Source: Methanobacteriota archaeon (GTDB lineage Archaea; Thermoplasmatota; Poseidoniia; Poseidoniales; Poseidoniaceae). Taken from it: a stretch of 34,274 nucleotides of DNA. Below the pieces are notes generated by a model that saw only the letters and a list, made by a program, of their open reading frames with translations, was not told the origin of the DNA and did not search any database. The stretch spans positions 18,166-52,439 of the forward strand of contig PBTA01000066.1 in the NCBI GenBank assembly GCA_002726395.1, in the 5' to 3' direction. Positions 1 through 34,274 of the stretch are shown here, piece by piece; the first letter of the stretch is position 1; each line of letters starts with the position of its first letter. Both the position numbers and the translations under genes were made by a program.

Positions 1-1623
1 GGTTCAGTGATTGGTAGAATTATGGGTATGCGGCAGGATTTACGACAATATGGTAAATCGATTAGCCCCTTAATTGCCAAAAAAGTCGCTCAAGCCAATA
101 ATTTAGCCGGCGATAAAGGCCTTGATTATTTGCGCACCATATTAGAAGATGAAGCACCTCACTTACTAGAAGAAAGAGAAAAACAAACCCGAAGAGAAGG
201 GTTACCTGAATTAAGTTCAGCACAAAAAGGCAAAGTTGTGCTGCGTTTTGCCCCCAATCCAAATGGCCCGTTATCTTTTGGTCACGCACGTGGAATTATT
301 ATCAATGGTGAATATGCTAAAGAGTATGATGGTGAACTAATATTACGATTTGATGACACAGATACTACAGTAAAACCTCCTCTACCCGAAGCCTATGGAA
401 TTATTGAACAAGAAGCTGAATGGTTACTTGGTTTCAAGCCGCATCGAATTGTAATAGCCAGTAATCGAATCAAAGAATATTATGAGCATGTAGACATTAT
501 GCTTGATGGAAATTTTGGCTATGTTTGTCAATGTAGTGCTGATGAATTTAGGGAATTCAGAGTTAGTAAAACAAATTGTCCTTGCAGAGATAATGATGTT
601 AAACTAAATGTCGAATTGTGGAATAAAATGCTTGATGGAACATTTGTTCCAGGTGATGCTGTTGTTCGGGTAAAAACTGATATGACCCTAAAAAATCCTG
701 CACTACGAGATTGGCCAGCCCTAAGAATTCAAGACACAACAAAGAATCCACACCCAAGAAAAGAAATTGGTTCAAAGTACCGTGTTTGGCCGCTGTTAGA
801 TTTCCAAAGTGCGGTAGAAGATTACTTGCAGGGGGTAACCCATATTATTCGAGGAAAAGATCTCATGGATTCAACACGTAAACAGACATTACTTTACCAG
901 CACTTCGGATGGGATTATCCTGAAACAATGTACTGGGGAAGGGTCAAAGTTCACGAATGGGGTGGATTTTCTACTTCTCAAATGCGCAAAGACATCGAAT
1001 CAGGAAAATTCACTGGGTGGTCTGATCCACGATTACCGACAATTGCAGGCCTTAGTGGAACCGGTATCCAAGCCGAGGCTTTGCGTAATTTCTGGGTAGA
1101 ATTAGGAGTGACTCAGAAAGATATATCTGTACCGTTAAGTTCACTTTATTCTCATAACACTAAGATTATTGATGATGATGCACCAAGAATTTCCTTTATC
1201 AGAAATCCAGTTTTACTGAAATTATCTGGTGGCGAACAGCGCAGTATTGAGATCCCAACCCATCCGAATTTCCCGACAATGGGAAGTCGCAAAATCAGCT
1301 TAATATCCCAACAAGTGTTAATTGAATCAACAGATTATGGTGAAAATCAATTAAGGTTGAAGGAATTTGCAGACTTTGATATTTCTGAAAACTCTGCAAC
1401 CTTTGTGTCGCAAGAGAGAAGTGATACTCGCAAGATTATCCATTGGGCATCTGTTGACACATCTAGTAAAGCTACTTTGAAGATGGTTGCGAATGGTGAA
1501 ATTATCGAAATTGAAGGTGTATTAGAGCACCATAGTTTATCCAAAGGAGACATTGTACAAATTGAACGTATTGGTTACGGTGTTATTGGTGAAGATAATA
1601 CTATAATATTCACCCATGACTAG
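1..1623 (+). CDS. gltX: Glutamyl-tRNA synthetase, archaeal type (5' end cut by the window)
   Basis: Cytosolic class I aminoacyl-tRNA synthetase that charges tRNA-Glu. The nucleotide-binding signature appears near residue 81 as FAPNPNGPLSFGHARG, with FGHA in the HIGH position, followed by LRFDDTD. Two CxC pairs (VCQC ... CPCR, around residues 174-195) fit the cysteine cluster seen in archaeal GluRS. The KMSKS loop is WGGFSTSQMRK near residue 319, so the STS core is kept but the first lysine is lost. It is followed by TGWSDPRLPT, typical of GluRS/GlnRS. The C-terminal beta-barrel region matches the archaeal/eukaryotic GlxRS type. The reading frame is open through base 1, and the first visible residues (VIGRIMG) look like the middle of the archaeal N-terminal helical domain. 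The true start is therefore probably some tens of codons upstream, and the GTG at base 7 is unlikely to be the start. Confidence 0.95.
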   Translation, partial: GSVIGRIMGMRQDLRQYGKSISPLIAKKVAQANNLAGDKGLDYLRTILEDEAPHLLEEREKQTRREGLPELSSAQKGKVVLRFAPNPNGPLSFGHARGIIINGEYAKEYDGELILRFDDTDTTVKPPLPEAYGIIEQEAEWLLGFKPHRIVIASNRIKEYYEHVDIMLDGNFGYVCQCSADEFREFRVSKTNCPCRDNDVKLNVELWNKMLDGTFVPGDAVVRVKTDMTLKNPALRDWPALRIQDTTKNPHPRKEIGSKYRVWPLLDFQSAVEDYLQGVTHIIRGKDLMDSTRKQTLLYQHFGWDYPETMYWGRVKVHEWGGFSTSQMRKDIESGKFTGWSDPRLPTIAGLSGTGIQAEALRNFWVELGVTQKDISVPLSSLYSHNTKIIDDDAPRISFIRNPVLLKLSGGEQRSIEIPTHPNFPTMGSRKISLISQQVLIESTDYGENQLRLKEFADFDISENSATFVSQERSDTRKIIHWASVDTSSKATLKMVANGEIIEIEGVLEHHSLSKGDIVQIERIGYGVIGEDNTIIFTHD

Positions 1624-1658
1624 AAACTATCAAAATGCAGTAGCCTTACAGGTTAACT

Positions 1659-2078
1659 ATGGCTAGTAATGATAAGACAGTTGCCGATTTAGACTTAAAT
1701 GATGAACACATCACCGCAGGCCTTGAAGATAGCCTTCAAGAAGCGGCTAAACGCTTACTAACCGTGCCAGGTGGAATATTAGTAATTCTTGATGACCATT
1801 CACGGGTGAAGGGGGTTATTGGCCACAAACAGATACTCACTGCGATAGTCAAAGGTGCAGAACCGAGTAATACCAAATGTAGTGATTATATGGAAATGGA
1901 TTTTATGGAAATTCAGCACGACCAAACACTTTCCAAGGTGCTAAAACAGATAAAACAAAGAACGCCACAAGCCGTTGTTTCAGTTGACGAAAATGGGGAA
2001 TTTAGTGGTTATTTTTCACCCTCAGATTATATGGAAAGTAAGTCATTAGTAAAATCGTTGAAGAGTTTAAAACTCTGA
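1659..2078 (+). CDS. CBS-domain pair protein
   Basis: A 139-residue soluble protein made almost entirely of two CBS motifs. The first spans about residues 15-68 (GGILVILDDHSRVKGVIGHKQIL), the second about 75-130 (AVVSVDENGEFSGYFSPSDYM). Such pairs bind adenosyl ligands (AMP, ATP, SAM) and regulate a partner, but no effector domain is present to say which. It starts with ATG 35 bases after gltX on the same strand, so the two may be cotranscribed. Its TGA abuts the stop of the convergent next gene with no spacer. The CBS identification rests on the repeated beta-alpha-beta pattern and is fairly secure; ligand and partner are unknown. Confidence 0.75.
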   Translation: MASNDKTVADLDLNDEHITAGLEDSLQEAAKRLLTVPGGILVILDDHSRVKGVIGHKQILTAIVKGAEPSNTKCSDYMEMDFMEIQHDQTLSKVLKQIKQRTPQAVVSVDENGEFSGYFSPSDYMESKSLVKSLKSLKL

Positions 2079-4148
2079 TTAACCAACTATTTTTATTGTT
2101 TTCCCACACCCACTACAGGCTATTTTTAATGGCCTCTCATCGCTGGTGACTGGAATTTTGGTATCACATGCTGGGCAGCCAACAACTGGAACATCTATCG
2201 TGACTTCTGGCTTCTCATCAACTTCATTTAATTGCAACCGTCTAGGGCTGACTAGCGCAGTAAGTAACCATAATCCCGAAGTTACTGCTGAAGAGCCAAT
2301 CACAAACAATTCAGGATATGAAAAGAAGTAAATTAGTGCAACAATTGGTAGTAATACTAGTTCCAACATTAGGAACCTGCGATGTTTATTCTTAGTCATT
2401 GAAAGAGAGATGATAAGACCAAAAGAAATTATGATCAACGTGATTATGGTTAATGGCATTGGTGTGGAGATTAAGCCTTTACTTGGTTGGATGTAGAATG
2501 AAAATTCTTCATCAAGACTCATTGATGTACCTTCAACCTTGATTACTTCACCCCATGGGTACCTAGAATGGGAAAATGAAAGATCGTCTGTCTCCAATAA
2601 ATCAGCAGTTCCAAAGGAGGTGGTAATTGACGACTTAGCCTCTAATTTGAACGCATATGATTGCCAAAGTGGTGCACTTTGAGTAGATGTGAAGCTGCTT
2701 ACAAGATCAAATCGCTCTCCATCTTGCACTGTTTGAAGTGTAGAAAATGTCAAACTCAAGGGGTGATAAATAACTCGATCTTCACCCTTTAAATCAAGAG
2801 ATATTGAAATCGTATCAAAATCAGTCGAATCACCAATCAAATCTGAACTGTCAAGTTGCATGCCGTTTATGTCAGACATATAGGTTCGATATCTTTTACT
2901 CATCTCTCTTTCAAACTGCTCTAGTTCTACATTTTCAATACTACGACTTTCCCGGTCTTCATCAGCTACCCCGCCAGGACTCCAACCATAAAACACTGAA
3001 TTAGTTGATAGATCGTTATCTCCGATATGATCCATTCCCCATCTCATCCAGTAAGCCATTTCACCATCAATTTCCAAAGTAGTAGTCCTTGATAATTTCA
3101 AATTACCATCATCAATAGCAAGGTCGACAATTTGGGTAATGGTTAGTGGGCTTCCGCTTCCTCCGGTTCGCAGTGGTTCATTATCGGGATAGAATGTGCC
3201 TGTTCCTCCGCCGGTATCTGAGGTTTCAATTGTGAACTGTGCTGAGCCCTCAATCAATGGACCTCCATCTTGAAAATTTAGTCTTACACTGACCTGAATT
3301 GACTGTTCGCCACCTGACGCTTCAGTCCATGTCCAAGTAACTACAATCGAATCTCCACTCTGCGTTTTAATGGGCTCTCCAGGCACTTCTTGATTGTCTA
3401 CAGATAATTCAATAGATTCTGAATATGCAAGAGCATCAAGACCAAATGGCGAATCAATAATTACCGAAATATAGGCATCACTGCCTTCAATTTCCGGCTC
3501 ATCTATGGACAATTCCATCAAAGGTATATCTGCTGTTATCTTTGAGTCAAAGTCTGTAGAACCCCATAGAAATTCTAACTCAGCATTACCGCCTGGAACG
3601 CTAAAAATTACTGAACGTGCGCTAAGAACCAATTCTATTTCACTAGACGAGGACACTGACATTTCATCAACCGGTATTGAAAACTCGATTGTTCCCTCAC
3701 CTTGTGTCAGTACAGATGAATCAATATTTGTTGAATCCGAGAATGTTTGTGAGCCAATCTTGATTGTTGCAGTGGCGTTAATTTGGGCGCCACCTGCATC
3801 TGTTACCCGGTAATTCATGATCAAATTCCAATTTGATTCGGGTATTGAACCTGGCCAAACTTTACCCATGCTCCAAACACCTACCTCTTCTTGGGATGTT
3901 ATTGAGTTGGTAATCAATGCATTACTTGCTTCGTCTTCTAATAATTGAGAAAAAGGCGTAAGTGTACCACTTGAACCACCAATTAGGTACAAATCTACAT
4001 CATGAGAATCTTCACAACATACCACCACTGATTCTGCTTCGACTACACCAGAAAGTTGCGATGAAAATGGTAAAGAAATCATCAATAAGACCAGGGTTAA
4101 CTGAACTATTCTTGTCGACAAACCTCTCACCACATCAACGCCAATCAT
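2079..4148 (-). CDS. Secreted/membrane protein with C-terminal zinc ribbon
   Basis: A 689-residue protein of unrecognised family. An N-terminal signal peptide (IVQLTLVLLMISLPFSSQLSG) is followed by a cysteine pair (VVVCCEDSHD) and about 550 residues of beta-rich, acidic, Ser/Thr-rich extracellular sequence. A glycine-rich hinge (DTGGGTGTF) divides the ectodomain. Three hydrophobic segments (LTIITLIIISFGLIISLSM, LELVLLPIVALIYFF, and ELFVIGSSAVTSGLWLLTALV) lie near the C-terminus, then a short tail with a zinc ribbon, CPAC-x15-CSGC. Topology therefore suggests an outside sensor or scaffold with a cytosolic metal-binding tip. ATG at 4148 was chosen because it directly precedes the signal peptide. 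No enzyme motif was seen. Confidence 0.8.
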   Translation of the reverse strand: MIGVDVVRGLSTRIVQLTLVLLMISLPFSSQLSGVVEAESVVVCCEDSHDVDLYLIGGSSGTLTPFSQLLEDEASNALITNSITSQEEVGVWSMGKVWPGSIPESNWNLIMNYRVTDAGGAQINATATIKIGSQTFSDSTNIDSSVLTQGEGTIEFSIPVDEMSVSSSSEIELVLSARSVIFSVPGGNAELEFLWGSTDFDSKITADIPLMELSIDEPEIEGSDAYISVIIDSPFGLDALAYSESIELSVDNQEVPGEPIKTQSGDSIVVTWTWTEASGGEQSIQVSVRLNFQDGGPLIEGSAQFTIETSDTGGGTGTFYPDNEPLRTGGSGSPLTITQIVDLAIDDGNLKLSRTTTLEIDGEMAYWMRWGMDHIGDNDLSTNSVFYGWSPGGVADEDRESRSIENVELEQFEREMSKRYRTYMSDINGMQLDSSDLIGDSTDFDTISISLDLKGEDRVIYHPLSLTFSTLQTVQDGERFDLVSSFTSTQSAPLWQSYAFKLEAKSSITTSFGTADLLETDDLSFSHSRYPWGEVIKVEGTSMSLDEEFSFYIQPSKGLISTPMPLTIITLIIISFGLIISLSMTKNKHRRFLMLELVLLPIVALIYFFSYPELFVIGSSAVTSGLWLLTALVSPRRLQLNEVDEKPEVTIDVPVVGCPACDTKIPVTSDERPLKIACSGCGKTIKIVG

Positions 4149-4218
4149 TCATGGCTCATAATTTACTCTACTACATGAAGCCAATTATGAGTATTACATG
4201 CAATTTAGATATCTTCCG

Positions 4219-4569
4219 TCAAAGGGCTTTTTCTAACAGAGCACCCAGTTCTTTTTCAAATAATGAGACCAAGGCCTCACCGACTTCGCCCTGTAAATCG
4301 TCAGGTAGTAATCTAAGCCCAAGTCTTGTAGCGGCTCTTGTTGCCTTAAGTTCCGCGTAAATAGAGCGGGCTTTGGATTGGAAATAATAAGACACAGCAT
4401 CTTTTATTTCACTTTTCAATTCTGGATCAGCATCGACTTTATTGCGGATATGGGTCTTTAATTCATCTTTGACAAGGTCCCTAAATGCCTCAATAACTAA
4501 ATCTTCGGTAGAAAGTAGTTCCTTGATTTGGTCTTTGATACTTCCAGTTAGTAATCTCTCTATTGCCAT
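4219..4569 (-). CDS. Small helical protein of unknown function
   Basis: A 116-residue protein with no signal peptide, TM segment or cysteine cluster. It is rich in Leu, Glu, Lys and Arg with heptad-like spacing (KDQIKELLSTEDLVIEAFRDLVKDEL), so it is probably all-helical and may oligomerise. It starts 43 bases after the stop of the RecJ/Cdc45-like gene on the same strand and may be the last gene of the arcS-rps15-DHH cluster. In many euryarchaea another ribosomal or translation gene follows at this place; this is not recognisably one. I do not recognise the family. Confidence 0.65.
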   Translation of the reverse strand: MAIERLLTGSIKDQIKELLSTEDLVIEAFRDLVKDELKTHIRNKVDADPELKSEIKDAVSYYFQSKARSIYAELKATRAATRLGLRLLPDDLQGEVGEALVSLFEKELGALLEKAL

Positions 4570-4612
4570 GACCTACCCACACAGCCATATGGTTTCAATT
4601 CATCGACAAATG

Positions 4613-5512
4613 TCACATTAACTGACCTGAGGTAATTAATTGCTTCAAGAGGTTAGATGCGAATACTTTGCCTTCTCCATTTTCTTCTGGCCATGCTTGT
4701 TGGGTAGTGTAAATTTGTGAGTGCAAATCTTGTTGCTCATTGCCAGTAACAATCCTATACCAAATTAATTCCTCAAGTCTTGGAGTTGATAGCTTGTCAT
4801 TAGAAAGGCAAGGTAAAGCTAGTTCACTAAGCGCCTGTTGACGTTGTTCATAGCCCATTTTTGACCATTTCTTGGCTAGCCTTTTCAGCATTGAGGCGGA
4901 CATATTTGGTAACATGCCGATATCTGGGTCTGTTATTTCAGGTAAAGGCAACAAACGAATTGAACCCTCATCTTGTAAGATATCTCTAATTTTGGTATAG
5001 ACGGGGTCATAAGAATTGTCTAATGACTCCCGAAGCCAATGACCGACTCCAGATAATGACCTTAACCTTCTAACTCTTGTTCCATTAGGGCATATTTCAG
5101 AGGCGATTGCAGCACACTGAATAACTACATCAAGCGCCCCATTGTGGGCTTTATCGGAGTTCGGGTGATTTACTGAAATGGCTAATGGGACGATACGCAT
5201 CCTAAGTGATTCATCAATTTCTTCCGATTGCCAAGTGTCCTCATAATGCTCAATACTAATTATTAAATCAGCTTTTGATTGGTAATCGTATTCATCACCT
5301 TTTGGTTGATGTATTTTGGATTGTAGAATTTTTCTGCTATAAGGCACATTAGCATCGATCATTGCGGATTCCAAGTATGCAAGAGAGAGAATGCTTTCAA
5401 AATCTGCTGTAGCAAATATGGCAACACTATTAGCAGATTTTATTTTTTCAACTAACGAATTGATTCTAATTTTGACATCACGAAACAAGTTTGTTTCTAG
5501 AATATCATTCAT
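4613..5512 (-). CDS. Degenerate RecJ/Cdc45-like DHH-family protein
   Basis: This 299-residue protein follows rps15 by about 50 bases, the position where many archaea carry the GINS-associated RecJ-like nuclease (GAN), a Cdc45 relative. The N-terminal region aligns by eye with the DHH domain: ANSVAIFATADFESILSLAYLESAM sits where active proteins have an SHxDADGxxSAAI motif, and LAISVNHPNSD sits at the DHHP position. The metal-binding aspartates and the DHH triad are largely missing. The second half (EQRQQALSELAL ... GEGKVFASNLLKQL) resembles the region joining DHH to DHHA1 in GAN, and the protein stops there, so DHHA1 is absent. I infer a catalytically dead, possibly structural replication factor. 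Homology is from remembered family layout and synteny, so moderately sure. Confidence 0.6.
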   Translation of the reverse strand: MNDILETNLFRDVKIRINSLVEKIKSANSVAIFATADFESILSLAYLESAMIDANVPYSRKILQSKIHQPKGDEYDYQSKADLIISIEHYEDTWQSEEIDESLRMRIVPLAISVNHPNSDKAHNGALDVVIQCAAIASEICPNGTRVRRLRSLSGVGHWLRESLDNSYDPVYTKIRDILQDEGSIRLLPLPEITDPDIGMLPNMSASMLKRLAKKWSKMGYEQRQQALSELALPCLSNDKLSTPRLEELIWYRIVTGNEQQDLHSQIYTTQQAWPEENGEGKVFASNLLKQLITSGQLM

Positions 5513-5562
5513 CGCTATCAGTTAGCCTATGAAGCCAGTTGTTATTCAATCTCTCGATAAAT

Positions 5563-6021
5563 TTACTCGACCATTAGTCTGAGTTCATCTCTCTTGTAAC
5601 GCCAATCTGTCGGCAGTTTGCCTTCAGAGATGTAGTAATTAGCCAATCGCCTAATCTTTGATTCGGTTATCTCAAGCGAACGCTTGTTGTGAATATCTTT
5701 GTGATTACCACTGCCTAGATGTTCGATGATTCTAGCCGCTTGACGCATGAGATTCATCATGTCTTCTGGGTAGGTGCCGCCGATATCATTTTCTGATAGA
5801 ATAGCACCAATTCTCTTACCAGTGACCAGTTTGACATTGGGAACCGCATGTTGGTCACGCAGGATGGTGCCAATTTGTGCAGTTGTATTGCCGGCTTTTC
5901 CGAGGTCAACAACTAGTTTAGTAACTTCATCAACGTTGGTATTAGACCACTCTGGAGCTGCAGTAACGTGGGGTTTCGATGAACCACTTTGGCCTTTTCT
6001 AGACTTGTACATACGTGCCAT
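5563..6021 (-). CDS. rps15: 30S ribosomal protein uS15 (archaeal S15)
   Basis: A small-subunit primary binder of the 16S rRNA central domain. The N-terminus MARMYKSRKGQSGSSKP matches the archaeal/eukaryotic extension MARMH..RRGKSGS, and the C-terminal part (LMRQAARIIEHLGSGNHKDIHNKRSLEITESKIRRLANYY) is the conserved helical S15 core. At 152 residues it has the usual archaeal length. The ORF track begins at GTG 6030 (MINMARM), but the family starts at MARM, so ATG 6021 is preferred. It lies between arcS upstream and the DHH-family gene downstream on the same strand, with short gaps that suggest one transcript. Confidence 0.95.
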   Translation of the reverse strand: MARMYKSRKGQSGSSKPHVTAAPEWSNTNVDEVTKLVVDLGKAGNTTAQIGTILRDQHAVPNVKLVTGKRIGAILSENDIGGTYPEDMMNLMRQAARIIEHLGSGNHKDIHNKRSLEITESKIRRLANYYISEGKLPTDWRYKRDELRLMVE

Positions 6022-6097
6022 GTTAATCACTCAAGCATTCTGCCGACTTGCCTCTCATTATTAACCACTCCGCATGGTGACATACCACTCACTAAGA

Positions 6098-7873
6098 CTA
6101 GATTCTTTGATGGCCTTTAGCGACAATACCTGGAATTTTATCCCATTCCCAGCCAGAAGCAGTCGCCCTTGCCAATCCAATCGGCTGATTATTTTGCAGT
6201 ATTAGAACATCATCACCTGAGTTAATTCCCTCATCAAAAGATTCCACTATTGAGGCAAAGACATCTCCTTTCCACTTTATCGATGGTTTAATGGTAGCAG
6301 TTTTCAGTGAAGAATTCTCGGCAATGAGTTTGACGGATGATTTGGAAAGGGAAAATCCTCTGCGGTCATTAGACCATTGCGCTATTTGTTTGCCATCTAA
6401 TTCAATCTTCCAATAAGGTGGCTTACCACGTATTTTAACGCCCTCTAGCCAACGATCATTATTCATTTTGTATCTTGCCACACTCTGAAAGTTGTCGACC
6501 AATATACGATGGTGACGGCGATTTCGTGGGGATAAATCTTGATTTACCTTAGCCACTGCTTGGCGTAAATTATCAAGAGCGTCTCTAGAAGTAGCCGGCA
6601 AACCGTTCCTGGTCTCAATATACTTGATTCCATCCAGTTGGAAACTCATCGAAGAATGATTAATCACCGTATGATAATTATGTCGGGACAATAAGGCTTT
6701 GACCATTGCTTCGGATCTTGCAAATTCGTCAAGACTCCAATCTCCAGTCACTGGAATATCATAATGAGACGCAGGCCAGACCTCTTCTAAATCCCTAGGA
6801 ACAAGTCCAAGAGGCGAGGTAACCATTACCTCATGGTAACAACTTATTCCAATCGCATCCATAAATTTACGATGAGATTTAGACATTCTGTAAGGCTTCT
6901 TTGCTGAACATGGTAGCAGAATCAGTACATTATCAATACCGTTTGGCGCGACATAATCATTAGTCATGTAATCAACCCACTTGGTGATAATTGGATTTTC
7001 TAAAGAAATAGGAGAATTACAATGCAATATTGTGCTAGATTCCACATGAGAGATTCCTAGATTAGCATTGGTCAGACTCAATTTGTCGTGATGACGTAGA
7101 TGTTCTACAAGTTTTGGACTGTTTAGTGATTGTCGCTCTACTAAAGTTCTCAAAGTTCCACCTGCTAAGTGTGATTTAATTTCTTTTAGAGCATTATTCC
7201 ATTGACTAATTTGGCAACCCATTTCAGCACTATCATCAGTACCACTAACTAAATTTCTTGGCCCTGATTCTGTTAAGAGTAAATTAGCAGCCATACATTG
7301 CCTTGAACGGCTTAAATCAAATAAATCAACACCGAACCAAACCAATACTGCTGCATTATCTGGTCCTCCAAGGCCCGGTGTCCAAACTAAAGCCCCGGGG
7401 AAACGGTTTTTGATCACCGTCAAAGCACGAACTAACTTGTCTTTTTGAGCCGCTAATTGCACAGCATCAACTAGAACCACAATACTTGGTTGTAAATCAC
7501 TATCAGTTAACTTAGAATCATGATTTAGTCGTTGCCATGAAAGTGGCAAAAGTGCACCTGTCTCGGCTAATTCTCCGGCATCAGCTTCCTCTAAAGAAGG
7601 TGGCAAAACATGACCAATTTTCGCAGTAAATTTCGGAGATTCTTCTTGGAAATCTGGCGGCGAAAGTGGCAGTCTAGCATCGATAGTTAGAGTTGCCGGG
7701 ATTTCATTGTCTGTCGTGGTTAAAAATGGCGCTAATTTCACCGGAATTTCAGGGTCTCCATCCAATTGTATTAGGCAGGGAGTTGTCGCAGAAGGTACCT
7801 TTCTATCTCCTAGGCCCCAACTCCTAGCATACAGGTAGCGATGAATTACCGTCCGTCCTAATTCATTCGCCAT
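6098..7873 (-). CDS. arcS: Archaeosine synthase (tRNA amidinotransferase)
   Basis: ArcS converts preQ0 at position 15 of tRNA to archaeosine (G+), after a TGT has inserted preQ0. The diagnostic ArcS motif PC-x3-KPY-x2-S-x2-H is intact as PCSAKKPYRMSKSH near residue 318, followed by LVPRDLEEVWPASHYDIPVTGDW. The first half is a divergent TGT-like barrel without a convincing zinc site, and the last ~75 residues (KWKGDVFASIV ... DDVLILQNNQPIGLARATA) are a PUA RNA-binding domain. At 591 residues it is full length. The ORF track starts at TTG 7879; the ATG six bases in (MANELGR) is preferred. No TGT (tgtA) or Rossmann partner is in the window. It heads the cluster that continues into rps15 and is divergent from the 7954 gene. 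Confidence 0.92.
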   Translation of the reverse strand: MANELGRTVIHRYLYARSWGLGDRKVPSATTPCLIQLDGDPEIPVKLAPFLTTTDNEIPATLTIDARLPLSPPDFQEESPKFTAKIGHVLPPSLEEADAGELAETGALLPLSWQRLNHDSKLTDSDLQPSIVVLVDAVQLAAQKDKLVRALTVIKNRFPGALVWTPGLGGPDNAAVLVWFGVDLFDLSRSRQCMAANLLLTESGPRNLVSGTDDSAEMGCQISQWNNALKEIKSHLAGGTLRTLVERQSLNSPKLVEHLRHHDKLSLTNANLGISHVESSTILHCNSPISLENPIITKWVDYMTNDYVAPNGIDNVLILLPCSAKKPYRMSKSHRKFMDAIGISCYHEVMVTSPLGLVPRDLEEVWPASHYDIPVTGDWSLDEFARSEAMVKALLSRHNYHTVINHSSMSFQLDGIKYIETRNGLPATSRDALDNLRQAVAKVNQDLSPRNRRHHRILVDNFQSVARYKMNNDRWLEGVKIRGKPPYWKIELDGKQIAQWSNDRRGFSLSKSSVKLIAENSSLKTATIKPSIKWKGDVFASIVESFDEGINSGDDVLILQNNQPIGLARATASGWEWDKIPGIVAKGHQRI

Positions 7874-7953
7874 ATTCAATCCTAATGCTATTCGTACAAG
7901 AATAATTCCTTCTAATCCCTAACTTCAAACATGACATCGAGTACGGCAAGGTG

Positions 7954-10155
7954 ATGCAGGGGGTTAGGAAGTTAGCATACGCCAAGGCTATCACGCTAAT
8001 GCTGTTGTTTTTTTGCTCAATTTGCAGTTTGTCTGTCAACAAAACTCTAAGCTCAGATAGCCAAGAAAACAATCATGCTCAATTTTCTGAGAATAACTCC
8101 AATATTCACCAGTGGGATATTTTAACAGGCCAGTGGTACAGTATCGAGATTTTTTGTGAGACTTGCACAGCAGAACTTAACTTAGACGAAACAACATTGT
8201 CTGAAGAGTCTAGAATATTTGTTGGCCAAGTGAATGTTTCTGGAAACCTCACATTGATTATTGATAATCCCAATGGAGAAGCGATAGAAATCATTTCACT
8301 AGTTGCGCCAAATGAAACTTATCCAACTATACGGCCTTCACCTGGAGAAATCCATCCACTAGTAGAAGTGTATGATTGTCACAGTAGCGATTCATGTATC
8401 GATCTAGGGTCAAGTTTACTTGCTACTTATGTAGGTAGTGGTGACTTAGGTGAAGAGGTCTACATCAATGGTTTGCTTGATTCTGAACAATCGGAATTTG
8501 TAAGTATTGGTGTGAATATTGGTGATACTCTAGAACTATCCATTGCTTATGCAACCTCAGATATTGATTTCGAGTTATTTTTTCAAGATGAATTAAATGA
8601 ATCGTATTTAGGCAGTATTCTAGCGAGTTCTACATCGACTAATTTCGTTGATAATCAAAATACTGTATTTATCCCAATAAACAGTACTGGTAGAATAATT
8701 ATCAAAGCATCATCTGAAAACATTAACACATTGTGGTCACTCAAAACACTAAACCACCCTCCTGCAAGCACCGCTATGTGGAATTTATCTAGCCAAGATG
8801 AAATCATGGGGCACACGACAAAAACAGTAATTATCGACACTAATGATACTACTGCTGTCATTTTGCATTCTACAAATTTAGCGACTTATTTTTCATACCA
8901 TTGCCTAGTAGGAGGTACTTGGTTATCATCAGGTGATGGAATATTAGAATCGGTCAAAGAAAACTGGCTATTTCCGTTGCCAAACTCTTCTGCTATGAGG
9001 GTGACATTTACTGGTAATGCCTTCCATTTAGTAGCACAAACTAAGACTTTTGCTGACTCTCAAAGTGGTTATGAAGCACCGTCGTTACCACCAATGAGAA
9101 TTAGCACTGATAATTCTTCTTGGCCGACTATTGATTTAACAGAAACTACAACTCACGGGGAATTCACTACCTCTATTGGCGACACATCAGACGTATACAA
9201 AATTGAAATTGATGCTTGGGAAGATTCAGTTCACTTTGTCAAATTTGAAATTGAGGGGGATATTGAATCACTTGAAGTGGAAATGATCGCTAAAGACTTG
9301 GCCGACTGGTCAGAAATTGAATCAAAAACTAAAACAGTTGTCTTTGGAAAATTACAAGTTGCTATGGAATTGCCAAGAGGCACTCACTTTTTCCGTATTT
9401 CATTAATTAACTACACCGATAATATTGATTGGGGCAATTACACACCATCAATCGAATATACAATACTGGCCACTTATCAACTAGTAGATGAGGGTGAAGA
9501 ACCTTGGTTTCCACCAGATGAAAACGCAGAAAAATGGGGTTCTATTGCAAGATGGATCTTAGGATTTTTGTTCCTAATGCCAGCGATATATGTGCTAATT
9601 AGTGTACAGAAGAAAAAGTCATTTGCTCTGCGAATAAAGTCCAAAAAACAACGATTAAATTGGTTGAAATTACAACTTGACAAAGGAGTAAGTCCTAAAC
9701 AAAATCGCCGATTATTGGCAAAATCACTTGAAGCGGTGTCGATACTAGATTGGGAAGAGGCTTGCGAAACGTGGGGTGAGGCAGATGTAACTTATCGAAC
9801 AGATAATGTCGCTATCGCAGCATGGAAACTCGACCCAAGATTGGTAAAAAATGATGGAGCATGGCCGATAATGATCGGTGTTTACATCATCAAGGGAGCT
9901 TGGGAAATATCTGCTCTTAGACTTGACTCACCAAAAGGTCAAGCGTGGAAAATTGTTTCTGTAACTCCAAGGTTCCTGTATTCTGGTGATGAAATATTCT
10001 TGGATTCGATGAATGTTGGCAACAAAACCTTTGTTTCTGTCGAACTAAGTGGGACTGCGACATCAGTAGATATAGAATTAAATGGAAGAATGGATGGAGA
10101 ACCTAGTGCCGCAAGAGTCGCCCAGACATTATACAGACTTAACGAAGAAGAGTGA
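7954..10155 (+). CDS. Signal-peptide, single-TM surface protein with cytosolic domain
   Basis: A 733-residue protein of unknown family. A signal peptide (AITLMLLFFCSICSLSVN) leads into ~490 residues of beta-rich ectodomain with many NxS/T sequons and a CETC pair near residue 70. An acidic, proline-rich linker (DEGEEPWFPPDENAEKW) precedes one TM helix at about residues 535-553 (WILGFLFLMPAIYVLISV). The remaining ~180 residues are cytosolic: a basic helix (KKKSFALRIKSKKQRLNWLKLQLDKG), a Trp-rich stretch, then a beta-rich end. The layout resembles a one-pass receptor or anchored surface protein, but no kinase, HAMP or DNA-binding motif was found. ATG 7954 is used in place of GTG 7951. It ends four bases from the convergent dnaJ. 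Confidence 0.8.
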   Translation: MQGVRKLAYAKAITLMLLFFCSICSLSVNKTLSSDSQENNHAQFSENNSNIHQWDILTGQWYSIEIFCETCTAELNLDETTLSEESRIFVGQVNVSGNLTLIIDNPNGEAIEIISLVAPNETYPTIRPSPGEIHPLVEVYDCHSSDSCIDLGSSLLATYVGSGDLGEEVYINGLLDSEQSEFVSIGVNIGDTLELSIAYATSDIDFELFFQDELNESYLGSILASSTSTNFVDNQNTVFIPINSTGRIIIKASSENINTLWSLKTLNHPPASTAMWNLSSQDEIMGHTTKTVIIDTNDTTAVILHSTNLATYFSYHCLVGGTWLSSGDGILESVKENWLFPLPNSSAMRVTFTGNAFHLVAQTKTFADSQSGYEAPSLPPMRISTDNSSWPTIDLTETTTHGEFTTSIGDTSDVYKIEIDAWEDSVHFVKFEIEGDIESLEVEMIAKDLADWSEIESKTKTVVFGKLQVAMELPRGTHFFRISLINYTDNIDWGNYTPSIEYTILATYQLVDEGEEPWFPPDENAEKWGSIARWILGFLFLMPAIYVLISVQKKKSFALRIKSKKQRLNWLKLQLDKGVSPKQNRRLLAKSLEAVSILDWEEACETWGEADVTYRTDNVAIAAWKLDPRLVKNDGAWPIMIGVYIIKGAWEISALRLDSPKGQAWKIVSVTPRFLYSGDEIFLDSMNVGNKTFVSVELSGTATSVDIELNGRMDGEPSAARVAQTLYRLNEEE

Positions 10156-10159
10156 GATC

Positions 10160-11278
10160 TTATTGGCGTCTTTCTTTAGCATCCTTAACGACGCGTGCTT
10201 CCAATTCGTCTTGAGAAATTTCAACGTCCATTTGTTTAACTAACTTCATGTCTGCTTTACTAATTTTTTTGGGTAAATGTAACTTTACCAACACAACAAC
10301 GTCACCTCTGCCAGAACCTCTTATTCTAGGCAAACCCTTACTGCGAACTTCTATGGTTTTACCCGAATTAGTCATTTTTGGTATCGAAATTTTAAGGTCT
10401 GAGCCATCGATATGGGGCAAAGTAATTGTCGTTCCAGTAACTAAATCAGCATACAGTAATGGTAAAGACATAATTAAATCTGAACCTGAACGTTCAAACC
10501 AAGGATGCTCTTCAACTTCAAGTTCAATAAATAGATCGCCGTTCTCGCCTTTTCCTCGATGTGCAGGTTCTCCCTTGCCTCGCATTCTTAGCCTTGTTCC
10601 GTCCTCAGCACCTCGAGGAACATTGAAGCGTAATTTGGTTTCCTTTATCTCTTGACCAGAACCATTACATGATTTGCATTTTGTCTTGATTAATTGACCC
10701 ACACCCGAACAAGTTGGACAATCTCTGATTACATCTTGAACGAAAGGACCAACTTGCTGACGTGCTCTAATTTTACCTTGACCACCACAATTACTGCAGG
10801 AAATGATGTCACCATCTTCCGCACCAGTTCCATTGCAAGGCTCACACTTTGCCGGCAAGTCTATGACTAATTCTTCACTAGTTCCTTCAAACACTGATTC
10901 AATGGTTATTGAATATCTCACAATTACATCATTACCACGGTTTCGTGACCTGCGCCCTCCACCACCAAAAAAACTGGAGAAGAAGTCTCCTCCAAGTATG
11001 TCATCTAAATTGATGTTGAATGAACCACCACCAAAACCACCAAACGGCGAACCACTAGGTCCATTATGCCCGTAGCGGTCATACATTTGACGCTTTTCTG
11101 AATCAGAAAGAACTGCGTATGCTTCTTGGATTTCCTTAAATTTATCCTCAGCATCTTCTTCTGTACTTCGGTCAGGATGATATTTTCTTGCAAGACTTCG
11201 AAAGGCATTCTTCAACTCTTTATCGCCTGCAGATTTATCAACACCGAGTACTTCGTAATAATCACGTTTCTCAGACAT
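10160..11278 (-). CDS. dnaJ: Chaperone DnaJ (Hsp40, type I)
   Basis: Cochaperone that stimulates the DnaK ATPase and delivers unfolded clients. All type I parts are present: a J domain (residues 4-68) with HPD at 34-36, a Gly/Phe-rich linker (~75-105), four CxxCxGxG zinc repeats from about residue 145 (CEPCNGTG, CSNCGGQG, CPTCSGVG, CKSCNGSG), and two C-terminal beta-sandwich client domains. At 372 residues it is the usual length. Neither dnaK nor grpE is nearby, so it is separated from its usual partners. It is the last gene of a minus-strand run starting with the glycosyltransferase, 63 bases after the zinc-ribbon membrane protein. Archaeal DnaJ is generally thought to be bacterially derived. 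Confidence 0.97.
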   Translation of the reverse strand: MSEKRDYYEVLGVDKSAGDKELKNAFRSLARKYHPDRSTEEDAEDKFKEIQEAYAVLSDSEKRQMYDRYGHNGPSGSPFGGFGGGSFNINLDDILGGDFFSSFFGGGGRRSRNRGNDVIVRYSITIESVFEGTSEELVIDLPAKCEPCNGTGAEDGDIISCSNCGGQGKIRARQQVGPFVQDVIRDCPTCSGVGQLIKTKCKSCNGSGQEIKETKLRFNVPRGAEDGTRLRMRGKGEPAHRGKGENGDLFIELEVEEHPWFERSGSDLIMSLPLLYADLVTGTTITLPHIDGSDLKISIPKMTNSGKTIEVRSKGLPRIRGSGRGDVVVLVKLHLPKKISKADMKLVKQMDVEISQDELEARVVKDAKERRQ

Positions 11279-11341
11279 TAAAATCCCCCTTCATGCTTCC
11301 GGATAACACAATGTCTTTCAATATCTCGGATAAAATTTGGT

Positions 11342-12370
11342 TCAAATAACATCAAGACCACAATTATCACAAAACCTGTCACCAGATTTGATAGGATAAT
11401 TACAGCCCCTACATCGGGGTTGCTGAACGCTTGCTGGGGCAGCAAATGTCTGCTGATTGCTACTAGGCAGCATAGCCATGGACTCGATTGATTGGTTGGA
11501 GTTATTGCCAACATTTGGTGGCGCAAAAGCAGAATAATTTTTGCTTACTAAAGCAGGTGCTTTTTGAGATATCGACTGTTCCGCCATTTCTGGAGTTTCT
11601 GGTTCTGTATTTTCCGAATATGAAACTTCAGAATCGGGTTCAATCGCGACTTCATTGCGCTCATACTGAATTGGAGCTTGTGGTTTCACCGCTTTTACCG
11701 GAGCGGCTTCAGCCGCTGCATTAAGAGCTGCCATCCTTTTTTGTTCCCTTGATTCAACAGAAGAATTCCCGCGGAATAAACCAGAAATAACATCGAGAAA
11801 CTTATCCATTGGACTTGCTTTTCTAGTAGCCCCAATAGTTGCCGTGATCTCTTGTTCATCAAACGTCGATTTGCCCGAAACACGCCTAGTTGCTTCAACA
11901 ATCGTTTTTGATTCATTTAGCATATCAACATCTACTTTATTTTCATCAGACAATTCCATTTCAGGTGATTCTGTAGAGATTTGAGAGACATTTCTGGTTA
12001 AATTTGTTGAATCATCTAATCTCTCAGATAGTTCTGCATTACTTTGCCAAACTCCAGCCTCTTCAGCAGCATATGTTTTCTTCATTTTTTTCATTACTTT
12101 GGAACGACGGTATTCATAATCCTTAACTGTATTAGATTTACGATAGATAAAAATTCCAACTAGCGTCCCCAGTAGGTAATAGGGTACCATCAATAATGGT
12201 TCAATTTTGAATACGTCGCGCAGTGGAGTAACAATTACATGAAAAAATCCCAATAACAATATTGGCAGGATAGCAACACTTTGCGAACTAAGTGACTTTT
12301 CTACCATTGTACTCATCTCTTGAAATTGGGCATTGTTATTGTAAGTTCCCGTTATTTGATTCTCTATCAT
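11342..12370 (-). CDS. Membrane protein with C-terminal zinc ribbon
   Basis: A 342-residue protein with two N-terminal TM segments (VAILPILLLGFFHVIVTPL and LLMVPYYLLGTLVGIFIY). A basic stretch (RRSKVMKKMKKTY) follows, then a long, low-complexity, Glu/Ser/Ala-rich region likely to be disordered. It ends in a zinc ribbon, CRGCNYPIKSGDRFCDNCG. The basic residues after TM2 and the zinc ribbon suggest that the long tail is cytosolic. The ATG at 12370 overlaps the upstream glycosyltransferase by 35 bases. ATG 12316 (MSTMVEKS) would avoid the overlap and still keep both TMs, so the start is uncertain. Function is unknown; zinc ribbons of this kind often mediate protein contacts. Confidence 0.75.
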   Translation of the reverse strand: MIENQITGTYNNNAQFQEMSTMVEKSLSSQSVAILPILLLGFFHVIVTPLRDVFKIEPLLMVPYYLLGTLVGIFIYRKSNTVKDYEYRRSKVMKKMKKTYAAEEAGVWQSNAELSERLDDSTNLTRNVSQISTESPEMELSDENKVDVDMLNESKTIVEATRRVSGKSTFDEQEITATIGATRKASPMDKFLDVISGLFRGNSSVESREQKRMAALNAAAEAAPVKAVKPQAPIQYERNEVAIEPDSEVSYSENTEPETPEMAEQSISQKAPALVSKNYSAFAPPNVGNNSNQSIESMAMLPSSNQQTFAAPASVQQPRCRGCNYPIKSGDRFCDNCGLDVI

Positions 12371-13388
12371 TGAAAGAACTAGGTTTACCGATTATTCCGT
12401 AAACTAAACCAAGTGAAAACATTGTATGAAGTAAAAATATGCAGATTGGCAGACCCACGAGTAATGATAGCCTTCGCTTTAGCAAGACTAATCTTAGTGA
12501 TTCTAGCAATAATACAGCGCCATATAGTGTGGCTGGAAAATACCAAAATTGGTTAGATTTAACCAATAAGAATAATGTCAATATGACTCCAAACCAAGGG
12601 AGTATTTCCCTTATGCTAAACCTTTTTGGATGTTTCCTAACAATTCGTGTCCGCCAATAACCATATCTAAAACCCATCTTAGACCAACTCTTCAAAGATT
12701 TACGCTTTGTCATATTAACCTCTACTAGATCTGTTTTGAATAGCAGGAATCCTGCATCGATCATTCGCATTGACAGGTCACTATCTTGGCTAGTGATAAA
12801 GTCTGTATCCCAACCACCAATCTGCTCAATTGCTGTACGGCTATGAAGACAGAACGCAGGAACAGAGGTTTGCACTGTACCTGTAAAATTATCAAATTGA
12901 CCCGAACCGCTGCCAAACGGAGATAGTAGTGCACCTTCAACCCATGATTCCACTAATTCTAACTGTCCCAAACGGGATGAAACTTTACACCCAAGTGCAC
13001 CAATTGGTTGCTCATTGACAGACTCTAATCTCGCCATTTCCTCCAGTAATATCGCTATGTGATTCTTCTTTACTGTACAATGACCGATTATTTCCAAAAA
13101 ATATTTCACTGAATTTGGAACTAAATCCATGGCCAAATTTCTCGCTTCTGCAACATATTTACCAGCATTTTTAGTAAGGATTATTTCGGGACCTTCGGTG
13201 TTTTGTTCAATGAATTGTTCAATGAGTTTTACAGACTGATCTGTTGACCCTCCATCTAAAACAACGACGATATGTTGTTCAAAAGAAACAGTTTGATTAA
13301 CTAGTGAACTAAGACATGCAATGATACTATCTTGCTCATTTAGTATCGGTATTACTGTTGCCACTAAAGGATTAGTTGCTCCAGTCAT
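12336..13388 (-). CDS. Family 2 glycosyltransferase, membrane-attached
   Basis: A 350-residue GT-A fold transferase, probably building a surface or N-glycan sugar chain from a nucleotide sugar. The N-terminus VATVIPILNEQDSIIACLSSLVNQT and VVLDGGSTDQSVKLI are standard GT2 motifs, and NAGKYVAEARNLAM matches the conserved region after them. Where many relatives carry a DxD-type metal motif, this protein reads YFLEIIGHCTV. The acceptor-side motif appears as ITSQDSDLSMRMIDAG. About three hydrophobic helices fill the C-terminal ~110 residues, as in ExoA-like transferases. It is the first gene of the minus-strand run toward dnaJ. The family call is secure; donor and acceptor cannot be told. Confidence 0.85.
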   Translation of the reverse strand: MTGATNPLVATVIPILNEQDSIIACLSSLVNQTVSFEQHIVVVLDGGSTDQSVKLIEQFIEQNTEGPEIILTKNAGKYVAEARNLAMDLVPNSVKYFLEIIGHCTVKKNHIAILLEEMARLESVNEQPIGALGCKVSSRLGQLELVESWVEGALLSPFGSGSGQFDNFTGTVQTSVPAFCLHSRTAIEQIGGWDTDFITSQDSDLSMRMIDAGFLLFKTDLVEVNMTKRKSLKSWSKMGFRYGYWRTRIVRKHPKRFSIREILPWFGVILTLFLLVKSNQFWYFPATLYGAVLLLESLRLVLLKRRLSLLVGLPICIFLLHTMFSLGLVYGIIGKPSSFNDRESNNGNLQ

Positions 13389-13494
13389 GTCAGTGGATTA
13401 GTGTAGACGATTTCATACTTACTCGTAATTTTAAACAAATGAACAGTTTGAAGAGGAATTGTCCACTAGCCGTGATGTGTCAGCACCACGCGTT
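13389..13494. other. Divergent intergenic region between glycosyltransferase and UPF0201-like gene
   Basis: These 106 bases separate two divergent starts. An in-frame extension of the + gene back to TTG 13459 is possible. AT-rich stretches (CGTAATTTTAAACAAATG) could hold a TATA element for the + gene. No hairpin or repeat was seen. Confidence 0.3.
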
Positions 13495-13989
13495 ATGTTG
13501 AATGGCCTAGATGAGGGAATCGAAGTCATAATTTCAACAACAATATCAGGTGCTGAGTCACCAACCCTTGTTCTTGAGAGTGTGCAGAATATTTTTCCAG
13601 ATTTTACTGCTGATGAATTTACTGAGCCCACATTTGGTGTTGCTAATAAATATCATTGGATAAATGAACAAATTTCTTTGAATAATTTTCTCCAAATGGT
13701 TCACAAACAAGCCATTTTGGATACTGCTCTAGATGTGATGAGTCTGAATCTGAAAAACCAGCAAACTAGTTTCCAATTACTAAGGCAAGCAAGTATTGCC
13801 AGTAAAATAGCATTCAATCTAGAACAAGGTAACCCACTAGGTGGAGTAATCAATGTTGAACTGAAAGGTGAGAATCTAGCAGACTGGCTTGAAGCAGCAA
13901 CCTGGCATAAAGGAAGAGACGCCGTACCAAAAAGAATCAATGACGAACGTCAAATGGATTTAGATGGTGAAGCTTCTACTTGGATTTGA
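13495..13989 (+). CDS. UPF0201-like archaeal protein (COG1931 type)
   Basis: A 164-residue protein whose two ends look like the archaeal UPF0201 family. The start GIEVIISTTISGAESPTLVLESVQNIFPD resembles the family's N-terminal strand-helix ending in NxFP. The later part FQLLRQASIASKIAFNLEQGNPLGGVINVEL resembles the conserved LxxQAA..GxxxF...PLG.I.V block, with ADWLEAATW at the usual DWLAPxT position. Members are predicted RNA-binding proteins without a settled function. The ORF track begins at TTG 13459; the ATG at 13495 gives an N-terminus that fits the family better, though the TTG form cannot be excluded. The 3' end overlaps the convergent Pcp-Nudix gene by 14 bases. Confidence 0.65.
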   Translation: MLNGLDEGIEVIISTTISGAESPTLVLESVQNIFPDFTADEFTEPTFGVANKYHWINEQISLNNFLQMVHKQAILDTALDVMSLNLKNQQTSFQLLRQASIASKIAFNLEQGNPLGGVINVELKGENLADWLEAATWHKGRDAVPKRINDERQMDLDGEASTWI

Positions 13990-14995
13990 GATTCCTAAGA
14001 ACTTCTAGAGCTGCATCCTTGTCTGCGCCCAATAACTCAATATCTTCGATACTATCAAACCATGATATCTTGTCATGTGAAGTCCATTCTTCATGATTAT
14101 TATAACGATTATTTGGCTCCAAAATCAGTTGCATAATCTGCAAATCAATACATAACTCGTCATATTCAAAATACCAATTACCAAAGTTTGAACTGTCAAC
14201 TACATCCCAATTAAACTCCTCTTTTATCTCTCTAGTTATTGCCTCTTCAAGTGACTCATTGGCCTCAACTTTACCACCAGGGAATTCCCATTTACCAGGC
14301 ATTTTTGATGAACCATTACGACGGGCCAACAGCATTTTTTTGTTATCGGTGATTAATCCACCAACTACTTCAATGACCGGTTTGAAAAAAAGCCTACTAA
14401 TTACTTGATATAATGATGCGAGAGATTCTTCTACAGAGATATACTGCTCACTTGGCAAATGGATAAAACAACATGGAATCTGATTTTTTAAACCTTTAAC
14501 CGCTAATTTAGACAACGTTTGGTAATATGTCTCATTGCAAATAAAACTACCAGCATCGTTTGATTTGGTAATATGTTTGATTGGTGGATAAGATAATCGT
14601 TGTATTACAGAATCATTGGCATAGATATCGTGTTCACCTAGCCTAACATCATTAACCATGCGCCCAGAATTATCGCGAATTCTCATATCGAGATTATTTT
14701 TAGCAGTGGTTTCAAGTCTGATTTTATCACTTGAGTCACACAAACCAAGATGTATTATTGCGTCCCAAATTTCACCCTCATCCAATCTTTTGGCAATTGC
14801 GTTACTGCCATCATTATCTACCGTTAAAATAATTTTTTCAACGTAAATTTCTTGACCTTGAAGTGTGGCATTTCGCAAGCCACTCCATGGATCAAAGACG
14901 GTAACCATTTCTGGTACTTTTGCCAGTACATCCTTGGAAATATTGGAATTATGGTTGCCGAATGGTTCGAATCCTGTGACCAATATTCGTCCCAT
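13976..14995 (-). CDS. Pyroglutamyl peptidase-Nudix hydrolase fusion
   Basis: A two-enzyme fusion of 339 residues. Residues 1 to ~205 form a C15 pyroglutamyl peptidase: ILVTGFEPFG at the start and a complete triad, E95 in KIRLETTAKN, C153 in NDAGSFICN and H179 in CFIHLP. Residues ~208-335 form a Nudix domain of the MutT/CTP-pyrophosphohydrolase sort: VVGGLITDNKKMLLARR, KMPGKWEFPGGKVE, and the box GKVEANESLEEAITREIKEEFNW, where the glycine after EE is replaced by Asn. The Nudix acidic residues are kept, so both halves may be active. The first half would remove N-terminal pyroglutamate; the second would hydrolyse a nucleotide-diphosphate substrate. One uninterrupted frame and the lack of a start at the junction argue for a true fusion. 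Confidence 0.88.
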   Translation of the reverse strand: MGRILVTGFEPFGNHNSNISKDVLAKVPEMVTVFDPWSGLRNATLQGQEIYVEKIILTVDNDGSNAIAKRLDEGEIWDAIIHLGLCDSSDKIRLETTAKNNLDMRIRDNSGRMVNDVRLGEHDIYANDSVIQRLSYPPIKHITKSNDAGSFICNETYYQTLSKLAVKGLKNQIPCCFIHLPSEQYISVEESLASLYQVISRLFFKPVIEVVGGLITDNKKMLLARRNGSSKMPGKWEFPGGKVEANESLEEAITREIKEEFNWDVVDSSNFGNWYFEYDELCIDLQIMQLILEPNNRYNNHEEWTSHDKISWFDSIEDIELLGADKDAALEVLRNLKSK

Positions 14996-15070
14996 GAAAC
15001 CCCCAATCAGTGCTTACTTTTGACCTGTTCGTGTTCATTTATGCGTTATATTGACATGCAATTAGCATTT

Positions 15071-15088
15071 GGTGGTAATTGAGCCACC
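15071..15088 (+). repeat. Inverted repeat abutting a start codon
   Basis: GGTGG-taattgag-CCACC lies immediately before the ATG of the two-TM protein. In RNA it would form a 5-bp GC-rich stem with an 8-base loop that holds the only Shine-Dalgarno-like GGTGG, so it could limit ribosome access. Only the pairing is observed. Confidence 0.35.
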
Positions 15089-15430
15089 ATGAATGATTCT
15101 CAATTTGTCAAAATTGAAGATAAGCCCGAAGAGGGTGTTACAGGACTCAAAATTTTCCGCCAGATTTGGAAAGAAATGACACTAGGAGTTGGTTTTTGGG
15201 GAGCATTGCGGCCTTTGTTTGCTGCAATTTTGGCTGCTGTTCCTTTCTTCTTTATCGGGCAACATTTCAATAGAAAGCATCAGAAAGCCTTTGACTGGAC
15301 ATTACTACAAATCCCGCTGGCTTTGACAGTAGTATTGTGGTTTGTTCTGTGGTTCTACTCGATATTTGACGCTTGGAGAGAGGCAACTAGATTTGTGGCG
15401 GAAAAAAATAATCAATTTGTCCACAATTGA
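15089..15430 (+). CDS. Small two-TM membrane protein
   Basis: A 113-residue protein with a hydrophilic N-terminus, a segment LFAAILAAVPFFFIGQHF and a second TM LLQIPLALTVVLWFVLWFYSIFDAW. The end (FDAWREATRFVAEKN) is charged. The ATG sits directly after an inverted repeat (GGTGG...CCACC). The last 19 bases overlap the convergent metalloprotease gene. The family is not recognised; the FDAWxEA ending is seen in assorted small archaeal membrane proteins but does not give a function. Confidence 0.7.
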   Translation: MNDSQFVKIEDKPEEGVTGLKIFRQIWKEMTLGVGFWGALRPLFAAILAAVPFFFIGQHFNRKHQKAFDWTLLQIPLALTVVLWFVLWFYSIFDAWREATRFVAEKNNQFVHN

Positions 15431-16197
15431 TTATCAGTCTCGATTTCACCGCTTAACATACCTGCAAGATCATTGAGGTCATCAGAATCAAAATCATCGG
15501 GCAATTGACCGGTTATGATGTTGCCAATATTGGCTGACTCGATGGCCCAATACATTACTGAATCTTCGTTATTTGAATGGCCTTTATGTTCTTCATCCTC
15601 ATGGTCTACCGGAGATTGGTAAACTAAGTTAACCAGTCCAAGTAGGTGGCCAAATTCATGAACTAACACGCTATTTTCAATCTCTTCAGATGACGGACGA
15701 TTGAAAATTGGACCTTCTGCATCATCAACACTTTCACCAAAAATTGCAACTGTTGATGCATCTACAGCTACGCCGAGAACACCGTCATTAGCATATTGAC
15801 CAGACGGGAAAATTGCTTGCCAATAAAGGGTTGATCCAGTTTGTGGATCTTCTGACTTTTTATCCCAGCTTTTGTCTCTTACATCGCTTGAGGACCATTG
15901 ACCTTCATGCTCAAAATTAGTTTCTGTAAGAAGTATCTCGATACCTTGTGGCTTATTGCATACCTGTTCAAGACGAGTTTTTAGCAACTCTGTGGAGCTT
16001 TGTTCTGGCATATAACCAGCTTCATAATCAATCTCCACAACTAGGGAGGTATATTTGGCATCACTAAGACAAGCAAGGGTTAGTCCTCCAGGTATTCCTT
16101 TTTCCACATATGTAGAATCATTACCGAAGCAACCCGAAAGACCGGCACTAACCAAGAGCATAACAAGTAGTACAGAGATAGAGTATTTGCCTGCCAT
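15412..16197 (-). CDS. Lipoprotein metalloprotease, metzincin-like
   Basis: A 261-residue predicted lipoprotein protease. The signal peptide LLVMLLVSAGLSGC ends in a lipobox with the lipidated Cys at residue 23. The zinc site is VLVHEFGHLLGLVNLV with H180, E181 and H184. It follows the metzincin spacing HExxHxxGxxH/D, but position 190 is Asn where the third His or Asp is expected. A candidate Met-turn, SVMYW (M215), follows, as in metzincins. Between them lies a His/Asp/Glu-rich loop (DHEDEEHKGHSNNED) that could supply another ligand. The site should act outside the membrane on peptides or surface proteins. It overlaps the small TM gene at its 3' end. The protease class is fairly sure; activity depends on the altered ligand. 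Confidence 0.8.
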   Translation of the reverse strand: MAGKYSISVLLVMLLVSAGLSGCFGNDSTYVEKGIPGGLTLACLSDAKYTSLVVEIDYEAGYMPEQSSTELLKTRLEQVCNKPQGIEILLTETNFEHEGQWSSSDVRDKSWDKKSEDPQTGSTLYWQAIFPSGQYANDGVLGVAVDASTVAIFGESVDDAEGPIFNRPSSEEIENSVLVHEFGHLLGLVNLVYQSPVDHEDEEHKGHSNNEDSVMYWAIESANIGNIITGQLPDDFDSDDLNDLAGMLSGEIETDNQLWTN

Positions 16198-16221
16198 GGA
16201 ATCGCCTAAAATGTCATTGTT

Positions 16222-16230
16222 AAAAAAAAA
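16222..16230 (-). terminator. Oligo-T terminator candidate
   Basis: On the minus strand a run of nine T lies within four bases after the stop of the helical protein gene and 25 bases before the ATG of the metalloprotease. Archaeal termination commonly uses such U-tracts without a hairpin, so it probably separates the giant-protein transcript from the protease. Confidence 0.45.
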
Positions 16231-16233
16231 TTG

Positions 16234-16677
16234 TCACCAATCTTCTGGAATCTCAAAGGGAGAAAAAAGTTGACCTGGCGATATGATGTTAGATAACTGG
16301 CTTCTTGCTAGATGTTCCCACATTCTTAGGGCGGAAATACCGTCGGTAAGGATCATTTCTGTTTCTACCATAGTCACTCTGATTAGAGTCATCAAAATAT
16401 CCATCCTATCTTCATCAACAACAGATAAAATTTTATCAACACTTAGCGAAGACGCCACATCCTCATTGATCGGTTTCCTAATCGGCCACTGGTGCTTCAA
16501 CTTCTCTGGAATTTCACTGTTGGTATTGGATGCATGTTCATTTAGTGATGTAAGCATCGGCGAAAGCATATTTTGTATAACTATACTTACTTCAACTAAG
16601 GGCATATTAAGTTGTTTTATCAAATTAACAACACGCTCTTGAAGAGTCACTAAACCCTCTACGGCATCATCTGACAT
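16234..16677 (-). CDS. Helical protein of unknown function
   Basis: A 147-residue soluble protein, mostly helical (LVTLQERVVNLIKQLNMPLVEVSIVIQNML; DRMDILMTLIRVTMVETEMI). It has no TM segment, cysteine cluster or catalytic motif. The ORF track starts at 16725, overlapping the giant upstream gene. ATG 16677 (MSDDAVEG) is preferred because GGTGG lies four bases before it and the overlap disappears. It directly follows the 1914-residue secreted protein on the same strand, so it is probably cotranscribed. The family is not recognised. Confidence 0.6.
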   Translation of the reverse strand: MSDDAVEGLVTLQERVVNLIKQLNMPLVEVSIVIQNMLSPMLTSLNEHASNTNSEIPEKLKHQWPIRKPINEDVASSLSVDKILSVVDEDRMDILMTLIRVTMVETEMILTDGISALRMWEHLARSQLSNIISPGQLFSPFEIPEDW

Positions 16678-16702
16678 ATTTCCACCAACTTTAGTTGCCT
16701 TC

Positions 16703-19700
16703 TCAACCAGTCTGCCTTGAGTCATATCTTAGTGGAGATGAATCGCCTCGTAGCCCATCTTCTTCATCATCATTTACTTCAAACCAATCCACAATCCAAT
16801 CACCGTCAGTATCCCAATTAATCGGACTGGTCCCCTCTGCAATGTGGTCATTGTCAAGATCGACTGTATACCATCCAAATTCATGTTCACCTACGGCTCT
16901 AACAGGTGCTGTCTGGGGTGAACTGGTATAGTAGATCTCCCATTGATCAGTAAGTGCGCCAGATACTAGAGTTTGGTCATCACTTGGATTTAGAGTAAGG
17001 AAATCATCATCGTTATCATCAACAATCAAAATATATCTAAAATCATTAGACGATTGTTTATCCATCTTCAAATAATTAGTACTAGCCTCAGATGGAGTCC
17101 CGAGCCCTAACAAATATCCACGGAATTGCCACCATTCCTCAACAGGATTACCTTCATACACTAACGGAGCTAAACGGACCGCATTTGGTGACGTCAAATC
17201 GACGTTAGTTAATGTAAAAAATTCTTGGAAATTAGTATAAGGTTCATAACTACATCCTGCGCCAGAACAGTCATAATTACCATCATTATCAGGGTCATAA
17301 TTAGCGTCCACAGGATCTGCGGGATTCAAAGTAAACCAAGTTAATTCTAAGTTGGGACGAGACAACTTGTCTCCATTTAGTGAAAGCGGTAAACAAGAGA
17401 TTGTATTAGTATCACATTCTCCGCCAGTTAAAGAATCAATCCAGATAACTTTGATTTGTAAGAGTGAAGAAAAATTATCGTTTGATTCATTCCAAGCCAT
17501 CTTGTATTCATACCAATCTGGTAACATATCTCCATCAGTATCATTGTCGTTTGGATTGATACCATACTTGAATACTTCTCGACCATCACTGAGGTTGTAA
17601 TCAATTTCATGAGAGATTACTAATCCATTCGACGTTTGTGTATTATAGATTATCGAATCACCATCTGTATCATTCAAATCTGGCCGTGTATTATTGTTCC
17701 ATTCCATTAGATTAGTGAACGGCAGAGAGCCCGGACCTGGTTGGATTATCACACCGCTTCCAGTAAAGGTTCGATCATCCCATTCACCTTGTTGTGCCGG
17801 GATATCGAATGCATTTCTATCATACCAACCATCACTATCGCCGTCGTAATTGACATCATGCGGATTGACCGGATTTGCCGCCCAGTGGTCTTCGGTTGAA
17901 ACATCAGGCATACCATAAATTGCGTAACAATATTCCCAACCATCTGGAATGGAATCACCGTCTGAATCACTACTTGTTGGATCGGCAACACCGACTAGTG
18001 TGCGATTAAAGTTATTAGAATCATATGAGTTGATTTTCAACATCCTATCAGCACTGTCTGGACTCTTTGAAATGAAGTCATCATACAATGCTGCTCTAGC
18101 TTCAAAATAGGTATAACCCATTTCTTCTTTGTAGGCATTGATAGCATCATCACCAAAACTCAAAATTCCAACTTCTTGTGGAATTGTATTTCTTTCAGAG
18201 TATTTACCCCATGTCCTTGATTCCCATTCTCTGAGATTGGAAAATCGTTCGTCTAATGAAATATTGCCGTCACCATCACAATCAAAACTGTCTCCATCAG
18301 TATCTAGCAACACATCCCCATCGATGAGTGGATTAATGCTCCATAAATTACCTTCTAAATCCCATTCCGCAAACCAATATTCAAATCCGTCATACATACC
18401 ATCTCCATCAGTATCTGGATTAGTTGGGTCAGTTATACCCATTAGAATAGAAATGAAATTATTTGCTGGTTCACCATTTTGCCAATCGTTAAAATCATCT
18501 AGCAAGCGCTTCCCTCGAGTTTCTTTTGAGATTAATATATTGAACATTCTTTGGGCCTTTTCGGTAGGTTGTAGTAAATCTCCATCAATGTGTAACAGAG
18601 GTGCATCAGAAGGGTGTTCAATTCCATTATCTGGATTTGAGGTTACTAGGGCAAATTCTTGTAAGTCAATTAAACCGTCTTCATCAGAGTCAAACATTCC
18701 GTCACCAGGAACCAGTGGATTTAACGTCCAAGTTTCAGCAGATTGGTTCCAAGTAGTAAACAGTAATTCAACACCATCGATAATTCCGTCACCATCAGTA
18801 TCAACATTATTTGGGTCACCAGTTAATCCTGTTAAATTTCGCTGAGTAGAATTCACAAATGAGCCAAATGAAAGGTCGGTTTGTATTCCAGCCCACGCTT
18901 GGAATGTGTAAGCACTACCGATTGTGGTAACAAACCACTTTGGCGATGAACGCTCGGCATCGGTTTCTGTCAATAGAGGGTCGATTGCGTTATATTCTTC
19001 CCAATTAGTCATTCCATCTTTGTCGGCATCTTCCCATCTATCAGCCGGTTGTAATGGATTAAGTGTCCATTCATCTTCCAATATGTTCCATCTAGAAAAC
19101 CAGATTTCCCAACCATCAGGCATACCATCATCATCGGTATCTGAGTCCAGGGGATTAGATGAACCTGAATCAATTGAATTTTGAGTTGCCAGCAGGGAAC
19201 CTGCTGCACGTTCTGCATAAGATGCCTCTGGTGCACCATTGTCGCTTACAAAAGTGAATAAATCTGTACTAAATCCAAACGGTAACGCACTGAAATCCGT
19301 TGGATTATTTTCATCAAACAAATCGTAGCGCAAATGATATTCAAGGTAGTTTACCAGAGCCTCATTTTGCTGAATTATGCCGTCTCTATCGATGTCAAAT
19401 CCATCACCATCAGGATTTTTCAGTGCATCAGAACCATTTAGCGGATTTATTCCAACTCTTGAACTATCCCAAGAACATGAATAGGCGGCTTCCCATCCAT
19501 CAGGCAACGAATCACCATCTGAATCGATATTGTTTGGATCGGAGTCAGACCACAACTCTGCATCGGTAGAATTCTCTCCATGGGACTCAAATAACAATCC
19601 TTCAATTGCTTGCTGCTTTACTTGAGTCCATCGATATTCACATAAATTTTGTAGCCCATCACCATCAGCATCCCAACTTGCATCCTCTGCTCTGTTGGGA

Positions 19701-22447
19701 TCTAATGACCAATTATTACCACCAGTAAACGAGGAACCAACCCATCTGCGGTTCTCTATCTCCCAGCCGTCTGGCATTCCGTCACCATCTGAATCTGGAT
19801 TTGTTGGGTCAGTCCCAATATCACTGGTTGATAGGCTGAGGTAGGTGGAATTGGCGTCACCACCAACTTGGCTATCACAGATGTACTCAAGTTGTACAGA
19901 ATAATAGCACCACAGGTTAGTGCTCTCGTAGTAGAAACCAAAATACTCTTCACCGTCGCTTAATCCATCACCATCTGTATCTCCAACATTCGGATTAGTA
20001 GAATTATAGCCATCATCTGTAGTAGCGATATATCTGAATTCATCGAGATTGGTCCACAGCCGCTCTAAAATCCCATCACCCGATTGATCTAAATCTAGAC
20101 CATCATAATCGAAATCTAATAGCGCATCCCATGGGTCTGTCGGGTCCAAATTGTTACCAATTTCCCATCCATCAGGCATACCATCACCATCAGAGTCGTT
20201 GGATTTTGGATTCATTAATTCAAGGTTAGAAAATTGTCCAGGTTCGGATGATGCAAAAATAGTCATATTTTCAAAAGAGCCAATAGTTGCAATTTCAGAG
20301 ATATATCCGGGTATAGTTTCCTGTTGATCAATCTCGTATACATTGGAATAGTCACCTGAAAGAACCCACGTACCTGCGTTGGAGCCAAGAATAATTTGTT
20401 GCCCTGTAGAATATATTGATCTTATGTTATTAATGTCTCTTGTACTGACTTCATTTGAACCGGGATTTTCTAATAGACCACTGTGACTTATTACATTGTC
20501 AATAAGTCGCATTTGATGTAGTCCCGAAGGAGTACCAAACCAAAGTACTTGAGGGCTCTCCGGTGATGGACCGTCTAACAGAATATCTCTTACTTCAGCA
20601 GGATTTTCTGCACTTCCCGTTGGTAATGTTCGCAATTCATTTATTGATGCAAAAACTCCTGTGTCCTCTTTTGAGTAGAAGAATCTCCAGTCAGCGATAT
20701 TACCATCCCTACCAGAGTTGGTCTCACAGGTAAGAAGGCCTCTATCGGTAGCAACGAAGAGTGTAAGATTGCCGTTAGCAAGACCGTGCTCTATATCCGT
20801 AACACTAGCATTACCGTTTGATAATTGGTTGGTTATCGCTTGACTTACTTCATGAACTTGTTCAATCAGTCCAAAGCTACTGACTTCAAACACATTACCA
20901 GTTCCCGCAAACCCAAGTCCAATTATCTGATTATTCGGGCTATTAATCAATAATTCTTCCAATTCATGTATCGTTTCTGTTTGTGACCAATCCCAATTAT
21001 CTACAGATTGCAATAATCCGTCGAGCTGGATTCTTGCCACACCCAAACCAACGTTAGAAGCCAAAGCAATGGCATAAACTTGATCACTTTGATCACGTAA
21101 AATAGTTGAGTCATAGAGTTCTACACCTTGAGGTATCCAATAATCAGTGGAAGATGATAGTGAATTGTCAATTACTGTTATCCCGTATTTTGTGGTGACA
21201 TACAACATTGATTCGACAACCTCCAAAGATCTGACATCATGATTTATGACACTGATTTCTTCGCTTTGGGTAGCAAAGGAAATTGGATACTGATAGAGTG
21301 TTGACATTTCGCTAGCGTACATTGTTGATTTTAGCCCCGCCATTACGGTATTACCATCATCAAAGTAAATATTATACTCTTCAATATTAGATAATTGCTC
21401 ACCTAATTCAAGCGCAGTTGCTGTCCTACTTACATCCGGAGAAATAACTCCATCCAAATTTTTATCCCAACCGTCCAAGTCTTCGTCAGACAATGCACTG
21501 CTTCTATTTAGCGGGTCTAAACCGAAGTGAACTTCCCAACCATCAGGAATCCCATCACCAAAAGACGGAAATAAATTCCGAACGGTAAATCCATCCCAGT
21601 TGTACCTATCTGAATCCTTCAATAAAGGATCAGTACCTAACCACAAATCCTCACCTACTGGAGATTCTGAATTAGTACAGGCAGCTAAAATATTCTGGAA
21701 TGTGGCATTTACTCCAGTAGGGATATAGGGCCAATTAGTTAGAATTGAGCCCTCCGGCAAGGTCGCAGTACACCAAAGACCATCAAGTTCTGTAGTATGA
21801 TTTGATGGAGCACCATAGATATATTCTTCACTTGAGGTATACCACTCATTGAAACTCATTATGCCATCTCGGTTTACATCAAAACCATCCTTATCTGGAT
21901 CTTTAGCAACATCACTAGCGTTTAATGGGTCAAAGTCAGTACACTCGTATCGCTGAGAAAATACATCAAAACCACCAATTCTCAGGCACATATAGGCTTC
22001 ATAGCCATCAGGCATACCATCGCCATCGGTATCTGATTTTCGAGGATCTAAGTATGAACGGAAACCTTCCCCATCAACCACACCTGTTAAGCCACGCAAA
22101 AAACCAGGATCTGTACATTCAGCAGGATAGGGCCAGCAATATTCTTCAGTGGAGTTTAAGCCATCTCTGTCAACATCAAGTATTGCATCTGAAGCATCAT
22201 CTGCATCCATACCTTGCATCGAGTAACCTCTGCCATCAATAGCTGTAGAATTTACCCATTCAGCGAATATATCTTCGTGTACATCAGGTATTCCGTCACC
22301 ATCTGAATCGGTTGTTGGGGGACGTTCTTGATTAGTATCATCAGGATGAACATTGGAAACTGGAGATATTGTTGGAAATTGCGCCATAAATAGCAGACTG
22401 ATAACCACTGCCAATGTAGTAAGCAGTGTAGATTGACTTCGACGCAT
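16703..22447 (-). CDS. Giant secreted calcium-binding repeat protein (TSP3-like)
   Basis: A 1914-residue exported protein. The signal peptide MRRSQSTLLTTLAVVISLLFMAQF is followed by more than a dozen thrombospondin type 3-like calcium loops: DTDGDGMPDGYE, DSDGDGMPDGWE, DTDGDGLSDGEE, DSDGDSLPDGWE, DTDGDGIIDGVE, DTDGDWIVDWFE and others. Many sit in a larger unit of about 100-150 residues of the form DGDGMPDGWE...W.LNP...D...DxDGDG...EY. Residues ~370-745 lack these loops and read like a beta-propeller (VESMLYVTTKYGITVIDNSL, TLFVATDRGLLTCE, GSNAGTWVLSGDY). No C-terminal TM or sorting signal is visible. ATG 22447 is chosen over TTG 22495 or ATG 22480 because GGTGA lies six bases upstream and the signal peptide then begins at once. 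It is likely a surface or released adhesive or structural protein. Confidence 0.88.
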   Translation of the reverse strand: MRRSQSTLLTTLAVVISLLFMAQFPTISPVSNVHPDDTNQERPPTTDSDGDGIPDVHEDIFAEWVNSTAIDGRGYSMQGMDADDASDAILDVDRDGLNSTEEYCWPYPAECTDPGFLRGLTGVVDGEGFRSYLDPRKSDTDGDGMPDGYEAYMCLRIGGFDVFSQRYECTDFDPLNASDVAKDPDKDGFDVNRDGIMSFNEWYTSSEEYIYGAPSNHTTELDGLWCTATLPEGSILTNWPYIPTGVNATFQNILAACTNSESPVGEDLWLGTDPLLKDSDRYNWDGFTVRNLFPSFGDGIPDGWEVHFGLDPLNRSSALSDEDLDGWDKNLDGVISPDVSRTATALELGEQLSNIEEYNIYFDDGNTVMAGLKSTMYASEMSTLYQYPISFATQSEEISVINHDVRSLEVVESMLYVTTKYGITVIDNSLSSSTDYWIPQGVELYDSTILRDQSDQVYAIALASNVGLGVARIQLDGLLQSVDNWDWSQTETIHELEELLINSPNNQIIGLGFAGTGNVFEVSSFGLIEQVHEVSQAITNQLSNGNASVTDIEHGLANGNLTLFVATDRGLLTCETNSGRDGNIADWRFFYSKEDTGVFASINELRTLPTGSAENPAEVRDILLDGPSPESPQVLWFGTPSGLHQMRLIDNVISHSGLLENPGSNEVSTRDINNIRSIYSTGQQIILGSNAGTWVLSGDYSNVYEIDQQETIPGYISEIATIGSFENMTIFASSEPGQFSNLELMNPKSNDSDGDGMPDGWEIGNNLDPTDPWDALLDFDYDGLDLDQSGDGILERLWTNLDEFRYIATTDDGYNSTNPNVGDTDGDGLSDGEEYFGFYYESTNLWCYYSVQLEYICDSQVGGDANSTYLSLSTSDIGTDPTNPDSDGDGMPDGWEIENRRWVGSSFTGGNNWSLDPNRAEDASWDADGDGLQNLCEYRWTQVKQQAIEGLLFESHGENSTDAELWSDSDPNNIDSDGDSLPDGWEAAYSCSWDSSRVGINPLNGSDALKNPDGDGFDIDRDGIIQQNEALVNYLEYHLRYDLFDENNPTDFSALPFGFSTDLFTFVSDNGAPEASYAERAAGSLLATQNSIDSGSSNPLDSDTDDDGMPDGWEIWFSRWNILEDEWTLNPLQPADRWEDADKDGMTNWEEYNAIDPLLTETDAERSSPKWFVTTIGSAYTFQAWAGIQTDLSFGSFVNSTQRNLTGLTGDPNNVDTDGDGIIDGVELLFTTWNQSAETWTLNPLVPGDGMFDSDEDGLIDLQEFALVTSNPDNGIEHPSDAPLLHIDGDLLQPTEKAQRMFNILISKETRGKRLLDDFNDWQNGEPANNFISILMGITDPTNPDTDGDGMYDGFEYWFAEWDLEGNLWSINPLIDGDVLLDTDGDSFDCDGDGNISLDERFSNLREWESRTWGKYSERNTIPQEVGILSFGDDAINAYKEEMGYTYFEARAALYDDFISKSPDSADRMLKINSYDSNNFNRTLVGVADPTSSDSDGDSIPDGWEYCYAIYGMPDVSTEDHWAANPVNPHDVNYDGDSDGWYDRNAFDIPAQQGEWDDRTFTGSGVIIQPGPGSLPFTNLMEWNNNTRPDLNDTDGDSIIYNTQTSNGLVISHEIDYNLSDGREVFKYGINPNDNDTDGDMLPDWYEYKMAWNESNDNFSSLLQIKVIWIDSLTGGECDTNTISCLPLSLNGDKLSRPNLELTWFTLNPADPVDANYDPDNDGNYDCSGAGCSYEPYTNFQEFFTLTNVDLTSPNAVRLAPLVYEGNPVEEWWQFRGYLLGLGTPSEASTNYLKMDKQSSNDFRYILIVDDNDDDFLTLNPSDDQTLVSGALTDQWEIYYTSSPQTAPVRAVGEHEFGWYTVDLDNDHIAEGTSPINWDTDGDWIVDWFEVNDDEEDGLRGDSSPLRYDSRQTG

Positions 22448-22558
22448 GCCTTCACCTGTCACGAAGTATAGCCTTCGCATTTGTCGACTTCCCAACTACA
22501 CTTATGAGCATGATGGAGTGATGTTCCGACATTGATTCAGTTGGTTGAGTAAAAAAAT

Positions 22559-22579
22559 ACCGAAAATCATCGGTTTTTT
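22559..22579. repeat. Inverted repeat followed by T-run in divergent promoter region
   Basis: ACCGA-aaatca-TCGGT forms a perfect 5-bp stem with a 6-base loop. It is flanked by A7 on the left and T6 on the right. It lies in the 186-base gap between two divergent genes, so it cannot be an ordinary 3' terminator for either. It may be an operator, a leader hairpin of the MBL gene, or chance. The A-run beside it could also serve as a TATA-like element for the + gene. Confidence 0.4.
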
Positions 22580-22587
22580 CAATTTGC

Positions 22588-22609
22588 GAGGGGTTTGTTC
22601 AATACCCTC
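22588..22609 (+). promoter_or_regulatory. Possible leader hairpin upstream of MBL-fold gene
   Basis: GAGGG and CCCTC are separated by 12 bases and could pair in the leader RNA ending about 25 bases before the ATG at 22634. It lies next to the ACCGA/TCGGT repeat. Only the pairing is seen; function is inferred and weak. Confidence 0.25.
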
Positions 22610-22633
22610 CCGCGATAGGGGCGAACTATCAAC

Positions 22634-23458
22634 ATGTCTTTGCGAATTACTCACTTAGGAACAGGTAGCCGAGGCAACTCAACGCTGCTTGAAACTGATG
22701 ATGTAAAGGTGTTAATTGATTTAGGATTTAGCGGCGCCCAGTTGCAAAAGCGACTAGCCATGCTCAACATTGAGCCTGAGGATATTGACTGCGCCCTACT
22801 AAGCCACCATCATGGAGATCATGGCGGTGGAGCGACTATTGCTCAACGCAAATGGGACATGCAAATTTTGGCTAATGAAAGAACTGCACAGGAATTAGAT
22901 TTAGACCCCTTGAAAACTTCCTACTTTGGCGCCTTGGATGTGATTAGAATCGGTGACGAATTATCAATCCTAACCGTCCCAGTCCCTCATTCTGGCTCAG
23001 AAAATGTCGCCTTCGTGGCAAGCTGTGGTGGAGAAAGAGCCGCAATAATTACCGATTTAGGCTCTTGGACGGATGAATTAATCAAGCACGTATATGGTTG
23101 TGAACATATTTCAATCGAAGCAAACTATGATGATCGAAAATTGAGCGCCGGACCATATCCATATTCTTTGAAAGAGAGGATTCGTGGTAGAGGAGGTCAC
23201 TTATCCAACAGTCAAACTGGACAATTTCTTGCTGAAGTCAGTACGGAGAGCACGCGAAATATAGTATTGACACACCTGAGTGAAAAAAACAACTCGCCGC
23301 ACCTAGCAGAATCTACCGTATTGTACTACATCTCGGAAGTATTTGACGGAGACATATACATTTCATTACAAGATGGTCCAGAAATGACTCACTATATCGG
23401 AGCAAGCGGTCTTGAAAATCTTACGCCCACTAAACTAAATGAAGTCAAGATTGACTAA
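22634..23458 (+). CDS. MBL-fold metallohydrolase, YycJ/WalJ-like
   Basis: A 274-residue metallo-beta-lactamase-fold enzyme without a signal peptide. It opens with ITHLGTGSRGNSTLLE, typical of the YycJ/WalJ group. The metal motif HxHxDH is intact as SHHHGDHGGG (H58, H60, D62, H63). Further candidate ligands are in VPHSGSENVA, ITDLGSW and LTHLSEKNNSP, in the order expected for this fold. Relatives are proposed nucleases or phosphodiesterases; the substrate here is unknown. The ATG follows a leader with two potential hairpins. It is divergent from the giant secreted protein and about 30 bases before the pilin-like operon, but a functional tie to either is not evident. Confidence 0.87.
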   Translation: MSLRITHLGTGSRGNSTLLETDDVKVLIDLGFSGAQLQKRLAMLNIEPEDIDCALLSHHHGDHGGGATIAQRKWDMQILANERTAQELDLDPLKTSYFGALDVIRIGDELSILTVPVPHSGSENVAFVASCGGERAAIITDLGSWTDELIKHVYGCEHISIEANYDDRKLSAGPYPYSLKERIRGRGGHLSNSQTGQFLAEVSTESTRNIVLTHLSEKNNSPHLAESTVLYYISEVFDGDIYISLQDGPEMTHYIGASGLENLTPTKLNEVKID

Positions 23459-23487
23459 AAATTAGTCTGATTTAGGTCAATACCTAA

Positions 23488-24567
23488 ATGATACCGAAGT
23501 ATGAGAGGTTTGTGCCACCTAGCAGACGCTACGTTTCAGGACCCCGGAGACGGGAAAATGAAGAGGGTGTTAGCGAAGTCCTTGGCGTGATTATGATGCT
23601 TGCCATGGTTGTTACAATAATGGGTGGTGTTTGGGTATTTTTGAATCCATATATTTCTGATTTTGAAGACAACACCAACTGGAATGCAGCCAATGGCATT
23701 GCTGACCGCTTAGAAGACAGGATAGATGTTTCAGCAGATGCGCCAGAGGGGACTGGAATACGTCATAGTTTGCAGATGAGAACAACACTCTTGCAAGGTG
23801 TCACTAATCTCGAGCACTGGACAATAAGTGCTGATTTGACCCCATATGAGGTAGTAAATATCGGGCAATATAGCAACAATTCGTTTATCATAACCAGTAT
23901 GAACCAGACAGCATCAAAAGTTACCATCACAACAGAAAATAGTCAATTCACTCAAATGATAAGCGCTAACAATGGTTTGGTTGAGCACAATATGCAATTA
24001 GGTGAATGGTATATTATCACTGTTTTTAATGACAATGATGACCCGATTCACCGTAGCGTCAAATATTCACTATCTGGGCTTCGTTTGATTACCAGTTTAG
24101 GCAATGGTGAGCATGAAATATATCTCATCAATAATGCTAGAATTGAGCATTTTGCCGATTCAGCTTGGGAAATTAGTCAATTTCCAAGAATTGAATTTGA
24201 TGAACTCGCAACAGGAGGCATACGCTTGTCGATGGTTCTAACCAATGTAGTAGTAAATGGAAGTTTAGGTAATGCAAACCAACTTGGTATCGACATTATT
24301 TCAGCTGGCTCAATAAACCCATTTTCTGGAGAATGTTTCAATATACGATATACGACAACAAACTCTGTATCTCCAGTCATAAGCCCACAATATGATGATT
24401 TGTGGTTAAATTCATATTCATTAAACCGCGCATCAGGAACACTGGATTCTTACGTCGGTTTATCACCATTTGAAAGAGCAAGTGGAATAGATGGCATAAG
24501 TGTAAATTCTTTGGGTCAATCGGTATTTTTTGATGTAACTATTAATCAGGTGGTTTTGGAAAGATGA
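23488..24567 (+). CDS. Archaeal type IV pilin-like protein 1
   Basis: A 359-residue protein with a class III-type signal. A basic leader (SRRYVSGPRRRENEEG) is followed by the pilin helix VSEVLGVIMMLAMVVTIMGGVWVFL at about residues 28-52. This matches the archaeal type IV pilin N-terminal pattern (VSxVxGVILMVAITVILAA), with the conserved Glu inside VSEV. The remaining 300 residues are a beta-rich head with several NxS/T sequons, larger than a typical major pilin. It is the first gene of a three-gene operon, overlapping the next by ATGA. It would be processed by a prepilin peptidase, not seen in the window, and assembled into or anchored beside a surface filament. Confidence 0.8.
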   Translation: MIPKYERFVPPSRRYVSGPRRRENEEGVSEVLGVIMMLAMVVTIMGGVWVFLNPYISDFEDNTNWNAANGIADRLEDRIDVSADAPEGTGIRHSLQMRTTLLQGVTNLEHWTISADLTPYEVVNIGQYSNNSFIITSMNQTASKVTITTENSQFTQMISANNGLVEHNMQLGEWYIITVFNDNDDPIHRSVKYSLSGLRLITSLGNGEHEIYLINNARIEHFADSAWEISQFPRIEFDELATGGIRLSMVLTNVVVNGSLGNANQLGIDIISAGSINPFSGECFNIRYTTTNSVSPVISPQYDDLWLNSYSLNRASGTLDSYVGLSPFERASGIDGISVNSLGQSVFFDVTINQVVLER

Positions 24568-26789
24568 AACAGAATCTAACCAGAAATGAAGAGTCTGTTT
24601 CTGCAGCAATTGCGACAGTTTTATTATTTGGTGGAGTTGTTTCAATCATCGGTTTAATGCTGGTTTCAATGCTTCCAATAATTGAAGAATTAGAAGGTTC
24701 AATTGAGCGTGACGATATGTCTTCACAAATGATGATTTTGGCTCAGCAAACTGAAATTTTAAGCGAGCATGGCATGCCTGGTGATTCTACCGAAATAGAT
24801 CTAATACCAATTGACGGAACCCTCTCATGGGACACTACAAGAGGTGGAATGTGGTATTCATCTACTTGGAATAGCGACACGACATTTAGGATGAAAGGAG
24901 TATTAGACTTTGATGATTCAATACAAATAAAACATCCTGAGAGTAAATCAACCTCGGTTTGTTTTGACGACCTAAGGTTAGGCCCGACAAAGCCATTCAT
25001 ATATTCCATTCCAGATTACATAGAAGAAATTATGATTAGTCCAAACCAAGGAATCGCATCACCACTTGGGCCGATAGAAATCAAAGTGAATTCTGCTGAG
25101 CGATTAATCGAAAAGATTGATTTGAACATCGGTTCTACTGTTAAATTAACCACTACTGAATTCCAATATTACAAACTTGAGTCTACCCATGAACTGAACA
25201 TATTGGCAAGTTTGGGTAGCGGAGGTGGTACTATTTTTATGCCAGATAACCCCAGTCAAAGTGATTTAACCGGCAGGTCTTGGAGCATACCAATGAATCA
25301 AGGTAACAATACAGTACACATCATGAGTGAAACATCTAATCAAATTGAATTGATGGTAGATGGAGAGGAAACCAGACATATTGTTACCAATGATGAGGAC
25401 CCAAGAATTGGTGTTTCTTGGACACATACAATCGATTTGAATTCGCCAAAATTAGTATCTCTTTCAACAAGCGCACCATCACGACTTATTTTGCTAACAT
25501 CTGACAATAATATGACAGGTAGCGTAACACTTCAATCAACTTCTGGTGCTCTAATCGGCTCAGAGTTCATCACACCTCAGCTAACTGGAAGTTTAGAATT
25601 ATTCAACCCAAATGAAGAGATTGCAACTATCACTTGGAAAGGGGGAGGAATTTCAATTCAAGCGGATTCAACTGTAATCATACCATGGCCGCCTCAGACT
25701 GTTAACGGTGCGCCAATTATAGATTCAGATAAAGAAATATCAGCATATTGGCACAATAATGATTCCATTAATCCAAGTAATGGATTGAATATAATTCCGG
25801 CAAAAGATACTGGATTTTCCTCTGGAAAATCCCATAGATATGAGATATTTTCCAGCAATGGACTGGAATCAATACATACTCAATTAGCAGGGTATAGTTC
25901 AGTACTAAACTATTCAAATACTAACTCTGCTTATCAGAATCTTACCTTCAACAACCCGTTCCATGAACTGCAAACAAGCCAAGGCAGCCACAACGTTTCT
26001 GTGGAAGATGGGCACCCAATTAGAGTTCACCGGAGTACTGGAGATTCGGGATTAAGTCAATTAATGCATGATGGAGAACAGAGATGTGTTGGAATTAATA
26101 CCACAGCAAGCGGGTGGATTACTACAGAATTGCCATGGAATTCCGTTTCTGGTAGAAGCGAAGGTCAAATTATGAATGCTTGGAGTCAAGGAACACATCC
26201 CTCGAGTTACTCTATAAGTCTAATTGGTAATAACGGAAAGACTGACCATCAAATCATTGCATCATCATGGATTTTCCATATCTCTAGACTTACTTATTCT
26301 TTCTCCTCTTCTATTACCGGACTTGAAGTTGCTTATTCTAACGGGGCAGTACTAACAAACCATCCAGAATTTTTGCCTACCGTATTGAAGCAACCAAATG
26401 ATAGATCTGGACCAGGACCCCGATTTGCAGCAACGATTCCTGCATTAAATCCTACAGCAGATAGTGTATCTGGTGCGGGTGTAATGAATTTAGATATAGA
26501 ATTAGCATACAGAGAGTCATTAGCCTCAGACATTGCATATGAAGTCAGACGTGGGTGGTATAGCCCATATGGTGAAGAGATTGCAAATTCTGCAGCCAGT
26601 AGTCTAGATTCTAGTATCGATTGGACGATTTATCCCGGACGATTGGATTTGCTCACAGATTATGTGGGTTGGGTCCCTGACCCGAGTATCGGAACCTCGG
26701 AAGCGGTTTGGCATACCAATGGCGATCCAATTCAATTTAGTTTACAACTATCCTCACTTGATGTAACAATGACGGAGGCTGTTGGATGA
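24564..26789 (+). CDS. Large pilin-like surface protein 2
   Basis: A 741-residue protein with a short charged leader (MKQNLTRNEE) and one N-terminal hydrophobic helix, SVSAAIATVLLFGGVVSIIGLMLVSMLPII. This has the shape of an archaeal pilin N-terminus, with VSAAIATVLL in the VSxVIGVILM position. The next ~700 residues form an extracellular beta-rich, Ser/Thr/Asn-rich region with no enzyme motif seen. There is no second TM. It overlaps the genes on both sides by 4 bases, implying translational coupling. Its size suggests a tip adhesin or accessory pilin; that role is inference. Confidence 0.72.
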   Translation: MKQNLTRNEESVSAAIATVLLFGGVVSIIGLMLVSMLPIIEELEGSIERDDMSSQMMILAQQTEILSEHGMPGDSTEIDLIPIDGTLSWDTTRGGMWYSSTWNSDTTFRMKGVLDFDDSIQIKHPESKSTSVCFDDLRLGPTKPFIYSIPDYIEEIMISPNQGIASPLGPIEIKVNSAERLIEKIDLNIGSTVKLTTTEFQYYKLESTHELNILASLGSGGGTIFMPDNPSQSDLTGRSWSIPMNQGNNTVHIMSETSNQIELMVDGEETRHIVTNDEDPRIGVSWTHTIDLNSPKLVSLSTSAPSRLILLTSDNNMTGSVTLQSTSGALIGSEFITPQLTGSLELFNPNEEIATITWKGGGISIQADSTVIIPWPPQTVNGAPIIDSDKEISAYWHNNDSINPSNGLNIIPAKDTGFSSGKSHRYEIFSSNGLESIHTQLAGYSSVLNYSNTNSAYQNLTFNNPFHELQTSQGSHNVSVEDGHPIRVHRSTGDSGLSQLMHDGEQRCVGINTTASGWITTELPWNSVSGRSEGQIMNAWSQGTHPSSYSISLIGNNGKTDHQIIASSWIFHISRLTYSFSSSITGLEVAYSNGAVLTNHPEFLPTVLKQPNDRSGPGPRFAATIPALNPTADSVSGAGVMNLDIELAYRESLASDIAYEVRRGWYSPYGEEIANSAASSLDSSIDWTIYPGRLDLLTDYVGWVPDPSIGTSEAVWHTNGDPIQFSLQLSSLDVTMTEAVG

Positions 26790-27256
26790 AAACTAAACTT
26801 TCGAAAACCGAGGACATCAGTGGTGCAGCCACTGAACTAGGATACATCTTCACTTTCTTACTTGGAGTAATGTTGTTATCTGTATTTAGTATTTGGACAT
26901 GGGATATTGAAACTGCAACCCGGGATAGATGGAATGAACAGGCCGTCAAAATGAATTTAGACGATATTGCTGATGCCATTGAACGAGCTGATGAAGCTAG
27001 TAGGCTTGGCGATATTGAATATACCGAATCCGTATGGTGGAGAGCTACTGAGGCTGACGAAAATTTGTTTACCTTACAATTGTCTGATAATTACTTAATT
27101 TTAGTTGATGAAGGAGGTCCACTAGATACGCAAGTCTACGTTTCAGGGGCAGGTGCAGGTGGGCATAGTGGAACTGTTAATTTATCTGGAGCCCAAATGG
27201 TTTGGATATGTCACAAAGATGGTGTTACAAGTATTGAGGTCGATAGACCCCAATAA
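26786..27256 (+). CDS. Small pilin-like protein 3
   Basis: A 156-residue protein with leader MKTKLSKTEDISG followed by the hydrophobic helix AATELGYIFTFLLGVMLLSVFSIWTWDI. This resembles the small pseudopilin-like proteins found beside archaeal type IV pilins. The C-terminal head contains a Gly-rich turn (VSGAGAGGHSGTVNLSGAQ). It overlaps the 741-residue gene by ATGA and ends the operon. Its TAA directly touches the stop of the convergent STAND regulator gene. A role as minor pilin is inferred from context and the N-terminal helix. Confidence 0.68.
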   Translation: MKTKLSKTEDISGAATELGYIFTFLLGVMLLSVFSIWTWDIETATRDRWNEQAVKMNLDDIADAIERADEASRLGDIEYTESVWWRATEADENLFTLQLSDNYLILVDEGGPLDTQVYVSGAGAGGHSGTVNLSGAQMVWICHKDGVTSIEVDRPQ

Positions 27257-29779
27257 TCATCTTCCCATGACAGCATTGTGTACTTTTGTTTGAACCTCTC
27301 TCATACGAGATTTGGCTCCAAGTTCACGAAATACTGCTAGAGCTCTTTGCAAATATTCCATTCTTCGTGATTTATCGGGTGCAACGCTACCCAAACGAAT
27401 CAACAACTCCCCAATTTGCATCCTAAGATCATTAGCCTCTGCAATGATTAGGGCTTCTCTGAAATGTTCCATCGCTTCATCATTTTTACCCGAATCTTGT
27501 AGGACTTCGCCAAGTAAGATAGTTATGTCTACCATTGCTAAAATATCTCCCTCTTCGTTCATGGCATCCAATGCTTGAGAATAATGATGGGATGCGACAT
27601 CTAGGTCACCAACCTTGGCGTAGTAACGCCCTAGTACTGCTTGTGCTCTAGCATGTAGTTGCTTATCATTTGATTTTTCTGTTTTATCAAACGCCGTTAA
27701 AGCATGGTCTCTCGCTCGGTCTATTTCCCCTAAATCCATCAAAGAACGAGCAAGAATTAATTGTGAACTTATCAGTTCTGAATCCTCATTTTCTTCTAAT
27801 ATTCGCTCTACCTGACTATAGGATTCTATCGCTTTAGAATTATCATTTTTTCTTCTTAACAAATAGCCCATATTATTGTAGCTTCTAGCAGCTCCAACAG
27901 CATCCTTTAGTTTGATAAATATCTCAAGAGCCTCCTTATGCATGGCTAGAGATTCATCTAAACTTCCTTGCTTTAGGGATATATCAGCCAATGCAGACAA
28001 TGCTTCTGCTAAAATAGAATTATTTTTGCTGTTGGCCGCTTGTTCTTGCGCTGCAACGAAGGCCTCTTTGGCCTCCTCAAACCGACCTAGAAGGGACAAA
28101 ATCTCTCCTTTGAATTGTAATATTTTTGCCAACATCTCTTGAGAGATATCTGCTATATTCATTGACTCAATCAAACCGAGTAATTCCATATGCCCTTGGG
28201 AAATTAGTACTCGACCATTATCAATAATCATATCCGCAGCATCAACCATGTTATCAGAACTTAGTAAGTGAAAAATCAACTCAATGGTAAAACCAGGAGT
28301 CTGACTTGATTTTTTGTACCAGTTACTGCATTTTGCATGCAGTTCGAATTTTGTCTGATCATCTATACTCCTCAACAAGAATTCCCTTATCAAATCGTGA
28401 ACATCATAAATCTCAGAGTCAACCTGTCTTGCAAGACCTTGCTCGACAAGTGAATCCAAGGTATCAATGTTTAACTGCTGCTCAGATAAGGCATCAATCG
28501 AAACTGGTTCTCTAAAAATCGATAATGCAGATAAGACTCTTTTCTGTTCTGCACTGAGTTTTGAGAATATTTCTACTGTAACATAATTTTCCAATGTTTC
28601 ATGAAAAGCTGTAGCAGATGCACCCCGATTGATTAACTCTAATACTAGTGGGTGACCACGGGAGATACCATGGATGTATAGCCATTGTTCATCTTGTAAA
28701 TCGGTGAAACTGCTTAACAACTTTCTACCTGAATTGGAATCTAATCCATCTAAGGGTAAAACTAAACTTGCAATTCTGCCCTCTGCATCTTTTGAAGGGA
28801 CCACTGGCTTGAAAGAGCGAGAAAACAATACGAGACCTATTTTTTCCTCACTGCCAAGTAAACCAAGGGCCATTGCTTGGAAAATTTGGTGAAGAGTTGA
28901 ATCTGAAACTTTGTGGAAATCGTCCACAACAATTAGCGTTGGCGTGCCTTCTAGAGCATCTATTAACAGATTTGCTGCCTCTGCTGGTTTTGGAACTGGT
29001 GTTGTCGCAATATAATCAGCAAATGTAGAGTCTCCGATATTAGCCAGCCATTCACCAACGGACTCTAGAAAAGACCGAGAACCTTCCCAATCTTGGCACC
29101 TGTGGTAGAGAAGGTTTCGTCTGTGCATAAATCTTTCAATCAATTTACTGGCCATTGTTGTTTTACCAATACCCGCAATACCTGGCACAAGTAGAGTTGT
29201 TGCTCTTGCTTCAAGCAGGTTAAACATGTTGTCAAGTTCGTTTTCACGCCCATAAAAATGTCTTAATCTAGGTAAATCACCAAGAGAAGTGACCAGTTGT
29301 TTCTCGACATGTTTTGATAAATCACGCTCAATCAAATCAGCAGATAACGTCCTTGAATCTATTATGCAATTATCATCCATATATCGGATTATATCAACTG
29401 ACCTCATACTAAATGGCAAAATGGTATTTATTTCTCCCAATGTGGTAGATTCTATTTTACCTTCTTCCAAGATACAGCGTAATGAAAATGAACGTAACTC
29501 GTTCCAAGTATCCTCTGCCAATGTTTTCCCCGATTCCGTCAAAAAGTATGCCTTTCGTTTTCTTGACACTCCTTTCACGTGGGCTTGTCTTTCAATAAGT
29601 AGACCTTGGTCTTTCAAACCTGCAATCGCTCTAGGCACATTTGAGCGCGCAATTGCTACGGCATTTGCAATACCCATTTGTGATAATGAAAACGGTACTT
29701 CTACGCTATTTTTGTAGTCCGAATAATCCAATAGGTGTAGCAAAATCCGTTCTTGCACACCGGGTTTGGTACTTGCCAT
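27257..29779 (-). CDS. STAND-type regulator: wHTH, NTPase, TPR
   Basis: A 840-residue soluble protein with three parts (ORF-track numbering, two more than the protein from ATG 29779). Residues ~12-90 are a winged helix of MarR-like sort (VPRAIAGLKDQGLLIERQAHVKGVSRKRKAYFLTESGK). From ~178 comes a P-loop NTPase: FYGRENELDNMF, Walker A PGIAGIGKTT (201-210), Walker B TLIVVDD (283-289) and the GHPLVLEL motif typical of NB-ARC/STAND ATPases. The last ~300 residues are TPR repeats (ALADISLKQGSLDESLAMHKEALEIF; YNNMGYLLRRKNDNSKAIESYSQVERIL). STAND proteins act as ligand-triggered switches; the wHTH points to transcription control. ATG 29779 is chosen over TTG 29785 because GGTGA lies upstream. It faces the pilin operon end to end. 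Confidence 0.9.
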   Translation of the reverse strand: MASTKPGVQERILLHLLDYSDYKNSVEVPFSLSQMGIANAVAIARSNVPRAIAGLKDQGLLIERQAHVKGVSRKRKAYFLTESGKTLAEDTWNELRSFSLRCILEEGKIESTTLGEINTILPFSMRSVDIIRYMDDNCIIDSRTLSADLIERDLSKHVEKQLVTSLGDLPRLRHFYGRENELDNMFNLLEARATTLLVPGIAGIGKTTMASKLIERFMHRRNLLYHRCQDWEGSRSFLESVGEWLANIGDSTFADYIATTPVPKPAEAANLLIDALEGTPTLIVVDDFHKVSDSTLHQIFQAMALGLLGSEEKIGLVLFSRSFKPVVPSKDAEGRIASLVLPLDGLDSNSGRKLLSSFTDLQDEQWLYIHGISRGHPLVLELINRGASATAFHETLENYVTVEIFSKLSAEQKRVLSALSIFREPVSIDALSEQQLNIDTLDSLVEQGLARQVDSEIYDVHDLIREFLLRSIDDQTKFELHAKCSNWYKKSSQTPGFTIELIFHLLSSDNMVDAADMIIDNGRVLISQGHMELLGLIESMNIADISQEMLAKILQFKGEILSLLGRFEEAKEAFVAAQEQAANSKNNSILAEALSALADISLKQGSLDESLAMHKEALEIFIKLKDAVGAARSYNNMGYLLRRKNDNSKAIESYSQVERILEENEDSELISSQLILARSLMDLGEIDRARDHALTAFDKTEKSNDKQLHARAQAVLGRYYAKVGDLDVASHHYSQALDAMNEEGDILAMVDITILLGEVLQDSGKNDEAMEHFREALIIAEANDLRMQIGELLIRLGSVAPDKSRRMEYLQRALAVFRELGAKSRMREVQTKVHNAVMGR

Positions 29780-29793
29780 GATCAATCACCTAA

Positions 29794-32700
29794 TCATTGG
29801 TTCTTGTTTACATAATCTGGATCTGGCACCCATTGATTTTGTTCAGCATTCCACAACCATCCTGGATGTTGGGATGTTTGTTGGGGTACTGCCGCTTCTT
29901 GTTGGGCTGGCTGAACAACTGCTTGCTGTTGGTTTGCAGTTTCGGGTTGAACTATCGATGGAACTGGTTTTGCTTTGGCCCATGCATACGGATCTTCTGC
30001 AGTCTGTTGCAAGCCAGTCAAATCCTCTTCATCTTCATATTCTTCAAAGGTAAAGAAGAACATACCAACTGCAACTAGAGCGATTATTATGACAATTCCA
30101 ATTATTATGTACAACAATAAATTGTTACTATCTTCTGCAGACTTGGTTGTTACAGCAAATTGTGCATCACTGCCAGTTTCATCAGAGAATATTTGGCCAT
30201 CCATTTCGAACACTATATCGCGATTGTCCTTTGAACCAAGTTGACTAGCGCTAATTTCCATACTCCAAGTTCCGTCACCTAATACTCTAGTCGAGTTAAT
30301 CATTTGACCAGATTTCGAATCAAATCTAGCCTTTACTAGGCTATCAGGCAAACCTTGCCCAGAAAACACCGCCGGATTAGAATCTGAAATCACACCACTA
30401 TTATCTCGCACTACCTCGAATGACACTTGCTTGACCAAGACATTCACTGAACGGGAAACTTCCCAAAGGTCACTACCGTCTGTAGCAATAAATTTTAGTC
30501 CAACAAGTGACCAAGATTCGAGACTATCGGATCTAGTAGTTGGTGGATTGTAGGTTGCAATACCTTCAGATGATATAGACATGTAGTCATAATACAAATC
30601 ATCGGTTGACACACTAGGATCGTTGTAAACATTAAACCGCAATAAGCCGCCCTCAGGGTCGTTAAAGTAAGAATTCAAATCAAACACAGCTCCACTACCA
30701 CAACTGTCAAGGCTCTTAGAATTAGCATCACAGTAAATTACTACTGTATTTGCCCATCCGTCTGGAGTAAAAGTTGGAGGGGAATTATCTACTGAATTAT
30801 CAATGGTGATAAATCTAGATTCTTCTATTGAATAAGACTCACCATCAAATGACCTGACAACAACCTCATACATTGAGTTATGAGGCACATTGTTAGTTTT
30901 CCATACCGAGTTACTATTCCATGAAGTATTGAATTCACCACTTTGAATTTGGTCTTGGGTAATAGTTATGGTATTTGCCGCAGAGCCACTATCCCTACCA
31001 TTTTTGTAGATATCTATGTCAACTCTGGTAATTAGTCCATCATTATCCCAAACATAACCAGAGATTGAGGTAGATTCACTACCCCTGACTACAGCGTTAT
31101 CCAATGGATAATCCAATGCGATATTGGGCTGAGCGTTTTCATTAATTATTTTCAAGTTTAAAGTCACCACATCGCAGGTATCGTCGGTAGTATCATCTTT
31201 ACAAAAGTCACTATCTGCTGCCCAAATTCTAAAGGTATAATCACCAGTTGCATAAGTAAGGTAATTCCAATCATATTGCCATGCTGAGAGTGTCTCACCA
31301 ACTGATGGTGTCAAGGCAAACTTTGAGGTAAATTGAGGATTTGAGTCCTCAGTTAATTCGAACCATATTTCCTTTATGTCGTTACCATTGACACCAAAGT
31401 ATGGATCGCTAGCAGTACCGCTAAAGGACACAACTGGTCCTTTTGGGGAATTCGAATTATGTTCTGAATCTTGAGCAGGCGTATTCAGGACTATTGAAGG
31501 TGCTTCGAGGTTGAGTTTGTACCGCTTAACAGTAACCGGTGAATAATCCAAACCATCATATGAGCGTACTCTAAAAGTCACATCCCCTTCACCTTCAGGA
31601 TGATTAGACATATCATATTCAAATGCCCAAGTACTAAACGGATAGGAACCTTGAGTAATTTGTCCCCCTGAATTCGAAGTATCTACAGCAGACACCCAAA
31701 CTTCTGAACCTGGAGGTTGAATTTGGACATCTTCAACGATGCCAAACTGTTCTTGCTGAGCGATTATATCACTAGCATAAGGTGGTGCTTCACCATCCCA
31801 AGCAGTACCTGACAGGGTAACAATACGAGCAAAAGACGTCAACTCTGGTTGTTCAACTGTAACACTTGGAGCCATATTCACTAGATTGATTATATCATCA
31901 ACTGGTCCATTAAGAACAAAGTCATATTCCATGATTCCTTTGCCGAATTTATACGCTTCAACACTATACTCTGGTATCTCACGGCCATTTACACAGTCAG
32001 GGTCATTTTCATCTGTCAATGTATCACCGTCATTGTCATATCCATCTGAACAGGTATTTTCATCCAAGGTTTCAGTTATCGCTGGTGGGCCAGGACTAAT
32101 TATGACATCAACACCTTGTTCTCCGACGACGTTATTCCAATTTCGATCCAAATAAAAGTCGCTTGGAAGCGTAACCTCTGGAGTATAACCAAATTGGTCA
32201 GTGGTAAGAGTATAGAGTGGCAGGCCAGTTGATTCTTTGATGATGACTGTGGCACCATCGACGTTAATGTTAGATGCCTTTACTTGGAAACGGACTAATT
32301 CGCCCTCTCGCACTTGAGATCCCCATGGTGAATTTTGATTTTGGACGTGAATTTTGGTATTATCAAAATTTTGTAAACCAGCATATGATAACACTGTAGA
32401 ATTGTTGACCAAGTCTAATGACATAGGCATTTCTGCTGGGGGCATATTTGCTGTATTTGGTACTTTCAAACATTCATTTTGTACTGATGGACATTCTGAA
32501 CCAAGCCACTGTAATTGAATCGGATGAATTTCGTTACCACCAGCATCAGGAATATATTCTGATTGAATAGTAACCCTAGATTCAGTTATGTTGTATACTT
32601 GGGTTGCATTGGTGAAGGTGTTACCTGAAAAATATCCGATTGAACCATATTTGTTACCATAATTATCATCATGGTGAGATATATTGACCGCAAAACTGTC

Positions 32701-34194
32701 CGTTTGCATGTTATTATTCTGCACGTTTACAATACTGCCTTTAATTCGTAATGCATCTCCAACATTATTCTTCACTGTATTGTTGTACAAGGTTGCAGAT
32801 GCCCTAAAGATATGAATTGCCGGACATTGGAAATCTCCACCATACATCTTGACAGAATTACACGTTGCTGCGTTATTTTCAATTACATTGTCAGCCATGT
32901 ATAGCCTTGATTCTGTTGGTGCAACAGAAGGCCACCCTGAATCTTGGTAATGATATTCACCGTGAACAACTGGCTCTTTTCCAACATCAGTAATTGTATT
33001 ACCAATTGCAGTTACATCAGAGGTACCATAAATCCAAAGTCCATTGAAGCCACCAATTGGCCCAATGATATTATCTTGGAGATCAACAATAGAAGAACGG
33101 ATTGCAATACCTGAAGCTTGTTCTGCCCCGGAAATCGTATTTCTGTAGGCTGAAACTCTTGCTTGGTCATAAGCTGTTATTCCAGCACCATCAGTAGTTG
33201 TAAGAATATTATCATTAACATCCAATGTATGCTTTATTGAACCTGTTTGCTTGAAACCTTTAGTATCAATTGCTGCACAGTTTACCGTAATATCTGAGTT
33301 CAGCACTCCTCCTGAAGACTGGGACAAGAACACACCGTAACCATTATCCGATATTGTTACGTCCTCAACAGATAGATACGAATTATCTGCATAAATCATG
33401 GATATACCTGAACCGCTGTTTCCACAACTCCCCTCGGCATCTCCAGTAAAAGTAGAGGTGGTAATACGCAGCGGATCATTGATTCCAGCACCGGCGCCGT
33501 AAGCAGATATCGCCGCTCTTTTGCCAATTGCATACGCATCATTACCAAGCGTGAAGGTTGAACCTGTAATTGTTGGATCTGCAAGATTAGTCAAAAATAT
33601 GTTCGATGAATTGGTATTGGTGAATACTAAGCCGTTTGCGTTGGTTCTAGGACCATCAAATACCAATGCTGCATATCTAGCGGCAGCATTACCGCCGATG
33701 TTTAAAATCAGTTCATACCCATAAGCATTTTCAAATTCTACAAAATTGAAACCTGTCTTAGCCTCATCTATGGTATTTCTGATTACAATTCCTGAGCCAC
33801 AAGCAGCATCAATACTTCCTGCACATGGCCCTCTAACAGTATAATCAGTCGGCAAACTCCATGCAAACTTAACTGCATTAGATGCAGTGCCATCAGATGG
33901 TGCACCACAATAAGCTGCTGCAACACATATCGCTCCTCTAACATCGATATGTTTACCGAATGGAATATTGATTGTCGTGCCGGCATTAACCACTAGACTT
34001 GCACCTGGTGCGACTGTTACATTGTCGGTTAATGTGTGAGTACCAGTCCAAGTTTCTTGACCATTCAGTAAGCCAGTCGTTGTCTGATTAATTCCTGCAG
34101 CAGAAACGGCGGGTATAGAAATCATTGAAAGGGCAACTGAAAAGAACAACAAACCAATCATTGTGATACTTTTTTTCTTTAAATTTGAAGACAT
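29794..34194 (-). CDS. Giant beta-helix/Ig-like surface protein with C-terminal TM
   Basis: A 1466-residue exported protein. The signal peptide MIGLLFFSVALSMISIPAVSA is followed, to about residue 570, by a right-handed parallel beta-helix with repeated short strands (ISAYGAGAGINDPLRITTSTFTGD; ITAYDQARVSAYRNTISGAEQ; LYNNTVKNNVGDALRIKGSIVNVQNNNM). Near residue 714 lies a cysteine-flanked acidic loop, TCSDGYDNDGDTLTDENDPDC. Ig/cadherin-like modules follow (VTLSGTAWDGEAPPYASDI; VSFSGTASDPYFG). One TM helix at ~1358-1381 precedes an acidic, Gln/Pro-rich cytosolic tail ending in GWLWNAEQNQWVPDPDYVNKNQ. A GAGGAG Shine-Dalgarno precedes the ATG. Likely an anchored surface adhesin or glycan-binding protein. 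No catalytic residues could be assigned. Confidence 0.87.
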   Translation of the reverse strand: MSSNLKKKSITMIGLLFFSVALSMISIPAVSAAGINQTTTGLLNGQETWTGTHTLTDNVTVAPGASLVVNAGTTINIPFGKHIDVRGAICVAAAYCGAPSDGTASNAVKFAWSLPTDYTVRGPCAGSIDAACGSGIVIRNTIDEAKTGFNFVEFENAYGYELILNIGGNAAARYAALVFDGPRTNANGLVFTNTNSSNIFLTNLADPTITGSTFTLGNDAYAIGKRAAISAYGAGAGINDPLRITTSTFTGDAEGSCGNSGSGISMIYADNSYLSVEDVTISDNGYGVFLSQSSGGVLNSDITVNCAAIDTKGFKQTGSIKHTLDVNDNILTTTDGAGITAYDQARVSAYRNTISGAEQASGIAIRSSIVDLQDNIIGPIGGFNGLWIYGTSDVTAIGNTITDVGKEPVVHGEYHYQDSGWPSVAPTESRLYMADNVIENNAATCNSVKMYGGDFQCPAIHIFRASATLYNNTVKNNVGDALRIKGSIVNVQNNNMQTDSFAVNISHHDDNYGNKYGSIGYFSGNTFTNATQVYNITESRVTIQSEYIPDAGGNEIHPIQLQWLGSECPSVQNECLKVPNTANMPPAEMPMSLDLVNNSTVLSYAGLQNFDNTKIHVQNQNSPWGSQVREGELVRFQVKASNINVDGATVIIKESTGLPLYTLTTDQFGYTPEVTLPSDFYLDRNWNNVVGEQGVDVIISPGPPAITETLDENTCSDGYDNDGDTLTDENDPDCVNGREIPEYSVEAYKFGKGIMEYDFVLNGPVDDIINLVNMAPSVTVEQPELTSFARIVTLSGTAWDGEAPPYASDIIAQQEQFGIVEDVQIQPPGSEVWVSAVDTSNSGGQITQGSYPFSTWAFEYDMSNHPEGEGDVTFRVRSYDGLDYSPVTVKRYKLNLEAPSIVLNTPAQDSEHNSNSPKGPVVSFSGTASDPYFGVNGNDIKEIWFELTEDSNPQFTSKFALTPSVGETLSAWQYDWNYLTYATGDYTFRIWAADSDFCKDDTTDDTCDVVTLNLKIINENAQPNIALDYPLDNAVVRGSESTSISGYVWDNDGLITRVDIDIYKNGRDSGSAANTITITQDQIQSGEFNTSWNSNSVWKTNNVPHNSMYEVVVRSFDGESYSIEESRFITIDNSVDNSPPTFTPDGWANTVVIYCDANSKSLDSCGSGAVFDLNSYFNDPEGGLLRFNVYNDPSVSTDDLYYDYMSISSEGIATYNPPTTRSDSLESWSLVGLKFIATDGSDLWEVSRSVNVLVKQVSFEVVRDNSGVISDSNPAVFSGQGLPDSLVKARFDSKSGQMINSTRVLGDGTWSMEISASQLGSKDNRDIVFEMDGQIFSDETGSDAQFAVTTKSAEDSNNLLLYIIIGIVIIIALVAVGMFFFTFEEYEDEEDLTGLQQTAEDPYAWAKAKPVPSIVQPETANQQQAVVQPAQQEAAVPQQTSQHPGWLWNAEQNQWVPDPDYVNKNQ

Positions 34195-34274
34195 GAAAAC
34201 TCCTCTAACTTACCCTACGCTGGCAAGCAATATAATACTGCTCTAATGTTGAGGATTTTTATAATATCAAAATC
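34195..34274 (-). promoter_or_regulatory. Upstream region of giant beta-helix gene: Shine-Dalgarno and TATA-like box
   Basis: On the minus strand TAGAGGAGTTTTCATG places GAGGAG seven bases before the start. About 35-45 bases upstream lies AGTATTATATTGC, a TATA-like stretch at a plausible distance for an archaeal promoter with a short leader. A second AT-rich stretch (TATTATAAAAATC) lies further out. The transcription start is not known. Confidence 0.4.

Follow-up and report, generated by a model that had tools for sequence, protein, structure and literature searches.

A degenerate RecJ/GAN/Cdc45-like protein without DHHA1 at the S15 locus of Marine Group II archaea

In a Marine Group II (Poseidoniales) archaeon, the gene next downstream of rps15 encodes a RecJ/GAN/Cdc45-like protein of 299 aa that lacks both the catalytic residues and the C-terminal DHHA1 domain of its intact relatives, and we consider it probable that this protein is a degenerate GAN/Cdc45 orthologue surviving as a scaffold bound to GINS and MCM. 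Structure, profile comparison, synteny and some 130 relatives all support this family assignment, as they do the loss of the catalytic residues and the lack of DHHA1. The stretch of DNA analyzed, here called the window, spans 34,274 nucleotides and comes from a metagenome-assembled genome (MAG) of 1.81 Mb that is 77.6% complete.

The gene, its neighbours and its fold

In the ORF call, the RecJ-like ORF begins with an ATG start codon. The features of the locus to which we refer below are as follows, with their evidence in brackets:

4613 to 5512, minus strand: degenerate DHHA1-less RecJ/GAN/Cdc45-like protein, 299 aa (ORF, AlphaFold2, Foldseek, profile match, dN/dS)
5563 to 6030, minus strand: rps15, 30S ribosomal protein S15, the upstream neighbour marking the archaeal GAN locus (Pfam, NCBIfam)
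6098 to 7879, minus strand: ArcS-like archaeosine synthase subunit, outer synteny marker (NCBIfam tRNA_mod_ArcS, E 4.3e-70)
2079 to 4148, minus strand: membrane/zinc-ribbon protein of 689 aa, which serves as outer synteny marker at the opposite end (its homologue abuts S15 in genus g2)
4219 to 4569, minus strand: orphan protein of 116 aa (same strand, 43 bp beyond the RecJ-like gene; as a neighbour it is conserved just in family f1)
5393 to 5413, minus strand: degenerate motif I, ATADFES, residues 34–40, counterpart of GAN GHYDADG (hhalign; tally over 130 relatives)
5162 to 5173, minus strand: VNHP, residues 114–117, likely site of the lost DHH triad (sequence; strand order in the model)
4754 to 4789, minus strand: STPRLEELIWYR, residues 242–253, family signature with no evident GAN counterpart (alignment A1)

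The position just after rps15, given in a preliminary description of this DNA, was correct: 50 bp separate the S15 stop codon from the RecJ-like ORF, and the S15 ORF was identified both by Pfam (Ribosomal_S13_N, E 6.5e-23) and by the NCBIfam S15 equivalog. Elsewhere in the window, the ORF at 13976–14995 (minus strand) joins pyroglutamyl-peptidase (C15) and NUDIX domains in a single reading frame, and the ORF at 16703–22495 (minus strand) encodes a protein of 1930 aa that no Pfam model matches at E 0.001.

Sequence searches with the single 299-aa protein returned nothing significant in Pfam, NCBIfam or PDB sequences, nor did searches of Pfam and PDB sequences with the Poseidoniales family as the query; the best PDB profile matches, to MthK potassium channels (E 0.055), were short and local and were discarded. 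We built an AlphaFold2 model of the protein with the 39-sequence alignment A1 (mean pLDDT 91.5, pTM 0.90) and compared it with the PDB using Foldseek. Archaeal RecJ/GAN structures came first and Cdc45 next; ranks 1–22 (E <= 0.001) consisted of archaeal RecJ/GAN and human Cdc45, with more Cdc45 chains below. The top match, at E 8.8e-8 and probability 1.0, was P. furiosus RecJ (5x4i), and the top group also included T. kodakarensis GAN (5ghr, 5ghs, 5ght, 7e15), M. thermautotrophicus RecJ-Cdc45, M. jannaschii RecJ2 and human Cdc45, the last matched as 6xtx at E 8e-4. TM-scores of the best matches were only 0.51–0.54, with no residue map given. These matches agree with the RecJ/GAN/Cdc45 fold that the preliminary description had proposed.

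The N-terminal part of the protein matched a profile of 22 intact Thermoplasmatota GANs at E 3.5e-4 with a score of 28.9, which was reached by none of 60 column-shuffled nulls (maximum 16.5), and this match is therefore not due to chance. In the profile-profile alignment (hhalign), ATADFES sits column for column on GAN motif I, GHYDADG, so that the protein can indeed be laid along GAN, with TADFES in the DxD region, as had been read by eye. The C-terminal half was also colinear with the GAN profile, but its score was equalled by 5 of the 60 nulls, and DHH_CID was matched weakly by one family member (E 0.28); sequence support for this half is not significant by itself, and its probable identity as the CMG-interacting domain (CID) and stem is drawn from the fold match and the colinear order. 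When 194 genomes of the phylum were searched blind with the family profile, five sub-threshold matches lay outside Poseidoniales, three of which (G171, G178 and G225) were RecJ/GAN N-termini. A DHH-type N-terminal fold of the RecJ/GAN/Cdc45 superfamily is thus supported for the modelled protein.

Distribution, the GINS partner and gene losses

Genus and family labels (g1, g2, f1, f2, f3) come from the genome search; we call f3 MGIII, taking it to be the sister group within the class. The gene was found in 55 of 60 related genomes by protein search and in 119 of 146 genomes of the class by profile search. A degenerate pattern made from the family signature matched 186 stretches in 84,980 prokaryotic genomes, and 180 of these encode relatives; the 80 relatives listed were all labelled Poseidoniales/MG-II or uncultured euryarchaeotes, with the exception of one Rhodobiaceae bin. 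This record (L268, CALDQY010000024.1), titled Rhodobiaceae bacterium, encodes a member of the archaeal family with 41% identity and is probably mislabelled or mis-binned.

We examined 130 loci, some of which represent one genome present in two collections. The gene order in Poseidoniales is ArcS, S15, the dead RecJ-like gene, the 116-aa gene (in f1) and the 689-aa gene. S15 is present in 128 of the loci and shares the strand of the RecJ-like gene in 127 of them. Nine loci (L020, L021, L218, L221, L223, L232, L233, L239 and L242) have about 1 kb between S15 and the RecJ-like gene, a gap that in L020 holds a pirin-like gene on the other strand. Complete orthologues are about 280–307 aa long, and the single-contig MG-II chromosome CM001443.1 carries the short gene too. 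For nine pairs with measurable dS, dN/dS was 0.03–0.08, indicating strong purifying selection. Together, the order-wide occurrence, similar length, S15 synteny and low dN/dS indicate a functional gene rather than a broken one. Sister genomes, in which intact DHH and DHHA1 had been considered a sign of frameshift or misassembly here, carry the same short gene.

The 116-aa orphan gene lies beside the RecJ-like gene in 30 of 30 g1 loci, 79 of 80 further loci and none of 20 f2 loci, following it in family f1 by 25–46 bp (109 of 110 loci). Its product is far more conserved than its RecJ-like neighbour, has no significant Pfam, NCBIfam or PDB match, and is possibly a partner of the RecJ-like protein.

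Pfam GINS models were too weak to find Poseidoniales GINS with confidence, and we searched with an MGIII-derived profile followed by a Poseidoniales profile. An A-then-B-domain (Gins51-type) GINS was identified first in MGIII and then in Poseidoniales, with 31 of the 35 genomes searched encoding one; it was not found in the window's own MAG, at 77.6% completeness, and is present in other species of the genus. Poseidoniales GINS proteins fall below Pfam cut-offs (one member matched Gins51_C at E 0.014), and in the two loci read (L157:1486-2475 and L139:931-1953, both minus strand) the gene adjoins those for EF1A and S10. The AlphaFold2 model of GINS (mean pLDDT 74) has a helical N-domain and a C-domain well above 85, and the Poseidoniales GINS proteins (alignment A6) have a long low-confidence linker between the A and B domains. 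The model matched GINS subunits first, and its C-domain superposes at 1.5–2.0 A on the Gins51 C-domains of 5ghr and 5ghs, which were crystallized with GAN.

We propose that the Poseidoniales orthologue of archaeal GAN/RecJ-Cdc45 has remained at the ancestral S15 locus, that the 299-aa protein has retained the N-terminal DHH-type fold, and that the helical region following it (residues 140–299) probably corresponds to the CID and stem. The resulting scaffold would bind GINS and MCM and aid the helicase. The S15 neighbourhood and the presence of a Gins51-type partner in the order are consistent with such a Cdc45-like role in the CMG. Contact with MCM is made by the CID (PMC5484177), and the middle region of the Poseidoniales protein may likewise act as a CID, bind GINS and MCM, and affect unwinding.

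All four g2 genomes of Poseidoniales (L080–L083; G050, G036, G108 and G104) lack the gene: ArcS-S15 abuts the 689-aa homologue, which is followed by GluRS, and the RecJ-like family profile had no match at this locus or elsewhere in the g2 genomes. Within MGIII, the one genome of g22 (L087) has a 531-aa membrane gene, S15, an intact GAN, a methyltransferase gene and trxB in this order, and in the three genomes of g23 (L084–L086) S15 is joined directly to the methyltransferase gene with no GAN between. At the S15 locus the deletion is clean in both g2 and g23; in either genus, a copy may have moved elsewhere and diverged beyond recognition. GINS is kept in g23 and, including its C-domain, in g2. 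Since g2 is without the RecJ-like gene yet has GINS, the gene is not indispensable in Poseidoniales. Relaxed evolution of the g2 Gins51 C-domain was looked for and not seen; identity of g2 GINS to other f2 sequences was 0.36 in the A-domain and 0.44 in the B-domain, while three further f2 genomes that are also divergent gave 0.42 and 0.50. A more speculative reading, which we hold to be less likely than not, is that the class shows a stepwise dismantling of archaeal Cdc45, from intact GAN (g22) through a dead DHHA1-less remnant (Marine Group II) to loss (g2 and g23), the order of events being suggested by the distribution across genera. If the losses are real, some present-day archaea have a replicative helicase with GINS and without any Cdc45/RecJ subunit.

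The persistence of GINS in g2 without the RecJ-like gene would also fit a history in which the GAN-derived protein parted from the helicase, no longer plays a Cdc45-like part and has taken up another task, such as repair or a partnership with the 116-aa protein, the primase or the polymerase. The closely following and far more conserved orphan gene of f1 points in the same direction, as does the invariant STPRLEELxW region, which has no evident GAN counterpart (the signature STPRLEELIWYR is nearly invariant in alignment A1). We nevertheless consider this departure from the helicase unlikely, since the gene remains at the S15 locus, a neighbourhood that marks replication-linked archaeal RecJ (PMC3307487), the retained domain is the one that binds GINS in known complexes, and the Gins51 C-domain persists.

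Lost catalytic residues, lost DHHA1 and the whereabouts of intact GAN

The residues agree with the earlier reading of the protein as catalytically dead. The window copy has D37 and E39 where GAN motif I has its two Asp, and is without the motif-I His, the DHH set and motif IV. The motif-I His is kept in 0 of 130 relatives, being replaced by Pro, Thr, Ala and a few others. The position of D37 holds Asp in 89 of the 130 and Ser, Asn or Thr in 41, so that D37 is not a conserved catalytic residue; the position of the second motif-I Asp is mixed, the DHH-triad region is not conserved, and motif I reads APSLPG in f2 members. None of the Poseidoniales orthologues (alignment A1 and the 130 relatives) has a catalytic H-D-D, D or DHH set, and no replacement set of acidic or histidine residues is conserved in the tallied motif regions of the 130 relatives. 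The letters VNHP, proposed earlier as the remains of the DHH triad, were confirmed, whereas their placement there is likely only from the strand order in the model, the register not being fixed by sequence.

The GAN profile has 466 positions, and the hhalign alignment stops at position 341, immediately short of DHHA1. Nowhere did the 299-aa protein match the DHHA1 columns above shuffles (18 of 60 and 27 of 60 nulls were as good), which upholds the claim that the protein ends where DHHA1 would start. We rejected the idea that DHHA1 has split off into another gene, because a search of Poseidoniales genomes with PF02272 gave no stand-alone DHHA1 gene among the matches inspected, a set that excludes a 495-aa ORF in G047 and weak matches to ORFs of ~340 aa. 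Matches to this model comprised a Rossmann-DHH-DHHA1 protein, a 335-aa DHH-DHHA1 protein and long ORFs (roughly 900–970 aa) taken as AlaRS.

Intact GAN was sought with the 447-aa protein of an MGIII genome (L087:4859-6202), which carries HYDCDGL, VVDHH and GGIGGGH. At E <= 1e-10, 104 of 145 phylum genomes had a match, and no Poseidoniales genome was among the matches listed. S15 adjoins the intact GAN in 23 of the 30 best loci, and an intact, DHHA1-bearing GAN lies beside S15 in the rest of the phylum, including one MGIII genus. The window's genome encodes two DHH proteins, a 463-aa Rossmann-DHH-DHHA1 protein and the 335-aa DHH-DHHA1 protein, neither of which is GAN; on this ground we rejected a second intact GAN kept in the genome. 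In four f2 genomes with good coverage, Pfam detected no DHH protein at all. The search for a second, intact RecJ suggested in the preliminary description accordingly found none in those Poseidoniales genomes that were covered.

Most f1 members have Asp at the first motif-I position and many have Asp or Glu at the second, which could mean that the protein has rebuilt its active site and still works as a phosphoesterase. We regard this as very improbable: the motif-I His, DHH triad and motif IV are missing, motif I of f2 is APSLPG, no acidic or histidine replacement is conserved in the tallied motif regions, and DHHA1, which makes the active-site groove of RecJ together with DHH (PMC5484177), is absent. 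An unrelated Rossmann-like protein sitting by chance after S15 would account for the lack of significant Pfam, NCBIfam and PDB sequence matches and for the low pairwise identity to GAN, but seems more improbable still, given that Foldseek matches are specifically to RecJ/GAN/Cdc45 over the protein length, that the profile match centred on motif I exceeded all nulls, and that three of the five weak out-of-order matches were RecJ genes. Frameshift, truncation or misassembly of an intact GAN, conceivable in a MAG, is refuted by some 130 loci that agree in length, degeneration and synteny although they come from many assemblies (CM001443.1 among them), by the failure to find a separate DHHA1 piece and by dN/dS of 0.03–0.08.

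Comparison with known systems

Crenarchaeota and Halobacteria are known to encode inactivated RecJ homologues near S15, and the survey describing them, in which Poseidoniales are not mentioned, concluded that a RecJ orthologue is most likely indispensable in archaea and that DHHA1 is probably crucial (PMC3307487). A literature search that was thin on subscription journals and covered mostly titles and abstracts gave no paper connecting Marine Group II to RecJ or GINS in this way. An inactivated RecJ at the S15 locus is thus of a known kind; new, as far as could be checked, are its lineage, the missing DHHA1 and the deletions in two genera. The rule that DHHA1 is crucial is broken order-wide by abundant ocean archaea, and the rule that RecJ is indispensable is apparently broken by two genera (g2 and g23). 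The role of Cdc45 as a bracket between GINS and MCM would then be separable from the gripping of single-stranded DNA, and the 299-aa protein would constitute a natural minimal Cdc45 for biochemistry, suggesting that a replication-helicase partner can be pared to a bare scaffold.

Compared with GAN and archaeal RecJ (arCOG00427; T. kodakarensis GAN, P. furiosus RecJ and T. acidophilum RecJ2), the degenerate Poseidoniales orthologue is alike in its N-terminal and middle fold, its place after S15 and its Gins51-type GINS. GAN is an active nuclease of about 450 aa with H-D-D, D, DHH, motif IV and a C-terminal DHHA1, all of which have been lost from the 299-aa Poseidoniales protein. Among inactivated relatives, arCOG05692 reportedly keeps most of the DHHA1 core, and the Sulfolobales RecJdbd is said to match the DNA-binding C-terminal part of RecJ. 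The Poseidoniales family, being without DHHA1, would differ from these two. A degenerate DHH is shared with the inactivated RecJ of Halobacteria (arCOG00428), Desulfurococcales (arCOG00432), Thermoproteales (arCOG05692) and Sulfolobales (RecJdbd/Cdc45, arCOG05902), and the S15 neighbourhood with the first three of these (PMC3307487). In Sulfolobus, a degenerate RecJ serves as Cdc45 and forms the CMG (PMC7776575). Methanococcales arCOG00433 (PMC3307487) is also a domain-loss derivative of archaeal RecJ, but it has lost DHH and is a paralogue encoded elsewhere in the genome, whereas the Poseidoniales protein has kept the DHH part at the ancestral locus. Eukaryotic Cdc45 has a catalytically dead DHH-type first domain, as does the Poseidoniales protein. 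However, eukaryotic Cdc45 keeps DHHA1 and is essential, while in Poseidoniales DHHA1 is absent and the gene is dispensed with in close relatives.
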